This document shows, piece after piece, positions 1 to 64,000 of a stretch of DNA of 64,000 bases. Made by a program: the position numbers and the translations under genes. The notes under the pieces were generated by a model that had not been told where the DNA came from, made no database searches, and saw only the letters and a list, made by a program, of their open reading frames with translations. Numbering within the stretch: the first letter of the stretch is position 1; each line of letters opens with the position of its first letter. The DNA is from Balneolaceae bacterium (GTDB lineage: Bacteria > Bacteroidota > Rhodothermia > Balneolales > Balneolaceae): positions 1-64,000 of the forward strand of contig VEMX01000041.1 in assembly GCA_009711805.1 (NCBI GenBank), in the 5' to 3' direction.

Positions 1-2
1 AG

Positions 3-377
3 TCTGCTTTTTATTATCCTATTAAAGGACCACCATTTGATTTAGATGAATATTTAAAGACGGCCGGTCCATTCGTTCCGGATGCTATACATATAAGAAG
101 AGCCTTTGATCAAATGGACGTAGAACTCCCTCAAACCTCTCCATTTATTGATCATATGATTATAGACGATGAAAACCGGATATGGATAGCGGTATCGGCC
201 GGTGAAAATGATGAATGGTGGATACTTAAAGAATCAGGCGAATTGCTGGCTAAGCTAATGCTACCCAAAGAGGAATCAATTTTAGATATCAAAAAAGGGT
301 TTCTATACAGTAATGAGATAGATGAAGAAGGTTTCGAGTATGTTCTTAAAAGTCGAATAGAGCTTTCTAAGAAATAA
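3..377 (+). CDS. 6-bladed beta-propeller protein, C-terminal part (cut by window edge)
   Basis: The reading frame is open from the first bases of the window to a stop at 377, so only the last 124 or so residues are seen; the start lies outside. It contains a typical blade repeat, a hydrophobic strand followed by an IDDENRIWIAVS stretch and then a turn into WWILKESGELLAKL, as in the 6-bladed propeller lipoproteins of Bacteroidota. Two further propeller genes of this type lie at 33371-34471 and 57430-58494. The family is expected to be periplasmic or surface-exposed, with no established reaction. It is followed by a broken small membrane gene and a peptide-exporter remnant, suggesting decay of a larger cassette. 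The family call is an inference from the pattern, not from a search. Confidence 0.6.
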   Translation, partial: SAFYYPIKGPPFDLDEYLKTAGPFVPDAIHIRRAFDQMDVELPQTSPFIDHMIIDDENRIWIAVSAGENDEWWILKESGELLAKLMLPKEESILDIKKGFLYSNEIDEEGFEYVLKSRIELSKK

Positions 378-441
378 ACCTTTTCTGTTAGGTTAAAAAA
401 GAAAAATTGACTTTTATTATTCGGTAAGCAAAATTAATAAG

Positions 442-719
442 ATGGAAATAGATGAATCAAGAATGAAAGAGTATGAAGAGCCAACTCTTCTACAAAAGAT
501 ACGGAATTCTATTATATCCTTAATATTTGGACTGTTTTTTTTATATGCCACAGGTATTCTTGTATTGATATTTTTTTACCTAACATATTGTGTTACATAA
601 TCTTGGGGTTTTTAGTTAGTGCTTTATTATTATTAGGTTGGTTATATGGTGAAGATTTTGTGGGATACCTACATGCAAAAATTCTAAATACATGGAATCC
701 ACGTAACCTGTTTCGATAG
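442..719 (+). pseudogene. small two-TM membrane protein, apparently frameshifted
   Basis: From ATG 442 a 52-residue frame (MEIDESRMKEYEEP..., then one hydrophobic segment) ends at TAA 598-600. In a different frame, reading through about 579-719, a second hydrophobic segment and a basic tail (LLLLGWLYGEDFVGYL, ending NPRNLFR) follow without a start codon. A run of seven T at 571-577 lies where the two frames would join, so a single-base indel there would give one protein of about 92 residues with two membrane segments. The family is not recognised. A slippage-prone run could also be phase variation or a sequence error. It sits between a propeller gene end and a C39 remnant. Confidence 0.4.
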
Positions 720-783
720 TATCTATACTGTCATTCGCTGGTTCAAGTCCTGATTGCTATACATAATAGATGGGTGATTTAAA

Positions 784-906
784 CTATACCGACAAAACGA
801 TCAAATAGATTGTGGACTCACCTGTCTTAGAGTGATTGCCAAGCATCATGGTCGAAATTATTCTCTGGAAGCCTTAAGGAAACAAAGTGGGGTTAATGCC
901 CAGGAT
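784..906 (+). pseudogene. remnant of a C39-peptidase ABC exporter (bacteriocin/peptide type)
   Basis: The frame reads YRQNDQIDCGLTCLRVIAKH and then HGRNYSLEALRKQSGV, the signature start of the N-terminal C39 cysteine peptidase domain of peptide-exporting ABC transporters; the catalytic Cys falls in DCGLTC. Members of this family cleave double-glycine leaders and export the peptide. Similarity stops near 906. The frame stays open to 1143 but with residues that do not match the family, and there is no ATG start in frame because a TGA lies at 775-777. No transmembrane or ATPase domain follows before lpdA, so this is a short fossil rather than a gene. Nothing recognisable is seen in 907-1177. It fits the peptide-secretion theme of the neighbouring propeller fragment. 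Confidence 0.6.
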
Positions 907-1177
907 CTGAATTTTATATACATCATTTTGGTTGCTCAGATCATGTTGTTTGTAAGGCGAACAGCTGCAGAATTTATCTGTCCGTGGGTTCTGTTATATC
1001 TTAGTACATGTATCAATATTTCCTCCCTGGCTATTCGAAGTTCAACTCAAAAACCCTTACCTTTGTATGCTTTTAAATATGTGTTGCCCCGAGGATGGCA
1101 CATTCATCATGAGGTATCGATGTGTGCTATCGCGTTCGGATAACACCTAACAATAAAATCATTATCAAAAGAGTATC

Positions 1178-2605
1178 ATGGCTAAAGAATTTGATGTGTG
1201 TGTAATCGGGTCTGGCCCGGGCGGTTATGTAGCGGCAATCAGAGCTTCTCAGCTTGGCTTTAAAACAGCGATTGTTGAGAAAAGACATCTGGGTGGAGTT
1301 TGTTTGAATATTGGATGTATCCCTACTAAAGCTCTGTTACGCTCGGCAGAAGTGTATGAATCCATTGAACACGCATCCGACTATGGAATTAATGTAAAAG
1401 ACTATTCAGCTGATTTTGAAGGCATGGTTAAACGCAGCCGTGGTGTTGCCGATAAAATGAGCAAAGGCGTCAAATTCCTCATGAAAGCCAATAAGATTGA
1501 GGTATTCATGGGAACGGGGGTATTCAAGTCTAAAACGGAGCTTGCGGTTAATGATGACGATGGCAAAGAAAAAGAAACTATAAAGGCCAAGAATTTCATT
1601 ATTGCAACTGGGGCTCGTCCCCGCCAGCTTCCAGGTCTGGAGATTGACGGTGATATGATCATCGACTCCGAAAAGGCCATGCAGCTCGAGAAGCAGCCTA
1701 AGAAAATGGTAATAGTAGGAGCCGGAGCTATTGGTGTTGAGTTTGCTTACTTCTATAACTCCATTGGTACCGAAGTAACCATTGTGGAACTTCAAAAAAC
1801 ACTGGTACCTGTTGAAGACAAAGACGTGGGACGAGAGCTTGGTAAGATCTACAAGAAAAAGGGCATGAATGTAATGACCAAGAGTACCGTAGAGAAGGTG
1901 AAGAAAAAAGGCAAAGGCGTTGAAGTAACTGTTAAAACCAAAAAAGGCGAAGAGAAAATTGAAGCCGATGTGGTACTCTCCGCCGTTGGTGTAACTGGTA
2001 ACGTTGAAGGTATTGGGCTCGAAGAAATTGGCGTAAAAGTAGATCGTGGAGCTATCCAGGTTGACAAATCTACCTACCAAACCGATGTAGACGGCATTTA
2101 CGCTATTGGTGATATTATTGGAGCTCCATGGCTGGCCCACAAAGCCTCGCATGAGGCTACGGTATGCGTGGAACAGCTGGCCGGTCAAAACCCGCACCCT
2201 ATTAACTATGGTAACATTCCGGGCTGTACGTATTGCGAGCCGCAGATTGCCTCTGTTGGTTTAACTGAGCAGCAAGCCAAAGACGAAGGTTACGATGTGA
2301 AAGTAGGCAAATTCCCGCTTTCGGCTTCTGGTAAAGCAACGGCTCTTGGCCATGAAGAAGGATTTGTAAAAGTTGTTTTTGATGCCAAGTACGGCGAATG
2401 GTTAGGTTGCCACATGATCGGATTTGGTGTAACGGAAATGATTGCTGAAGCTGTTGTTGCCCGTGACCTGGAAACCACCGGACACGAAATTATCAGTGCA
2501 GTTCATCCTCACCCAACCCTCTCCGAGGCTGTGATGGAAGCTGCTGCTGAGGCGTATAATGAGGGTGTTCACCTGGGCACTCCCGTCAAAAATAAAAAGA
2601 AGTGA
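1178..2605 (+). CDS. lpdA: dihydrolipoyl dehydrogenase (E3)
   Basis: This cytoplasmic flavoprotein reoxidises dihydrolipoamide on 2-oxoacid dehydrogenase complexes or the glycine cleavage system, with NAD+ as acceptor. The 475 residues match the usual length. The FAD-binding GSGPGG motif is at residues 11-16, the redox pair Cys42/Cys47 lies in GGVCLNIGCIPTK, a second Rossmann motif GAGAIG begins near residue 177, the FAD motif IYAIGD is near 308, and the C-terminal HPHPTLSE gives the catalytic His-Glu pair. Two hairpins follow the stop, and lipB and lipA come next on the same strand, so lipoate use and lipoate synthesis are clustered. The ATG at 1178 places the FAD motif correctly. Confidence 0.97.
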   Translation: MAKEFDVCVIGSGPGGYVAAIRASQLGFKTAIVEKRHLGGVCLNIGCIPTKALLRSAEVYESIEHASDYGINVKDYSADFEGMVKRSRGVADKMSKGVKFLMKANKIEVFMGTGVFKSKTELAVNDDDGKEKETIKAKNFIIATGARPRQLPGLEIDGDMIIDSEKAMQLEKQPKKMVIVGAGAIGVEFAYFYNSIGTEVTIVELQKTLVPVEDKDVGRELGKIYKKKGMNVMTKSTVEKVKKKGKGVEVTVKTKKGEEKIEADVVLSAVGVTGNVEGIGLEEIGVKVDRGAIQVDKSTYQTDVDGIYAIGDIIGAPWLAHKASHEATVCVEQLAGQNPHPINYGNIPGCTYCEPQIASVGLTEQQAKDEGYDVKVGKFPLSASGKATALGHEEGFVKVVFDAKYGEWLGCHMIGFGVTEMIAEAVVARDLETTGHEIISAVHPHPTLSEAVMEAAAEAYNEGVHLGTPVKNKKK

Positions 2606-2606
2606 G

Positions 2607-2643
2607 GAACACCGAATATTTAAGTAATAAATATCGGGTGTTC
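2607..2643 (+). other. long imperfect hairpin after lpdA
   Basis: The arms GAACACCgaATATTT and AAATATcgGGTGTTC form a 15-base stem with a short central mismatch, directly after the lpdA stop. There is no T-run after it; a true terminator follows ten bases later. It may protect the mRNA end or act together with the terminator. Confidence 0.55.
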
Positions 2644-2652
2644 AGCGAATTT

Positions 2653-2676
2653 GGCTCCTTTCCGGGAGCCATTTTT
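2653..2676 (+). terminator. rho-independent terminator of lpdA
   Basis: The stem GGCTCC/GGAGCC with the loop TTTCCG is followed by ATTTTTG. It lies between lpdA and lipB, so lipB probably has its own promoter. Confidence 0.8.
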
Positions 2677-2701
2677 GTCTGGTTATGGTTAATCACATAG
2701 A

Positions 2702-3433
2702 ATGATGAGCAAAACCAAAAAAGTAAACCTTTACGATCTGGGACGAGTATCCTACCAACCAGCCTGGGATTTGCAGCATGCTATCCAGCAACGCATCATT
2801 GATGAAAAGCGAGCGGAGCAAGGCGGCAAATTAACTGGTCCCCGCATGGATGATGTTTTGCTATTTGTGGAACATCCTCATGTGTATACTTTGGGCAAAA
2901 GCGGTGAAGAGGAACACATGCTACGCTCGCTTGCCGAGCTACAGGAACTGGAAGCTGAATTTGTTAAAACAAACCGGGGTGGCGATATAACCTATCACGG
3001 TCCCGGGCAAATTGTCGGCTATCCCATCCTTGACCTCGACCGGCATTTCACCGATGTTCACAAATACCTGCGCTTCCTCGAAGAAGTCATCATCTGTGTA
3101 TGCGACGACTATGGATTTAAGGCAGAACGTATTGAAGGTCTGACGGGTGTTTGGGTAGGGGAAGAGAAAATATGTGCTATGGGCATTCGCTGTTCGCGAT
3201 GGGTGACCATGCATGGTTTTGCTCTAAATGTGAATACTGATCTCAGATACTTTAACAATATTGTGCCATGCGGTATTAATGATAAAGCCGTTACCAGCCT
3301 TCAAAAACTGGCTGGCCACCCCATTGGCCTTCAAGAAGTAAAAGAACGTGTTATTTTTCATTTTCAGGAAGTATTTGATGTATCAATTTCCGACAATGGA
3401 CAGATGCAGGAACTCGAACATAATATTTTGTAA
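2702..3433 (+). CDS. lipB: octanoyltransferase LipB
   Basis: LipB moves the octanoyl chain from octanoyl-ACP to the lipoyl domain of target enzymes, the first step of endogenous lipoate synthesis. The 243-residue protein has the family signature GGDITYHGPGQIVGYPI at about residues 93-109, the catalytic Cys190 in IVPCGI and Lys156 in EEKICAMGI; their spacing of 34 residues equals that in E. coli LipB. Two ATG codons, at 2702 and 2705, are both possible starts. It lies 72 bases upstream of lipA, which inserts the sulfurs into the product, so the two form a pathway pair. It is cytoplasmic. Confidence 0.95.
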   Translation: MMSKTKKVNLYDLGRVSYQPAWDLQHAIQQRIIDEKRAEQGGKLTGPRMDDVLLFVEHPHVYTLGKSGEEEHMLRSLAELQELEAEFVKTNRGGDITYHGPGQIVGYPILDLDRHFTDVHKYLRFLEEVIICVCDDYGFKAERIEGLTGVWVGEEKICAMGIRCSRWVTMHGFALNVNTDLRYFNNIVPCGINDKAVTSLQKLAGHPIGLQEVKERVIFHFQEVFDVSISDNGQMQELEHNIL

Positions 3434-3505
3434 CTTCAATGTAGCTTAAGCAGCATACTTATCGCGAAACAAGATAAGCGCTTCAAAAATTTTTAAGAGA
3501 ATATC

Positions 3506-4387
3506 ATGATTAAAGAACTTCAGGTAGTTGATAAGCCAGAAAAAAAACAACGCAGACCCGACTGGCTACGGGTTAAGCTTCCATCAGGAGAGAAATTTAA
3601 AGAAGTTGCAGACACTATAAACAAACATGAATTAAACACGGTCTGCTCTGAGGCAAGATGTCCCAATATGGGAGAATGCTGGGGAGCCGGAACGGCAACA
3701 TTTATGATTTTGGGTGATGTATGTACCCGTTCATGTGCGTTTTGCGCCATCAAAACCGGCCGCCCACCACAAGGTCTTGACTGGGATGAGCCACGCCGCG
3801 TAGCCGATGCTGCAGCTAAGATGAAACTGAAGCATGTAGTTCTGACTTCTGTAAACCGCGATGAACGAAAAGATGGCGGAGCTCCTATTTTTGCGGAGTG
3901 CCACCGGGTACTGCGGGAAGCGATTGAGGGAGTAACCATAGAATCCCTGATCCCTGACTTTAGAGGCGAATGGGATGCAGCCCTTCAAATTGTGTTTGAT
4001 ACTCCCCCCGATGTGCTAAGTCACAACCTGGAAACCGTACCCAGCAAATATCGAAGAGTTCGCCCTCAGGCTAAATACGAGCGTTCACTTGAACTGCTTC
4101 AACGCACTAAAAAGGCCGGTATCCGAACCAAGACCGGTATTATGGTAGGACTGGGTGAAGAGAGAGAAGAAGTAATTGAACTGATGCAGGATTGTGTTGA
4201 ACACGGTGTAGATGTACTCACTATCGGACAGTATATGCAGCCAACAAAAATGCATCATCCCGTTATTGACTGGGTACACCCCGACCAATTTGCCGAGTAT
4301 AAAGAAATTGGTGAAAAGCTTGGTATAGAGCATGTAGAGAGCGGCCCGTTGGTACGCTCGTCTTACCATGCTGAACGACACGTATAG
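3506..4387 (+). CDS. lipA: lipoyl synthase, radical SAM
   Basis: LipA inserts two sulfur atoms into protein-bound octanoyl groups. The N-terminal auxiliary 4Fe-4S ligands are Cys47, Cys52 and Cys58 (CSEARCPNMGEC). The radical SAM cluster ligands are Cys73, Cys77 and Cys80 (CTRSCAFC), and the C-terminal RSSY motif supplying the Ser ligand is present in GPLVRSSYHA. The 293 residues are slightly short but complete for the family. It follows lipB on the same strand. The ATG at 3506 begins a leader rich in Lys and Arg that is normal for LipA. Confidence 0.97.
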   Translation: MIKELQVVDKPEKKQRRPDWLRVKLPSGEKFKEVADTINKHELNTVCSEARCPNMGECWGAGTATFMILGDVCTRSCAFCAIKTGRPPQGLDWDEPRRVADAAAKMKLKHVVLTSVNRDERKDGGAPIFAECHRVLREAIEGVTIESLIPDFRGEWDAALQIVFDTPPDVLSHNLETVPSKYRRVRPQAKYERSLELLQRTKKAGIRTKTGIMVGLGEEREEVIELMQDCVEHGVDVLTIGQYMQPTKMHHPVIDWVHPDQFAEYKEIGEKLGIEHVESGPLVRSSYHAERHV

Positions 4388-4440
4388 CATTGGCTTGTTG
4401 TATTACGCTGTTAACTTAACCTGCTAACTAATTATCATCT

Positions 4441-5142
4441 ATGCTTGCACTTATAATTGTACTGTCTGTCAGCTATTTGCTTGGCTCTATCCCCTCATCA
4501 CTGTGGATTGGCAAGTTGGCCCATGGCGTTGATATTCGTAAGCATGGCAGTGGTAATGCGGGGACAACCAATACTTTTAGGGTATTGGGTTGGAAGCCGG
4601 GCGTAACCGTATTGGTTATGGATTTAATGAAAGGCTTTGCTGCATCCTTTTGGGTGAGTAAACAAGCTTTCGAGATCGCTTCCGGTCCTATTGCCCCCCC
4701 TGGTTGGGAAGCTGATGCTTTTTTGATGATTGTATGCGGACTGATGGCGGTAGCTGGTCATATGTTCCCGGTTTTTGCAAATTTCAAAGGAGGAAAGGGG
4801 GCGGCAACAGCCTGCGGAATGCTCTTTGGGATTGAACCTATATCCATCGGGATTTCGGCATTTATCTTTATAGTGATTGTACTTACTACCCGGTATGTGT
4901 CGTTAGCTTCAATAACCAGCAGTTTTATATATCCGATCAGCTTGGTAATAATGCGCTATGGTTTTGGTTATTATGTAGACGGAAGCATTATCATTTTCGC
5001 CACCTTAATTGCGATAGGTATTATCTACAAACATAAGTCTAATATTAAGCGGTTAATGGATGGGAATGAAAACCGCGTTGACATCTACGGAAGTTCGAAA
5101 AAAAAATCTAACGATACGGTTGAAGCTGGAGCCGAGGCATGA
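4441..5142 (+). CDS. plsY: glycerol-3-phosphate acyltransferase PlsY
   Basis: PlsY acylates the sn-1 position of glycerol-3-phosphate using acyl-phosphate, the first committed step of phospholipid synthesis, at the inner membrane. The 233-residue protein is strongly hydrophobic with about five membrane segments. The conserved motifs GSGNAGTTN (near residues 36-44) and FKGGKGAATACG (near 115-126) are visible, with the final basic segment HKSNIKRLMDGNENR. The stop overlaps the start of gpsA by four bases (ATGA), so the acyltransferase is translationally coupled to the enzyme making its substrate. A tail of about 20 charged residues after the usual end is not conserved in the family. Confidence 0.95.
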   Translation: MLALIIVLSVSYLLGSIPSSLWIGKLAHGVDIRKHGSGNAGTTNTFRVLGWKPGVTVLVMDLMKGFAASFWVSKQAFEIASGPIAPPGWEADAFLMIVCGLMAVAGHMFPVFANFKGGKGAATACGMLFGIEPISIGISAFIFIVIVLTTRYVSLASITSSFIYPISLVIMRYGFGYYVDGSIIIFATLIAIGIIYKHKSNIKRLMDGNENRVDIYGSSKKKSNDTVEAGAEA

Positions 5143-6149
5143 AAAATGTAACTATTATAGGAGCTGGAAGTTTCGGTACTGCTCTGGCGCTTGTACTTGA
5201 CAGGGCAGGTAATAGTGTACAGATGTGGGCGCGGGAAAAGAATATCGCCGATACCATCAATAACGATCATATAAATCCGGGCTATCTCAGTGACGTTAAA
5301 CTTCCGGAAGCCATTGAGGCTTATAACAATCTTGAACACTGCCTTACCGGCCAGGATATGGTGGTGTTTGCTACACCCTCGCATACGTTGCGTGATGTGG
5401 CTACGAAACTAAAGCCCTGCCTTAATGGAGATGAAATTCTTGTCACCGTCTCCAAAGGTATTGAGAACGACACCTTCAAAACCATGTCTCAGGTACTTGT
5501 TGAAGTGATGGAAGGCGTTACCTATGAAGATAGTATTGGGGTTCTCTATGGGCCCAGTCATGCTGAAGAAGTTATTAAGCTGAAGCCGACCACAATTGTT
5601 GCATCGGCTTACTCCAGCCGTACGGCCCGCATCATACAGGAAACATTCCTGACTCCCATGTTCAGGGTGTACATCAATAATGATATTATGGGGGTTGAGA
5701 TTGGAGGATCCGTTAAAAACATTATGGCCATAGCGGCCGGTATTATTGATGGAGCTGAGTTGGGTGATAATGCAAAAGCAGCACTTATTACCCGCGGGCT
5801 GCATGAGATGCGAAGAATGGGTATAACCCTGGGGGCCCACTCCGATACTTTTGCCGGTTTAACAGGGATGGGAGATCTTATTGTTACCTGCACCAGTTCC
5901 CACAGCAGGAACCGCTCGGTTGGCTATAGGATCGGTAAAGGAGAAAAATTAACAGATGTTATCAAAAGCATGAATATGGTAGCCGAAGGGATAAAAACGA
6001 CCAAATCCGTTCGCGACTGGTCGCTCAAAAATAACATAGAGATGCCCATCACTCATGCCATCTATAGTGTGCTTTTTGAAGGTGTAGATCCGCGGGATGC
6101 ACTCTATGAATTAATGACCCGTGACCCCAAAGATGAAATTGTTATGTAG
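5139..6149 (+). CDS. gpsA: glycerol-3-phosphate dehydrogenase [NAD(P)+]
   Basis: GpsA reduces dihydroxyacetone phosphate to glycerol-3-phosphate, the backbone for phospholipids. The Rossmann motif GAGSFGTALA lies at residues 8-17. YGPSHAEEV and the catalytic-Lys segment GGSVKNIMAIAAGI are present, followed by GLTGMGDLIVTC and the SRNR segment that ends the substrate site. The length of 336 residues is normal. Its start overlaps the stop of plsY, giving a two-gene phospholipid operon. It is cytoplasmic. Confidence 0.96.
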   Translation: MKNVTIIGAGSFGTALALVLDRAGNSVQMWAREKNIADTINNDHINPGYLSDVKLPEAIEAYNNLEHCLTGQDMVVFATPSHTLRDVATKLKPCLNGDEILVTVSKGIENDTFKTMSQVLVEVMEGVTYEDSIGVLYGPSHAEEVIKLKPTTIVASAYSSRTARIIQETFLTPMFRVYINNDIMGVEIGGSVKNIMAIAAGIIDGAELGDNAKAALITRGLHEMRRMGITLGAHSDTFAGLTGMGDLIVTCTSSHSRNRSVGYRIGKGEKLTDVIKSMNMVAEGIKTTKSVRDWSLKNNIEMPITHAIYSVLFEGVDPRDALYELMTRDPKDEIVM

Positions 6150-6251
6150 ATTTGTTGGCCCCAAATAGGGATAGTACCCAAGTATCATCGCACTATCATT
6201 TGGATTGAGTAGTATCCGGGATATGATCTTTAATTTGAAAGCACCTCACCC

Positions 6252-6950
6252 ATGAAGAACGAACGAGATTTATATTTAAAGTATACCGATACCGTGAAGG
6301 TATCCAAACTGACCCGCCAAGACCTTAAAAACCTTATTCAGACGGGAGAGAGTGGTTTCCTGGAATTTAAAAACCGTGTTGCTTCCCCCGAAAAAATAGC
6401 CCGCGAAATGGCCGCCTTCGCCAATACCAAAGGGGGAACGCTTCTCATCGGCGTAGATGACAATGGAGATATGGTAGGAGTAGAAGGCTACTACGAAGAA
6501 GAATTTCTGCTGAACCAGGCTGCTCGGGAAGAGTGCATTCCTCAGATACCCATCGAAATTGAGCTCTTACATAATGGTGAACGTGATATTCTTATTGTGA
6601 AAGTTCCCGAAGCAGAGAAAAAACCAATTTATGTAAAGGGCGAAAAAATGCGGCAGGTATATATAAGAGACGCCGATGAAAGTGTGGCAGCCAGTGATGA
6701 GTATGTTGAAGTCCTGAAGAAAAATTATTCCGATGAAGGCGTTACATTTGAATATGGAGAAAACGAACAACAACTGTTTCGTTTTTTGAATGAATATGGC
6801 GATATAACCGTTAGGCGATTTGCAACACTAATAAATGTAACAACATACCGGGCTTCAAAAATTCTTGTCAATATGGTGAGCGCAGGAGTGCTTGATTTAT
6901 TTGAAAAGGATGGGGTAGCCCATTATACATTTTGCCAAAAAAGTTCGTAA
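6252..6950 (+). CDS. AlbA_2/Schlafen-type putative DNA-binding protein with C-terminal winged helix
   Basis: Residues of about 25-150 match the AlbA_2 (formerly AAA_4, divergent ATP-binding) domain: GESGFLEFK, a helix REMAAFANTKGG, then the strand LLIGVDDNGDMVGV. The last 70 residues look like a winged helix-turn-helix (VRRFATLINVTTYRASKIL). Proteins of this kind are often called transcriptional regulators or RNA/DNA-binding proteins, with little direct evidence. The 232 residues are compact and it has no obvious operon partner, being separated by about 100 bases from gpsA and 45 from the Fe-S carrier. No target is suggested by the sequence. Confidence 0.75.
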   Translation: MKNERDLYLKYTDTVKVSKLTRQDLKNLIQTGESGFLEFKNRVASPEKIAREMAAFANTKGGTLLIGVDDNGDMVGVEGYYEEEFLLNQAAREECIPQIPIEIELLHNGERDILIVKVPEAEKKPIYVKGEKMRQVYIRDADESVAASDEYVEVLKKNYSDEGVTFEYGENEQQLFRFLNEYGDITVRRFATLINVTTYRASKILVNMVSAGVLDLFEKDGVAHYTFCQKSS

Positions 6951-6995
6951 TTTTGACTCGTTCTAAATAAAAACCGCTATGAGTACATAAGAAAT

Positions 6996-7436
6996 ATGAA
7001 CACACAAGAAGAAAACCTGGATGATGTTATCTCATCCCTTATTGATGTAGATGAGCATGAAAGTGATGATACAACCTCTGCTGTTCAGGAAAAAGATGTG
7101 CTGACGGGAGAACCGGTAACACTTACACAGAGAGCCGCCAGGCAAGTAGAGAAAATAAAAGAGAATGAGGACCTGGATGAAAACCTATATCTTCGTGTAG
7201 CTGTTGATGGGGGAGGATGCTCTGGCTTAAGCTACAAGCTTGGACTTGATTATCGAACTGATGAAGATGAAATTTTTGAAAACTTTGGTGTAGAAGTCAT
7301 TGTATCTCCCAAACACCTTATGTATTTGGAAGGAATTCAGATTGACTACCCGGACGGCCTTGATGCACGCGGCTTCACCTTCGATAACCCCAATGCAGTT
7401 GAAAACTGCGGCTGTGGTACTTCCTTTGCTATTTAA
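6996..7436 (+). CDS. Fe-S cluster carrier of the IscA/ErpA/HesB family
   Basis: A-type carriers bind a Fe-S cluster through three Cys and pass it to target proteins. All three are present: Cys75 in DGGGCSGLSY and Cys138/Cys140 in the terminal NCGCGTSFAI. The protein of 146 residues carries about 38 extra acidic N-terminal residues compared with IscA (about 107); that segment has no recognised fold. The tail is the ErpA/HesB form. It is a single gene of the cytoplasm, near lipA, which itself needs two 4Fe-4S clusters, though the two are not in one operon. Confidence 0.92.
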   Translation: MNTQEENLDDVISSLIDVDEHESDDTTSAVQEKDVLTGEPVTLTQRAARQVEKIKENEDLDENLYLRVAVDGGGCSGLSYKLGLDYRTDEDEIFENFGVEVIVSPKHLMYLEGIQIDYPDGLDARGFTFDNPNAVENCGCGTSFAI

Positions 7437-7623
7437 GACTTGCCCTGGCAAGTAACATACTACGCCCGATCTTATACTTTGACAATGCTAAGCTGGTCTT
7501 TTAGCGGCCATTTTTTCCATCCCTACCAAAACATAAGTAATTGTAAAAAGGGCTTCCCTGTGATTGCTTTACTTGTGGAATAACCTTAAATAGTTATCTA
7601 CACTTGCTATAGTAGTTTTAAAA

Positions 7624-10272
7624 ATGCTCTTTCATATGAAATTAATGCGACGGTTAACCTTGCTCTTTTTTGTTCTGTGCCTGCTTCCTTTTGCTCTTTT
7701 TGGACAAAGCTCTGACTCATATTTGATGAAAGGAAAGATCGTTTCCGGAGAGGATAATACCGCAATGGCCGGGGTTACCGTCATTATCTTTGATGCAGAC
7801 AGTTCTGATGTTCAAACAACTTTCTCCGATAAAAACGGAGGGTTTCTTTTGGCAGATATAAAACCAGGGAAATACACACTTCTTGTTCGCTCTGTAGGTT
7901 TTGTAACCTACCGACAAGATATTTTGATCGAAAAAAATATCTATGGTAAGGAAATTACTTTAGATCCTGATGTACTTGAGTTTGGCAATGTAGAAGTAAG
8001 AGCCGAATTTGCCCGCGACAGTTCGTTAACACAAACCTCTATTCAACGCATCAGCGCCACCAGTGTTCAGGAGCTGGCGGGCGGGCAGGGTGATGTTATT
8101 AATATGCTGAAGGTAACCCCCAGTGTAACCTCAACCAGCGACTATTCCAGCCAGTTAATTGTTCGGGGCGGTGATGCAAACCAAAACCTGTTTTACCTGG
8201 ATGATATTGAGATTTACAGTCCCTATCAGGCTAATGGTGCAGGCAGTATTTTTAACCCCAGTGTAATCCGTAACCTGGATTTTTATTCGGGTGCTTTTCC
8301 CGCTCGATATGGCGATCGCCTTTCTTCGGTACTTGTGATCAACTCTACGACCGGCAACCCCCGTTCTCCCTTTAATGCTGATGTGACGGTAGATGCGACT
8401 ACGGCTACGGCCACCCTGAATGGCGCCCTCCCTTTTATGGATGGAAGCTGGATCATCAGTGGACGTAAAACTTATTTTGATTCATTCGCAAACACCTATT
8501 CCAAAGCTATAGTCACCAAAAATGATATCGCCTTCCCCGACTTCTATGATTTCACAGGCAAAGTACAGCTCCGTCCTGCAGAGTCACATACACTTTCACT
8601 AATTGGGCTCTTTAATGAAGAAATTATTGACTGGATATCACAGGAAGATCAGTTTGGGGAGCTGGAAACCAGCCGCTCAAAATTCCTGGGAGACCAGAAA
8701 TCAGCGAACCGGGCATTTGGTATATCCTGGGGCTTTAATCCAACTTCATGGTTCCAGTCTAAAGTATATACCAACTGGTACCGCAATATTGGGGACAATG
8801 GATTAGGGGGTGTCTTTAGACCGGGTGTGGTTCCCCGGCATGTATCGGGGCCCGGGGGATGGGAATCGCCGGTAGGTCCAAACGATAAGATCGCTATTGA
8901 CTATCAGCAAAACTATAGCTTTGACAAGTACAGTACGGGAAGCCGGATCCATTTCGACTTGCCCCGTAACAGTGTTGAAGTAGGTGGGGGTATTGATTAC
9001 CTAAAAAATAACCTGGATGTGGATCTTGGCCTGAATGCCTATGGAGACAGTGTATTTACCAGTTTTGAGAATACTGCCGGAATGCTTGAAGCAATAGCAG
9101 ATACCATCCAGTCTAATAATAATAATATCCGGTACAGCGCTTATATACAGGATAGAATTGAGGTTATTAAATCCAGGTTATTTGTTCGGCCGGGCCTGCG
9201 GTATTCCTACTATGGGATCAACAAGGAGGATTTTTTGCTGCCCCGCTTTAGCCTTTCCTTTACCCCATCTAATGGCTTTACCATACGGGCCGGGGCAGGA
9301 AGATATGTGCAGAGCCCAGGTTTTGAAAAACTGATTGAACCTGATAACATTTTCAATATTTCCAAATTTCAGGATGTGTCTGGCCTTGAAGCGGAAACAT
9401 CAGTGCAGTATGTACTCGGACTGAGTAAAGTGCTCAGCGATAAATGGAAGTTCTCGGTTGAAGGGTATTACAAAACCTATGACAAGCTGATTACCAACAA
9501 ATATGAACTTCGTGAACGTTTGGTAGATGTATTTGTACCTGACACCCATGAGCGCATAACCACTCTTGATCCTGCAAACTATACCTTTGAGCTTCAGGAA
9601 GTATATGAACTCACCGATATCCCCATTAATAATGGAGAAGGCACCTCCAAAGGGCTGGAGTTTATGCTGCAGAAATTTAGTCATCCGGATGATCGCTGGT
9701 CCGGCTGGTTCTCCTATGTGTTGGCTAAATCGGAACGAACGGAAACTATACAAGGGGAACGTATTACTTATCCCTTCGACTATGATCGAAGGCATACATT
9801 CAACCTGATACTAAATCGTGGCCTTAATGATAAATGGGATGTAGGTGTATCATGGCGATATGGTTCCGGCCTTCCCTATACACAGCCCATAGCCCTTAAG
9901 CCTATGACCTACACCTTTGAAGGAGAGGGGTATTTTATAGCGGATTTTGATACCGAGCTTATTCAGATGAATCCGGATTTTGGCGGGGTAGATAACATCA
10001 ACCAAAAAAGATATGATCCTTACAACCGCATTGACCTGCGAATAAGGTACAAGAACCAAGCTCCCGGCTTTAATTACTTTGTATACCTGGACCTGATTAA
10101 TGTAATAAATAACCAGAATGTGCAGAGCTACAAATATGTGATGTATATTGTTGATCCTAATCCCGAAGGAACAGATCCCCGGTTCAGGAGGCCATCAGGT
10201 GCCGAGCTTAAAAAGGAGCCTATTTTTATGTATCCCTTTATTCCAAGCCTGGGTGTTAATATCAGTTTTTAA
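7624..10272 (+). CDS. TonB-dependent outer-membrane receptor with CarboxypepD_reg-like N-terminal domain
   Basis: The 882-residue protein starts with a signal peptide (MKLMRRLTLLFFVLCLLP, cut near FGQ). About residues 33-110 form a carboxypeptidase-regulatory-like beta-sandwich (VSGEDNTAMAGVTV), then comes a plug (about 130-240, VRGGDANQNLFYLDDIEIY) and a 22-strand type barrel ending in Phe (SLGVNISF), as needed for outer-membrane insertion. The substrate is unknown; there is no SusD partner, so a glycan role is not implied. Two start codons, at 7624 and 7636, are possible; the second gives the cleaner signal peptide. It stands alone between plus- and minus-strand blocks. Confidence 0.9.
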   Translation: MLFHMKLMRRLTLLFFVLCLLPFALFGQSSDSYLMKGKIVSGEDNTAMAGVTVIIFDADSSDVQTTFSDKNGGFLLADIKPGKYTLLVRSVGFVTYRQDILIEKNIYGKEITLDPDVLEFGNVEVRAEFARDSSLTQTSIQRISATSVQELAGGQGDVINMLKVTPSVTSTSDYSSQLIVRGGDANQNLFYLDDIEIYSPYQANGAGSIFNPSVIRNLDFYSGAFPARYGDRLSSVLVINSTTGNPRSPFNADVTVDATTATATLNGALPFMDGSWIISGRKTYFDSFANTYSKAIVTKNDIAFPDFYDFTGKVQLRPAESHTLSLIGLFNEEIIDWISQEDQFGELETSRSKFLGDQKSANRAFGISWGFNPTSWFQSKVYTNWYRNIGDNGLGGVFRPGVVPRHVSGPGGWESPVGPNDKIAIDYQQNYSFDKYSTGSRIHFDLPRNSVEVGGGIDYLKNNLDVDLGLNAYGDSVFTSFENTAGMLEAIADTIQSNNNNIRYSAYIQDRIEVIKSRLFVRPGLRYSYYGINKEDFLLPRFSLSFTPSNGFTIRAGAGRYVQSPGFEKLIEPDNIFNISKFQDVSGLEAETSVQYVLGLSKVLSDKWKFSVEGYYKTYDKLITNKYELRERLVDVFVPDTHERITTLDPANYTFELQEVYELTDIPINNGEGTSKGLEFMLQKFSHPDDRWSGWFSYVLAKSERTETIQGERITYPFDYDRRHTFNLILNRGLNDKWDVGVSWRYGSGLPYTQPIALKPMTYTFEGEGYFIADFDTELIQMNPDFGGVDNINQKRYDPYNRIDLRIRYKNQAPGFNYFVYLDLINVINNQNVQSYKYVMYIVDPNPEGTDPRFRRPSGAELKKEPIFMYPFIPSLGVNISF

Positions 10273-10408
10273 TCTTCTTTCTACCGATGAGCCGTACGCC
10301 TCTTTTAAAAGTGGTGTAGTGCTATACCCAGTTGGTAAATAAAAGAGATCCTTACCAATCAATCATCAATAATTGAGAAGGAGGTTGCCTGCCCTGTTCA
10401 GGCATTCA

Positions 10409-11233
10409 TCATGAGTTGGCTTTGTTCTTTAAATTTTGTTCAACATCATTTTCTATTGCTTCATTTTCAGGAATTTCAATGCTCCTGCTTTTTTCCTGCT
10501 TATGTATAAATGATGCTTTAAACCTACGCTCTATACTTTGTTGAAGTACTTCCACCAGTTCCATCAGGTTTTTCTTTTTCTTTTCTTTCCTGCGGTTAAT
10601 GAATCGTGCAAATAGTATTGAGGTAAGAATAAACAACCCTCCGAAAACACTTAAGGCTACAGCTTCATCTCCATTAGCTTCAAATAAAGCACCTGTAATC
10701 ATCATAAAACCGATAAAAGAAAATATAATACTGGGTATATAGAACTTGTTGTTCGTCTTCAGGCTTTGCTTCACCTTAATCCGGGTAGCTAAATCATCTT
10801 CTATAAACTCCACTTCGGGTGAGCTGGTAGAAGCTATAAATCTTGAAAACCCTATAGGTTTAGCTTTCCATACTACCTTGCTACGCTTATGAGTTAATTT
10901 ACCTTCAGTTTCAAAATAGTATTCCAGACGGGCTTTAAGTTCACCCAGCAACTCACTATCGGCTTTTCCCCTGGCTACCCCTCTTATTTCTGTACTTCCA
11001 AAATCATTATTATCTACCACTATGGGGTCGTGAACAGGTACTCCCTTTGTTTGATGGAAAGCTTCCCACACATATTTTCTCTCCAATCCCAAGTCGTCAG
11101 AAACCTCAAAGAGACCTGCCAGCGTGTCTTCCTCGGTCTCTTTATACCGGGCAGAGCCGGATTTCCCGAATTTCTGTATTAACGTTGCCCTGTTTATAAT
11201 CTCTTTAATCTGTTGATCGGAGAGCTTGCCCAT
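10409..11233 (-). CDS. hypothetical membrane protein with two adjacent TM segments
   Basis: The family is not recognised. The 274-residue protein has a soluble N-terminal part (about residues 1-155) rich in charged residues and beginning MGKLSDQQIKEIINRA, two close membrane segments at about 166-186 and 192-211 (YIPSIIFSFIGFMMITGALF and then VALSVFGGLFILTSILFA), and a very basic then acidic tail. Both ends should face the cytoplasm. It starts two bases after the hslO stop and reads the same way, so it is probably co-transcribed with hslO. A role in envelope or stress physiology is only guesswork from that pairing. Confidence 0.75.
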   Translation of the reverse strand: MGKLSDQQIKEIINRATLIQKFGKSGSARYKETEEDTLAGLFEVSDDLGLERKYVWEAFHQTKGVPVHDPIVVDNNDFGSTEIRGVARGKADSELLGELKARLEYYFETEGKLTHKRSKVVWKAKPIGFSRFIASTSSPEVEFIEDDLATRIKVKQSLKTNNKFYIPSIIFSFIGFMMITGALFEANGDEAVALSVFGGLFILTSILFARFINRRKEKKKKNLMELVEVLQQSIERRFKASFIHKQEKSRSIEIPENEAIENDVEQNLKNKANS

Positions 11234-11235
11234 GA

Positions 11236-12138
11236 TTAGTTCATTTTAGCCTGTGTTTCCGTTATGATCTTCGCGACTTCTTCCTTCGAAATAAACTCTT
11301 TCTTGTTGCAATAGTGGCAAACCACTTCCTGCCCCTCTCCTTTCATATCTTTGAGATCATCCATACTTAACATTGACAGGGCATTCAGAAATCGTTTTCG
11401 GGTGCATCTGCAGAAAAAATCTACGGGCTGCCGATTGAGTTCCTTAACCGAAGCCGGTGCCAAAGCCGTGTTCATGATTTCATCAATATATTGGCCATTG
11501 TTAAGCAGGCCTGATATGGGAGGAAAAGCAGATAATCGTTTTTGCAGCCTTTCGATTTCTCCTTCAGCGGCACCCGGCAGGCGTTGTACTAATAAACCAC
11601 CGGCTTCATTTACTTCTCCCCTGTCATCAACCCCCACATCCAGTAATACGGCTGATGGGACCTGCTCCGATTGTGCAAGGAAATGAGCCACATCACTGGT
11701 TACATCACCTTTAACCAGCTCAATGGTACTTACCCGGGGTTCAGCTTCATTATACAATACCTTCGAAAAAGTAAGTATACCAAGCCCTAACCCTTGCCCA
11801 AGGTGTGTTTCCGAATCTGAGTAATTTAATTCCGCTTTGGAGTTCTTAACATAGCCCCGGATTTCCCCCACCTGGTTTGCTTCTGCAACCAGGAAACCAA
11901 TAGGGCCGCTGCCATCCATTCGAAGCTGAATGCGTTCTTCTCCTTTTAACTCGGAAGCAAGTAGCATTACAGCTGTAAGGGCCCGTCCTAATATCACAGT
12001 GTTAAGTAGCGAAAGGTTGTGTTTCTCTTTAGCCGCTTTAACCACTTTGGTGGTTTTGACCACAGATATTTTAAAATTGCCGTTTTCACTAACCCCTTTA
12101 ATAAGGCGATCCTTAAACTGGTAATCGTTAATGTTCAT
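11236..12138 (-). CDS. hslO: redox-regulated chaperone Hsp33
   Basis: Hsp33 is a cytoplasmic holdase activated when oxidants release the zinc held by four Cys near the C-terminus. All four are visible as FFCRCTRKR and, about 30 residues later, VVCHYCNKKEF, matching the CxC...CxxC arrangement. The N-terminal core has the usual features such as LLASELKGEERIQLRMDGSGP. The 300-residue length is normal. It lies upstream of the two-TM hypothetical gene with two bases between them. Confidence 0.95.
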   Translation of the reverse strand: MNINDYQFKDRLIKGVSENGNFKISVVKTTKVVKAAKEKHNLSLLNTVILGRALTAVMLLASELKGEERIQLRMDGSGPIGFLVAEANQVGEIRGYVKNSKAELNYSDSETHLGQGLGLGILTFSKVLYNEAEPRVSTIELVKGDVTSDVAHFLAQSEQVPSAVLLDVGVDDRGEVNEAGGLLVQRLPGAAEGEIERLQKRLSAFPPISGLLNNGQYIDEIMNTALAPASVKELNRQPVDFFCRCTRKRFLNALSMLSMDDLKDMKGEGQEVVCHYCNKKEFISKEEVAKIITETQAKMN

Positions 12139-12340
12139 AGAAATAAAAAATTACTGACTTTTAAGTATGTTTCTCTTGGTGAATTGTCTGAGGAGCTAAA
12201 GATACGGAGAAATTTGCGTTTTATTGAGGGATGCGAAGGTAATTATATGCAACCGATTGGCCATTGCAGAACGATAAAAAGTGTGAGGGGGGAACCCTGG
12301 GAGGGTTATATCCAACCACCACAAATATGAGTGTAGTTCT

Positions 12341-14746
12341 CTACCACTTAACCCGTTCAATAGTAGATCCATCAGATGTGAGAATGATGCCCCGTTCCCG
12401 GCTGGTGAAAAGAAGTTTAGTCCCGCTTTGTTTTAAATTACTGATGCTCTGTCGGTGCGGATGCCCGAAACGGTTGCGTTCGGCAAGAGATATTACAGAT
12501 AACCGGGGAGTAACCCTGGAAAGGAATGGATGTCCTGAGCTGGTTTTACTTCCGTGATGGCCTACTTTTAAAAGATCGGCGTTCAGTAAATGGCCATAGT
12601 TTTTTACGAGTCGTTGTTCTTGGGCCTCACCGGCATCCCCGGCAAATAAGATCTCCGTTTTTCCATAGATAATGTTTAGCACTACTGAATGCTGATTGGG
12701 ATCTTCATTGTATGTAGTACCGTCCGGACCCAGCACCAGGAACAGCATAGCGGGATCAATGGGGAGAAGATCTCCACTCTGAACAGCTTTGACCGGGATA
12801 TTTTTCCCCTCAGCAAGATTAATATAGGTGTGATATAGGTTTGAATCGTAGGCATGGCCGGAATTATAAATGGTATCAATAGAAACCTCAGAAATAAGGT
12901 CCAGAATGCCGCCGATATGATCGGAATGAGGATGGCTTAACACCACAGCATCTAAGTTGGAAATACCGGACTCCCGAAGGTGAGGGATGATGACTGATTT
13001 TCCTGAATTATAGGTGGGCGACCACACCCCGGCATCAATAAGCACATGTTTGCCGGAAGGTGTTTTAAGCAAAGCCGAGTCCCCTTGTCCAACATCAAAA
13101 AAGGTAATGGTAAGTTTCGCGGGCTGGAAGGATTTAACCAGGCTGATAAACTGCATGGTGCATACGACAGTAAGGGCCCCGATAAGCATCTTCCAGCGGA
13201 GAGCAGCTATACGCAATGATGAAATAAAGAAAACCAGAAAAAGCCAGAATACTACAAACAGCAGATGTGGGAGAGAAGCATTAAACCAGGCCCATTTCCA
13301 TGCCGAAACCAAGGCAACAAAATCTGCCATAGCCTGCAAAAAAATCATAGAAGGATAATTAAGGATGAACCCAAGGATGGGGAAAAGAGATGAGACTATT
13401 AGAGCAATCAATGAAAGCGGAACTACAATCCCTAAAAAAGGAACAAACAGGGCATTGGCCAGCGGACTTACCAAAGAGACCTCCCCAAAATAATATACTT
13501 GTAACGGATACAGCCCAAACTGAACGACCACCGATACGATGATAACCATGAGGGGCTTGCCCAGCCAGTGTGTGCGCAGCCAATAGGGCAAAGTTGTTTG
13601 AAGAACAGGCAGCATAAGCAGAATAATTAAAACCGCAGAAAAGGAAAGCTGAAACCCTATTTGGAAAAGCTGATGGGGGTTAACAATCAACAGTATAATG
13701 GCTGCCGCTGCGGTGAGGTTAATGGAGTTGTTTACTTTGTGAAATAGTTTGCCATAGGTAATAAAACCGGCCATCACGGAGGCGCGGGTAACGGAAGGTG
13801 AAAAGCCGGTGATACCTGCATAGCTAACCAGGATAGTTATCAGGATTACCAAACCAATTAGCTTGCCATAGGTACGCGTCCAGAAATAGGGGATCAACAG
13901 CCAGAAAGGAGCGATGATAAAACCTACATGCAGCCCCGATACTGCCATAATATGGGAGAGTCCGGCCCGGGCAAAGGCTGTTTTGGATTCACCATCCAGC
14001 TCCTGTTTATACCCCAGCAGTAGTGCTTTAGCCAAGGCGGCCGTTTGTTGGTTAAAGTTTTGATCTGCAAGCTGTAGTGCTTTCTCTCGCCACCAAACCC
14101 ACCGGTTCCGGCTATGATTGGGCTGTAAGGAAATCAGACTGTCCAGCCGCAGTTGGAGATGAATCCCCCTGGAGGCGAGGTAAGCCTGGTAGTCAAAATC
14201 AGCAGGATTCCTTTTTTCCCCAATTGGAATGATGGTAGCCAAAAAACGGGAGTGATCTCCAATGGTGGCATTATAATTGGAATCCGTTAGTATGCGGGCT
14301 TTCAGAGGCTCATTAATTTTAACTTCCAGGGTGTCCAGCAGTATAGAGGTGAGCTGAAATTCCCACCTGGGCTTACCAGAGGAAGTGGAGGAAATGGTCG
14401 TAATTTCTCCTGTAACAACAACTTCTTCCCAGGGAGAGACTGTAATGAGTTCTTTAAGAGGAGAGTGGTTGATATACTGTTGAATGTGGGCCCGAACCAT
14501 TCCAAAGCCAATAATGATCAGCAAAAAAGAGCAGGTGGCCAGCCGGGGCCAGGCAAGGCTGATTTGACGGCTAACTTTCCATTCTGCAAAAGCATATATC
14601 AATACAGCAATTCCCACCACCAGTATACTGAGGAACGGATGAGGCTGATAGAGTTGAACCCCCACTATACCTGCTATCAAAAGCAGAGCTATCCTCACCG
14701 CTGGGTAACGGCTAAAGGGGAAGGTGTATGCGGTCCGGGATTCCAT
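12341..14746 (-). CDS. comEC: ComEC/Rec2 family DNA-uptake channel with C-terminal metallo-beta-lactamase domain
   Basis: ComEC carries single-stranded DNA across the inner membrane during natural transformation. In the 801 residues one sees an N-terminal membrane pair, an OB-like DUF4131 region (about 60-190), the multi-spanning Competence domain (about 215-500, with MAVSGLHVGFI), and a C-terminal MBL-fold domain (about 545-790) with HPHSDHIGG and DAGVWSP. Its first nine codons and 99 bases of upstream DNA are duplicated about 0.9 kb further upstream with a repeat array between (14718-15753), so promoter spacing may be altered. No other competence gene is in the window. Confidence 0.93.
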   Translation of the reverse strand: MESRTAYTFPFSRYPAVRIALLLIAGIVGVQLYQPHPFLSILVVGIAVLIYAFAEWKVSRQISLAWPRLATCSFLLIIIGFGMVRAHIQQYINHSPLKELITVSPWEEVVVTGEITTISSTSSGKPRWEFQLTSILLDTLEVKINEPLKARILTDSNYNATIGDHSRFLATIIPIGEKRNPADFDYQAYLASRGIHLQLRLDSLISLQPNHSRNRWVWWREKALQLADQNFNQQTAALAKALLLGYKQELDGESKTAFARAGLSHIMAVSGLHVGFIIAPFWLLIPYFWTRTYGKLIGLVILITILVSYAGITGFSPSVTRASVMAGFITYGKLFHKVNNSINLTAAAAIILLIVNPHQLFQIGFQLSFSAVLIILLMLPVLQTTLPYWLRTHWLGKPLMVIIVSVVVQFGLYPLQVYYFGEVSLVSPLANALFVPFLGIVVPLSLIALIVSSLFPILGFILNYPSMIFLQAMADFVALVSAWKWAWFNASLPHLLFVVFWLFLVFFISSLRIAALRWKMLIGALTVVCTMQFISLVKSFQPAKLTITFFDVGQGDSALLKTPSGKHVLIDAGVWSPTYNSGKSVIIPHLRESGISNLDAVVLSHPHSDHIGGILDLISEVSIDTIYNSGHAYDSNLYHTYINLAEGKNIPVKAVQSGDLLPIDPAMLFLVLGPDGTTYNEDPNQHSVVLNIIYGKTEILFAGDAGEAQEQRLVKNYGHLLNADLLKVGHHGSKTSSGHPFLSRVTPRLSVISLAERNRFGHPHRQSISNLKQSGTKLLFTSRERGIILTSDGSTIERVKW

Positions 14747-14845
14747 ACCTGTTAGAACAGTTCGGCATGAAAACCTTACAATTTTTATTGGCTAATCATG
14801 ATAGCACGTTTCATTTTACCCATACAGATCAACATAGAGCCTCTT
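14718..14845. repeat. 128-bp direct repeat, copy 1, covering the comEC start
   Basis: This 128-base segment holds the first codons of comEC (start at 14746, minus strand) and its immediate upstream DNA. It recurs at 15626-15753 with one visible mismatch (TTCATTTTACC against TTCATTCTACC). The two copies bracket the 230-base tandem array. Confidence 0.95.
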
Positions 14846-14859
14846 TTTCAAAGCCGGGG

Positions 14860-15625
14860 CTCTTAAGTCAGCGCTCGTTCTGTATTTGTTTTCGAATAGT
14901 AGTTTCGAGACTCGCTGTAAGACTTAAGAGATCTGAGGGATATTTCCTTTTTTACAGGCAAGACCTCCAGGTTTTTCGCAAAGATCTTTTCAGTCTTTAG
15001 CGTAGCGGAGACTGGAAAGTTGATGCTCAGGAAGTCTCTGACTTCCAACCCATGCAAATCATCAAATCAAAATCTCGCTGAGCCGGTGCTCTTAAGTCAG
15101 CGCTCGTTCTGTATTTGTTTTCGAATAATAGTTTCGAGGCTCGCTGTAAGACTTAAGAGATCTGAGGGTATATCCTTTTTTACAGGCAAGACCTCCAGGG
15201 TTTTTCCAAAGATCTTTTCAGTCTTTAGCGTAGCGGAGACTGGAAAGTTGATGCTCAGGAAGTCTCCGACTTCCAACCCACCCATGCAAATCATCAAATC
15301 AGAATCTCGCTGAGCCGGTGCTCTTAAGTCAACGCTCGTTCTGCATTTGTTTTCGAATAATAGTTTCGAGGCTCGCTGTAAGACTTAAGAGATCTGAGGG
15401 TATATCCTTTTTTACAGGCAAGACCTCCAGGGTTTTTGCAAAGATCTTTTCAGTCTTTAGCGTAGCGGAGACTGGAAAGTTGATGCTCAGGAAGTCTCTG
15501 ACTTCCAACCCATGCAAATCATCAAATCAGAATCTCGCTGAGCCGGTGCTCTTAAGTCAGCGCTCGTTCTGTATTTGTTTTCGAATAGTAGTTTCGAGGC
15601 TCGCTGTAAGACTTAAGAGATCTGA
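14860..15625. repeat. tandem array of a roughly 230-bp unit, three full copies and a partial fourth
   Basis: Units begin with CTCTTAAGTC at 14860, 15089, 15321 and 15549, giving lengths of 229, 232 and 228; the fourth stops after about 77 bases. Each unit opens with an inverted repeat, CTCTTAAGTC paired with GACTTAAGAG about 70 bases on, and carries a second small inverted repeat CAGTCT...AGACTG around AGCGTAGCGG. Units differ by a few substitutions and small indels. Short frames on both strands run through the repeats, but they repeat with the DNA and have no gene-like features. The array separates the two 128-bp copies. Confidence 0.93.
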
Positions 15626-15753
15626 GGGAAGGTGTATGCGGTCCGGGATTCCATACCTGTTAGAACAGTTCGGCATGAAAACCTTACAATTTTTATTGGC
15701 TAATCATGATAGCACGTTTCATTCTACCCATACAGATCAACATAGAGCCTCTT
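15626..15753. repeat. 128-bp direct repeat, copy 2, duplicating the comEC start region
   Basis: This is an almost identical copy of 14718-14845. Read on the minus strand it still has the comEC ATG and the codons MESRTAYTFP, but runs into the array and stops after about 13 codons. A promoter inside the duplicated DNA would therefore drive a short decoy peptide and possibly read through the array into comEC. Confidence 0.92.
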
Positions 15754-15779
15754 CCCCAACCCTGATATTGTGAATCCTT

Positions 15780-16934
15780 CTACTCTTTAGGTACCAAACG
15801 GTAAATGCCGTCACCTTCAGCTGTGAAATATATATAACCGTCAGGGCCTTCTTCAATAGCACGAATGCGGCCAGTACCTTCTACCAGCTTTGTTTCATCT
15901 ACAACCTTGTTGTCTTCTATATGGAGGTGTGCGATGTAAGCAAATTTAAGGGAGCCTACCAGCAGGTCACCTTCCCAACCGGGGTATTTATCACTGGTGA
16001 TGAAAGACATGCCGGATGGAGCTATAGAAGGATCCCAATAATGAATAGGTTGCTCCATGCCTGCCCGTGCTGTGTCTTCTGCAAACTCGGTTCCGCTATA
16101 GTTGATACCAAAACTGATAATTGGCCATCCGTAGTTCTTGCCTGCTTCGTGAATATTCACTTCATCTCCGCCCCGCGGACCATGTTCGTGTGTCCATATA
16201 ACCCCGGTTTCGGGATGGCGGGCCATGCCCTGTGGATTTCGATGACCATAGGAGTAAGTGGCTTCTTTAGCATTATTCTCACCTACAAAAGGGTTGTTAG
16301 AGGGAATGCTTCCATCTTCATGCAGGCGGTATATTTTGCCCATATCCCGGCTTATGTCCTGGGGATTTACGTCACGGTTGCCCCGGTCTCCCACCGAAAA
16401 ATACACGTATCCATCGTTATCAAATTCAATGCGGCTGCCATAATGCTGGCCACGGGTAGAGTTGGGGCTGGCTTTGTATAGTCTTTCAATATTAATGAGT
16501 TCATTGTTCTCAAGTTGAGCTCGTATCAAGGCGGTGTTACTTCCATTTCCTTCTCCAAGGGTTGAAGCAAAGGTGAAATAGATCCAGCCATTGTTTTGGT
16601 AGTCGGGGTGAACTTTTACATCCAGGAATCCCCCCTGGCCGTTTACCGTTATGTCGTTGGGAAGCCCTCCAATTTCTGCGGCTATTTCCCAGTCCTTAAT
16701 AAGCAGAAGTCTGCCTGCTTTTTCGGTAAGCAGCAGGTCCCCGTTGGGGAGCCAATCCATACCCCAGCCAATATCTATGCCTGAGAGGACCCGTTCGGCC
16801 GTAACCGTTAGTTGGGATTCAGGGGTTTCGGTTGGTTGTTGGGCTTCCGGTTCACAAACTTTCATAACAGGAAGCATGGTGATCAGAAGTATCGAAAAAG
16901 TGGTGGCGGTTGTGGCAGAGTTGAGAAAAGACAT
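15780..16934 (-). CDS. PQQ-dependent sugar dehydrogenase (soluble aldose dehydrogenase family)
   Basis: The 384-residue protein has an N-terminal hydrophobic export signal and then a six-bladed propeller of the glucose/sorbosone dehydrogenase family. Characteristic stretches are GMDWLPNGDLLLTEKAGRL, the quinoprotein segment YSYGHRNPQGMARHP and WTHEHGPRGGDEVN with the His and Arg around PQQ. It would oxidise aldose sugars in the periplasm, passing electrons to the respiratory chain. Substrate and cofactor use cannot be read from the sequence, and no PQQ synthesis genes are seen. It ends 25 bases before the divergent repeat region and starts 24 bases after a thioredoxin gene read the same way. 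Confidence 0.88.
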   Translation of the reverse strand: MSFLNSATTATTFSILLITMLPVMKVCEPEAQQPTETPESQLTVTAERVLSGIDIGWGMDWLPNGDLLLTEKAGRLLLIKDWEIAAEIGGLPNDITVNGQGGFLDVKVHPDYQNNGWIYFTFASTLGEGNGSNTALIRAQLENNELINIERLYKASPNSTRGQHYGSRIEFDNDGYVYFSVGDRGNRDVNPQDISRDMGKIYRLHEDGSIPSNNPFVGENNAKEATYSYGHRNPQGMARHPETGVIWTHEHGPRGGDEVNIHEAGKNYGWPIISFGINYSGTEFAEDTARAGMEQPIHYWDPSIAPSGMSFITSDKYPGWEGDLLVGSLKFAYIAHLHIEDNKVVDETKLVEGTGRIRAIEEGPDGYIYFTAEGDGIYRLVPKE

Positions 16935-16958
16935 AAAGGATCTGTTTTGAGTAGTTGT

Positions 16959-17417
16959 TTAGCGGTACAAAAACTGGCGGAATTCATCCACGTTCATATA
17001 ACCCGTTCTCCTCTTAATTACGTTTCCCCGGGCATCAAGAATGAGGGATGTGGGGTAGGCGTAGGCGCCTTTGCTTTGGGTAAATTCCTGTACGGGGATT
17101 TGTTCACCATTGAATGTGATGGGATCCCGGGAGTTGCCATTCAGGCGAACCGGAACATAATCTCTATCCATGACTTGCCGTACCGTTGAGTCGGGAAAAA
17201 CCTCCCGGTCCATAGCCCGGCAGTATTTACAGCCAATTTCGTATACATCCACAAAAATAAGCTTGTCGGTAACCATGGCTACTTCCTGGGCTTGTTGCAG
17301 TGAAAGCCAATCAGGGGAATTCTCGATTTCCACATGTTCCACATTAGAAAACGAAGTGTATATAAACACTCCCAGGAAAATCCCAATTGCTATGTACAGG
17401 ATTAATTTTTTATTCAT
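16959..17417 (-). CDS. membrane-anchored or secreted thioredoxin-family protein
   Basis: The N-terminal hydrophobic stretch (ILYIAIGIFLGVFIYTSF) is an uncleaved anchor or signal. The thioredoxin fold carries the redox pair CKYC at about residues 63-66, the family strand LIFVDVYEIGC before it, and cis-Pro in YAYPTSLILD. The 152-residue form is like the SoxW/DsbD-gamma-like thioredoxins that keep periplasmic Cys reduced. It lies just upstream of the sugar dehydrogenase on the same strand. Its partner is not known. Confidence 0.85.
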   Translation of the reverse strand: MNKKLILYIAIGIFLGVFIYTSFSNVEHVEIENSPDWLSLQQAQEVAMVTDKLIFVDVYEIGCKYCRAMDREVFPDSTVRQVMDRDYVPVRLNGNSRDPITFNGEQIPVQEFTQSKGAYAYPTSLILDARGNVIKRRTGYMNVDEFRQFLYR

Positions 17418-17532
17418 TTTCAGAAATCCATTGACGTTGAGGATTGTTCATCCAATTACAACACATGAAAATAAGGAAGCTGAAGCGAAAAATGTTGTTC
17501 GAATTGTTAAATATTTAATCCTCAATGGAAGA

Positions 17533-18192
17533 TTAGTTACTTACAAACCCAATCTTTTTGTGTGTTCCATCACAGAAAGGTTTAGTGTTGGAACCGCCAC
17601 AACGGCAAAAGCTCATTTTCTTGCTGCAGGTCTCGGAGCCGGTATCTTCACCCACTAAATCATAATTTCCCTGCACCAGGAAGGGGGCATTATCAAACAA
17701 CTTGATGGATAGTTCACCGCCTTTTCCTTCTACCGGTTGGGTACGGAGACGTTCCACATTGTAAGAAGTATCAGCTTCAAAGCCGGCTTCAATATGAGAG
17801 TTGTCACAAAGCGGTTTGTTTTCAGAGGCTCCGCACCTGCACATGGCTACCCGGGTGTCTTTAAGAACTACATTATCATCCATATCATGGATTACCACAT
17901 TCCCATGAATATAAATGGGGCCATCTTTCTCTATGGTAATTACATTTTGTTCCGGGGGTTCTTCGTTCTCTTCGGAATTTTTTAGTTCATATTGGAGAGC
18001 TCCGGTAGGGCAGCGTTCTATAACATCCGTGAGCTCATCTGTTGAAGCTTCACCCGGTTGGATCCATGGGCGTTGGTCCGGATTAAATACATCGGGGAGG
18101 CCATGCACGCATTCTTCAGCGTGTATACATCGCTTTTGATCCCAGCTTACTTCTACTTCGTTTCCTTCGTACGAAAAAACTTTCTTTTCCAT
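17533..18192 (-). CDS. Fe-S protein: ferredoxin-like domain fused to two CDGSH domains
   Basis: The 219 residues have three parts. Residues of about 8-65 are a ferredoxin-like mono-cluster domain (RCIHAEECVHGLPDVF and then CPTGAL). Two CDGSH zinc-finger-like domains follow, CRCGASENKPLCDNSH near 135 and CRCGGSNTKPFCDGTH near 195; each has three Cys and one His that hold a 2Fe-2S cluster. All ligands are present in both. Such proteins are cytoplasmic electron-transfer or redox-sensing proteins with no fixed pathway. It reads the same way as the thioredoxin gene but 115 bases apart. Confidence 0.9.
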   Translation of the reverse strand: MEKKVFSYEGNEVEVSWDQKRCIHAEECVHGLPDVFNPDQRPWIQPGEASTDELTDVIERCPTGALQYELKNSEENEEPPEQNVITIEKDGPIYIHGNVVIHDMDDNVVLKDTRVAMCRCGASENKPLCDNSHIEAGFEADTSYNVERLRTQPVEGKGGELSIKLFDNAPFLVQGNYDLVGEDTGSETCSKKMSFCRCGGSNTKPFCDGTHKKIGFVSN

Positions 18193-18290
18193 TTTGTATC
18201 CTTTTTATCATGAAACTAACAATGACAGGAAAAAATTCAACCTAAAATTCCACAGGTAAAACAAATACCGTGCAATGGGGACCGTTCTGC

Positions 18291-18863
18291 TTATATCTTA
18301 TCCAGTGACTTACGGGCTGGTTCCTGCAGCTTTTGATACTGGCTCATGTTCATCCCTGTTATTTCTTTGAACTGCCGGGAAAGATGTTGCAGGTTTTTAT
18401 ATCCTAATTGATAAGCTATCTCGCTAAAGCTGTGTTTTCCGTATCCTACCAGCTCCTTGGCCTTTTCAATTTTGAGTCTTATGAAATACTTTTCAACCGT
18501 GATTTCTTCTTTTCTTGAGAATATCCTTGAGACAGAGCCATAGCTTTTGGCCAATTTCTTCGATAGATATTCTGATAATGATATATCCTCACTCTCCAAC
18601 CTTCCGGAATCTACCAATTCGATTAAGGATGTTTTAACCTGCTCAGCCAGTACGGCATCGCCGTCTTTGATCAACCCAAAGTTGAACCGCTCCAGCTCCT
18701 TTTCAATCTCTTTGAGCGTTGGAGTTTCTCCATTTTTTCCTACTACGGCTTTGCCCAACCATACCTCTTCCACTTCCAGCCCCAGCGCCGATAGTGCAGT
18801 TTCTATGACCATCACACAACGGTCGCATACCATATTTTTAATATTTAGCGTAAGTTTTTCCAT
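18291..18863 (-). CDS. AraC-family regulator with an N-terminal heavy-metal-associated-like domain
   Basis: The first 70 or so residues look like a small HMA ferredoxin-like domain with the metal motif NMVCDRC (Cys13, Cys16), and a helix IETALSAL as in copper chaperones. Residues of about 90-180 are an AraC-type double helix-turn-helix (FSEIAYQLGYKNLQHLSRQF). The gene is divergent from the copper/silver operon that begins near 19140, which makes it the likely activator of that operon, with the HMA part sensing Cu(I) or Ag(I). The domain order and divergent placement are seen; the sensing role is inferred. At 190 residues it is shorter than usual AraC proteins (about 290). Confidence 0.82.
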   Translation of the reverse strand: MEKLTLNIKNMVCDRCVMVIETALSALGLEVEEVWLGKAVVGKNGETPTLKEIEKELERFNFGLIKDGDAVLAEQVKTSLIELVDSGRLESEDISLSEYLSKKLAKSYGSVSRIFSRKEEITVEKYFIRLKIEKAKELVGYGKHSFSEIAYQLGYKNLQHLSRQFKEITGMNMSQYQKLQEPARKSLDKI

Positions 18864-19139
18864 AGCAAGAAGATTAACAGAATTTTAATAAATTGCATTC
18901 ACTGATAACATGCTTGTGGAATTCCTCCAAAGTAGTGTCTTCTACAGAAGGTTGGATTAGGGCTATTTTGAGACTGGGTATTGACAAATGATGTAGGAAC
19001 AGATTATAAGGAGATTCTTCTTTTATACCGGGTTATTCATTTCTGCCTTCCATTACCAAATTCTGACAAAAACTTATCCAATTCTGTAAAACACACCTCA
19101 ATAGTTTGTTTATTCTTTCGGCTTTTATACATTTGGGTC

Positions 19140-19547
19140 GTGAAAATTTCTACGACATACCGTTTTATAGCCGCTGTACTCAGTTTGAGTATAATGGTGG
19201 GCGTGTCCATCCCCGCAGGGCTGCATGCCATGCCCAAGGAAGAATGTGAGACTATGCAATCTCACCAGATGGAAAAGATGATGCTCATGGAGCAGCATAC
19301 CCACATGCCCGGTATGGATATGGAAAAGCATGAATCCGGCATCGCCTGTCAATGTCATATCGAGGAAGCTCCGGTAAAAACCAAGGCTTCCTTACTCAAG
19401 AAAGTGCAACCGCCGGTTTTGGTTTTCGCCGAAGTAGTTACTCAAATCGCTGAGGATGAGCCGGAGCAAAATCACACCCCGGTACCATTCACCATTACCT
19501 ACACCCAACCTCCTCTCTTTCTGCTAAACGCCGCATTTCTGAATTAG
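19140..19547 (+). CDS. secreted Met/His-rich protein, first gene of the copper/silver island
   Basis: The start is probably GTG at 19140, which places a signal peptide (VKISTTYRFIAAVLSLSIMV, cut near LHA) at the N-terminus; the frame is open further upstream but with no signal-like content. The mature part begins MPKEECETMQ and is dense in Met, His and Glu up to a CQCH motif, a composition typical of periplasmic copper-binding proteins. The rest (to residue 135) has one hydrophobic stretch near the C-terminus. It has no recognised family. It lies 187 bases upstream of cusA, downstream of and divergent from the HMA-AraC gene. Confidence 0.7.
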   Translation: MKISTTYRFIAAVLSLSIMVGVSIPAGLHAMPKEECETMQSHQMEKMMLMEQHTHMPGMDMEKHESGIACQCHIEEAPVKTKASLLKKVQPPVLVFAEVVTQIAEDEPEQNHTPVPFTITYTQPPLFLLNAAFLN

Positions 19548-19734
19548 GGATTAGTCTGTCCGGCAATCACTTACCTCCCGGACAAAACACTGTTAAATAG
19601 CGTTTCCTGAGCTCTTTTTGGGTCGAATATGCCTTCTGAGAAGATTCATCAGGAAGCTTGAGATTTTGAGCAGTTTCTCAAACAGAACCAGTGCTTCAAA
19701 TCTCCCATTAACCAATCATCTAATTCACTGCATA

Positions 19735-22700
19735 ATGCTAAACAAAATCATCCGGTTTTTCCTGGAAAACAAACTCGTGGCCGTACTGCTGGTACTATTG
19801 CTGGCTGGCTGGGGACTGGTTACCGCTCCCTTCGACTGGAAGATGGACGTACTCCCCCGCAACCCGGTCCCGGTTGATGCCATTCCCAATCTTGGCGAAA
19901 ACCAGCAGATTGTGTACACCGAGTGGTCCGGGCAGTCTCCCCAGGATATCGAAGACCAAATCAGCTACCCCTTAACCACACAACTGCTTACGGTGCCCGG
20001 AGTTAAAACGGTTCGGAGTACTTCCATGACGGGCCTCTCCAGCATCTATATCATTTTTGAAGAAGAGGTGGAATTCTACTGGAGCCGCTCCCGTATTCTT
20101 GAAAAACTAAATTCGTTGCCCGCAGGCACCCTTCCCGATGAGGTGCAGCCGGCTCTTGGACCCGATGCCACTGCCCTGGGACAGGTGTTCTGGTACACCC
20201 TGGAAGGCAGAGATGAAAACAGGGAACCGTCCGGAGGATGGGATCCGCAGGAATTACGCTCTATCCAGGATTTTTATGTAGGATATGCCCTTTCCAGCGC
20301 GCAGGGGGTAGCCGAGGTTTCACCCATTGGCGGCTATGTAAAAGAATACCAGGTAGATGTGGATCCGAATAAAATGAAAATCTATGGAGTCACTTTATCC
20401 GACGTATTTCAGGCTGTACGCAAGAGTAACGTAGAAGCTGGCGCGCGCACCCTGGAGCTGAACAATGCTGAATACCTGGTACGTGGATTAGGATATATCA
20501 AGAGCCTTGAAGACCTCGAGTCGGCCGTAGTTAAAGTGGCAGACAATGTGCCCATACGCATCCGTGATGTAGCCTTTGTAACTATGGGACCGGCCCAGCG
20601 GCGGGGAGCCCTTGATAAAGCCGGAGCCGAAGCCGTTGGCGGGGTGGTGGTTGCAAGGCAAGGAGCCAATCCCCAACAGGTTATAGATAATGTGAAAGCT
20701 AAGATCGCAGAGTTGTCGACCGGACTTCCATCCAAAACACTGGCTGATGGCTCTGTTTCCAAAGTCACCGTTGTTCCTTTTTATGATCGATCTGAACTGA
20801 TTGGAGAAACCCTGGGCACGCTGGAAGAAGCCCTCACCCTCGAAATCCTCATTACCATCATTGTGATTGTTGTTATGGTGATGAATCTGCGAACCTCGGT
20901 TTTGATTTCAGGCATGTTGCCTTTGGCAGTATTGATGTGCTTCATAGCCATGAAGTATTTTGGAGTGGACGCCAACATCGTAGCTTTGTCAGGGATTGCC
21001 ATCGCCATCGGAACTATTGTGGATGTGGGGGTGATCCTTTCCGAGAATATGCTCCGGCATATGGAGGTAATGAATGAAAGCGATTCGCTCCTCGAAATCA
21101 TTTACAACGCTACGGTTGAAGTTGCTTCGGCCGTACTCACCGCAGTTACTACCACTATCGTCAGCTTCCTTCCGGTGTTCACCATGATTGCCGCCGAAGG
21201 CAAACTGTTTAAGCCGCTGGCGTATACCAAAACCTTCGCACTCATAGCTTCCATCATTATTGCCATTACCCTGATTCCTCCTTTTGCCCACTGGATTTTT
21301 GGAATCAAGATCAACAACCGAAAAATTAAGCTGGGATGGAACAGCTTGTTGGTGATTGGTGGATTTACGATTGCTTTCACTATTTCTGGCTGGGCGGGGA
21401 TCCTGATTCTCAGCTTTGGCCTAATAAATGGTGCAGATCACTTTTTTGGTGATGCATATGCGTCAAAAGTTTCGCTATTAAATAACGGACTTATAGTTGC
21501 CGCGGTTACCTGGTTGCTTACCAAATACTGGTTGCCTTTCGGTCCTTCAGTTTCCTTTGCTGGGAATATGGCCTTTATCATAGCCGTTGTGGGAATCATT
21601 TTGTTCTGCTTCTGGCTGACTATCCGCTATTATAACCAAATGATTGGCTGGTGTCTCGATTATAAAAAGACTTTTCTGGCCATCCCTTCTGTGTTTATTC
21701 TTTTTGGGGTGATGATCTGGCTGGGTTTCACTTCCGCTTTTGGGTTTACCGCCAGCGGACTGGATGCTATTGGCATTAATATCCGGGATACAGCTATATG
21801 GAATTCTTTAGATGAGTCCTTCCCGGGCCTGGGAGAAGAGTTTATGCCGGCCCTGGATGAAGGTGCTTTTCTACTGATGCCAACCACCATGCCCCACGCC
21901 GGTGTGGAAGAGGCGAAGGATGTGATGCAGAAAATAGATATGTCGGTAGCCTCCATCCCCGAGGTAGAAACCGTGGTAGGTAAAATGGGCCGAACCGAGT
22001 CTGCCCTTGACCCGGCCCCCATCTCTATGTTCGAAAATGTGATCCTCTATAAATCTGAATACAAAACGGATAAAAACGGGCGCAGGATACGGTTTAAAAT
22101 GAATGAAGACGGCACATACTCAAGAGATATGAATAGTCAGCTTATCCCCGATGCCAACGGCAAATACTACCGCCAGTGGAGAGATCACATTCAATCTCCT
22201 GACGACATCTGGAGAGAGATTGTGGCGGCCAGTAAAATACCGGGTACTACTTCCGCTCCAAAACTTCAGCCCATACAAACCCGACTGATTATGCTGCAAT
22301 CAGGGATGCGGGCTCCGATGGGTATAAAAGTGAAGGGAAGTGATTTGCAAGAAATCGAAGATTTTGGGTTGAAACTCGAAGAAGTGCTCCGCCAGGTTAA
22401 AGGGGTGAATGCTCCATCCGTTTTTGCAGAACGCATTGTAGGCAAGCCCTACTTGGAAATTGACTGGGATCGCCAGGTCCTGGCTCGTTATGGATTGTCT
22501 ATGCAGGATGCGCAGCATTTTGTGACGGCAGGGATTGGGGGCATGCCGGTTTCTACCTCGGTGGAAGGCCGCGAGCGTTATTCCATTCGTGTGCGTTTTG
22601 CACGTGAACTAAGAGGCGACCCTGAGTCTCTTTCCGAACTTCTGGTTTCAACCAAATCAGGCACTCAAATACCGCTCAAACAGCTGGCCGAAATCAAATA

Positions 22701-23505
22701 CCGGCAGGGACCTCAGGCCATCAAGAGTGAAGACACCTTCCTGGTCGGCTATGTAATCTTTGATAAACTGGACCAATATGCAGAGGTGGAAGTGGTAGAG
22801 CAGGCCCGGCAAACCATTCAGTCACACATTGACTCTGGTGCGCTTGAAATACCGGCGGGTATCAGCTTTGAGTTTGCCGGCAACTACGAAAACCAGGTAC
22901 GGGCAGAAAAGCGATTAAGGGTAATCCTGCCTATTGCCCTCATACTCATCTTCCTGATTATGTATTTCCAGTTCCGCTCGGCGGCTACCACTGCCATGAT
23001 TTTTACCAGCATATTTGTAGCCTGGGCCGGTGGATTTCTGTTGATCTGGCTTTACGGGCAGGGATGGTTTCTGAATATCGACCTCTTTGGACAAAACCTC
23101 CGGGATGTCTTCCAGATGGGAGCCCTCAACCTTAGTGTGGCTGTTTGGGTGGGTTTTATTGCGCTTTTCGGTATTGCTGCTGACGGAGGGGTGGTGATGG
23201 CTACCTACCTTGATCAGCTTTATGATCGAAGAAAACCCTCCAGCCTGGGAGAACTTAAAGAAGTGGTTATTGAAGCCAGCTCCAGGCGGATACGCCCTAC
23301 TCTTATGACCACCGCCACCACCATACTGGCACTGCTGCCTGTACTTACCTCCACCGGCCGGGGGGCAGACATCATGGCACCCATGGCTATTCCAAGCGTA
23401 GGGGGGATGTTGCTGCAGGTAATCACCCTGTTTGTAGTTCCCGTGCTCTACTTTATGTGGAAAGGATTAACACTGAACCGAACCCCAAAGAAAATTGAAC
23501 AATGA
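19735..23505 (+). CDS. cusA: CusA/CzcA-type heavy-metal efflux RND permease, long Bacteroidota form
   Basis: The permease drives proton-coupled export of Cu(I)/Ag(I) or divalent cations through a tripartite envelope pump. ATG 19735 (MLNKIIRFFLENKLVAVL) is chosen because RND permeases start with this short helix; the longer open frame from 19618 adds no conserved residues. The 1256 residues exceed the usual 1040. The extra material lies after the first membrane block (several additional hydrophobic segments, about 520-640 in this frame) and in a basic loop near 770-800. The proton relay GTIVDVGVILSEN in TM4 is present. It is translationally coupled to the next gene. Metal choice is inferred from the neighbours. 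Confidence 0.93.
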   Translation: MLNKIIRFFLENKLVAVLLVLLLAGWGLVTAPFDWKMDVLPRNPVPVDAIPNLGENQQIVYTEWSGQSPQDIEDQISYPLTTQLLTVPGVKTVRSTSMTGLSSIYIIFEEEVEFYWSRSRILEKLNSLPAGTLPDEVQPALGPDATALGQVFWYTLEGRDENREPSGGWDPQELRSIQDFYVGYALSSAQGVAEVSPIGGYVKEYQVDVDPNKMKIYGVTLSDVFQAVRKSNVEAGARTLELNNAEYLVRGLGYIKSLEDLESAVVKVADNVPIRIRDVAFVTMGPAQRRGALDKAGAEAVGGVVVARQGANPQQVIDNVKAKIAELSTGLPSKTLADGSVSKVTVVPFYDRSELIGETLGTLEEALTLEILITIIVIVVMVMNLRTSVLISGMLPLAVLMCFIAMKYFGVDANIVALSGIAIAIGTIVDVGVILSENMLRHMEVMNESDSLLEIIYNATVEVASAVLTAVTTTIVSFLPVFTMIAAEGKLFKPLAYTKTFALIASIIIAITLIPPFAHWIFGIKINNRKIKLGWNSLLVIGGFTIAFTISGWAGILILSFGLINGADHFFGDAYASKVSLLNNGLIVAAVTWLLTKYWLPFGPSVSFAGNMAFIIAVVGIILFCFWLTIRYYNQMIGWCLDYKKTFLAIPSVFILFGVMIWLGFTSAFGFTASGLDAIGINIRDTAIWNSLDESFPGLGEEFMPALDEGAFLLMPTTMPHAGVEEAKDVMQKIDMSVASIPEVETVVGKMGRTESALDPAPISMFENVILYKSEYKTDKNGRRIRFKMNEDGTYSRDMNSQLIPDANGKYYRQWRDHIQSPDDIWREIVAASKIPGTTSAPKLQPIQTRLIMLQSGMRAPMGIKVKGSDLQEIEDFGLKLEEVLRQVKGVNAPSVFAERIVGKPYLEIDWDRQVLARYGLSMQDAQHFVTAGIGGMPVSTSVEGRERYSIRVRFARELRGDPESLSELLVSTKSGTQIPLKQLAEIKYRQGPQAIKSEDTFLVGYVIFDKLDQYAEVEVVEQARQTIQSHIDSGALEIPAGISFEFAGNYENQVRAEKRLRVILPIALILIFLIMYFQFRSAATTAMIFTSIFVAWAGGFLLIWLYGQGWFLNIDLFGQNLRDVFQMGALNLSVAVWVGFIALFGIAADGGVVMATYLDQLYDRRKPSSLGELKEVVIEASSRRIRPTLMTTATTILALLPVLTSTGRGADIMAPMAIPSVGGMLLQVITLFVVPVLYFMWKGLTLNRTPKKIEQ

Positions 23506-24794
23506 ATCATAGAATGCTAAAGACGAAAATGAAGGCGTGGTTAATTTTGGCGGTATTGCTTCCGGGATGGGCAGCAGCGCAGAGCGTTGAAGAATATCAG
23601 CAAATGGCTGCTGCAAACAATCCTGAACTCAGAGCTTCTTTTCAGCAATATCTTGGGAGCCTGGAAGAAGGAGCGCAAACCGGAGCTATGCCTGATCCGG
23701 AAATTGCCTTTGCCTGGTTTATCAATCCTATTGAAACCCGGTTGGGTCCTCAGCAAGCCAGGATTTCTCTAACTCAGATGTTTCCCTGGTTTGGGACGCT
23801 TGACAGCCGGCGGGCCATTTCTGATATGGAAGCCAGAGCTCGCTTCGAGGTGTTTCAGGAAAAGCGAAACCGCCTTTTTTATCAAACCGAAGAAACGTTG
23901 CTGGAACTGTATGAGCTGGATAGAAGTATAGAACTTGCCGAAGAAAACCTGCTCATCCTGAATTCTCTGGTAGAGATAAGCCTGCGGCGATATGAAACCA
24001 ATCAGGCCTCTCAGGTAGATGTACTGCGGGCCCAGATTGAGCAGGAAGACTTACAAACTCAACTTGCTTTGCTGAAGGATAACCGGGTGGTATTGATACA
24101 GAAATTCAATGAACTCCTGAACCGGGCGGACGATATGGAAGTAACAGTGCCCGATACACTGGATTGGGATACTCCGATAGAGTCTCAGATTGAGCTGGAA
24201 GCCCGGTTGGCTCGTCAAAACCCAGAGCTAAACCGACTTCGGTACCGGGAAGGTTCCGTCCGCGAGAAAAAAAGATTGGCTGTAAAAGACAGCAAACCTT
24301 CCTTTGGCGTAGGCCTGGATTATATTGTAACCGGGGAACGAGAAAACATGCCTTCCCTGAACAACAATGGGCGGGATGCTATTGTAGCCCGGGCCCGCTT
24401 TCGAATTCCTTTATTCAGGAAAAAATACTCAGCCAAAATTCAGCAGGCCAACCGCAATGCCCAGTCGGTGCAATCAAGTATTGTTGCCCGGGAAAACAAG
24501 CTGAAAACTGAACTCAAAGCTTCGCTGCGTGATTTCTATGATGCCACGCGAAAATTCGAGCTCTACGATCAAAAACAGATACAGCGGGTGCAGCAGGCTC
24601 TAAACATTATGACCCAGGTCTACTCCTCCGACAGTTCCAATTTTGAGGAGATTCTCCGCATGCAACGCAAATTCCTGTCATATCAACTCAGCCGCATACA
24701 GGCTCTTACCAAGATGAAAGATTCTGCAGCCTATATCGATTACCTGACCGGAGTACATAACATTACCCCAGACACCATCACCCCAGCTAAATAA
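23502..24794 (+). CDS. TolC-family outer-membrane efflux protein (CusC-like)
   Basis: The gene overlaps cusA by four bases (ATGA). A signal peptide (MKAWLILAVLLPGWAAAQ) is followed by two TolC-type repeats of long helices; heptad-like stretches with RYETNQASQVDVLRAQIEQE and FRIPLFRKKYSAKIQQANRN are typical. The 430 residues fit the outer-membrane channel of the CusCBA pump. No lipobox Cys is visible after the signal, so unlike many CusC proteins it is not obviously a lipoprotein. Confidence 0.92.
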   Translation: MNHRMLKTKMKAWLILAVLLPGWAAAQSVEEYQQMAAANNPELRASFQQYLGSLEEGAQTGAMPDPEIAFAWFINPIETRLGPQQARISLTQMFPWFGTLDSRRAISDMEARARFEVFQEKRNRLFYQTEETLLELYELDRSIELAEENLLILNSLVEISLRRYETNQASQVDVLRAQIEQEDLQTQLALLKDNRVVLIQKFNELLNRADDMEVTVPDTLDWDTPIESQIELEARLARQNPELNRLRYREGSVREKKRLAVKDSKPSFGVGLDYIVTGERENMPSLNNNGRDAIVARARFRIPLFRKKYSAKIQQANRNAQSVQSSIVARENKLKTELKASLRDFYDATRKFELYDQKQIQRVQQALNIMTQVYSSDSSNFEEILRMQRKFLSYQLSRIQALTKMKDSAAYIDYLTGVHNITPDTITPAK

Positions 24795-24815
24795 TCACCG
24801 TTTATTACTAATATC

Positions 24816-26648
24816 ATGAACACAAAAAGAACACTGCTTTACTTTGCACTTGTACTTGGGGGACTTCTCCTTGGATATTTCTTTTTTGGAGGAACTACAG
24901 AACCACAGTCGCTAGAAGAACACATTGCCGAAACCCATACCGATGAAGAAGGTAATGTTGTCTATACCTGCAGTATGCACCCGCAGGTCCACGAAAACGA
25001 GCCGGGCAATTGCCCAATTTGTGGTATGGAATTAATTCCGGCAAACGATTCCGAAGGCGATGTAACAGAGAATGAGTATACACTTCGAATGACCAATGCC
25101 GCCGTTAAGCTTGCTGAAATACAGACTGCACCGGTTCGCTATGGAAATGCGGCACATACCTTTACCCTGCCAGGTAAGGTGGTGGAAAACCAGAATAATG
25201 TGTCGAGTGTGACGGCTCATTTTCCCGGCCGTATTCGCGATTTGTATGTAGATTATGAAGGCACTTATGTGACCGAAGGACAGAAGCTGGCTTCGGTTTA
25301 TTCTCCCGAACTTATAGCTGCTCAGCAGGAATTACTGGAAACCATCAGGTATAAAAAGCAAAATCCAAAGTTGTATGAGGCCGCCCGGCTGAAATTACGG
25401 TTGTGGGAGTTTCCGGAAAGCACAATTGATGATATAGAAAGCAGGGATACCATTATGACCGAACTGGATTTCTTTTCTCCGGTAAGCGGTTATATAGCTG
25501 AGGTAGCCATCAACAGAGAAGAGCATACAAAAGAAGGAGGGCTGATGTACAAAGTGGTGAATCTGTCTTCGGTGTGGGTAGATTTTAATGCTTTTGAATC
25601 CAACATTGCATCTATAGCAGAAGGCGACCATATACAATTTTCGGTAGAAGCTTATCCTGGTAAGAAATTCGAATCTACCGTAATCTATATTGATCCTTTT
25701 TTGGATAATGATTCGCGGTCAGTTACCATAAGGGCTAAGGTCGAAAATAAAGACTCTGCATTAAAGCCTGGGATGCTTGCCCAGGCCTCTGTTCAGTCAT
25801 TCGTCTCTGATAAGAAAGAGTTGATGGTGCCCAGGGCTGCAGTGATGTGGACCGGCAAGAGATCCATTGTATATGTACAACAACAAGGATCTGCCACCCC
25901 GGTTTTTGAAGCTCGTGAAGTGGTATTGGGCCAGCGTGCCGGCAATTATTACATAGTAGAATCGGGATTGAAAGAAGGCGAACTGGTAGTGAGCAACGGA
26001 ACATTTAAGATTGATAGTGCCGCCCAGCTGGCAGATAAGCTCAGTATGATGAATCGTGAGCCCGGTACCGGGGCTAACCGCACGGGGCATGAAGGACATG
26101 CCATGCCGGCCGCTACCTCCCCCCAGGCTCCAGCCGATACTGCCGATCATTCCCAACACCAACCACAACCGGAAGATGAAGCCGAAAGAACAGGGCACAG
26201 TCACGATGATCATTTAAGTACATTGGTTACTGAATACCTGAAAATGCAGAATGCATTAGTCAAAGATGATTTTGAATCAGCAAAGAAATACTTGGATGCC
26301 TTTGCCAACGAGGTAGAACGCAATTCAGAAATGACAAATCACCAAGAACATGCGGCTATGCATGAGAGTCATCATAAGGCTATGCTTGCGGCCATTTATG
26401 CTTCTAAAGAGGCTATGGATATCAAAACACTGCGAAACTCCTACGATGAAATCAGTGCAGAGCTGACAAAAGCGATCCAAAATCAGGGGTATTCTGAAGA
26501 GACGCCCTTGTATATCCAGTTTTGTCCTATGATGAATGACGGGGAAGGGGCTATCTGGATCAGCAAGCAGGAAGAAATCCTGAATCCGTACTACGGCTCT
26601 GCCATGATCCGGTGCGGCGAAACACAGGAAGTAATTTCAACTAACTAA
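24816..26648 (+). CDS. cusB: CusB-type periplasmic adaptor with HMBD and DUF3347-like domains
   Basis: In order one sees an N-terminal anchor (residues 6-24), a heavy-metal-binding domain (YTCSMHPQVHENEPGNCPIC at 50-69, followed by GMEL), the adaptor hairpin and barrel (about 90-400), a His/Met-rich linker (about 410-468, HEGHAM, HSQHQPQ, HSHDDH) and a C-terminal DUF3347-like helical domain (about 468-605) with FCPMMN near 565. It joins CusA to the outer-membrane channel and is expected to hand over metal. The 610 residues are longer than E. coli CusB (about 400) because of the two extra domains. It is 21 bases downstream of the channel gene. Confidence 0.93.
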   Translation: MNTKRTLLYFALVLGGLLLGYFFFGGTTEPQSLEEHIAETHTDEEGNVVYTCSMHPQVHENEPGNCPICGMELIPANDSEGDVTENEYTLRMTNAAVKLAEIQTAPVRYGNAAHTFTLPGKVVENQNNVSSVTAHFPGRIRDLYVDYEGTYVTEGQKLASVYSPELIAAQQELLETIRYKKQNPKLYEAARLKLRLWEFPESTIDDIESRDTIMTELDFFSPVSGYIAEVAINREEHTKEGGLMYKVVNLSSVWVDFNAFESNIASIAEGDHIQFSVEAYPGKKFESTVIYIDPFLDNDSRSVTIRAKVENKDSALKPGMLAQASVQSFVSDKKELMVPRAAVMWTGKRSIVYVQQQGSATPVFEAREVVLGQRAGNYYIVESGLKEGELVVSNGTFKIDSAAQLADKLSMMNREPGTGANRTGHEGHAMPAATSPQAPADTADHSQHQPQPEDEAERTGHSHDDHLSTLVTEYLKMQNALVKDDFESAKKYLDAFANEVERNSEMTNHQEHAAMHESHHKAMLAAIYASKEAMDIKTLRNSYDEISAELTKAIQNQGYSEETPLYIQFCPMMNDGEGAIWISKQEEILNPYYGSAMIRCGETQEVISTN

Positions 26649-26670
26649 TTATATAAGGGGATTAGATAAA

Positions 26671-26687
26671 AGACTTAAGACATGAGA
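26671..26687. repeat. short dispersed repeat, copy 1
   Basis: AGACTTAAGACATGAGA occurs here and again at 30193-30209, in both cases in the non-coding DNA before a membrane-protein gene. Both copies are near GGAACGAGG-like tracts (26767 and about 30170). It may be a remnant of a larger intergenic repeat. Confidence 0.6.
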
Positions 26688-26803
26688 TATAAGATGTAGG
26701 TGATGTTTTGTTTCGAGAATAAGCCCTCTCCTTGAGCGCCGCAGACGTCCCCACGGGGACATTGAGGAACGAGGATAAATCATTAACTAAAACCATTTTT
26801 ATT

Positions 26804-28819
26804 ATGGATCACGAACACGAGCACAAGCAATCAGGTGACGAACATGATCACGATTATGAAAACCATAGCGGGCATCATACTGAGATGGCCCGGGATTTCA
26901 TTCGCAGGTTCTGGGTCTCGGTAGCCCTGAGTATCCCTGTTATTGCACTGTCCCCTATGATACAGAGCTTTCTGGGGATGGAAGGGGCATTTGCCTTCTC
27001 CGGCGACATCTATGTCTCCTTCGCTTTGTCTTCGGTTGTCTTCTTTTATGGCGGATGGCCTTTTTTATCAGGGCTGTTTAAAGAGCTAAAGGAGAAACAG
27101 CCGGGCATGATGACCCTGATTGCGATCGCCATAACCGTGGCGTATATCTATAGCGGTCTGGTAGTGTTTGTGGTAGAAGGGCAGATCTTTTTCTGGGAGT
27201 TGGTGACTCTGGTCGATATTATGCTGATTGGCCACTACATAGAAATGAAATCGGTGATGAGTGCTTCTAAATCCTTAGAAGAATTAGCCAAGCTGATGCC
27301 TTCCGAAGCTCACCTGCTTCAGGAAGATGGGGCTACCAAAGATGTAGCCCTTGATGAGCTTGAAGAAGGTGATCAGGTGTTGATTAAGCCCGGGGAGAAA
27401 ATACCAGCTGATGGGGTGGTAATAAAAGGTAAGAGCTCGGTAAACGAATCTTTGATGACCGGGGAATCCAAACCGGTTAATAAAGGAGCGGAAGATGATG
27501 TGATTGGAGGATCTTTGAACGGTGAAGGGTCGCTTACTATTGAAATTAACCGTACCGGGAAGGATTCTTTTCTCTCACAGGTAATTGACCTGGTGAAACA
27601 AGCCCAGGACAGTAAATCCAGAACCCAGGATTTGGCAAACAGGGCTGCTTTCTGGCTTACAATAGTCGCATTGAGTGCAGGTTTTATTACGTTCTTTGTA
27701 TGGTCATTTCTCACCTCCGAAGATTTTGTATTTGCCCTGGAGCGCACCGTTACCGTTATGGTTATTGCCTGTCCCCATGCGCTGGGACTTGCCGTTCCAC
27801 TGGTGGTGGCCGTATCAACCAACCTGGCAGCCCAAAATGGCTTTCTCATTCGAGACCGTTCCGCTTTTGAAGGTGCCCGCAACCTCGGTGCTGTCATCTT
27901 TGATAAAACCGGCACCCTTACCAAAGGCGTATTTGAAGTAACAGATGTCGTCAACTATACCGATGAATACGACGATGAACGGCTTCTTCAGTTAGCAGCC
28001 TCCCTGGAACAAAGTTCGGAACACCCCATTGCACAGGGTATTGTAGAAGCCAGTGATGATCTTATTGAAGCGGAAGATTTCAATTCCATTACCGGAAAGG
28101 GTATTGAAGGAACCGTTCAAGATCTATCCGTGAAAGTGGTAAGCCCGGGTTACCTGGAGGAACAGCAAATTGATCAGCCCGATGATCAGTACCAGGAACT
28201 GTCGGAGCAAGGTAAAACCGTTGTGTTTGTGTTGATTGATGATCAGCTGCACGGGGCCATTGCCCTGGGTGATACCATTCGTGAAGATTCCAAAGCAGCT
28301 ATCGATCAGTTGCACGAGATGGGCTTGCAATGCATCATACTTACCGGCGACAATAAACAAACAGCTGCTTATGTAGCCGAAGAGCTGGGATTGGATGAAT
28401 ATTTTGCCGAAGTGCTCCCCGACGAGAAAGCTGATAAAGTTAAAGAAGTGCAACAACGGGGGCTTAAGGTAGCCATGACGGGGGATGGAGTAAATGATGC
28501 CCCTGCCCTTGCAAGCGCCGATGTGGGCATTGCTATTGGTGCCGGTTCTGATGTTGCTGTAGAAACAGGTGATATCATCCTCACTCAAAGTAACCCCAAG
28601 GATGTATCCGCTCTTATAGCGTTGGCTAAGGCTACCTATAAAAAAATGGTGCAAAATCTTTTCTGGGCTACCGGCTATAATGCTATAGCCATACCGCTGG
28701 CAGCCGGTGTATTGTTCTCTTATGGGATAGTACTGAATCCTGCTGTAGGTGCCGGACTGATGTCGCTAAGTACGGTGGTAGTAGCTGTTAATGCCCGTTT
28801 TTTAAAACTGAACCGATAA
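26804..28819 (+). CDS. copB: copper/silver-translocating P1B-type ATPase, CPH (CopB-like) class
   Basis: The ATG at 26804 starts a His-rich tail ([18 protein letters not shown]...HSGHH), replacing the HMA domains of CopA. The protein has about eight membrane segments and the transport motif CPH in [14 protein letters not shown]. It also has the phosphorylation motif DKTGTLTKG, the SEHPIAQG nucleotide-site HP motif, and the hinge [10 protein letters not shown]. The CPH motif with a His-rich N-terminus marks the P1B-3/CopB group, reported for Cu(II) or Cu(I)/Ag(I) export to the periplasm. Length is 671 residues. The open frame extends upstream to 26732, but that stretch is repeat-like DNA. It lies in the CusCBA cluster. 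Confidence 0.93.
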
Positions 28820-28822
28820 ATG

Positions 28823-28830
28823 AAGGAGGT
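28823..28830 (+). promoter_or_regulatory. strong Shine-Dalgarno site AAGGAGGT
   Basis: A full eight-base match to the 16S 3' end stands three bases before the ATG at 28834, in the 14-base gap after the ATPase stop. Most genes of the window have weaker sites; its presence supports active translation of the small PII-like gene. Confidence 0.75.
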
Positions 28831-28833
28831 ATC

Positions 28834-29175
28834 ATGAAACTCATTAAAGCATATATTCGCCCTTTACTGCTTGAAGAAATCTATACAGAACTACGCCTGA
28901 AAGGCTTTAGTGGTATTACCGTTTTTAAAGGGGAAGGCGCTGGCCAATACAGCGACCCAAACCACCTGCATGGTTCCCTTGACTTCCCGGCCATGCACTC
29001 CCAAGTGGTTAAAATTGAGATTGCCGCTCCGGAATCTGGTGTTGCGACCATCATTGATATTATTCAACAAACTGCCTCAACGGGCTCTCGGGGAGATGGG
29101 ATCATTTTTGTATTTCCAATCGAACAAGCGGTACGCATCCGGGATGGGGGGGAAGGCAGTGAAATACTTCAATAG
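28834..29175 (+). CDS. PII-like signalling protein of the metal-efflux-associated group
   Basis: The 113 residues have the PII ferredoxin-like fold: MKLIKAYIRPLLLEEIYTEL, strand VVKIEIAAPE, helix IIDIIQQTA, and GSRGDGIIFVFPIEQAVRIR as in the C-terminal ligand region. The T-loop (FKGEGAGQYSDPNHLHGS) lacks the uridylylated Tyr context of GlnB/GlnK and carries two His. PII proteins next to CusA/Czc genes form a distinct group known from genome surveys (PII-NG), with an unproven role in metal handling. It follows the ATPase by 14 bases. Confidence 0.85.
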   Translation: MKLIKAYIRPLLLEEIYTELRLKGFSGITVFKGEGAGQYSDPNHLHGSLDFPAMHSQVVKIEIAAPESGVATIIDIIQQTASTGSRGDGIIFVFPIEQAVRIRDGGEGSEILQ

Positions 29176-29332
29176 AAGAGGAAGTTTTGTAAACCCCTTG
29201 AAGAATGAAATGATCATTATAAACCAAAAGAATTTTTCAAAATATAACCATCAGGTAAAACGGTATAAACCACAGATATTTGATGAATTGTACTCATTAA
29301 AACAGTTAACCCAACTATAACAGGAGTTAATT

Positions 29333-29806
29333 ATGAAAGCACTGAACCAACTAATCGTACTAATGATACTTGCCATTGGTTTTTCTTTTTCTGCTCAGGC
29401 TCAACAGCATATGAATAAAGACAAACAGCAGCAGGTAATGAAAATGATGCAGGATTCAACCATGCGTTCTATGGTAATGACCCATATGATAGAAAATTCT
29501 GCTATGCGTAAACAGATGATGCAGAAAATGATGGGCTCCATCAATATGGACAGTTCCATGATGATGAAAAATATGCATCAAATGATGAACAACCCTGAAA
29601 TGAAACAGCGAATGCAGATGCATATGAACATGATGCAGGCCATGATGGATGGGGAGGAGATGGATCATGCTAAAATGATGAAAATGAACAAAAACTCTTC
29701 CATGATGAAAATGCATATGACATGTATGCAAATGATGCATCAGCATATGATGAATAATACCAAAGGAGACTCTAAAGGCATGAAACCCAAACAAGATAAA
29801 CACTGA
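29333..29806 (+). CDS. secreted, extremely methionine-rich protein, probable periplasmic copper buffer
   Basis: After a signal peptide (LIVLMILAIGFSFSAQA) the mature protein is a chain of Met-rich segments such as MRKQMMQKMMGSINM and MHMNMMQAMM. I count 44 Met in 157 residues, with many His and a single Cys. Met clusters bind Cu(I) and Ag(I) in CusF, CopC and CTR proteins, so a periplasmic metal sponge is a reasonable inference. The gene has its own AGGAG site (29319-29323) and is followed by a hairpin. No fold or family is recognised; low-complexity composition makes homology calls unsafe. The pattern of Met spacing suggests helices with Met faces. Confidence 0.8.
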   Translation: MKALNQLIVLMILAIGFSFSAQAQQHMNKDKQQQVMKMMQDSTMRSMVMTHMIENSAMRKQMMQKMMGSINMDSSMMMKNMHQMMNNPEMKQRMQMHMNMMQAMMDGEEMDHAKMMKMNKNSSMMKMHMTCMQMMHQHMMNNTKGDSKGMKPKQDKH

Positions 29807-29819
29807 CGATAAACATAAT

Positions 29820-29853
29820 AAGTGCTGTATGGTTTGTTCATTATACAGCACTT
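29820..29853 (+). terminator. probable terminator hairpin after the Met-rich gene
   Basis: AAGTGCTGTAT (29820-29830) pairs exactly with ATACAGCACTT (29843-29853). The T-run after it is weak (GTAAATTC), so it may end transcription only partly or stabilise the mRNA. Confidence 0.6.
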
Positions 29854-29870
29854 GTAAATTCTGACTTTAA

Positions 29871-30101
29871 ATGAAGAATGTTATGCATGGATTCAACGGA
29901 TTTGGAGGAGGATGGATGATGGTGTTTTGGTGGGGCTTAATTATAGCTGCTATTTTTGTGCTGTTTAGGCTAATCGCAAATAGGGGCAGTAATCCACTGC
30001 ACAATCAGGAAAGTGCACTCGACATCTTAAAACGCCGCTATGCAAAGGGCGAGATTGATAAGAATGAATTTGAGGAAAAGAAAGAAGATCTATTAAACTA
30101 A
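29871..30101 (+). CDS. small membrane protein with SHOCT domain
   Basis: The 76 residues have a Gly/Trp-rich segment and one membrane helix (MVFWWGLIIAAIFVLFRLI), and end in a SHOCT-like helical motif (ALDILKRRYAKGEIDKNEFEEKKEDL). SHOCT modules serve as short oligomerisation tails, often fused to unrelated domains, and such small proteins are common in metal-resistance loci. It lies in the copper island, 65 bases after the Met-rich gene and its hairpin. Its function is not known. Confidence 0.82.
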   Translation: MKNVMHGFNGFGGGWMMVFWWGLIIAAIFVLFRLIANRGSNPLHNQESALDILKRRYAKGEIDKNEFEEKKEDLLN

Positions 30102-30117
30102 AACGACAGCTATTTAT

Positions 30118-30135
30118 ATGAGTTTTTATATCTCC
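30118..30135. repeat. short direct repeat in the 30102-30398 intergenic stretch
   Basis: ATGAGTTTTTATATCTCC is found at 30118-30135 and again at 30338-30355, 220 bases apart, in an otherwise gene-free stretch of 297 bases. Between them are the AGACTTAAGACATGAGA copy (30193) and two GGAACGAGG tracts. No open frame of interest is seen; it looks like an intergenic duplication upstream of the next gene. Confidence 0.6.
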
Positions 30136-30398
30136 GGAAAACAGATTAAGAGCTAACGCTGGAGCAATCGGAGCGGGAGGAACGAGGGTAAGAGACTTAA
30201 GACATGAGACATATGAAGGTTTTGGAGCTTTTGAACTCATACTCCGAAGAAGTACAACCCTGAATAACCTCGGGACAAGAACTCCAACAAGAACAAAGGG
30301 GACGTTGCGGAACGAGGCTAAGGCAGAAAATACTCCTATGAGTTTTTATATCTCCCAAAAACAAATTACAATTTAACCTAACCCTAAAAAATACCGCT

Positions 30399-31466
30399 AT
30401 GGAATTAATACCCGAATGGGCACCCAATATTCATCCTATGTTAGTCCACTTCCCGATTGCACTTCTCATAAGTGCTGTCGTCACTAACCTAATCTCATTT
30501 TTTGTCCCTGAAAAATGGTGGGATGAAACAAAGAACAGCATCCTCTATATAGCAGGCGCACTCTCAGCTATAGCTGTCTACTATTCCGGAAAAGCTGCAG
30601 CCGATTCCATTTTTCTGCCAACCGAAGCACAGGGCATTTTATCGGAACATGCCGACTTCGCCTTCTGGACTATATGGTTCTTTGTGTTATATGCGGCACT
30701 CCGTATTGCTTTTCATTGGTTTAAACTGATGGATAAGCAAAGTTTTAAAATCGTGGCCTTTATCACCGTGCTGCCGGGACTTTTTTTGTTATTCGAAACA
30801 GCCGAACACGGCGGTGAAATGGTCTTCGGCTATGGTGCCGGTACCGGGCAGTTATTGCAGCAAGAATCGATTGAGGCAATGTCCCCGGGCGAGTTGACGG
30901 CACCTTCTGATTTCACTCCCAAAGCCAGCGGTGGATGGACCTGGACGATCACCAATACAGCTGTAAGCGACCTGCTTGGCAACTTTAACTGGATTGAGGG
31001 AAGTGTAAATGAGTTAAATCCAACCGTTGCACGAAATGATGAAACTTCACTGTTGAAACTGGAAGCACCCTCTGAATCCAACTTCTTTGTAACTAATGAT
31101 ACCTTCAAAAATGTTCAGATTGATTACTATCTCAGTTTGTCCGGTTTCCAGGGAGAAGTGATGTTGGTACACCATGTTCAGGATCAGAAGAATTATGATT
31201 TCGTATCTCTCAATTCCGAAGGAGAGATAGCACAGGGACGCATGAGTAATGGCGAAAGAACCATCTTTGAAGAGGGTTCTTTTAATCCTGACGGTTCCTT
31301 ATTTATCCGGGTCGTGGGCGATGGGACTCACTTCCGCGGATATGTGAATAAGGAAATGGTGGTACATGGCCATGGTGATGCGCCTGATGCAGGGGCCGTA
31401 GGCATTAAGCTGGATGGAGCCGGAACTCTGTTTCTTTCAAAAATTGAATTAACCAACCTTAACTAA
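30399..31466 (+). CDS. membrane protein: DUF2231-like four-TM domain fused to a C-terminal beta-sandwich
   Basis: Residues 1-150 look like the DUF2231 domain: PEWAPNIHPMLVHFPIALLI followed by three more hydrophobic segments, with conserved His in HPMLVHFP and FETAEHGGE that in this family probably face heme or metal. Residues of about 185-355 are a beta-rich LamG/DUF1080-like sandwich (IDYYLSLSGFQGEVMLVHH, VGIKLDGAGTLFLSKIEL) that should lie outside the inner membrane. Fusion of the two is unusual. The gene belongs to the copper island by position; a role in the envelope or redox is an inference. Confidence 0.7.
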   Translation: MELIPEWAPNIHPMLVHFPIALLISAVVTNLISFFVPEKWWDETKNSILYIAGALSAIAVYYSGKAAADSIFLPTEAQGILSEHADFAFWTIWFFVLYAALRIAFHWFKLMDKQSFKIVAFITVLPGLFLLFETAEHGGEMVFGYGAGTGQLLQQESIEAMSPGELTAPSDFTPKASGGWTWTITNTAVSDLLGNFNWIEGSVNELNPTVARNDETSLLKLEAPSESNFFVTNDTFKNVQIDYYLSLSGFQGEVMLVHHVQDQKNYDFVSLNSEGEIAQGRMSNGERTIFEEGSFNPDGSLFIRVVGDGTHFRGYVNKEMVVHGHGDAPDAGAVGIKLDGAGTLFLSKIELTNLN

Positions 31467-31486
31467 ACGTTTAAATACACAATCCT

Positions 31487-31933
31487 ATGAGACATACACT
31501 AATTGTTACCCTGATTCTTTTTATTTCCTCCAGTTTTGTATACAGCCAGGAATCAAAATCTGAAAATATGGCAATTGAAGTATTAAACAGATTTCAACAA
31601 GCTATTGTAGACAACAACACGGAGCTGGCATCCAGCCTGCTTCATGATGAGGCGCTTATTTTAGAAAGTGGAGGTATGGAAACCAAATCAGAATATCTGT
31701 CCCATCACTTTCACTCTGACGGCAAATTTCTGAGCGCTATGGAACGCAAGGTTATCTCCCGGGAAGCCGCTCAGGAGGGAAGTACGATTTGGGTCTCTAC
31801 GGTTTCTGAGATGAAAGGTACTTATAACGATCGGGATATTGCCGTGAATTCAGCAGAACTGGCCGTGTTGGTCAGTACTGATGAGGGATGGAAGATATCT
31901 GCCCTGCATTGGTCTTCCAGGAGTTCGCGGTAG
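31487..31933 (+). CDS. secreted SnoaL/DUF4440-like protein (NTF2 fold)
   Basis: A signal peptide (HTLIVTLILFISSSFVYS) precedes a domain of about 125 residues with the NTF2-like order: helix AIEVLNRFQQAIVDNNTELA, then strands LILESGG, WVSTVSEMKGTY and LAVLVSTDEGWKISALHWS. These proteins bind small molecules or act as structural partners; no catalytic residues can be assigned. It is 20 bases downstream of the DUF2231-like gene and on the same strand, so it is the likely last gene of that unit. Confidence 0.75.
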   Translation: MRHTLIVTLILFISSSFVYSQESKSENMAIEVLNRFQQAIVDNNTELASSLLHDEALILESGGMETKSEYLSHHFHSDGKFLSAMERKVISREAAQEGSTIWVSTVSEMKGTYNDRDIAVNSAELAVLVSTDEGWKISALHWSSRSSR

Positions 31934-32073
31934 TTTTCCTGATGATGCCTTCAGTCCGCCACATATCTCTTCTGAAAATCTTGAATAAAACAGGGGAGAA
32001 ATCTAACTGAATCATACCGCAAAAAGGGATAACTTAAGCGGCAGCCGGGAAATAATCCCTTGAGCCTAAAGGC

Positions 32074-32835
32074 ATGATTGAAGCATTTTTTACAGAGCCC
32101 TGGTGGATATACCTCACTGTTTTTGTAGTGGGGATGGCCTCGTATATCATTTCTGTGATATCGGGCGGCGGGGGATCGCTGCTGCTTATACCCGTCATTA
32201 ATTTTATGTTTGGCCCCAAAATTGTGGCTCCTGTCATCAACCTGGGAGATGTGATTGGCCGGCCTTCCCGTCTTGCCATATTCTGGAAGCATATTCGCTG
32301 GGACGTGGTTCGGTGGTATGCCCCTGCTGCGGTTGTTGGTGTACTGTTGGCCGGCTGGTTGTTTACAAGGGTGGAGGCTTCCTGGGTGCAAATCATCATC
32401 GGGGTGTTTTTGGTGAGTACGGTGTTTCAATATGGTTTTGGCAAGAAGAAACGCACTTTCAAAATGAAAAAATGGTACTGGCCATTTTTGGGGGTGGGAG
32501 TAGCTACCATCTCAACTATTGTAGGAGGACTCGGGCCGGTGTTAAATCCTTTTTATCTGAATGCAGGAATCCTGAAAGAAGAAATGATAGCCACCAAAAC
32601 CGCCAATTCTTTTTTTATGGGAGCCGTGCAAATTGGTACTTATACTTTTCTTGGAGCCTTGTATGGTGATCTATGGGTGCTTGGGATTATCCTTGGACTG
32701 GGAGCTACAGCCGGTAACCTGATTGGGAAGCGGTTGCTGAGCTCTATGACCGATGTCACCTTCCGGAAGTATGTGCTTGGAGTGATGGTGATCAGTGGCT
32801 TGTATATGATATTATCGAAGACCGGGGTTTTTTAA
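32074..32835 (+). CDS. TauE/SafE family membrane permease
   Basis: The 253-residue protein has about seven hydrophobic segments and the family glycines (VISGGGGSLLLIPVI near residues 28-42, IVGGLGPVLNPFYL near 148). The family exports sulfite or small organosulfur anions or imports related substrates; the substrate cannot be told here. It starts 140 bases after the SnoaL-like gene and is followed by an ICMT-like gene 59 bases on. Confidence 0.87.
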   Translation: MIEAFFTEPWWIYLTVFVVGMASYIISVISGGGGSLLLIPVINFMFGPKIVAPVINLGDVIGRPSRLAIFWKHIRWDVVRWYAPAAVVGVLLAGWLFTRVEASWVQIIIGVFLVSTVFQYGFGKKKRTFKMKKWYWPFLGVGVATISTIVGGLGPVLNPFYLNAGILKEEMIATKTANSFFMGAVQIGTYTFLGALYGDLWVLGIILGLGATAGNLIGKRLLSSMTDVTFRKYVLGVMVISGLYMILSKTGVF

Positions 32836-32894
32836 GAGTTTTGGTTATGATACCTTCAGCAACAAACATGCACAAATATTGATAGTACAGGCAT

Positions 32895-33350
32895 ATGCTT
32901 AAGCTTAGAGTTCCACCCGCACTGGTATTTATCATTTGTCTTGGGTTGATGTGGGGAATACATAGATATTTCAGCTTCTCGTGGAGTGTAATTGAGGCCA
33001 AAGCCTGGTTGTATTCTATACCTATGATTGCAGGGGTACTGATTGCTCTTGCCGGGACTTTTGAATTCAGCAGAAATAAGACTACGGTCAATCCCCATAA
33101 GCCAGAAAACACCTCTGTATTTGTGCAATCCGGTATTTACCGGATAAGCCGAAACCCCATGTACCTGGGGATGGCCCTGATTTTAGCCGGCGCCGCTTTA
33201 AAATGGGGGCATATGGCAAACCTGTTGGTTCCTCCCTTGTTCATCCTGTACATGAACACCTTCCAGATACTCCCCGAAGAGGAAGTGATGGAACAGAAGT
33301 TCGGGGAGGCGTTCAGAGAGTATAAGGAGCGGGTGAGGAGGTGGGTTTGA
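32895..33350 (+). CDS. isoprenylcysteine carboxyl methyltransferase-like membrane protein
   Basis: The 151 residues hold about four membrane segments and the C-terminal ICMT/PEMT signature: SGIYRISRNPMYLGMALILAG with the SAM-binding RNPMYLG, then EEEVMEQKFGEAFREYKERV containing the EE pair. Bacterial members are small integral-membrane methyltransferases of unknown substrate, common in metal and envelope loci. It ends just before the convergent propeller gene with 20 bases between the two stops. Confidence 0.87.
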   Translation: MLKLRVPPALVFIICLGLMWGIHRYFSFSWSVIEAKAWLYSIPMIAGVLIALAGTFEFSRNKTTVNPHKPENTSVFVQSGIYRISRNPMYLGMALILAGAALKWGHMANLLVPPLFILYMNTFQILPEEEVMEQKFGEAFREYKERVRRWV

Positions 33351-33366
33351 ACACACCTTAAAAATC

Positions 33367-33386
33367 ACAATCAATTTTCTGATTGT
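33367..33386 (-). terminator. hairpin overlapping the stop of the propeller gene
   Basis: On the minus strand ACAATCA pairs with TGATTGT and is followed by GATTTTTAAG. It overlaps the end of the gene at 33371-34471 and lies between two convergent genes. Confidence 0.5.
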
Positions 33387-34471
33387 TCCAAGCTATATAT
33401 GCAAAGCTTATACCCAGGATCTTCCTTTATAATTCCACAAATAGTATCACCTTTTACATCTATGACTGTGATATTTTCAGGTATTTTAGCCAATACCTGA
33501 GGTTCAGTTTCTTTCTGGATAGAATAGCTTACCAGAGCCTTTGTGTAATTATTATCTGTTGGAATATTGGTTATTACATGAATTGTATTCTCATCAACAA
33601 AAAAATTTTCCATAGCAGGCCAGGTTTCCTCGATTTCCTTTCTTTGCTTAGAATTGAGGTACTCATAATATTCATGGCTGATAATATCTTCTTCTAAAAC
33701 AGGTCTTTTATAAAAATAAAAATCCAATGTGTCTATGGTTTCACTGGTTGATATATATGAATGGAAAGTCATGGAATCTGTCCACGTAAAAAACAAGCGA
33801 TTCTTATATGCTCTAAACAATGACCTTCTCATGAAGGGTAAATCTGCAACCGTAATTCCATTACCTTTATCTTCTATGTAATAATCATCTTCGGGAGCGT
33901 TAATGTCTAATTTCAGTAATTTTCCTGTATCAGTGTTTAGTTTAAATACATGCTTAATCCTTTCTATATTGCCCGTTCCTCCTCTAAATGGGGTATAAAA
34001 GACAACATATAAGCCAGCCCCCTTTCCCGAAATTAGCTTTTCAGGGCGAATGCTTTTGTCAACCTTTTCCAAGCTGATATCTTTAACAAAAGATAAATCG
34101 TTTAGATTGTGAATAACTATTTTCCGCATATCGGCGTCAAGGAGAAATAAATAATTGTCATTTGATGCGAAATCTGTAAGCCTTGTTAGTTCTTGAGGTC
34201 CTCTACCTCTATTTCCGACTCTCTGAATGAACTGTCCATCTGCATCAAACATGCTTACCCCAAATTCAAAAAAATCGTGAACTAATACTCTGTTGTTGGG
34301 TAGGATTTTAGCCTTTGTGACATTACTGAAAAGTTCATTTTCCCGAACTTGATAATCTAACTTAAGAGTATAATTAGTTACCCCTGTCTCAAAAGTGTTG
34401 TTCGATGGTTTCTTTTCTGTGCATGATATGCACAGAAAGCACAATATGTATATTAGAGTAATGTATTTCAT
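33371..34471 (-). CDS. 6-bladed beta-propeller lipoprotein
   Basis: A lipoprotein signal (MKYITLIYILCFLCISC, Cys17) begins the 366-residue protein, so it should be anchored to a membrane facing the periplasm or outside. Blade-like repeats follow: NNRVLVHDFFEFGVSMFDADGQ, GRGPQELTRLTDF (a motif typical of this family), DNYLFLLDADMRKIVIHNL. The same GRGPGEL-type motif occurs in the propeller at 57430-58494. The start overlaps by four bases the stop of a truncated upstream frame (34468-34818), which points to a former operon. The DNA is richer in A+T than the neighbours. No ligand is known. Confidence 0.8.
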   Translation of the reverse strand: MKYITLIYILCFLCISCTEKKPSNNTFETGVTNYTLKLDYQVRENELFSNVTKAKILPNNRVLVHDFFEFGVSMFDADGQFIQRVGNRGRGPQELTRLTDFASNDNYLFLLDADMRKIVIHNLNDLSFVKDISLEKVDKSIRPEKLISGKGAGLYVVFYTPFRGGTGNIERIKHVFKLNTDTGKLLKLDINAPEDDYYIEDKGNGITVADLPFMRRSLFRAYKNRLFFTWTDSMTFHSYISTSETIDTLDFYFYKRPVLEEDIISHEYYEYLNSKQRKEIEETWPAMENFFVDENTIHVITNIPTDNNYTKALVSYSIQKETEPQVLAKIPENITVIDVKGDTICGIIKEDPGYKLCIYSLEQSEN

Positions 34472-34818
34472 TTTAGATAGATATTAAAAAGCATTGTTTT
34501 TGAATTATCAAAACCGAAGATGTGTTTATCTACCACTTCTATTTCGGAGAAATAAATCTCATCGTTTTCTATACCAGATTGGTATAATCTAGTTACTTTA
34601 AGAGAATCATTAACTAAATATAAATTTTTATTTATTGGAGTAGTCTGAAATATAGCTAAACTATCTCCAAACTTATCCGCTGTTGAGATAAAATTAAAAT
34701 ATTTGAACGAATTTATATTAGGATTAACAAATTTTGCTCTTTCTTTAATTTCTTTTTTTGGTAGGATGGCACCTTCCAGAGAGCCTAATCTGAGTTGAAT
34801 ATCACGAAGGCTGTTTTT
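34468..34818 (-). pseudogene. 3' fragment of a gene upstream of the propeller gene
   Basis: An open frame of 116 residues (beginning KNSLRDIQLRLGSLEG, ending MLFNIYLK) has no start codon and is bounded upstream by TGA at 34819-34821. Its stop forms an ATGA overlap with the propeller gene, as expected for a real co-translated gene that has lost its 5' part. Its beta-rich residues (NLYLVNDSLKVTRLYQSG) could belong to another propeller, but I do not recognise the family. The missing part would lie toward the tRNA-Pro repeat array, 115 bases away, so the array or an integration event may have removed it. Confidence 0.5.
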
Positions 34819-34933
34819 TCATTCGTGCATAATTTCCAGCTTATATCATTTTTAAAGTATCCATCACCAAAAAACCAGAAATGAATAATTGAAGGTAGTT
34901 CTCAAAGCCCGTATCTTCATTGCTCGTTTTGTT

Positions 34934-35560
<627 letters not shown>

Positions 35561-35570
35561 CAATTACAAG

Positions 35571-35604
35571 GACGTTAATGTGTTGAACATTAACGTCTTT
35601 TTTT
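35571..35604 (+). terminator. rho-independent terminator after the tRNA-Pro repeat array
   Basis: GACGTTAATGT and ACATTAACGTC form an eleven-base perfect stem around GTTGA, followed by TTTTTTTG. It differs from the array terminators and may be the ancestral terminator of the tRNA gene. Confidence 0.85.
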
Positions 35605-35771
35605 GTTTTGCTAAGTGCTTGAAGAATTCTGCAAGGAAACCTAAGCCTGTCCAGCCACAGTAGAAAAACGCCCATTCCTGTATCAGCTTACTGACACAGA
35701 AAATACTTTTTCCAGTATTCTGATGAATCCATAATCAGCCGTTGCTAAAAAATTTGCATAAGTCCGAAATG

Positions 35772-35797
35772 AATAATACTATTTAATTAGTATTATT
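35772..35797. promoter_or_regulatory. inverted repeat upstream of the TonB gene
   Basis: AATAATACTA (35772-35781) is an exact inverted match to TAGTATTATT (35788-35797) with six bases between. It ends 15 bases before the ATG at 35813. It could be an operator or a 5'-leader hairpin; the A+T richness makes chance more likely than for a GC-rich repeat. Confidence 0.4.
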
Positions 35798-35812
35798 AAA
35801 TTAATAAATTAT

Positions 35813-36469
35813 ATGCGTTATAGAAAAAACCCAAGATTTGATTTAAAGAAGTCCTACCCTCTGTATCTGGAAGTGGGGTTAATAGTAGCTTTACTGGTTA
35901 TAATAGGAGCAGTAAAAATTCAGCTGATTGATGAAGCTCCCAGCCCGCCTCCCGAGATTGAACAGCAGGTACTGGAGATGGAGGAGATAGTGCAGACACA
36001 GCAGCAGGAAACACCTCCGCCCCCCTTGCGGCCCCAGGTTCCGGTAGAGGTTCCCAATGATGAGATAATTGAGGATGATATCATTGAGTTCGATTCGGAA
36101 TTTGACTTGGATGGTCCCATGGAGCTACCTCCGCCTCCTATTGATGATGAAGAGGAAGAAGACGAGGAGATTTTTACACTTGTAGAAGATTACCCGGAAC
36201 CCATAGGAGGAATGGGGACAATTTATGAAAAGATCAAATACCCCGAATTGGCGAGAAGAGCCGGAGTCGATGGCAGAGTAATCCTCCAATTTACGGTCAC
36301 TAAAAAGGGAGATGTAGAAGATGTAGTTGTATTACATGGGTTTAATGAGCTGTGTGAGCAGGAAGCTATCAGAGCAGTGAAGGCCACAAAGTTTAAACCC
36401 GGCAAGCAAAGAGGTCGTCCGGTGATTGTACGCTTTCAAATACCGATTACGTTCCGGCTTGACAATTAG
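35813..36469 (+). CDS. TonB-family energy transducer
   Basis: TonB carries proton-motive force from ExbBD to outer-membrane receptors. The 218 residues have an N-terminal basic stretch and one membrane helix (about 20-40), a Pro-rich and very acidic periplasmic linker (EAPSPPPEIEQ, ETPPPPLRPQ, then a DE-rich run near 115-125), and a C-terminal TonB fold (about 130-217: YPELARRAGVDGRVILQFTV, then FKPGKQRGRPV). No exbB or exbD is next to it. The TonB-dependent receptor at 7624 is a possible but unlinked client. Confidence 0.92.
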   Translation: MRYRKNPRFDLKKSYPLYLEVGLIVALLVIIGAVKIQLIDEAPSPPPEIEQQVLEMEEIVQTQQQETPPPPLRPQVPVEVPNDEIIEDDIIEFDSEFDLDGPMELPPPPIDDEEEEDEEIFTLVEDYPEPIGGMGTIYEKIKYPELARRAGVDGRVILQFTVTKKGDVEDVVVLHGFNELCEQEAIRAVKATKFKPGKQRGRPVIVRFQIPITFRLDN

Positions 36470-36802
36470 GTGCCCAAATATGGTTCAGATGGAATAAATA
36501 GCACAAACTTTAATGGCAGTATCGAGAAGGCCCTGGGGCAATATAATTGCTCTGGGGTTTGCTGTATATGAGAGGTGTGCTACGGTTACAAAAGAAAAAG
36601 TAGAAAGCTCGTCAACGAATCTCGCACAATTATTTCATTTATGAGAGGGTCTTATCCTGCATAAAAAGTCTATAGCGAGGAAATAAAAGCTGTAAAAAGG
36701 TTGTCTCCAGCAAGTTATGGAAATGTCAATAGTCTAATATTAGAATTTTTTAATGTTAATATTTCTTAATATAATGAGCCAAGCGACGATAAAGAGAGAG
36801 AG
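36470..36802. other. intergenic stretch with a possible weak terminator
   Basis: No gene is seen in these 333 bases. Near 36532-36558 CCCTGGGGCAAT can pair with ATTGCTCTGGGG, counting G-T pairs, and is followed by TTTGC, a possible terminator of the TonB gene. The last 80 bases are A+T-rich and should hold the promoter of the secreted protein gene at 36803. Confidence 0.45.
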
Positions 36803-37219
36803 ATGAAAAATTTGGTCAAGACATTATTACTAATAGTTTCCTGTAGTTTAGCTTCCACTGCTCATGCTCAGGTATCTGCTTCAATGCAGGTGAAAGTGAA
36901 TGTGGTTAGCGGTGCATCCATCGACTACGGACAATCACACACTACATATTTAAGCAATGAATCAATGGGGGAAAATATCCGTGCGGGTTCGTTTATGCTT
37001 TCTACCACAAGTGGTTCCAAAGTAGATATTAAAATTCTGAAACGCCCTTCTTTTATAAATAATAAAGGCGATAAAATTGAATTTACGGATCTTCTGTTGA
37101 TCGAAAAGTTTACCGAAAAGGGTGAACATGAAATGTATTTCGATGGTAAGATAAAAAATAAGTCAAGCCTCTCTGGGAATTATAAAGGTCAGCTAACAGC
37201 CGTAATAGAATATCTGTAA
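36803..37219 (+). CDS. secreted DUF4402-like beta-sandwich protein
   Basis: A signal peptide (LVKTLLLIVSCSLASTAHA) precedes about 115 residues of beta-rich sequence starting VSASMQVKVNVVSGASIDYG and ending LSGNYKGQLTAVIEYL, the general pattern of DUF4402 surface or pilin-like domains. Length and position of the signal are normal. There is no assembly gene nearby, so a role in an adhesive fibre is only a possibility. The family match is a visual judgement. Confidence 0.6.
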   Translation: MKNLVKTLLLIVSCSLASTAHAQVSASMQVKVNVVSGASIDYGQSHTTYLSNESMGENIRAGSFMLSTTSGSKVDIKILKRPSFINNKGDKIEFTDLLLIEKFTEKGEHEMYFDGKIKNKSSLSGNYKGQLTAVIEYL

Positions 37220-37378
37220 AGTCGCTTTTTTACATCAGATTCTATCTTAATTACCCAGCCTAATCCGTGCAGGCCATATCCCATTAATGCATATTACAAG
37301 CTATATGTATGTGCTTCATTTGGAACAAAATCCATTCTATACGGTTAGAATGATGAAGGAAAACTTAACCAGACTATC

Positions 37379-37582
37379 ATGCGGAATACAATTGGGGGAA
37401 TACTTACAGGTGGAGGATTGCTTGGGCTAATCTATTTCGGATATATGTATTTAGAAAATTCAGAGTCGTTTGAAGCTTTTGGTGCTGATGTAGCTATAAG
37501 TACAGGAAATTATGTGCCCATTATTATTTCCGGTATCGTATTTATTGGCGGAATAATAATTGCCAAGCTGAATAAAAAATAA
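37379..37582 (+). CDS. small two-TM membrane protein
   Basis: The 67 residues contain two hydrophobic helices (about 7-27 with a Gly-rich start GGILTGGGLLGLIYFGYMYL, and 43-63 VPIIISGIVFIGGIIIAKL) and end in LNKK. The family is not recognised and no neighbour suggests a role. The simple two-helix layout and good start at ATG 37379 support it being a real gene. Confidence 0.55.
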   Translation: MRNTIGGILTGGGLLGLIYFGYMYLENSESFEAFGADVAISTGNYVPIIISGIVFIGGIIIAKLNKK

Positions 37583-37760
37583 CAGCTGTCCTTGTTCCAG
37601 TAATAATTCGGTAGAAATGCTCAAAAATTACGGAAATACTCACGTCACATTTCGAAGATAATCTCACCCATTACGAAAAATCAGGTAAAGAGAATTGTAA
37701 GAACAGGGGGCTAAAAAAGTGCTTGGCAAAATTCTTTAACCGATCAAACAGCAAATCTAA

Positions 37761-38606
37761 CTATCCGATCTGTAAACCGCATAGTTTTTTGCTAATTGCC
37801 CAAAGTTGCTTGGCATAGTCGGCATTGCGTGCAGCCTTGGATGGGGTGGCTGCCATCTTGTTTTTAAAATAGGCTCCATTTACGTTTTTTACATCGTCTG
37901 AAGATGCAAGGTAAACGGAGGTTTTAGCACCTTTAACAGGTGAAATCATAAAGGGTTTTCCAAGGGTATAGATAAGTTTGATAAACCACTTTCCGCTTTG
38001 TCCAAAATTAGAAGCTACCACTCCCGGGTGCAGACAATTGGAAGTAACCGTGGTATCCACCAGTCTGTTAGCCAATTCTTTAGTAAAGAGAATATTAAAA
38101 AGCTTGGAATTTGCATATGCTTTCATGGGGGAGAAATTAGAGGAAAGCTGGAGGTTTTCGGTATCGAATGTTCCGCCGCGATGTGCCGCTGAACTGACAT
38201 TTATAATACGTGCATGTTCCGCAGCTTTAAGTTGATTGAGTAATAAATGGGTAAAAAGAAAATATCCAATGTGATTTACTGCAAATGTACGCTCTAATCC
38301 ATCTACCGTTTCTTTGCGTTCCGAAGCAATAAGCCCGTGGTTATTAATCAGTACATCAACCTGATCGTACTTGGTTCTGATGACCTCAGCGGCGTGCCGG
38401 ATTTCAGACTGAATGGCAAAATCACAGACTATAATATCTATTCCGTAGGTTTCAGTATTCTCAATGATTTGTTCACGGGCTCGTATCGCTTTGTCTTCAT
38501 TTCGGCAAACCATCACAATATATGCTCCCTTTTTGGAGAGAGCTTTTGCAGTTTCGAAACCGATACCGGAATTAGCGCCTGTTATAACACAGAGTTTATT
38601 ATTCAT
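37761..38606 (-). CDS. short-chain dehydrogenase/reductase (retinol-dehydrogenase-like)
   Basis: The classical SDR Rossmann motif TGANSGIG is at residues 9-16, NNHG follows at about 88, and the catalytic Ser (INVSSAAHRGG) and Tyr-Lys pair (YANSK) are in place. The 281 residues match the retinol dehydrogenase/WW-domain-oxidoreductase-like branch, which in bacteria has unknown lipid or alcohol substrates. NAD(P) choice is not clear from the sequence. It is a single gene on the minus strand, flanked by plus-strand genes. Confidence 0.88.
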   Translation of the reverse strand: MNNKLCVITGANSGIGFETAKALSKKGAYIVMVCRNEDKAIRAREQIIENTETYGIDIIVCDFAIQSEIRHAAEVIRTKYDQVDVLINNHGLIASERKETVDGLERTFAVNHIGYFLFTHLLLNQLKAAEHARIINVSSAAHRGGTFDTENLQLSSNFSPMKAYANSKLFNILFTKELANRLVDTTVTSNCLHPGVVASNFGQSGKWFIKLIYTLGKPFMISPVKGAKTSVYLASSDDVKNVNGAYFKNKMAATPSKAARNADYAKQLWAISKKLCGLQIG

Positions 38607-38698
38607 AAAAACTGAAATATTTGATTTCTTTTATAGAGTACCAAAACGATTCAATGAAGTTGCAAATTCCATATCTTTGGGAGAAATAAATTCCATAT

Positions 38699-39061
38699 AT
38701 GATACAAGAATATTTAAACTCTATTGAAAATTTTATTGTTGTGGGAGATCGTGTACTGGTAAAGCCCCGCGACATGGAAACTCATACACGCAGTGGGCTG
38801 GTACTCCCCGCATCTGTTAAAGAAAAGGAAGAGATACAGAGCGGTTATATTGTCAAAACGGGGCCGGGTTATCCCATCCCCAATACCGATTACAATGAAG
38901 CCTGGAAAGCAAGTGAAGATACCAAGTATATAGGTATGCAGGCTATGGAAGGCGACTTGGCGATTTTTCTTAAAAACAAAGCCTATGAAATAGAGTTCGA
39001 AAACGAAAAATATCTAATAGTTCCTCATGCGGCAATATTGTTGCTTATAAGGGATGAATAA
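38699..39061 (+). CDS. GroES-family (Cpn10-like) protein, longer than usual
   Basis: The 120 residues follow the GroES fold: VVGDRVLVKPRDMETHTRSG resembles the N-terminal beta-strand and start of the mobile loop, GLVLPASVKEK the loop end, and the C-terminal part (AIFLKNKAYEIEFENEKYLI) the last strands. Typical GroES is about 95 residues; this one carries about 25 residues more in the roof-loop region (NTDYNEAWKASEDTKYIGMQ). No groEL is adjacent; it overlaps yitT by eight bases. It is a paralogue rather than the main chaperonin partner, judging by context. Confidence 0.8.
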   Translation: MIQEYLNSIENFIVVGDRVLVKPRDMETHTRSGLVLPASVKEKEEIQSGYIVKTGPGYPIPNTDYNEAWKASEDTKYIGMQAMEGDLAIFLKNKAYEIEFENEKYLIVPHAAILLLIRDE

Positions 39062-39725
39062 AGGGGAGATGAAGAAAGAGCAACCAAAGGGCGAGAAAGA
39101 GAGTATTCCTGAAGCAAGGCAAGAGAAGAACCAGAAACACTCCCTGGTAGATGACATACAGGGGATATTTATCGGGTGTTTGTTGGCCGCTTTTGGGATC
39201 GCCATTTTTAGCCATATGAATTTTTTGGTGGGAGGCACTGCCGGAATCGCATTCTTGATACAATACGCTACGTCTTTTACATTCGGACCTATTTTCTTTG
39301 TGATTAATATTCCATTTTATTTTTTGGCTATAAAAAAGCTGGGCTGGATGTTTACTGCTAAAACGTTCATCTCTGTTTTCCTGCTGTCGTTTTTGACAGA
39401 GGTAATTCCCAGAATATTTGAGTTTAGTTATATTGATCCATGGTTTGCCAGTCTGTTTGGTGGCTTTCTTATAGGAACTGGTTTGCTAATGCTGTTCAGG
39501 CATAATGCAAGTTTAGGGGGATTAAATATTGTTTCTATTTTCCTGCAGGAAAATTATAATATCAGTGCCGGTAAATTCCAGATGTTGATAGACTCAGCTA
39601 TCATAATCTGCGCTATCTTTATAGTGGATATATCAGCTGTTCTTTATTCGGTACTGGCAGCTGTGGCTTTAAATGTTATATTAGCTATCAATCACAAGCC
39701 GGGAAGGTACCGGGTTATGTCATAA
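39054..39725 (+). CDS. YitT-family membrane protein
   Basis: The 223 residues have a charged N-terminus and about five to six hydrophobic segments. The family core FLVGGTAGIAFLIQYAT and GLLMLFRHNASLGGLNIVSI is visible. The usual C-terminal DUF2179 domain is missing, so the protein is short against the usual 280-290 residues. Members are poorly characterised. The start overlaps the GroES-like gene by eight bases, suggesting co-expression. Confidence 0.82.
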   Translation: MNKGEMKKEQPKGEKESIPEARQEKNQKHSLVDDIQGIFIGCLLAAFGIAIFSHMNFLVGGTAGIAFLIQYATSFTFGPIFFVINIPFYFLAIKKLGWMFTAKTFISVFLLSFLTEVIPRIFEFSYIDPWFASLFGGFLIGTGLLMLFRHNASLGGLNIVSIFLQENYNISAGKFQMLIDSAIIICAIFIVDISAVLYSVLAAVALNVILAINHKPGRYRVMS

Positions 39726-39745
39726 CTAATTAAATCCAAGGAGCT

Positions 39746-40654
39746 ATGAAACGTCGAGACTTTTTAATCAAATCGGCCATAATGGGAGTAGGAGCTTCAC
39801 TTCCGGTGCCGAAACTTTTTAAGGGATTTCAGGATAGTCCTTTTACCGATCTCAGAAGAAATGTGGGTACATTTACAGGCAGGGGAGGTACCATTGGATG
39901 GCTCATTAATGATGATGCAGTGGTAGTCATAGATTCCCAATACCCCGAATCGGCTACAGCATGTGTGGATGGATTGAAAGAAAAAGCCGAAGTGCCTTTT
40001 GATATGCTTATCAATACCCACCATCACGGAGATCATACAGCGGGTAATACCGTATTTAAAGAAGTGGTTGGTAAAATAGTGGGGCACGAAAATGTCCCAA
40101 AGCTACAGCGAAGATCTGCTGAGAGTCGTGGAAAAGAAGCATTAGACACTTTAGTAGTGCCGGATACAACCTTCACGGATACCTGGAGTGAAGATGTTGG
40201 TGATGAAACGGTGCACCTTACGTATTATGGTCCGGCACATACCAGTGGCGATTCTGTGACATATTTTGAAAAGGCCAATGTAGCTCACATGGGAGACCTG
40301 ATGTTCAACCGCGCATATCCCTATATAGACCGGGGAGCCGGAGCCTCTGTCAAAAACTGGATTGAGGTTTTGAATAACACCATGAAAGACTTGCCTAAAG
40401 ATGCGATTTATATATTTGGTCATGGAAACCAAGACTATGGTATAACCGGAAATTATGAAGACCTTCAGCTTAAAGTCGATTTCCTGGAAGCTTTGTTGGA
40501 ATATACCGCCAAAGGAATCCAGCAAGGAAAATCAAAAGAAGAGCTTGCCGGGATAAAAGAACTAAAGGGGTTCGAAGTCTTCAATGCAACCGGGTGGAGG
40601 CTTCCATTAAGTGCAAATATTGAGGTTGCCTATGCCGAACTCTCCGAAGATTAA
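39746..40654 (+). CDS. Tat-exported metallo-beta-lactamase-fold hydrolase
   Basis: The N-terminus MKRRDFLIKSAIMGVGASLP is a twin-arginine signal. The MBL fold follows with the zinc motif THHHGDHTAG (about residues 91-100), and further ligands in HTSGDSV and FGHGNQDYG. The 302 residues belong to the broad MBL group near subclass B and quinoprotein relay proteins; the substrate is unknown. It has a good ribosome site AAGGAG. Export of a folded zinc enzyme by Tat fits the family. Confidence 0.85.
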   Translation: MKRRDFLIKSAIMGVGASLPVPKLFKGFQDSPFTDLRRNVGTFTGRGGTIGWLINDDAVVVIDSQYPESATACVDGLKEKAEVPFDMLINTHHHGDHTAGNTVFKEVVGKIVGHENVPKLQRRSAESRGKEALDTLVVPDTTFTDTWSEDVGDETVHLTYYGPAHTSGDSVTYFEKANVAHMGDLMFNRAYPYIDRGAGASVKNWIEVLNNTMKDLPKDAIYIFGHGNQDYGITGNYEDLQLKVDFLEALLEYTAKGIQQGKSKEELAGIKELKGFEVFNATGWRLPLSANIEVAYAELSED

Positions 40655-40814
40655 ATTCCCTGCTTCCCAGCAGGAAGAGTCTCCCCAAAAGCCAAAACGA
40701 AGGTGTATGTTTTGTGGACAGGAAGCAGAACTGATATGGGTGCATGGCCATGGGCAATGCACTGTTTGCGGTATCAATGCCGAAGAGTGCTGTCGTGGCG
40801 AAACATGTGGATAG
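40632..40814 (+). CDS. small zinc-ribbon protein
   Basis: The 60-residue product carries CMFCGQEAELIWVHGHGQCT and CTVCG, a CxxC...CxxC zinc ribbon with His between, followed by CC and a terminal Cys. The start at 40632 lies inside the MBL gene (overlap of 23 bases), suggesting translational coupling. Function is unknown; similar tiny zinc-binding proteins are frequent in Bacteroidota next to unrelated genes. Confidence 0.65.
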   Translation: MPNSPKIKFPASQQEESPQKPKRRCMFCGQEAELIWVHGHGQCTVCGINAEECCRGETCG

Positions 40815-40915
40815 AATATTCGCATGGAAGCCTTTTCTCATGATTTGCCAAAAACTAAAAAAAGGAATACGTACTTTAGGTTCAATTATCATCTATAAGA
40901 GGGTGCTATATTATT

Positions 40916-41488
40916 ATGAAGAATTTTGTACATGCAATCCTGGTTTTGCTCATGATTTCATGCGGAAGCAAACCAGAAGTGATTGATGATTTCGGAGATG
41001 CTTCTTTTCACCTGGTAGATCAGGACAGTAACGCCGTAGTTTTTCCCGATGACTTTGAGGGAGATTATGTGGTAATTGGTTTTATCTACACGAACTGTCC
41101 CGATATTTGTGGTATGATTACTCAGAATCTGGGGGCTATTCAAAAAGAGCTGAACTATCCTGAAGATATGAAGTTTGTGGCCATGACTTTTGATCCTGAA
41201 AGAGATTCTCCTTCCGTTCTTAAAGCATATGCCAAACCTTTTGGGTTGGATGAAGACATGACGTTTTTGACGGGGGATACAACCCAGGTATTCACCATGC
41301 TCGACAGTGCCCGTGTTCGAACACAGGTTTCTTTACGGCGAACTACGGATAGTGGAAAGGAATTATACTTCTACAATCATTCGGATAAGATTATGGTGCT
41401 CAACAAAGATGCAGAAATTGTACTCGAATATGGCGGCAGTATGACCAAGCCTAAAATGATAGCGGAAGATATCAGGAAAATACGATGA
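40916..41488 (+). CDS. SCO1/SenC copper-delivery lipoprotein
   Basis: SCO proteins deliver copper to the CuA site of cytochrome c oxidase or act as a thiol reductase on its Cys. A lipoprotein signal (AILVLLMISC, Cys17) precedes a thioredoxin-like domain with the metal motif TNCPDICGM (CxxxC) and the later His in YNHSDKIMVL. The 190 residues are normal. It overlaps the PCu(A)C-like gene by four bases (ATGA), forming a copper-delivery pair outside the membrane. Confidence 0.92.
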   Translation: MKNFVHAILVLLMISCGSKPEVIDDFGDASFHLVDQDSNAVVFPDDFEGDYVVIGFIYTNCPDICGMITQNLGAIQKELNYPEDMKFVAMTFDPERDSPSVLKAYAKPFGLDEDMTFLTGDTTQVFTMLDSARVRTQVSLRRTTDSGKELYFYNHSDKIMVLNKDAEIVLEYGGSMTKPKMIAEDIRKIR

Positions 41489-41943
41489 GAGTACAGCCTG
41501 TTTTTTTAGCCTTGGCAGTTTTTGTTTCCTGTTCGTCTGAAAAAGCCCAAGAGATAGCAGAACCAAAGGAGGACCGGTCAGCCCGGAAAAAGGTGGAGGA
41601 GTTAGTCCGCCCGGGTGTAAAAGGGGGAAACAGCGGAGCTTATTTTAGGCTGACCAATACCCTCGAAAAAGCCGATACGGTTCTTTCCATAAACACTGCA
41701 GCCGCAGCTATGGCCGAAGCGCACGAGATGTATGAGAATGAAGAAGGGATGGCGGCGATGCGTCATAAACCCAATTTAATAATACCTGCCGGGGAAGCCC
41801 TCATATTTAAACCCGGTGGTTTACATGTTATGTTGATGGATTTGCAAAGGAATCTGCAACAAGGAGATACCGTTCGGCTACATATTAAGCTTGCCCAACG
41901 AGGGGATGTGATGAAGCCGATACCGGTTGAGATTGATAATTAA
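41485..41943 (+). CDS. PCu(A)C-like periplasmic copper chaperone, lipoprotein
   Basis: The family binds Cu(I) through two Met and two His in the H(M)x10Mx21HxM pattern. Here the pieces EAHEMYENEEGMAAM and GGLHVMLMDL carry them, and NSGAYFRLTN is the usual first strand. A lipobox (LAVFVSC) indicates a membrane-anchored form. It is translationally coupled to the SCO gene, and the two together would load copper into oxidase. A hairpin follows the stop. Confidence 0.9.
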   Translation: MRVQPVFLALAVFVSCSSEKAQEIAEPKEDRSARKKVEELVRPGVKGGNSGAYFRLTNTLEKADTVLSINTAAAAMAEAHEMYENEEGMAAMRHKPNLIIPAGEALIFKPGGLHVMLMDLQRNLQQGDTVRLHIKLAQRGDVMKPIPVEIDN

Positions 41944-41956
41944 ACAAGCCCATAAA

Positions 41957-41986
41957 AAAGCTGCGATTTTTCACAATCGCAGCTTT
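41957..41986 (+). terminator. hairpin after the SCO/PCu(A)C pair
   Basis: AAAGCTGCGATT (41957-41968) pairs perfectly with AATCGCAGCTTT (41975-41986); the tail GTTGAG has few T. It is the probable end of the operon. Confidence 0.7.
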
Positions 41987-42209
41987 GTTGAGTTATTCGG
42001 AGTACATATTAGAACTAGTCTAAGCACACTTAATACTTGTACAAGCTATATACGCAAGTCTAATGGAATCGGATTGGTTAGAGGTTTGTTTTTGCAGGCC
42101 TCTGTACCCCGCGGGGTTATTCATAGTTTAGCTCCAGGGGTGTGATCTTTGTACAACAACTCTGTGTAATAATACTTCTTGCCCTTTTCACTGTGATATC
42201 AATTCATCA
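41987..42209. other. gene-free DNA before the transposable element
   Basis: No gene or clear motif is seen. It forms the left part of the 1.1-kb gene-free stretch between the SCO/PCu(A)C pair and the membrane protein at 43125; most of that stretch is filled by the transposable element 42210-42988. Confidence 0.6.
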
Positions 42210-42988
42210 GGTACTTCCCAGGAAAGGGTGTCTTCCGGTAGCATAAAAAAGTCTTCTTGTGTAGGTTTGGCGGCGCTGGCAGGGGTTTGTGAGAAACGGC
42301 GAGGAAAATACCGGCAATTTGCCCCTTAAACAATGAACCAAGATATCGGGCGGGGTTCACCTCTCTAAACTACGGGGGTATTAAAGAATGAGTCATCGCG
42401 GGCGAAGTGTATACGAAGACCCGCGATCTCCCTGGTACGGGCAAGGTGGTTAACAACGAGGCCGTGGCAGGTGCAACCCATGTGGCGGGAGATCCCGGAT
42501 CGGCGACTTCACTTCGTTACGCCTTGTCCGGGATGACGGGGTTTTCCCGCACGCATTCCGATTTGATCGGGAGAAGATGCGGAATCACCTTGTTAGCCCG
42601 AATTATTCACGAATGGATGCAAAATGGCGATCTATATACTTGAATATATTACCGTTGAATTGCTTTATGTAATAGCCCAATTTTAAGGTACGGATTAGGC
42701 GGCGAAATTTCCCCGTACGCTGCGTTCAAGTGAAAATTGGGGTACTCAGGGTACCACAGTACCCTTCCGTTCCCATTTCCACTTCGCCTTGCGTACGATT
42801 AAATTTCTTGGTGAATAATCCGGGTTAGGGCATGTAGCCATGGACAAGCGGTGCTACCGAAGAAAAGTACCCAATTAATACGATACGAACCTTTTTCCGC
42901 CTGAGCCAGCTACCAACTAACTCAAAAAATAAGTGCGTTGTTAACCTACACAAGCATGACCTCCAGGCACACTAATTGGGTAAGTACC
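42210..42988. mobile_element. non-autonomous transposable element (MITE-like) with 8-bp target duplication, interrupted by a nested element
   Basis: The element begins GGTACTTCCCAGGAAAGGGT and ends with the inverted form TTGGGTAAGTACC. The flanks ATTCATCA at 42202-42209 and 42989-42996 are an exact 8-bp direct repeat, the target-site duplication. A second copy at 54467-55012, with a different 8-bp duplication, aligns along its whole length apart from a 232-bp insertion here (42597-42828). No transposase frame is present. TIRs starting GG with 8-bp duplications recall ISL3-family elements; that assignment is tentative. Internal inverted repeats include the GCGGGCGAAGTG...GACCCGCGATC region. 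Confidence 0.92.
42597..42823. mobile_element. 227-bp MITE nested in the larger element
   Basis: The ends CCCGAATTATTCAC (42597-42610) and GTGAATAATCCGG (42811-42823) are inverted repeats matching at 12 of 13 positions. The direct repeat GTTAG flanks it (42592-42596 and 42824-42828). The other copy of the host element has a single GTTAG at 54850-54854 and no insert, so the empty site is known. There is no gene inside; a tract GGGTACTCAGGGTACC occurs in the middle. The family is not assigned. Confidence 0.93.
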
Positions 42989-43124
42989 ATTCATCACACC
43001 TATTACAGTTAAACCGGTTAAGAAGAAAAATCATTGTCTATCCTTCGGAAGAGGATTTAGGTGAGGTGAGATTTCACAACCCATTGGTGCTTCTAAACCA
43101 TTTTTACCATAGGGTGCCCACGGC

Positions 43125-43589
43125 TTAGCCCATAAACCACACCAATAAACTGCCGGTCACAGAAAACAGGAATAGATAATAGGCCTGCCTGATTGGTTTG
43201 TCGGGTAAAAAATGATGAAGAGGAGTCTCATTAAAAAGCTCTTCAAGTTCTTCTCTCTTATTTAGTTCTTCCTCTTCAAGTTCTTTTTCTTCTTTTACCA
43301 GCACTTCGGCTTTCCCTTCGGCCTGAGTAAGTGTTTGGTTTAAAAATCCTGCAATGGTGTACTCGTCAACTTTAGCCAGATTACTTACAATCAGGTAGGC
43401 AGGTACTCCGACCATAAAAATAGCAATCCCCACCAGGGATTTGTCATATATACTGAGGTTCATGAAAAGGCCGAGAATCATACTGATTAAAAAGCCCAGT
43501 CCCATAATGGACAAGAGGGCACTTAATATGAGTCGAAGCTTCCAGTTATTCAGTCCCTTTACTAAAATATTTGAGCTATTGTGTTCCAT
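43125..43589 (-). CDS. hypothetical membrane protein with acidic coiled coil
   Basis: The 154 residues have two hydrophobic helices (about 20-42 and 50-72), an acidic, Glu/Lys-rich stretch likely to coil (KEEKELEEEELNKREELEEL), and a third helix at the C-terminus (YYLFLFSVTGSLLVWFM). No family is recognised. It follows the M14 peptidase on the same strand with 45 bases between, which gives a possible operon but no function. Confidence 0.65.
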   Translation of the reverse strand: MEHNSSNILVKGLNNWKLRLILSALLSIMGLGFLISMILGLFMNLSIYDKSLVGIAIFMVGVPAYLIVSNLAKVDEYTIAGFLNQTLTQAEGKAEVLVKEEKELEEEELNKREELEELFNETPLHHFLPDKPIRQAYYLFLFSVTGSLLVWFMG

Positions 43590-43634
43590 AATTTTCTTTT
43601 TGAAGGCTAAGTAGAGTTAGCCAATCGATGGATG

Positions 43635-44897
43635 TTAATAATTTGTTTTGCTCCACGCTTCCAGAAGCATCTCCATCAGCAGCTTACTGGCAGACCGGGA
43701 TAACCTCTCAATATCATCAGCCTGCATTTCGTCATGGATTTCATAGGTAACGGCATCGGCACCAAATGTTCTGAATATCCAGTTCTTTGAAATGGGTGAA
43801 CTGGTGTCAAATTCCTCTGAAGTAAAAGCAGCTTCCTTATGTTTTGCTGTAATCCTTTGGGCCCATTGTTGAGTAAAATCGTCTGGCTCTGTTTTTATTT
43901 TTTTGAGTATTGGATAGAAAATATTCTCATTCGTAGAGTGAAAGTCAATACCGTAAAACACCTTACGGTTTTTTTGATTCTTTAAAGGGAGCAGGGCTTG
44001 TTGTACTGCCCGGGTTTCAGCTTGGTTAAAGTGAACCCAGTCACGGTTTAAGTCAACCCCTCCGGTGTTATGTCTCCAATGGCCTTCATCACTCCCGTCG
44101 GGGTTAATCATAGGATATGCCTTTATTATAAAAGTTTCCCTGAACCTTTTGGCCAGTTCAGAATCTGAAGTAAATTCTTCCAGGAAAAAAAGAGATGCCC
44201 TGAAGCCGGAAACCTCAGGAGGGTGTTGTCGGCTCAATATCACCAATACCGGGGCCACTTCTGCTGCCTGCGTCTCATTAATTTCAATCTCCCATATTGG
44301 TCTTCCTTGTTTGGATTTCCCCACCTCCCGGCGATACACGTAGTCTGCATTCAGTATACCACGTTTTTGTAGTTCTTCATTCAGAACATTTGTAGTGAAC
44401 AGAGGTTGTGCACTAATGACAACAGGTTCTGTATCTACGGTAATGGAAATAAGGGCTGTTTCCGTAGAGTCATCAACGGTAAAAGAAGCTTTTTTGACAT
44501 ACTCCCATTTCCCATTGTTCCAGCGGTTTACCTTGGGAATATATCGGTGAGATGCCTCTTCATAGTTAAGGCGAATATCCACCTTCTGGGTAGTGTCACT
44601 CCATATTTTAAAAGCAAACCATGGGCTGTTGTTAATAGGGCCGTTTTCGGGTTTTATGTAGGCTTCAAGTACCGAATCTTCTGCCATGTAGAAGTCGCTG
44701 AGCCGGGCTCCATCAAACATATTGCTTACCCACACGACAGGTTCTCCAACGCCTATTATTCTTTTTTTCTGGGGAGTTATCTCTTTATCTGTAGTATTAG
44801 TAACATCCGGGGGATCGTAAGAGAAGCCAGTGAACTCTTTAGTGCTTTTACATGAAAAAAGAATCCAGGGAACAAGAAAAATAAAAATGTACTTCAT
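43635..44897 (-). CDS. M14-family zinc carboxypeptidase lipoprotein
   Basis: The start is set at 44897 because MKYIFIFLVPWILFSC is a lipoprotein signal with Cys16; the frame is open 75 bases further without signal-like content. The 420-residue protein has an N-terminal beta-rich domain and a C-terminal M14 domain: the zinc motif SRQHPPEVSG (HxxE), NPDGSDEGHWRHNTGGVDLN with the catalytic-site Asn-Arg, HSTNENIF and the general base Glu in YEIHDEM. It would trim peptides outside the inner membrane. It is divergent from the TamA gene with 117 bases between. Confidence 0.9.
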   Translation of the reverse strand: MKYIFIFLVPWILFSCKSTKEFTGFSYDPPDVTNTTDKEITPQKKRIIGVGEPVVWVSNMFDGARLSDFYMAEDSVLEAYIKPENGPINNSPWFAFKIWSDTTQKVDIRLNYEEASHRYIPKVNRWNNGKWEYVKKASFTVDDSTETALISITVDTEPVVISAQPLFTTNVLNEELQKRGILNADYVYRREVGKSKQGRPIWEIEINETQAAEVAPVLVILSRQHPPEVSGFRASLFFLEEFTSDSELAKRFRETFIIKAYPMINPDGSDEGHWRHNTGGVDLNRDWVHFNQAETRAVQQALLPLKNQKNRKVFYGIDFHSTNENIFYPILKKIKTEPDDFTQQWAQRITAKHKEAAFTSEEFDTSSPISKNWIFRTFGADAVTYEIHDEMQADDIERLSRSASKLLMEMLLEAWSKTNY

Positions 44898-45014
44898 TAT
44901 AGAACAGTTGGTTATACTCTTAATGATACAAAAGGCATGTAAATTTACTTCATCTATGTTTAAAGAAAGCAAACAAAGGCTTATACTATTTCTTTACAAA
45001 AGAAACGAAATTCT

Positions 45015-46964
45015 TTGATTCCATATAGAACTCATTTATACTTTGTTCTCATCTTGCTGCTCTGTAGTGCAGCATGCCCTTCTTTAATATATGGTCAGTC
45101 TGATGAAAAACCTTCCCGCATTTGGAATGTAAAAATTGAAGGCAACACTTCATACAGCGAAGTGGTCATTAAAAATAATATATCTAATGAAGCTCCTTCT
45201 GTTTTCGAGAAACTTACTTTTTTCGATGAGGATAACTATTACGTAAATGAGACCGAAATTAAGCGAGATGTAATTCGAATTGAGCGCTTTTATCAACGCA
45301 GGGGCTTTAATGATGTAGAAGTAAGTTATCGTTTTGAACAAAAAAATAAAGGCTGGAAGAAAGCACTTATTTTTAAAGTGAATGAAGGTACTCCCATAAG
45401 AATTGATTCGGTTCGTTTTTTTGTATCGGCATCTCCACAGGACAGTCTTGTCATTTTTAATGATGAAACATTTAATAAAACGATGGGCCGCCTGCCTTAC
45501 CAGAAAGGAAAGCGTTATGAACCCATAAACGCTGTACATATTGAAGGCGAGCTTAGCCGTGCATTAAAGAACCTGGGCTATGCCTATGCAAGTGCAGAGG
45601 TACAGGCTAAAGTAGACACACTGTCAAAGTTGACGCAGGTAGCCATTATAAATTATCCGGGGCCAAGGGCTCGTTTCGATTCTATTATTGTAAAGGGAGA
45701 GGAGACACTGGATGAACAATATATTACCAGAGAAACGGGCATTCAGAAGGGGGCGTTTTTTAGTGAGAAACAATTGCGGCAAGCACAACGCGAAGTCTTT
45801 AGCCACCACTTGTTGCGGTTTGCCATTGTATCTATCCCCGAACAGCAGCAAGATACTACCATAAATGTGCTTATTCGGGTTAAGGAAGCTCCACCTCGGT
45901 CGGTACAGCTTAAATTTGGAGCAGGTAATTTTACCCGGTTCGATGGCCTGCAGGATGCCTATAAAATGTTCCGGGCTCAAGCCACCTGGATCCATCGCAA
46001 TGTGCGCGGCAAAGGAGAGCGGTTTACCGCCTCTGGAAAAATATCGGCTATTGAGCAGCGATTAAGCGCAGATTACCTTTTCCCTTATATCTATAATACC
46101 AAGAGTTCGATTATTGTATCACCTTTTGCACAGCATAAGCTGGAGCCTTCTTACGAAATTGTGAGGGGGGGCATCAACAACAGTCTTGTATATAAATACA
46201 GCCGGGATTTGACGGGAACATTTTCATATGAGTTTACTCTGAATAATGAGATAGCCCGGCGTCCACAAGTACAATTGCCCGACAGTATCTTATCCTACAA
46301 TGTATCTTCCTTCAGTGCCAATGCATACTACACGCATGGTGTGCGAAGAGGTCGGGATGGCTGGCTGGTTCAACCCAATTTAATTCTGTCGGGTTTGTTT
46401 GGGGAGGCCTCTTTCAGCTTCCAGAAAGTTACCCTGGATGCCCGTAAATATACCCCCCTCACCCAGGATATAGTATTGGCCAAAAGATTTAGGGGGGGCA
46501 TTATTTATTATGCAGCTCAAGATTCCCTGCCGTCCGATATACGCATTTATAACGGAGGTACAAACTCGGTGCGAGGGTGGAACCGCCTTCAGCTTGGCCC
46601 CAAGAGAGCGGTTTTTGACGAAGAAGGTGTCTTTGATGAATATGTGTCCATAGGCGGAAGAGCTACTTTTAGTTTTAATACCGAATTACGGATCAGGTTA
46701 AACAGTATAATTAAAGGATTAGGGGTTGCTACATTCCTGGATGGCGGGCAGGTTTGGCGGAATGTGAGTGATATAGGCACAGTGAAATTACAATATGGAG
46801 CCGGGGCTGGTTTACGATATCAGTCTCCCATTGGTCCGCTGCGGTTCGATTTGGCCTACAAACTAAATCCCACCGACAAAGACCTGGGTATTTACAATGG
46901 AGAGGATTACGGCAGACCTTGGTCACGGTGGGCTATTCATATCAGTATAGGGCAGGCATTTTAA
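45015..46964 (+). CDS. tamA: BamA/TamA-type outer-membrane protein (TamA-like)
   Basis: The protein has an N-terminal signal (LYFVLILLLCSAACPSLIYG), POTRA-like repeats (WNVKIEGNTSYSEVVI near residue 37 and following) and a 16-strand barrel of the Omp85 family ending with Phe. The VRGWNRLQLGP loop and LRFDLAYKL near the end are typical. The only start in this frame near the signal is TTG at 45015, which is unusual. It is one base before the TamB gene, so the pair forms the translocation and assembly module that moves proteins or lipids to the outer membrane. Confidence 0.9.
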   Translation: MIPYRTHLYFVLILLLCSAACPSLIYGQSDEKPSRIWNVKIEGNTSYSEVVIKNNISNEAPSVFEKLTFFDEDNYYVNETEIKRDVIRIERFYQRRGFNDVEVSYRFEQKNKGWKKALIFKVNEGTPIRIDSVRFFVSASPQDSLVIFNDETFNKTMGRLPYQKGKRYEPINAVHIEGELSRALKNLGYAYASAEVQAKVDTLSKLTQVAIINYPGPRARFDSIIVKGEETLDEQYITRETGIQKGAFFSEKQLRQAQREVFSHHLLRFAIVSIPEQQQDTTINVLIRVKEAPPRSVQLKFGAGNFTRFDGLQDAYKMFRAQATWIHRNVRGKGERFTASGKISAIEQRLSADYLFPYIYNTKSSIIVSPFAQHKLEPSYEIVRGGINNSLVYKYSRDLTGTFSYEFTLNNEIARRPQVQLPDSILSYNVSSFSANAYYTHGVRRGRDGWLVQPNLILSGLFGEASFSFQKVTLDARKYTPLTQDIVLAKRFRGGIIYYAAQDSLPSDIRIYNGGTNSVRGWNRLQLGPKRAVFDEEGVFDEYVSIGGRATFSFNTELRIRLNSIIKGLGVATFLDGGQVWRNVSDIGTVKLQYGAGAGLRYQSPIGPLRFDLAYKLNPTDKDLGIYNGEDYGRPWSRWAIHISIGQAF

Positions 46965-46965
46965 G

Positions 46966-49900
46966 ATGGAACAAACACAGCAGCCACATATCGCCGCCCG
47001 CTTGCTGAAAAGCCTGGGCTGGACTCTGCTCATACTTTTAATACTGGGAGGAGCAGTTCGTTGGCTGCTTACTACAGACTGGGCTACAAACATGGTCAGG
47101 GAAAAGGCTATTTCAACCGCCAATCAACAGTTGGACGGAACACTCGGTATCGGAAAAATGAAGGGCGATTTGTGGGATGAAGTTACGATCACAGATATAA
47201 CCATTGTTGCAACAGATACGGTATTTAAGGCCGATTCCCTTACAATGAATTACGAGATTTTAAGCCTGCTGACCGGCTCTTTTACAATCAATAAATTGAA
47301 GGTTTCTCATTTCCATTCTTTTATAAAAGAGACAGATACCACATCTCAATCATTCAATGTGATGCAGATGATGCAGCAAGACACAAGTCAGCCCAAAGAA
47401 GAAAATAGCGGCTTCGGTTTTCATATTGAACAGCTGTTGATGGAAGAAGGCCGTATCTCCGTTTACTCCCCATCCTACTTGCCGGATTCCTCATTGAAAC
47501 TCCAGCACATTAAAGCTGAGGCATTATTGAGTATAGAGGATGAGGTTTCAGCGGGATTGAAGTCTTTAACTTTCGAGCTAAAAGAAGGCCGGTTGCCGGA
47601 ACCTATCCAGGTTACAGCTGCTGCCCGGTACCAAAATGAGTATATAAGCCTGCAAGACCTGGCTATTGAAACCGGGAGATCTTTGCTCACGGTTCAAGGG
47701 GCCGTTCAGCTTTCTGATACTACTATCAGCGGCAATGCCCAAACTTCACCATTTGCCCTGGCCGATATCAGGCCGTACTTAGAACAGAAGCTGCCGAACG
47801 ATAAACTGGACCTGTCTATCACTGCATCCGGGTCTGTTGATTCACTGCATCTTAATATTGAAGCCGATGGCCAGGGATTTGATGACTTAGTGGTTGTAAG
47901 TGATCTGTCATTCCGGGGGCAGCCTACTGCGCAACTGTTGGGGATTAATGTAAGGAATATAGATCTCGGTTACTTTACTGATGATTCAATGGATGCTTAT
48001 CTGGGAGAATTCAGAGCCTCTGTTGATGGAAAAATAACAGACAGCCTGCAGGCAATAGATGTAAGCTGGGGATTCAGTTTCTACAATGTTCGATATCAGG
48101 AGTATAGAATAAAGCATGCATTTGGCAGTGGCACACTTGTGGAGGGGCTTCTGCTGTCCCACTTCCAGCTGCAAGACGGTGAGGATATGATCTCGGTAAT
48201 TCCTACAGTAAAGGATGTTTTTTCGGATCATCCGGAATGGGAAGCTGAGGTTAGAGTAAACACCGTAGATGCAGGGTGGTGGTTGAGAAATCCAGATTTT
48301 AAAAGCAATATTTCTCTAAGGGGACATGTGAAAGGAAGTGGTTATCAACTGTCGGATACTGCCTGGACCTTTAGATTCAGGGATGTAAACTCTTATAGAG
48401 GTAAAATAGGCTTATCTTTTCCGAAATCTTTCACGACCAGCGATGGGAAAATGGTGAAGTTTAGTAAAGAAAGAATGGAAAGAATACTTCAGAGGGAGCG
48501 CCAGGAACGGCTGAAGCACACCCTGAGATTTGGTGATCAGGCATTTTCAGCTTTAGAGATAAAAGGTTCAATAGATCAGGATAGTTTGATTGCTGAAGGG
48601 TTTTTGAAGCTGGAAGAAAGCCGGATCAATTTTAAAACAGCGCTTGCTGCTTTTACTTCTCCCAAACCGTCGTTCACCTATTCAGCGTCTGCTTCCGAAT
48701 TTGACCTTAGGGAAGTAGCCGGTCTCGATAGTATGCCCTCATCTATAAATATCTCGGCAGAAGGGGATGGGCTTTATTTCGATCCTGAACAGATGGTTAT
48801 GGAATCTCACCTTAAAATGGATTCCAGCATTGTGAATGGAGCTTTGGTTCATAACGTGGAAGTTGGTCTAAGTCTCAAAAATGGGGTCTGCATCATTCCC
48901 GAAGGAGTTCTTGAAAGTCAGCTTGTCTCTGGTAATTTCTCTGCCCGGAAAAATATTATGGATAAAACGGACCCGGAGAATAAGCTGAAGATGGATTTTG
49001 AGATTAAGAATCTGCAGCCGCTGGCCCCCTTTGCAGAGGTGGATGAGCTGAGAGCCACAGGGCACTTGTGTGGAGAGATAAGTGAAAGGGATAGCGCCAG
49101 TCTAGGGTTTAAAGGGATCTTAGACCTGCATGATGTAAATTATGATTCACTTTTTATTGCAGAAAGTGCAGAAGGAGAAGTAGCCATAGGTATATCCGAG
49201 CATACCGACTATAACCTGAATTTAACAATTGGAGCTCCTGTAATAGGCGGGATTGCCCTGCAAGACATGAAGTTAGAAACAGAAGGAACAGGAAATCCCG
49301 ATTCGTTGAGTGGAAATTTTGCCCTAACCATAAATAGTAAAGATGCCGGTCAAATCTCCCAAGGAGGAAGCTATAAGCTGGCAGTAAATAATCTTGAAGC
49401 TAATTTAATATGGGATCAGTTTCGATTTGTAACGCCGGTTCGAACACTGAATATTGAACAGCCTTTTCACTTTTCTTATGCCAATCAGACGGTACGTACC
49501 GATACTCTTATGATGAGTTCCGAAGACGGTTCATATCTGAGGCTGGCCGTTCCTCTTGCCGACTCGCTGAATCAAGATATCTGGGTAAAAGGACATAATT
49601 TTGATTTTGGTGTTATACAAGAAATACTACTTGGGCAAAAGGTTATTGACGGCATACTGCAAGGGGAGCTGGAGGTTTCTCGAACCCGTACAGACCTCAC
49701 TGCATACGGTCAACTTAATATTGCAGATTTGAACTATATGGATGCTCAGATCGATCAATTTGACCTCAACTTTGAAATAGCAAAAGATCGCCTTACTGCG
49801 AAAATGATTTCTACGATTGATGGAAAAGAAAAAATAAACGGAAGCCTGGATGTACCCTTTAAGCTGGGGGATCCCGCCGGTTTTGAAGATGAATTTTTTA

Positions 49901-51570
49901 ATGAACCTGTGCAGGGCGAGCTGGTGGTGAAACCCTTAGATTTGGCTCGTTTTAACCAGCTGCTCCAGAAATTTGAAATTAATGAAACCAGGGGGGAAGT
50001 TACTTTTAATGGTAAGCTGTCTGGGGTGGCGGGCGAACCTACTATGGAAGGGCGACTTCTTCTTCAAAAGCCCACGCTTTCCGGAATTGATATAGATTCT
50101 GCATCTGTGGAGTTTGAGTATGATCACCGGAATACAAGCCTGAAAACCATAGCTGGGATACAAGCGAAAGGAAATAGCGAAGCCTCTGTTGATGCAAATA
50201 TTCCGATGTTTATTGATTTCAGGACTTTTCAATTCAGTATGCCGGGGGCAGCTGATACTATTTCCGTAGATATGAAGACGGAAGATTTTAACCTCACCGT
50301 CTTTAATGATTTTCTGAATGAGGAGACACTCAAGGATCTTCGGGGAACCTTAAATGCAGAGATAAACATTGAAGGCACCAAAGAAGAGATGACCCCAAAG
50401 GGATACCTAAAGCTAACCAATGGACATGTATTTGTTCCTGTAGCGGGGATCACCCTGGATGGTATTCAGTCAGAAATAGACTTTTCGGACGCTGGTTTGA
50501 TACTGAAGGAACTGAAAGCCAACAGCGGAAAAGGAACATTCCAGGCAACTGGCGCTATCAAGTTTAATGGCTTAAAGCCTGCAAGCTTAGATATTGATGC
50601 CCGGGCCCGTCAGTTTAAATTAGCCAATACTTCAAATTATAACCTGAATATTGATTTAGATAGCAAGCTCAGCGGCAATCCTTTAAAACCCAAAGCAACG
50701 GGTAAGTTAACAGTAAGGAATGGATTCATTCTTCTAAAAGATTTTGGGGAAAAATCGGTGGAAAAAATAGTTCTTGAAGATGAGGATGAGATAAATTTTA
50801 GTCCGTATGATTCGCTGGCTATGGATATGGAAGTAGTTATTGAGGATAATTTTTATGTGCGAAACCGAAAGTACCTTGATATGGAAATCGAGTTTACCGG
50901 CAGCATGAATGCATATAAGGAAACATCAAAAGATCTTCAGCTCTTTGGAACCTTAACCGGGGAGGATGGGTATGCCCGACCCCTTGAGAAGCTTTTTGAG
51001 CTGGAAGAAGCCCGTTTCTCTTTTAGTGGTCAACCCGAAAACCCACAGTTATTAATCAGGACCAGTTATGCACCTCCCAGTCCGCAAAAACAGGGCGAGA
51101 TTATCACGATCTATTATATAGTTGAGGGGACCGCGCAATCTCCTGAATTCAGATTTGAAAGTGATCCGCCTATGGAGCAGCAGGATATTATATGCTATAC
51201 CTTATTTAACAAGCCCTGCTATTCGCTGGATTCCTGGCAGCAGGTAGTTACCAGTGGAAGTGGGGGTACTTCACCCACGGGGCTTCTGGTAGATGTATTG
51301 CTGGACGAGGTAGAGTCTCTTGCCACCCGTGAACTGGGCATAGATGTAGTACAGATTGATAATTCAGGTTCTGAGGAGGGAACCTCCATAAAAACGGGAT
51401 GGTATCTGAATCAGCGGACTTTCTTTGCGATTGTGAACCAGATTAGTGCCTCGGATCCACAGACACTGTTCATTTTGGAGTATATGCTGGACAAAAACCT
51501 GGACCTTATCATTACACAGGGAGGTAACAACCGCCAGGGGATAGACCTTCGCTGGCAGTTTGATTATTGA
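46966..51570 (+). CDS. tamB: TamB/DUF490-type AsmA-like inner-membrane protein
   Basis: The 1534 residues start with a single membrane helix (LGWTLLILLILGGAVRWLL) and continue as repeated beta-strands of a lipid-transporting groove. The AsmA-like start (ISTANQQLDGTLGIGKMKGD) and the C-terminal DUF490/TamB region (about 1150-1534) with TSYAPPSPQKQGEIITIYYI-like strands are present; the last residues LRWQFDY end in a hydrophobic aromatic. It should span the periplasm to its partner TamA, encoded just upstream. The length is normal for Bacteroidota. Confidence 0.92.
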   Translation: MEQTQQPHIAARLLKSLGWTLLILLILGGAVRWLLTTDWATNMVREKAISTANQQLDGTLGIGKMKGDLWDEVTITDITIVATDTVFKADSLTMNYEILSLLTGSFTINKLKVSHFHSFIKETDTTSQSFNVMQMMQQDTSQPKEENSGFGFHIEQLLMEEGRISVYSPSYLPDSSLKLQHIKAEALLSIEDEVSAGLKSLTFELKEGRLPEPIQVTAAARYQNEYISLQDLAIETGRSLLTVQGAVQLSDTTISGNAQTSPFALADIRPYLEQKLPNDKLDLSITASGSVDSLHLNIEADGQGFDDLVVVSDLSFRGQPTAQLLGINVRNIDLGYFTDDSMDAYLGEFRASVDGKITDSLQAIDVSWGFSFYNVRYQEYRIKHAFGSGTLVEGLLLSHFQLQDGEDMISVIPTVKDVFSDHPEWEAEVRVNTVDAGWWLRNPDFKSNISLRGHVKGSGYQLSDTAWTFRFRDVNSYRGKIGLSFPKSFTTSDGKMVKFSKERMERILQRERQERLKHTLRFGDQAFSALEIKGSIDQDSLIAEGFLKLEESRINFKTALAAFTSPKPSFTYSASASEFDLREVAGLDSMPSSINISAEGDGLYFDPEQMVMESHLKMDSSIVNGALVHNVEVGLSLKNGVCIIPEGVLESQLVSGNFSARKNIMDKTDPENKLKMDFEIKNLQPLAPFAEVDELRATGHLCGEISERDSASLGFKGILDLHDVNYDSLFIAESAEGEVAIGISEHTDYNLNLTIGAPVIGGIALQDMKLETEGTGNPDSLSGNFALTINSKDAGQISQGGSYKLAVNNLEANLIWDQFRFVTPVRTLNIEQPFHFSYANQTVRTDTLMMSSEDGSYLRLAVPLADSLNQDIWVKGHNFDFGVIQEILLGQKVIDGILQGELEVSRTRTDLTAYGQLNIADLNYMDAQIDQFDLNFEIAKDRLTAKMISTIDGKEKINGSLDVPFKLGDPAGFEDEFFNEPVQGELVVKPLDLARFNQLLQKFEINETRGEVTFNGKLSGVAGEPTMEGRLLLQKPTLSGIDIDSASVEFEYDHRNTSLKTIAGIQAKGNSEASVDANIPMFIDFRTFQFSMPGAADTISVDMKTEDFNLTVFNDFLNEETLKDLRGTLNAEINIEGTKEEMTPKGYLKLTNGHVFVPVAGITLDGIQSEIDFSDAGLILKELKANSGKGTFQATGAIKFNGLKPASLDIDARARQFKLANTSNYNLNIDLDSKLSGNPLKPKATGKLTVRNGFILLKDFGEKSVEKIVLEDEDEINFSPYDSLAMDMEVVIEDNFYVRNRKYLDMEIEFTGSMNAYKETSKDLQLFGTLTGEDGYARPLEKLFELEEARFSFSGQPENPQLLIRTSYAPPSPQKQGEIITIYYIVEGTAQSPEFRFESDPPMEQQDIICYTLFNKPCYSLDSWQQVVTSGSGGTSPTGLLVDVLLDEVESLATRELGIDVVQIDNSGSEEGTSIKTGWYLNQRTFFAIVNQISASDPQTLFILEYMLDKNLDLIITQGGNNRQGIDLRWQFDY

Positions 51571-51744
51571 GGAAAGCGTATTCATTATTTAGGTAGGTCA
51601 ACGCATTAAGTGCACGGCTAATGATGAAAAAGCATTGAAACAGGTAAAAAAGCCTTTACAGAGTTGTTGAATCTGTTAGTGTTCAAACATTAATGGTACC
51701 TCATTAAAATATATGGATCGAAACGGTTTAGTACCCAAAATAGG

Positions 51745-51793
51745 GTGATAAACCTTATGAATATCTAATGGTCAACCAATAGTGTTTAAACAT
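51745..51793. repeat. 49-bp direct repeat, copy 1, downstream of the LOV-kinase gene
   Basis: The segment begins GTGATAAACCT and ends GGTCAACCAATAGTGTTTAA followed by ACAT. It is matched at 53845-53893 with several substitutions in the middle but the last 24 bases nearly identical. Each copy lies just 3' of a minus-strand gene, and the two bracket 2.05 kb that holds the LOV kinase. Confidence 0.85.
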
Positions 51794-51833
51794 TGTATTT
51801 AAGGCAAAAGCAATTTTGTAGGTAATAATGAAT

Positions 51834-52895
51834 TCAGATAGAACTTTGGGAATGAATGCGGTGCTTTTGGGAAGAACCGGAAACATCTTTTTTGAGGAAA
51901 CGGATTTCGGCAATAGTAGCATTATCCTCGGGATTTGTTCCAATATCCAACTTTCCCTTTAATTGATTGGTTAGCTGGCGAGCCATGATGAACCCCATAT
52001 TACTTGATCTTTCATTAGAAAATTGTTCTCCTACACCAATTCCAAAATCTTTTACTTGAAGGGTAATCCCTATATTCGAGTTTTCAAACAAAGAAATGTG
52101 AACAGATCCCGTTTCCTGATTGGGATAAGCATGTTCATATACATTATTCAAGAGTTCTGCGAAGATAACAGCAAGCGGTATAGCCTGGTTAATAGTTAAA
52201 ACAACAGGGTGAAGGTTCAGATGATAATTCAGTTTTAGCTTACGGGAATCTTGTATCATATCTACCTGACTGATGAAACGCCGGATAAATCGGTTAAATT
52301 TAATTTTGCTGAGTCCTTCTTCGCTGTACAAATCTTCATGGATCATAGCCATAGACTTAATACGGATTCGGCTTTTTTCGAGTGCTTTCTTCTTTTCCTC
52401 TCTGCCCATTTCCAATTCAAGCATGCCTCCTACCACAGCGAGATTATTTTTTACCCGGTGATGCACTTCTGTCATTAGCACCTGCTTTTCTTCTTTAACG
52501 TTTTCCATTTCAGCCTTCAACATAAATAGTTCGGTCACATCATCCTGAATACCTACATAGTGCGTGGCATTGCCATCTTCATCCAAAATAGGGAATATGC
52601 TGAGGCGATTATAAAAATGATCTCCGTTCTTTTTATAATTTCAAAGTATGACCTTAGTTTCTTGTTGATTTTTAATAGCCCATCGAATAGAAACAAGACC
52701 GGCTTGATCCTGTTCATCACCCTGGAGAAACCGACAATTTCTACCAAGGGTCTCTGAGGGAGGATAGCCTGTCATTCTACAGAACGCCTTATTACAATAC
52801 ACGATGGGATTGTCTTTTTTGTCAAGATTAGATATAACCGTTCCTTGGGGGTTTTTATCAAATATTTTGCTCAGACTCTCTATAAAATGTTCCAT
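51834..52895 (-). pseudogene. LOV-domain sensor histidine kinase (HisKA_2 type) with an in-frame TGA
   Basis: Reading from ATG 52895, the first 84 residues form the start of a LOV photoreceptor domain with the flavin-linking Cys54 in GRNCRFLQG. Codon 85 is TGA (52641-52643). The same frame then continues with LOV-like residues NYKKNGDHFYNRLSIFPILD, a linker and the HisKA_2 phosphoacceptor VHHRVKNNLAVVGGMLELEM. A HATPase domain follows (ELLNNVYEHAYP, VKDFGIGVGE). In related proteins the TGA position is usually Leu or Arg, so one base change explains the stop. Without readthrough only a kinase part from 52586 could be made. The intact remainder, about 353 codons, suggests the change is recent or is a sequence error. 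Confidence 0.8.
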
Positions 52896-53258
52896 GTATT
52901 CTTTTTTTTATTCTCTCTATTAAATCCAGATCCTTTTATTGATAGGAATCAACAATAAACGCATGAAGCATGGAAAATTCAACTTAAAGCCAGAGGATTG
53001 GAGGAGGAAACAGGGTCGCGTACCCCAGCATCCCCATGGAGAAGGGGCTCAAATAAACAACATGGCCAGCATGTGAAAAGGGGAGAACTTTAATTCAAAT
53101 ACGGTTTATTCACCTTATGAGGCAGAGCTATGCAATGAGAGTAAACCCTCTCCTTCGGGAGAGGCTCCCCCAAGGGATGTCTTCAGCAGGGTGAGGTGGA
53201 GAGAAATAGCCGGTAGTTCAAGTTTGAGATTCTTTTGTGGTTTTCTTTATGCAAGCTG

Positions 53259-53338
53259 TGTTCGAGTCTCTGCTACCTCCTCGGTCTGACGGCTCCAAGC
53301 CCGTCTGACCGATGGGTGAATTCGAACTCCTGTGCCTT
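53259..53338. repeat. 80-bp repeat with tRNA T-arm-like ends, copy 1
   Basis: The segment TGTTCGAGTCTCTGCTACCT...TTCGAACTCCTGTGCCTT recurs at 53547-53627 with few changes. The ends resemble tRNA T-arms in opposite directions (GTTCGAGTCTC and, on the other strand, AGTTCGAATTCACCC). The middle holds an imperfect CGGTCTGACGG hairpin. Confidence 0.75.
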
Positions 53339-53546
53339 TTCTATCGAGACCGGTAATCGGTCAGATCGAGTTTTGTAAGTTATATACCCTCAAAAACCCC
53401 CATTGTCTTTAACCCCTGACTTTGCTAGCCTAAGCCAACGAAGAATTTTGCTGATATGAATATTCAGGAATACGTTGATCAGTTAAACCGGCGGCACAAA
53501 ACAGGGATTTTGCGGGAGCATAGTTCCCGGGGCGATTTGCAGACTT

Positions 53547-53627
53547 TGTTCGAGTCTCTGCTACCTCCTCGGTCTGACGGCTCAAAGTCCGTCTGACCCG
53601 ATGGGTGAATTCGAACTCCTGTGCCTT
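53547..53627. repeat. 80-bp repeat with tRNA T-arm-like ends, copy 2
   Basis: This is the second copy of the element at 53259-53338, one base longer in the middle (CTGACCCGATGGG against CTGACCGATGGG). It is followed by a further partial inverted repeat CAGACGGCAC...CCGTCAGATCG up to about 53690. Confidence 0.75.
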
Positions 53628-53844
53628 ATCCATCGATCAGACGGCACTTTGCAGGATTTGGAGGGCCGAGGTAAGTCCAGCCGTCAGATCGTGTCCAGGT
53701 TTTTTTGATATTTCGTTGTGTTGCACTTATTACTTGAATTCAGGCAATCATATTTCTTGTCGTTACCAGCCCCCACCCTGACTCTACCCCGATTATCGGG
53801 TCCTCCCTGTTCTCACCCCGCTCAAGACTGAAAAAATCAGTGGA

Positions 53845-53893
53845 GTGATAAACCTCAGATAGGTTTAATGGTTAACCAATAGTGTTTAAACAT
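53845..53893. repeat. 49-bp direct repeat, copy 2, downstream of the RidA gene
   Basis: This is the partner of 51745-51793, sharing GTGATAAACCT at the left and AACCAATAGTGTTTAAACAT at the right. It ends ten bases before the RidA stop codon. Confidence 0.85.
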
Positions 53894-53903
53894 CGAGATC
53901 AAG

Positions 53904-54371
53904 TTACCTAACTGCCGATACTTTGATTTCTACTTTGGCATCCAGTGGGAGGCGAGCTACTTCAACAACGGCTCTTGCTGGCGGGCTTTTTGGGAAGAAA
54001 GGTTTGTATGCCTCATTAAATGCCTGGTAGTCATCCATCTCTGAGATAAAGATAGTGGCTTCAACTACATCCGAAAGTTCAAATTCTGCCGCTTCAAGTA
54101 CTTTTTGAATATTGGTAAGTGCTTGCCTGGTTTGAGATTGTACATCTTCGCCAGCAAAATCTCGGCTTCCGGGGATCAACCCAATTTGTCCCGACAGGTA
54201 TAATGTATTTCCTTTTTGGATGGCTTGAGAATATATGCCAACGGAGCCAGGAGCGTCTTCGGTGTGTATGGCTTTTCGGGGAGCATCACTATAATTAGTT
54301 TCATTTTCCACTTCTATACATCCTGTCAATAAGGAAAAAGAAAGCAGGAAACAGATAGATTGTTTATTCAT
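53904..54371 (-). CDS. RidA/YjgF-family protein in lipoprotein form
   Basis: RidA proteins hydrolyse reactive imine/enamine intermediates. The 155 residues carry a lipoprotein signal (CFLLSFSLLTGC, Cys18), which cytoplasmic RidA lacks, and then the complete fold: GSVGIYSQAIQKGNTLYLSG, QIGLIPGSR, VVEATIFISEMDDY and the conserved Arg in PPARAVVEVARLPLDAKVEI. Envelope-located RidA domains occur in Bacteroidota; their substrate is unknown. The second transposable element copy starts 95 bases upstream of its ATG and may affect its promoter. Confidence 0.9.
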   Translation of the reverse strand: MNKQSICFLLSFSLLTGCIEVENETNYSDAPRKAIHTEDAPGSVGIYSQAIQKGNTLYLSGQIGLIPGSRDFAGEDVQSQTRQALTNIQKVLEAAEFELSDVVEATIFISEMDDYQAFNEAYKPFFPKSPPARAVVEVARLPLDAKVEIKVSAVR

Positions 54372-54466
54372 CGTCTTGTATGGTGTTAATGAGTATTTTA
54401 GAGGTTATCAGGAATTACTTAAAGCAAGATAAAAATGCAAGGTTATGGGAGTGGGTCAGAATTGTA

Positions 54467-55012
54467 GGTACTTCCCAGAAAAGTGTGTCTTCCGGTAGCA
54501 TAAAAAAGTCTTCTCGTGTAGGTTTGGCGGCGCTGGCAGGGGTCTGTGAGAAACGGCGAGGAAAATACCGGAATTTGCCCCCCTTAAAAAATGAACCAAG
54601 ATATCGGGCGGGGTTCACCTCTCTAAACTACGGGGGTATTAAAGAAGGAGTCATCGCGGGCGAAGTGTATACGAAGACCCGCGATCTCCCTGGTACGGGC
54701 AAGGTGGTTAACAAGGAGGCCGTGGCAGGTGCAACCCATGTGGCGGGAGTCCCGGATCGGCGACTTCACTTCGTTACGCCTTGTCCGGGATGACGGGGGG
54801 GTTCCCGCACGCATCCCGATTTGATCGGGAGAAGATGCAGAATCTCCTTGTTAGGGCATCTAGCCATGGACAAGCGGTACTACCGAAGAAAAGTATCCAA
54901 TTAAATACGATACGAATCTTTTTCCACCTGAGCCAGCTACCAACTAACTCAAAATAAGTACGTTGTTAACCTACACAAGCAAGACCTCCAGACACACTAA
55001 TTGGTAAGTACC
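54467..55012. mobile_element. non-autonomous transposable element (MITE-like), uninterrupted copy
   Basis: This 546-bp copy starts GGTACTTCCCAGAAAAGTGT and ends with the inverted TTGGTAAGTACC; the two ends also share AGTGTGTCT about 15 bases in, giving imperfect inverted repeats of about 29 bases. The flanks GAATTGTA at 54459-54466 and 55013-55020 are an exact 8-bp target duplication. It matches 42210-42988 except for the 227-bp nested insert there. No transposase frame is present. It lies between the divergent ends of the RidA start and the VOC gene stop. Confidence 0.93.
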
Positions 55013-55147
55013 GAATTGTATTACCATCTAAATTTTAACTACGAGTAATTTTTTTTCACAACCCCGTTATTCCTTCGCAAGCGGAAATCTTATTCTCTAA
55101 CAATGCCTTACTTAAATAACAAAAAATGAAAACCGACAGCTAACACC

Positions 55148-55891
55148 TCAGTATCGCAGTTGAATGCCGTGCAGAAGCATATCTATTGTAGGGGTTTCCG
55201 ATAAAGTCACTTCTGTAACCCGCAGGTGATAAGGTGTTTGTTGCAGCTGGATGGTAATATGTTGCTTATCGCTGAGTGGAACGCGGTATTCATAAGCGGA
55301 CCGAATTGAGACATCGAAGCCCAGTTTTCTAAAAAAATCGACTGTTTGATGGGTGCCCTGTATGGTAACAGCATGGATACCATCTGTGTTAATGCGATGT
55401 TCAGTATAGAGTTTCTGGTTTCTATTTGGAAATTGGTAGCGGACAAAGAACAGGTGGCTCAATCCTTTTTGCCGGAAACTTACATAGTCGAAATTTTGGC
55501 TTGTCAGCGTATCGAATGGAATAGATTGGGTGCGGAGTTGTTCCTTGAGCAGGCCAAGAGAAAAAGTTGTTAACGCCAGGTATACCCCGCCTTCTCCTTC
55601 TTCCAGAACATTGGCATAGTGCCGGGCTATACTATCGGATGGAGCCTGTACTTCCATCAGTTCCAGTTCTGTACCATCATCAAATTCGATAAATGAATGG
55701 TCAAGGCCATTTGGGATCTGGAGGCCTGGTTTAATGCTGAACCCCTGTTTCGAGAATGTGGCTTTTGCAGAATCCAGACTATGAACTACAACCGGGATAT
55801 GATCAATGCTGAGGTTAAGCTGCCCATAGCTTGCCGGGCTTAATATCAGGAATAGCAGCAGTATGGGTATAAAGCGCATTTTGTATGACAT
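55148..55891 (-). CDS. secreted VOC/glyoxalase-like protein
   Basis: A signal peptide (FIPILLLFLILSPASYGQ) precedes two glyoxalase-like modules in a 247-residue protein: LSIDHIPVVVHSLDSAKATF at about 26-45 with the metal-like His, and HAVTIQGTHQTVDFFRKLGF near 170. The pattern follows the Glyoxalase_3 group. A metal ligand set cannot be fully assigned. Export of a VOC protein is unusual; its substrate is unknown. A terminator stands just upstream, ending the YtxH gene. Confidence 0.82.
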   Translation of the reverse strand: MSYKMRFIPILLLFLILSPASYGQLNLSIDHIPVVVHSLDSAKATFSKQGFSIKPGLQIPNGLDHSFIEFDDGTELELMEVQAPSDSIARHYANVLEEGEGGVYLALTTFSLGLLKEQLRTQSIPFDTLTSQNFDYVSFRQKGLSHLFFVRYQFPNRNQKLYTEHRINTDGIHAVTIQGTHQTVDFFRKLGFDVSIRSAYEYRVPLSDKQHITIQLQQTPYHLRVTEVTLSETPTIDMLLHGIQLRY

Positions 55892-55906
55892 GGCAGGGGC
55901 GGGCTA

Positions 55907-55940
55907 ATAAAAAACCGCACGTACAGTAATGCCGTGCGGC
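55907..55940 (-). terminator. rho-independent terminator of the YtxH gene
   Basis: On the minus strand CCGCACG pairs with CGTGCGG, followed by TTTTTTATT. It separates the YtxH gene from the VOC gene. Confidence 0.85.
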
Positions 55941-55966
55941 TATAAAATCAGTGAAAAAACAAGAGA

Positions 55967-56275
55967 CTAAGCTTCTGCTTTAGCAGACTCAATAGCATGT
56001 AACAGTTCTTCAGCTTCCGAAATGAGTCCTTCAGCTTTTTCCTTGGCATCAAGTACTACCTGATCGCCTTTTTCTTTGGCTTCAGAAACAAGAAACTCTT
56101 TTTCCTTTTTGAGTTGTTCGATCAGTTCATTGAGATCTTCAAGGTAATTGCTGAGCTGATAAGACAGTCGGTCTCTGGTGTTTTTCCCTGTATCGGGAGC
56201 ATAAAGTAAAGCTACAACGGCTCCGGCTAATGCTCCGGTTACAATTCCTGCTAAAAAATTTGATGATTTATTCAT
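55967..56275 (-). CDS. YtxH-domain protein
   Basis: The 102 residues start with the Gly/Ala-rich membrane segment typical of YtxH (FLAGIVTGALAGAVVALLYAP, then DTGKNTRDRL) and continue as a long amphipathic, Lys/Glu-rich helix (KKEKEFLVSEAKEKGDQVVL). Such proteins are stress-induced, membrane-bound and poorly understood. It has a good ribosome site AAAGGAGAT about nine bases before the ATG and its own terminator. Confidence 0.9.
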   Translation of the reverse strand: MNKSSNFLAGIVTGALAGAVVALLYAPDTGKNTRDRLSYQLSNYLEDLNELIEQLKKEKEFLVSEAKEKGDQVVLDAKEKAEGLISEAEELLHAIESAKAEA

Positions 56276-56736
56276 AGTAGTATCTCCTTTTTCCTCTTAT
56301 ACAAGTATAGGGTAATCCAGTTCCAAATTCCATGTATGAGCATGGTGAAATGTCATTTTTTTAAAAGTAAATTCATGCAGAAGGAAGTTTACTGTTGACA
56401 AAGTACAATTCAAAATAACAACAAAATATAGTTGAGGATGACATGGGTGGAGGGTTTTGTTTGGAGACCATTTCTCCTAATATTTGCTTATTCATGCAGT
56501 TCCAATTGGGATTATTCCTATTGATCAATTCAACTATCCATACTCTTTTCTTTCCCTTTATATTTTTCTGTTTGTATTGCTTCATGCACTGAGGAAAAGG
56601 GATCATACCAGATAAAAAAAGTTAAGAGAAGGAAGGGTAATTATATTTTCTTGACTCTATTTTTTTTTTTAGTATTTAAAGTTCAGTACATATTTAATAT
56701 ATGTCATACAAGTTAATATAAATTAAATTTAACATC
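56276..56736. other. A+T-rich gene-free stretch
   Basis: No gene is seen in these 461 bases. The right third is very A+T-rich (TATTTTTTTTTTTAG, then AATTAAATTTAACATC) and should hold the promoter of the peptide gene that follows. It marks a sharp drop in G+C at the left edge of the peptide cassette. Confidence 0.6.
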
Positions 56737-57020
56737 ATGAATAAATTAAATAATATAGTAACAGTAAAGATTATAACAGGGCCGTATTTTTAGTACTGTT
56801 GATGATCATAAATCTGCAAGTAGGAATGGATGAGGAAAGTACCGATTTGTTTGGCTTAGAAGTTTCGATGGTCGTCCCCACTGCTCAAGCATCTATGAAA
56901 GCTCATACGTGTTATGATTTTTATAACTCATGTAGCTGGAACTGTGATCGGCCAATTGATTGTATTACCTGTTCAAGGGTAGATGGGGATGATCCATCTG
57001 ATGTATCAGAATGCGAGTAG
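56737..57020 (+). pseudogene. Cys-rich secreted peptide (NVEALA-like precursor), with an apparent single-base frameshift
   Basis: From ATG 56737 the frame reads MNKLNNIVTVKIITGPYF and stops at 56791. The next frame, starting about 56778, continues the same type of protein as the peptide at 57105: AVFLVLLMIINLQVG, then DLFGLEVSMVVPTAQA and a tail with six Cys (HTCYDFYNSCSWNC, DCITCSR, SECE). A one-base indel in the GGG at 56779-56781 restores a 94-residue peptide with a signal-like helix, LLMIxNLQVG and WNCDR, all shared with the second peptide. It may be a sequence error, decay or slippage. The NVEALA likeness is by layout, not a search. Confidence 0.6.
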
Positions 57021-57060
57021 CGATGAAGTAAATAGTCGATCAAGTAAAACCTTGTACAGA

Positions 57061-57090
57061 TTGGTATGCTTAAGGCCTTAAGCATACCAA
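57061..57090. promoter_or_regulatory. perfect 30-bp palindrome between the two peptide genes
   Basis: TTGGTATGCTTAAGG is followed immediately by its exact reverse complement CCTTAAGCATACCAA. It lies 41 bases after the stop of the first peptide and 15 before the second start. It can form a long hairpin as RNA or bind a dimeric regulator. Only three T follow, so it is a weak terminator at best. Confidence 0.75.
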
Positions 57091-57104
57091 TTTAAAAAAT
57101 TCAA

Positions 57105-57365
57105 GTGTACGAATTGTTCGAAACAAAATTCGGGAATAAAATAGGGTTAATAGTTGGTTCTGTATTTTTAATACTGTTGATGATCGCAAATTTACAAGTA
57201 GGAAAGCATCGATTTTTTCGGTTTAGAGCTTTGGCATCCACTCCTATCAGTTGCAGCCTCTTGGGGGTGAATATATGTTTATGGAATTGCGACCGAGTTA
57301 TAGAATATGGTTCCTATGAGTGGGTAGAGTTTAATGATTTAATGGATTTCGAAAAGTGTATATAA
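57105..57365 (+). CDS. Cys-containing secreted peptide (NVEALA-like precursor)
   Basis: The 86 residues start at GTG 57105 (no ATG is near). A hydrophobic leader (IGLIVGSVFLILLMIANLQV) is followed by FRFRALASTPISC, where ALAS-P-C recalls the processing region of NVEALA peptides, and then four Cys (ISC, NIC, WNC, EKC). The layout of signal, ALA-type site and Cys tail is shared with the broken peptide just upstream, which has WNCDR at the same place. It precedes a propeller lipoprotein and a thioredoxin-like gene. The role of such peptides is not established. Confidence 0.65.
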   Translation: MYELFETKFGNKIGLIVGSVFLILLMIANLQVGKHRFFRFRALASTPISCSLLGVNICLWNCDRVIEYGSYEWVEFNDLMDFEKCI

Positions 57366-57429
57366 AACTAAAAAAAAAGACTTAATGCGCTTAGATAGTT
57401 TAAGCATCTGCAAATTTTAACAAAAAAAA

Positions 57430-58494
57430 ATGACGCTAAGAATGACACTAAGTAAACAAATTATTTTTGTGATATTATTCTTTATTTGCATAATAGCTGG
57501 TTGTGAAAAAGAAAACAAACCAGTAAAAAAAATATCCAAGATGAATATAAGTGACACGCTTATAGCCAATGTCGTAAAAAATGATATGCCTTTATTTGCT
57601 CCTGCTAAAATTGGCATCTTAGATGAAAAACATTTGATTATTTATGACAAACAAGGTGATAAGCTATTCAAGTTGTATAATTTGCCCGATATAGAATATG
57701 AATTTGAGTGGGGTGTTATTGGCCGGGGACCAGGTGAATTGAGAAATGGTGAAGTAGGTTCGAATAGTATAATTATAGATTCATCAAGAGTAGAGTTTTA
57801 TAATCTTGATACAGGAGAATTAAAGTATTTTGAAATTACAGACAAAGGATTTTCATACACAAGTACAAGAAGATTGGAATATGACTATCAGTTACGTCCA
57901 TTATATAGATTAATAAAGTTCACTGATAACTTATATATAGGGGATGTTGGGTGGGTAAATGTCGGTGAAGAGTTAGAACCAAAACATAAATACATTGCAT
58001 TAGAGCCTGATAATTCAAATGATCTATTTCGTTTTGGAAAATATCCTGATACTGAATTGAAAAATTATGATCGATATAATAGATATAAGACCGTTTTGGC
58101 TAAAAAACCCTCCGGGGAAAAATTTGTGGCATTTAATGAGCATATAGATGAAGGTAAAATCTATGATCTTAACGGAAATCTACTCATAAATATGCAAATG
58201 ACAAAAAACATTGATGATGAAAATAAATTTCGCATAGACATCCAAAGCACTAATAAAAATATTTATGCACATTATTTAAATGCGGCTGAGAGTACAATAT
58301 TTGATGAGGGATTAGACTATAACCCAACCATAGAAGTATGGAATTGGGAAGGAGATTTAGTGGATAAGGTTGTGTTGGATAAGCCAATTCATTATTTCAC
58401 GGTATCAGAAAAATATAACAAACTATATGGCATTAGTCTGTTAGTATCAGATCAGATTTATGAATACGACCTATCTTCAATAAAACAAAATTGA
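57430..58494 (+). CDS. 6-bladed beta-propeller lipoprotein of the peptide cassette
   Basis: The 354-residue protein starts with a lipoprotein signal (IIFVILFFICIIAGC, Cys25), so it sits on a membrane facing the periplasm or outside. Blade repeats follow; GRGPGELRNGEVGSN matches the family motif seen also in the propeller at 33371-34471, and FDEGLDYNPTIEVWNWEGDL is a late blade. The start could be ATG 57430 or 57442. The stop is three bases before the next gene, so the two are one operon with the peptide genes upstream. The DNA is A+T-rich compared with the flanking RND and YtxH genes, a hint of transfer. Confidence 0.83.
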   Translation: MTLRMTLSKQIIFVILFFICIIAGCEKENKPVKKISKMNISDTLIANVVKNDMPLFAPAKIGILDEKHLIIYDKQGDKLFKLYNLPDIEYEFEWGVIGRGPGELRNGEVGSNSIIIDSSRVEFYNLDTGELKYFEITDKGFSYTSTRRLEYDYQLRPLYRLIKFTDNLYIGDVGWVNVGEELEPKHKYIALEPDNSNDLFRFGKYPDTELKNYDRYNRYKTVLAKKPSGEKFVAFNEHIDEGKIYDLNGNLLINMQMTKNIDDENKFRIDIQSTNKNIYAHYLNAAESTIFDEGLDYNPTIEVWNWEGDLVDKVVLDKPIHYFTVSEKYNKLYGISLLVSDQIYEYDLSSIKQN

Positions 58495-58497
58495 TTT

Positions 58498-59058
58498 ATG
58501 AAACTTAAACAAAGCTCAAACGGCAAGATTTTAGTATACATTTTTATGTGTAGCTTAGTTTTTGCTAATTTTTTTCTTTTATACTCCAATGTGAAAATAA
58601 AAAAGAATCTTAGCATTCTAAAAGAAGATCAAGTTAAAAACTATCCTTTTTTGAATTACGATTTATCTTCTACTGTATCTATAATCCATCCTGATGTAAT
58701 ATTAAAAGAAGAAGGTGTCTCTCTATCAATTTTTATTCCAGAGAATAGTTGTGCTAGTTGTTTAGAGTTTGAAATTCCTAACATCAATGAATTTTATATA
58801 AAGAACTCAGAGAGAACGGAAATTTATATAATAGGAAAAAATAATGTTATAGATGATTTTAATACAGATTTCCAATATAACATCATTAGTAATGATCAAG
58901 CAATTTTTGATAAAAAGATCTCATTTTCCAATCCATTGGCAGTACTTTTAGATTCTAAAGGTAAAGTTTATGACTTCTATATAGCTGAAACTAATAAGTC
59001 AGGGAAAAGCTATAATTTCTACCAGAGAATGGACTCTTTCTTTAAAGAGGTTAACTAA
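58498..59058 (+). CDS. membrane-anchored thioredoxin-like protein of the peptide cassette
   Basis: The 186 residues have one N-terminal membrane helix (ILVYIFMCSLVFANFFLLY) and a thioredoxin-like domain with the redox motif NSCASCLE (Cys85, Cys88) preceded by the strand VSLSIFIP, and a later strand LAVLLDSKGKVYDFY, as in AhpC/TSA-like periplasmic thiol proteins. It starts three bases after the propeller stop. Because the peptides encoded upstream carry four and six Cys, disulfide formation or reduction of those peptides is a natural but unproven role. Confidence 0.78.
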   Translation: MKLKQSSNGKILVYIFMCSLVFANFFLLYSNVKIKKNLSILKEDQVKNYPFLNYDLSSTVSIIHPDVILKEEGVSLSIFIPENSCASCLEFEIPNINEFYIKNSERTEIYIIGKNNVIDDFNTDFQYNIISNDQAIFDKKISFSNPLAVLLDSKGKVYDFYIAETNKSGKSYNFYQRMDSFFKEVN

Positions 59059-59143
59059 TGTCGTGTCAAGCTTAAATCTATGGGTAATCCGGAGCTTCAT
59101 AATCTTCTGACGCTTTAGCCGACATTTAAACGGTCACATAACA

Positions 59144-62100
59144 CTAAACTTTTGCAGCCTCCACTTTATTATTGCGTTTAAACAAACCTTTAACCCATTG
59201 TATGATCTGGTTAAAACCAACCGACAGGGCAGGGGTGATAAACAGGGTTAAGACAGATCCGAAAATGAGCCCGCCTATGACGGCTTTTGCCAGGGGAGAC
59301 CAAATTTCTGCGCCGGCACCTAACTCCAGGGATAGTGGAATCATAGAGCAGATGGTTGTGATAGCGGTGAGCAGTATTGGACGCATCCTTCTCCGGCAGG
59401 CTTCCAATACGTGTTGCATATAGGGTGATTTGGGATCGGTATTAAAGGTGTTCCCTTTGGAATACAAGTGAATATAATCCACCAGTACAATGCCATTGTT
59501 TACAATAATCCCCACCAGCATAAACATCCCGATTTGGGCGGTTGTGCTCAGTGGGGTATCGATCAAATACATAAAAGCCAGTGCTCCAAACATCGCCAGT
59601 GGAATGCACAGCCATATCACAAAAGGATCTCTGAAGTTTTCAAAGAGAGATGCCATAATCATATACATAAGCAGCAGCGCTCCAATCAGGGCGAACCCAA
59701 ACTCGGCCTGTCCCCGCTGTGTTTCCCGGGTACTTCCGGTAAACTCGAACCTATATCCTTCCGGAAGGATAATCTCGTTCTTCAGAAAGCTGGTAATGGT
59801 TTCCCGGTATTGATTGGCATCGCCATTCACCTGTATGTTTACATCGAGGACGGTTTGGCGGTCTCTTCGGGAAAAAGAATCTACTCCTTCCATAGGAACG
59901 AATTCCCCAACAGCCGCAACGGGTACCCGCTGGTTATTGACTTGCAGCACTTCAATATCAAAGAGATCTTCACGGCTTTTAATAGCATTTTTCCGGGTGC
60001 GAACTTCAATGGGGATTTCACGCCCTTCCGATATATAATATCCGGCTTGATTACCCAGTGTTTGTGTTCTGAGGTTACCGGCAATGGTATTCAGATTTGT
60101 GCCAAGTAAGCCGAGGCGTTCACGGTCGGCATAAAAATGAAGCTCCGGAGTGGGATCTGTTCTGCCGTTATCCACGGATATTATGGTGGAATCTTGCAGC
60201 AATTTAGCTTCAATTCGGTCTGATATGGCAATAAGCTCATCTATCTGCGGCCCAATAAGACTGAGCCGGATGGAACCTCCTCCCGAGTTCCAGCCTCTTC
60301 CAAAACGCAAACCGCCCCCTTCAACCGATACCCGTACATCTACGCCGGGAGAGGTTAGTATTTGCCTTAACTCTACAGCGTATTGGTTCGTTGTTTTTTC
60401 ACGCTCTGTTTCAGCTACAAGTGTTAAGCTGATTTCCCCCCGGTTGCTTTGCTCAGTCCAGCGACTGCGGCCAAAAGAGGTGATCATGGTTTCCACATCA
60501 GGGTGGTTGGCAAGTGTATCGCTGAACTGTTCCATCACCTCTACGGTTTTAACCAGCTTACTACCCTGGGGAAGAGTAATGTCCACATCAATTTGTCCGG
60601 AGTCGGATTCCGGGAATCCTTCTTTGTCAATAGCAGAATACAGGAAGCCTGTGCTTCCAATAATGACAATTATCAGAAGGGCGGGAATCCATTTGTGGTG
60701 AAGCAGCCAGTTTAGCACTTTGGTATATCCACGTTCTAATTTTGAGATACCCCGAAAAGCCAGGTTACGATTGTTGAACTGAGATTTATCGAGGGTGAGC
60801 AGGGATATAACCGGTACCAGGATGATAGATGATAAAAATGAAAAACCAATAGCAAAGCAAATGGTATAGGCGAATTCCCTGAAAAAAGAACCGGCTGTAC
60901 CGGAGATAAGGATGATAGGGACAAATACGCCAAGAGTTGTTAGCGTTGAACCCAGCAAAGCCCCTATTACTTCATTTGTACCTGTAAGAGCAGCCTCGAA
61001 ACGGGGCAGGCCTTCTTCGAGCTTTCGTGCTATACTTTCGGTAACCACAATAGAGTTATCTACCAGCAGGCCAATGGCAAGAGCCAACGCCGAGATGGTG
61101 AGGATATTCAGTGTGAGATCTGCCGCATACATGGCAGCAAAACTGGCGGCAATGGAAACGGGAATAGAACAAGCCACCACCAATGATATACGCCATCCAC
61201 CCATAAAAATCAGGATGACGACAATAACGACAATCAAAGCTGCCAGTGCAGATTGCGAAAGGTTATTGGTGGAATTTTCGATGGTGCGTCCTTCGTCAGA
61301 GAGGACCTGAACCTGTACACCGGGCGGCATTATTTCGTTGATTTCGGGCAGGGCGGCTTTTACGGCATTTACAACATCCAGGGTATTGGCATCCGAGTTT
61401 TTTTGAACGTCTACCGAAACACTATTGCGTTGGTTTACTTTTACCAGGTTGGTAATTTCGGTAAAGCCGTCAGATACCTCAGCTACATTTTTAAGACGGA
61501 TGGGGATCCCATTTTCTGAAATCTTGATAATAGTATTGGCAATTTCGTCTACATCCTGATAGGTTGATTGCGCCCGAATACTATAACTGGTTTTATCAGC
61601 AACGATATTACCGATGGGAACCTGTGCATTATTATTTCGCAGAGCACGTTCAATATCAGCCGGCACAAGATTATGTTGAGCCAGCGACATGGGAGATACA
61701 TCCACATAAATTCGCCGCTCCAATCCTCCCTGGGTATCGGCCGAAGCAAGTCCATTTATACGTTCCAGCCGGGTTTCCACCATTTCCAAGCCAATGGTTC
61801 GCAACTCATCCAGTCCACGGTTTTCTGCATCAATACTCAGTTTCATGATGGGACGGCTTTCCGGGTCAAATTGAAAAATCACAGGCTCCTGAGCCTGAGT
61901 GGGTAACTCATTGCGTATCTGGTCAATGGCCTCTCTTACCTTTAGTTCTGTTTTGCGGATGTCGGTTCCTTCCTGCAACCGGAGAATGATAAAAGCACTG
62001 CCTTTACTTACACGGGCTTCCATCGTTTCTATGCCTTCAATAGCTGATACAGCGCCTTCAATCGGGTTCACCAAAATCCGGTTAATATCTTCCGGGGCTA

Positions 62101-62269
62101 CATTTTGATAACTGGTTGATACCGCCAGCACCGGAATATTGAGAGAGGGATAGAGGGTGACGCGGAGGTTGGTAAGCGAAAACACCCCAAAGCCGATTAC
62201 AATAAGGGTCATCATAATGACGGTAATAGGTCGTCGTAGTATGCCATCTGCTACACTAAATTGTTTCAT
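59144..62269 (-). CDS. RND efflux permease, HAE1/AcrB-like
   Basis: The 1041-residue protein has the full RND layout: an N-terminal helix (VADGILRRPITVIMMTLIVI), a first periplasmic domain (about 35-320), a membrane block with the proton-relay TM4 LALAIGLLVDNSIVVTESIA (Asp-Asn near residue 405), a second periplasmic domain, and a final membrane block with GIIVNNGIVLVDYI. It exports hydrophobic or amphiphilic compounds. It stands 79 bases downstream of a second RND permease read the same way, so a two-permease pump is likely; adaptor and outer-membrane genes are not in the window. Confidence 0.93.
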   Translation of the reverse strand: MKQFSVADGILRRPITVIMMTLIVIGFGVFSLTNLRVTLYPSLNIPVLAVSTSYQNVAPEDINRILVNPIEGAVSAIEGIETMEARVSKGSAFIILRLQEGTDIRKTELKVREAIDQIRNELPTQAQEPVIFQFDPESRPIMKLSIDAENRGLDELRTIGLEMVETRLERINGLASADTQGGLERRIYVDVSPMSLAQHNLVPADIERALRNNNAQVPIGNIVADKTSYSIRAQSTYQDVDEIANTIIKISENGIPIRLKNVAEVSDGFTEITNLVKVNQRNSVSVDVQKNSDANTLDVVNAVKAALPEINEIMPPGVQVQVLSDEGRTIENSTNNLSQSALAALIVVIVVILIFMGGWRISLVVACSIPVSIAASFAAMYAADLTLNILTISALALAIGLLVDNSIVVTESIARKLEEGLPRFEAALTGTNEVIGALLGSTLTTLGVFVPIILISGTAGSFFREFAYTICFAIGFSFLSSIILVPVISLLTLDKSQFNNRNLAFRGISKLERGYTKVLNWLLHHKWIPALLIIVIIGSTGFLYSAIDKEGFPESDSGQIDVDITLPQGSKLVKTVEVMEQFSDTLANHPDVETMITSFGRSRWTEQSNRGEISLTLVAETEREKTTNQYAVELRQILTSPGVDVRVSVEGGGLRFGRGWNSGGGSIRLSLIGPQIDELIAISDRIEAKLLQDSTIISVDNGRTDPTPELHFYADRERLGLLGTNLNTIAGNLRTQTLGNQAGYYISEGREIPIEVRTRKNAIKSREDLFDIEVLQVNNQRVPVAAVGEFVPMEGVDSFSRRDRQTVLDVNIQVNGDANQYRETITSFLKNEIILPEGYRFEFTGSTRETQRGQAEFGFALIGALLLMYMIMASLFENFRDPFVIWLCIPLAMFGALAFMYLIDTPLSTTAQIGMFMLVGIIVNNGIVLVDYIHLYSKGNTFNTDPKSPYMQHVLEACRRRMRPILLTAITTICSMIPLSLELGAGAEIWSPLAKAVIGGLIFGSVLTLFITPALSVGFNQIIQWVKGLFKRNNKVEAAKV

Positions 62270-62348
62270 ACCAATCCTCCGGGGTGATTTAAGTTATCTG
62301 TACAGACACGAATAAGCGTCAATAACGGTATGTATGTAATCATAGTAG

Positions 62349-64000
62349 TCATGATACATGCTCCGAATGTTCTGCTTTGCTCTTGGCAAGCGGATCTGTT
62401 TTGTGGATAGCATCTAAGCCTAATTTCTCTACTCCACTGTTTATGAGCTTATATAAACAGGGAACTACAAACAGCATCAGTAAGGTAGACATAGCAAGTC
62501 CTCCTATAACGGTTTTCGCCATCGGGCTCCATGTTTCAGAGCCAGAACCTAATTCAAGGGCCAGGGGGACCATCGAGAGGATGGTGGTAAATGCGGTCAT
62601 CAATATGGGCCGCAAACGGCGTGTAGCTCCGGTAACGATGGCCTGATGGCGTTCTGTGCCGCGGGCTTGTAAAATCTTGATATAGTCAATCATCACAATA
62701 CCGTTGTTCACCACAATACCCGTTAACAGGATAAGACCAATCATAGAGGTAACGCTGACCGAGGTGCTGGTTATCCAAAGCATTAGTAACACTCCGGTGA
62801 GGGCAAGCGGGATAGTAAAGATAATGATAAAGGGCTCAATTAGACTTTCGAACTGCGAAGCCATCACCATATAGGTAAGGATACCTGCTATAGCAAAGGC
62901 AATCATCAGAAAGCCAAAAGATTCAGATTGTTCTTCGGCGGTACCTGCAAGCTGATAGCGATAGCCGTCGGGCCATTGTACCTGATCGAGGATCTCCCGG
63001 GCTTGGTCGGTAGCTGTTTTAAGGTCAACACCGGATAAATCGGCGGTGATTTCAGCCACCCTTTCCTGGTTAATCCTCAGCACATTGGTGGGGCCGGTAT
63101 ATCGTTCAAGCCGGGCCAGGTTTTTAAGAGGCATCCACTCTCCGTTGGGTGTTTGGATCTGGATGTTAGACAAAGCCACCGATTGGGATTTATCCATGGG
63201 GTCAAGTTCTACCACTACCTCAAATTCAATGCCCTGGTCCACAAAGCTGGTAGCAATGCTTCCCTGTACGGCATCACTCACTGCTGAGGCCACTTGGTTG
63301 GTATTCATTCCCACACGGGAGATACGCTCCCGGTCCATAATCAGCCTGAGTTCGGGACGTCCCTGTTCGGCTGTGCTGTATACATTGGCAATTCCTTCGA
63401 TCCGGAGAAGTTTTTCTTTTACCCCGGCGGCTAATTCTTTCTTCGTTTCCGGGCTGTAACCGAATATCTGTACAATCAATCCATTTTCGCCATCCGGGCT
63501 CAGCGGATCTACTATTACTTCCTTGATTTCAACGCCGGGTACTACCTGAAGTTTGTTCAGTAGTGAGGAGGTAATCTCAAATTGCGAACGGTCTCTTTCT
63601 TTTTGGGGAACCAGTTCAATACGCACATTCCCCTGGAATCCTCCGGGATTATCGGCTCCTTCAATGCCTTCTTTGTCTCCAAAATCTGATACCACCAGCC
63701 GGGCTTCGGGGACTTCCTGTTGTATGATAGATTCGACCTGTGAAATTGAACGCTCCAGCTCAAACAGGTTCACGCCGGGCTCTCTTTCAACCTGAAGTGT
63801 AAAAGCATTTTCATCTACCCGGGGAAAAAACTCTCCTCCCAACAAGTAAAAGATCGGCAACGACCCTGCCAGCAAGAGTAAAGCAGCCATAACGGTAATT
63901 CCGCTTCGGTTCAGTACCTTGTCCAGTGTATTACTGTAGGATGATTCAATGCGGTTTAACAGCCGGCTGAAGAATTTGGCAATGCGGTTCTTGGCTTCAA
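62349..64000 (-). CDS. RND efflux permease, C-terminal part (N-terminus beyond window)
   Basis: The frame is open through the window edge at 64000, so at least 549 residues of the C-terminal half are seen; an internal ATG at 63890 is not the start. It contains the second periplasmic domain (FPRVDENAFTLQVEREPGVN), the conserved GYRYQLAGTAEEQSESFGFL, and the last membrane block with LLTGIVVNNGIVMIDYIKIL. It pairs with the permease at 59144-62269. Tandem RND permeases occur as heteromeric pumps (MdtBC-like), though the two here differ enough that this is only a possibility. Confidence 0.9.
   Translation of the reverse strand, partial: EAKNRIAKFFSRLLNRIESSYSNTLDKVLNRSGITVMAALLLLAGSLPIFYLLGGEFFPRVDENAFTLQVEREPGVNLFELERSISQVESIIQQEVPEARLVVSDFGDKEGIEGADNPGGFQGNVRIELVPQKERDRSQFEITSSLLNKLQVVPGVEIKEVIVDPLSPDGENGLIVQIFGYSPETKKELAAGVKEKLLRIEGIANVYSTAEQGRPELRLIMDRERISRVGMNTNQVASAVSDAVQGSIATSFVDQGIEFEVVVELDPMDKSQSVALSNIQIQTPNGEWMPLKNLARLERYTGPTNVLRINQERVAEITADLSGVDLKTATDQAREILDQVQWPDGYRYQLAGTAEEQSESFGFLMIAFAIAGILTYMVMASQFESLIEPFIIIFTIPLALTGVLLMLWITSTSVSVTSMIGLILLTGIVVNNGIVMIDYIKILQARGTERHQAIVTGATRRLRPILMTAFTTILSMVPLALELGSGSETWSPMAKTVIGGLAMSTLLMLFVVPCLYKLINSGVEKLGLDAIHKTDPLAKSKAEHSEHVS

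Follow-up and report, generated by a model that had tools for sequence, protein, structure and literature searches.

A candidate accessory cassette for a variable Cys-rich secreted peptide in a Balneolaceae genome, and its likeness to NVEALA clusters

In the genome of a Balneolaceae bacterium, a 2.3-kb A+T-rich stretch of four genes, all on the plus strand, separates a YtxH gene from an RND efflux pump gene. This cassette is probably an accessory, horizontally circulating unit that makes one variable, disulfide-stabilised secreted peptide, and it would be this class's counterpart of the NVEALA clusters (estimated probability about 0.55). With a trio of genes that travels across several classes and combines constant leaders with changing mature parts, a group of small unknown proteins becomes a testable system, in which it can be asked which protease cuts the leader, whether the thioredoxin folds the peptide and which ligand the propeller takes.

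The window (the whole stretch of 64,000 nucleotides that was analysed) is part of contig C18 of a 4.08-Mb genome. The cassette lies between the 3' end of the RND gene (59144-62269) and the YtxH gene (55967-56275), both on the minus strand, and its GC content is 30.9%, compared with 43.4% for the whole window. The first gene is a frameshifted precursor gene (peptide 1, 56737-57020), recognised by three-frame translation and by a match to the precursor profile A6. It is followed by an intact gene for a Cys-rich secreted precursor of 86 residues with a GTG start (peptide 2, 57105-57365). After a gap of 64 bases comes a TolB-like 6-bladed beta-propeller lipoprotein of 354 residues (57430-58494; lipobox IAGC), and three bases further an N-terminally membrane-anchored thioredoxin-like protein of 186 residues (58498-59058), which has a CASC motif and a conserved NP further on. 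The preliminary description of this DNA had placed the propeller lipoprotein within 65 bases of the peptides and a CASC thioredoxin-like protein three bases past it, as is found here, and both motifs that it gave as common to the two peptides, LLMIxNLQVG and WNCDR, are seen in the translations. Its count of two small Cys-rich precursors holds for peptide 2, which is intact and has four Cys, but not for the frameshifted peptide 1. The two peptide genes are separated by a perfect 30-base palindrome (57061-57090, no strand assigned) with a hairpin energy of -19.8 kcal/mol (z -5.2). Since it occurs only once in the genome, its interpretation as a mobile-element repeat was ruled out; no clear T run follows it, and terminator prediction made no call there.

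In the three-frame translation, the ATG frame of peptide 1 from 56737 reads MNKLNNIVTVKIITGPYF; it has 18 codons, ends at a stop at 56793 and resembles the beginning of peptide 2. The hydrophobic and Cys-rich part is found in another frame (56754-57020), which contains VFLVLLMIINLQVG and has six Cys after AQA. This frame has no ATG ahead of the hydrophobic segment, only a TTG at 56799 and an ATG at 56802 inside it. Profile A6, which was built from the precursors of other loci, matches at 56784-57020 with an E-value of 9e-5. Judged by its sequence, the stretch is a true relative of the cassette precursors despite the frameshift, which may reflect either gene decay or a sequencing error. Other modules of the host genome are also decayed: in C9 the peptide has no leader and the thioredoxin gene is split, and in C24 the thioredoxin gene is shortened. 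Unlike these decayed cassette genes, the long genes flanking the modules are intact.

The window propeller matches PF15869 (TolB_like) in two stretches with 42.6 bits, above the curated cut-off of 29.2 (E 6.2e-11), and has paralogues in its own genome. An AlphaFold single-sequence model of it was of too low quality for use. A tandem array of eight propeller genes, none with a peptide gene, was observed in another genome (G019, L127:452-10554).

A+T-rich DNA often contains small open reading frames that have hydrophobic ends, and the four genes could in principle be unrelated neighbours whose pattern arose by chance. This explanation is hardly credible and is already refuted by the recurrence of the trio. 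A Cys-rich secreted open reading frame lies at most 250 bp upstream of 24 of 92 propeller genes, as against 1 of 198 other long genes at the same loci. Within the genome itself, the counts are 8 of 19 propeller genes against 0 of 49 other long genes (p 1e-5), and a thioredoxin-like gene is near 10 of the 19 propellers against 1 of the 49 (p 3e-6). For other genomes of the class, a peptide is found upstream of 16/73 propellers compared with 1/149 other long genes (p 7e-8); in this sample of 73, which was chosen by propeller score, a thioredoxin is near only three propellers, not above background. A search with the thioredoxin only gave 23 matches in 12 genomes, and for 16 of them HMM criteria showed the order peptide-propeller-thioredoxin. 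The query members account for four of the 16, and 11 come from nine other genomes of the class, so that recovery of the trio there speaks against chance, as does the leader homology to NVEALA described below. Two further matches fit the order on inspection. The thioredoxin thus almost always belongs to a trio, whereas the propeller is often alone.

Searches of the genome with propeller, thioredoxin and precursor revealed about 14 loci of cassette type, several of them decayed. These comprise peptide-propeller-thioredoxin loci (C18, C20, C10, C47, C48, C55 and C2), other gene orders (C35 and C50), peptide-propeller pairs at contig ends (C81 and C84), a propeller-thioredoxin pair (C46) and decayed loci (C9 and C24). 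Each of the four matches of a precursor-profile search of this genome is upstream of a propeller gene. According to the preliminary description, its proposal would fail if the gene order did not recur in related genomes or if relatives had lost the peptides and kept the propeller. The neighbourhood survey that it suggested found that the order recurs widely; the second situation occurs in part, as relatives often have propellers without a peptide. In the C20 module, a gene for a fasciclin-like lipoprotein (named by eye; L075:5037-5570) lies between propeller and thioredoxin.

The cassette was inserted in this lineage. The RND and YtxH genes are directly adjacent in 17 of 19 relatives, which thus have an empty site; in one of the 19 YtxH was not found, and G003 carries at the same site and in the same orientation a different, distant propeller alone (L235:2269-3315). 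The suggestion of transfer, made earlier from the A+T-rich DNA, is supported by this empty site. Modules have a lower GC content than their flanks at 25 of 26 loci, G+C-rich hosts included. Across 18 modules, the distances of peptide, propeller and thioredoxin correlate (Mantel r 0.66-0.71, p 2e-4), a correlation to which common descent of the hosts may contribute, and for several modules of this genome the nearest ones belong to other genera. The empty site, the low GC content, the correlated distances and these cross-genus neighbours point to an accessory unit that is gained and lost as a whole.

The precursors follow a common plan. A hydrophobic segment is followed by a spacer, by A-x-A at about residue 36-60 (36 of 46 precursors) and then by the Cys-rich part. 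Peptide 2 shows this anatomy with RALA|STPISC and four Cys thereafter, and the corresponding site of peptide 1 is AQA. Precursors within one genome have leaders of 77-93% identity, compared with 22-39% for the mature parts, which share little besides Cys, and even the Cys spacing is variable. In G172, three precursors have the common leader LLMFFNLQIA...DIDLFGLKIS...PSVYAT, which resembles the leader of window peptide 1 (LLMIINLQVG...STDLFGLEVS...PTAQAS). Three precursors of one genome at L192:3500-7561 combine nearly identical leaders with unrelated Cys-rich mature parts. The window peptides matched no family in Pfam or NCBIfam. Weak NCBIfam matches to models of peptide pheromones, single ones only, were set aside.

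A constant leader and a free-running mature part suggest that the leader is what the machinery reads and that the mature part is diversifying in the way of toxin-like or recognition peptides. The conotoxin-type precursors of animal venoms likewise have a constant leader and a Cys-rich mature part that changes fast. The likeness is one of pattern only, since the cassette is bacterial and has partner genes, and no homology is claimed. The same pattern would suit a secreted, toxin-like bacteriocin with the propeller lipoprotein as its cognate immunity protein, and so would the several copies decaying within one genome, the mobile, A+T-rich character of the cassette and the survival of a propeller without peptide at the same site in G003. 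Nevertheless, the propellers are much bigger than usual immunity proteins, and PADLOC and the bacteriocin models of NCBIfam gave no match; on this balance a bacteriocin-immunity pair appears quite unlikely. A reading of the cassette as a defence system was dropped for want of a PADLOC match.

Disulfide folding of the peptide, as proposed in the preliminary description, is plausible in view of the Cys numbers and of the active-site conservation in the thioredoxin family. The number of Cys in the mature part is even in 40 of 46 precursors (coin-flip p 1.6e-7, with sequences that are partly non-independent and a heuristic cut point). The family profile of the thioredoxin-like protein (A7) matches a solved thioredoxin (8t4c, 3.1e-8) and ResA (4nmu, 7.4e-6). 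Among the 24 family sequences, the first Cys (C85) is invariant and the Pro at the cis-Pro position (P146) nearly so. Against thioredoxin-type Pfam families, the A7 members gave nothing better than E 0.025 (Redoxin), and the window protein is claimed by no Pfam family; its AlphaFold single-sequence model has a pLDDT of 40. Three cassette homologues have CxxS instead of CxxC (L184:3975-4580, L187:3808-4332 and L189:3946-4461), so that the redox function may differ among members; loss of the second Cys would be compatible with an isomerase-like role.

Small Cys-rich proteins with thioredoxin neighbours can also handle metal. The Cys-rich part might accordingly bind a metal or cofactor and be kept reduced by the thioredoxin, a reading for which this general knowledge speaks. 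It is considered very improbable, as the Cys spacing is not conserved, the even Cys numbers suit disulfides and the peptide would be located outside the cytoplasm.

Methylamine dehydrogenase pairs a Cys-rich light chain with a propeller heavy chain, and the thioredoxin-like MauD is needed for the disulfides of the light chain. The cassette resembles this cluster (MauA, MauB, MauD) in its exported disulfide-rich small protein, its propeller and its membrane thioredoxin. By analogy, the peptide could stay permanently with the propeller as the small subunit of a complex, and the cassette would then encode an enzyme or binding complex and not a secreted effector. Possession of the same three types of part and the co-inheritance of the three genes agree with such a complex. 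However, nothing but Cys is conserved in the variable mature parts of the cassette peptides, unlike what is expected of an enzyme subunit, the cassette propeller family is 6-bladed according to its Pfam description, and neither the methylamine dehydrogenase chains (Pfam) nor MauD (NCBIfam) found a match in the cassette. A subunit role of this kind is therefore regarded as unlikely, and a variable secreted peptide is preferred.

The closest likeness concerns the NVEALA clusters, a link already drawn in the preliminary description. The NVEALA peptides are a named family to which, to our knowledge, no function has been assigned, and the family is otherwise known from Bacteroidales. No mention of NVEALA or DUF6520 was found in the literature covered (open-licence papers). 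The NVEALA HMM that had been proposed as a check (PF14055, cut-off 27 bits) matched neither window peptide, nor the 46 precursors (E 0.5), nor anything in the genome itself. Nonetheless, NVEALA leaders and those of related precursors can be aligned with each other: hhalign of 12 related precursors against 12 NVEALA precursors gave 94.6% (E 6.7e-8, leader columns only), and a profile comparison of all 46 precursors, with window peptide 2 first, gave 89.8%. Some cassette precursors end their leader in QEALA (L181, L182). A tblastn search with the window propeller found a single named relative, in a Bacteroidales MAG from goat rumen, and this propeller is preceded by an ANVEALTG precursor. Genuine NVEALA loci occur in two genomes of the phylum, G310 and G406; a propeller gene follows the peptide there at once, and the same profile finds these propellers with E-values of 1e-17 to 1e-57. 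In one of the NVEALA clusters (L135) the order is peptide-propeller-thioredoxin, as in the window, and the window thioredoxin family profile finds the thioredoxin of this cluster (2e-29) as well as the window protein (2e-48).

The cassette thus shares with the NVEALA/TolB_like clusters of Bacteroidales a leader that consists of a hydrophobic segment and a spacer and has AxA near residue 43, with Cys beyond it, a PF15869-family propeller directly downstream, and a thioredoxin-like protein, which in one cluster stands in the same order. In contrast, the window cassette has no signal peptidase or DUF1573 gene beside it and lacks the NVEALA word. Absence of a PF14055 match, set against the leader alignment and the QEALA ends, suggests the same kind of system with distinct peptides; the cassette is treated here as such, and the window peptides as a distinct branch. 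The earlier view that a thiol protein is an addition of this cassette is not supported: the L135 cluster has the same order and a homologous thioredoxin, so that a thiol partner is not peculiar to the window, and other clusters have a thioredoxin-DUF1573 protein. In the latter, a thioredoxin-like part (STGCTSC) is joined to DUF1573 beside NVEALA peptides and propellers (L134:6496-7365 and L135:4804-5667). Genes for S26 signal peptidase I, candidates for a leader protease, occur within NVEALA clusters at L132:13335-14225 and L135:1293-2180. The DUF6520 family (PF20130) is similar in that its small secreted precursors stand next to TolB_like propellers in the survey. Its model matched 3 of 46 precursors weakly (best 0.0017) and neither window peptide.

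On this basis, the following course can be proposed for a variable secreted peptide. The precursor would be inserted by Sec via its N-terminal hydrophobic segment and then cut behind the A-x-A near residue 40, with signal peptidase I as the probable enzyme, for which the S26 genes of the two NVEALA clusters speak. The freed Cys-rich part would form disulfides with the membrane thioredoxin as oxidase or isomerase, as the even Cys numbers and the active-site conservation suggest. The finished peptide would be bound by the propeller lipoprotein, a putative peptide-binding protein in view of gene pairing and co-inheritance, which could act as carrier, receptor or immunity partner. The peptide would then serve in contact with other cells. 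Of the uses that the preliminary description put forward, signalling, competition or adhesion, interbacterial competition may be the final one, as a first guess. More tentatively, and with rather less confidence than in the cassette itself, the Bacteroidota might possess a phylum-wide accessory class that combines constant leaders, freely changing disulfide peptides, a dedicated membrane thiol protein and a cognate propeller lipoprotein, with NVEALA as its Bacteroidales branch; its peptides would then diversify in a bacterial version of the conotoxin style. As to carriage on plasmids, one distant match lies on a Phocaeicola plasmid.
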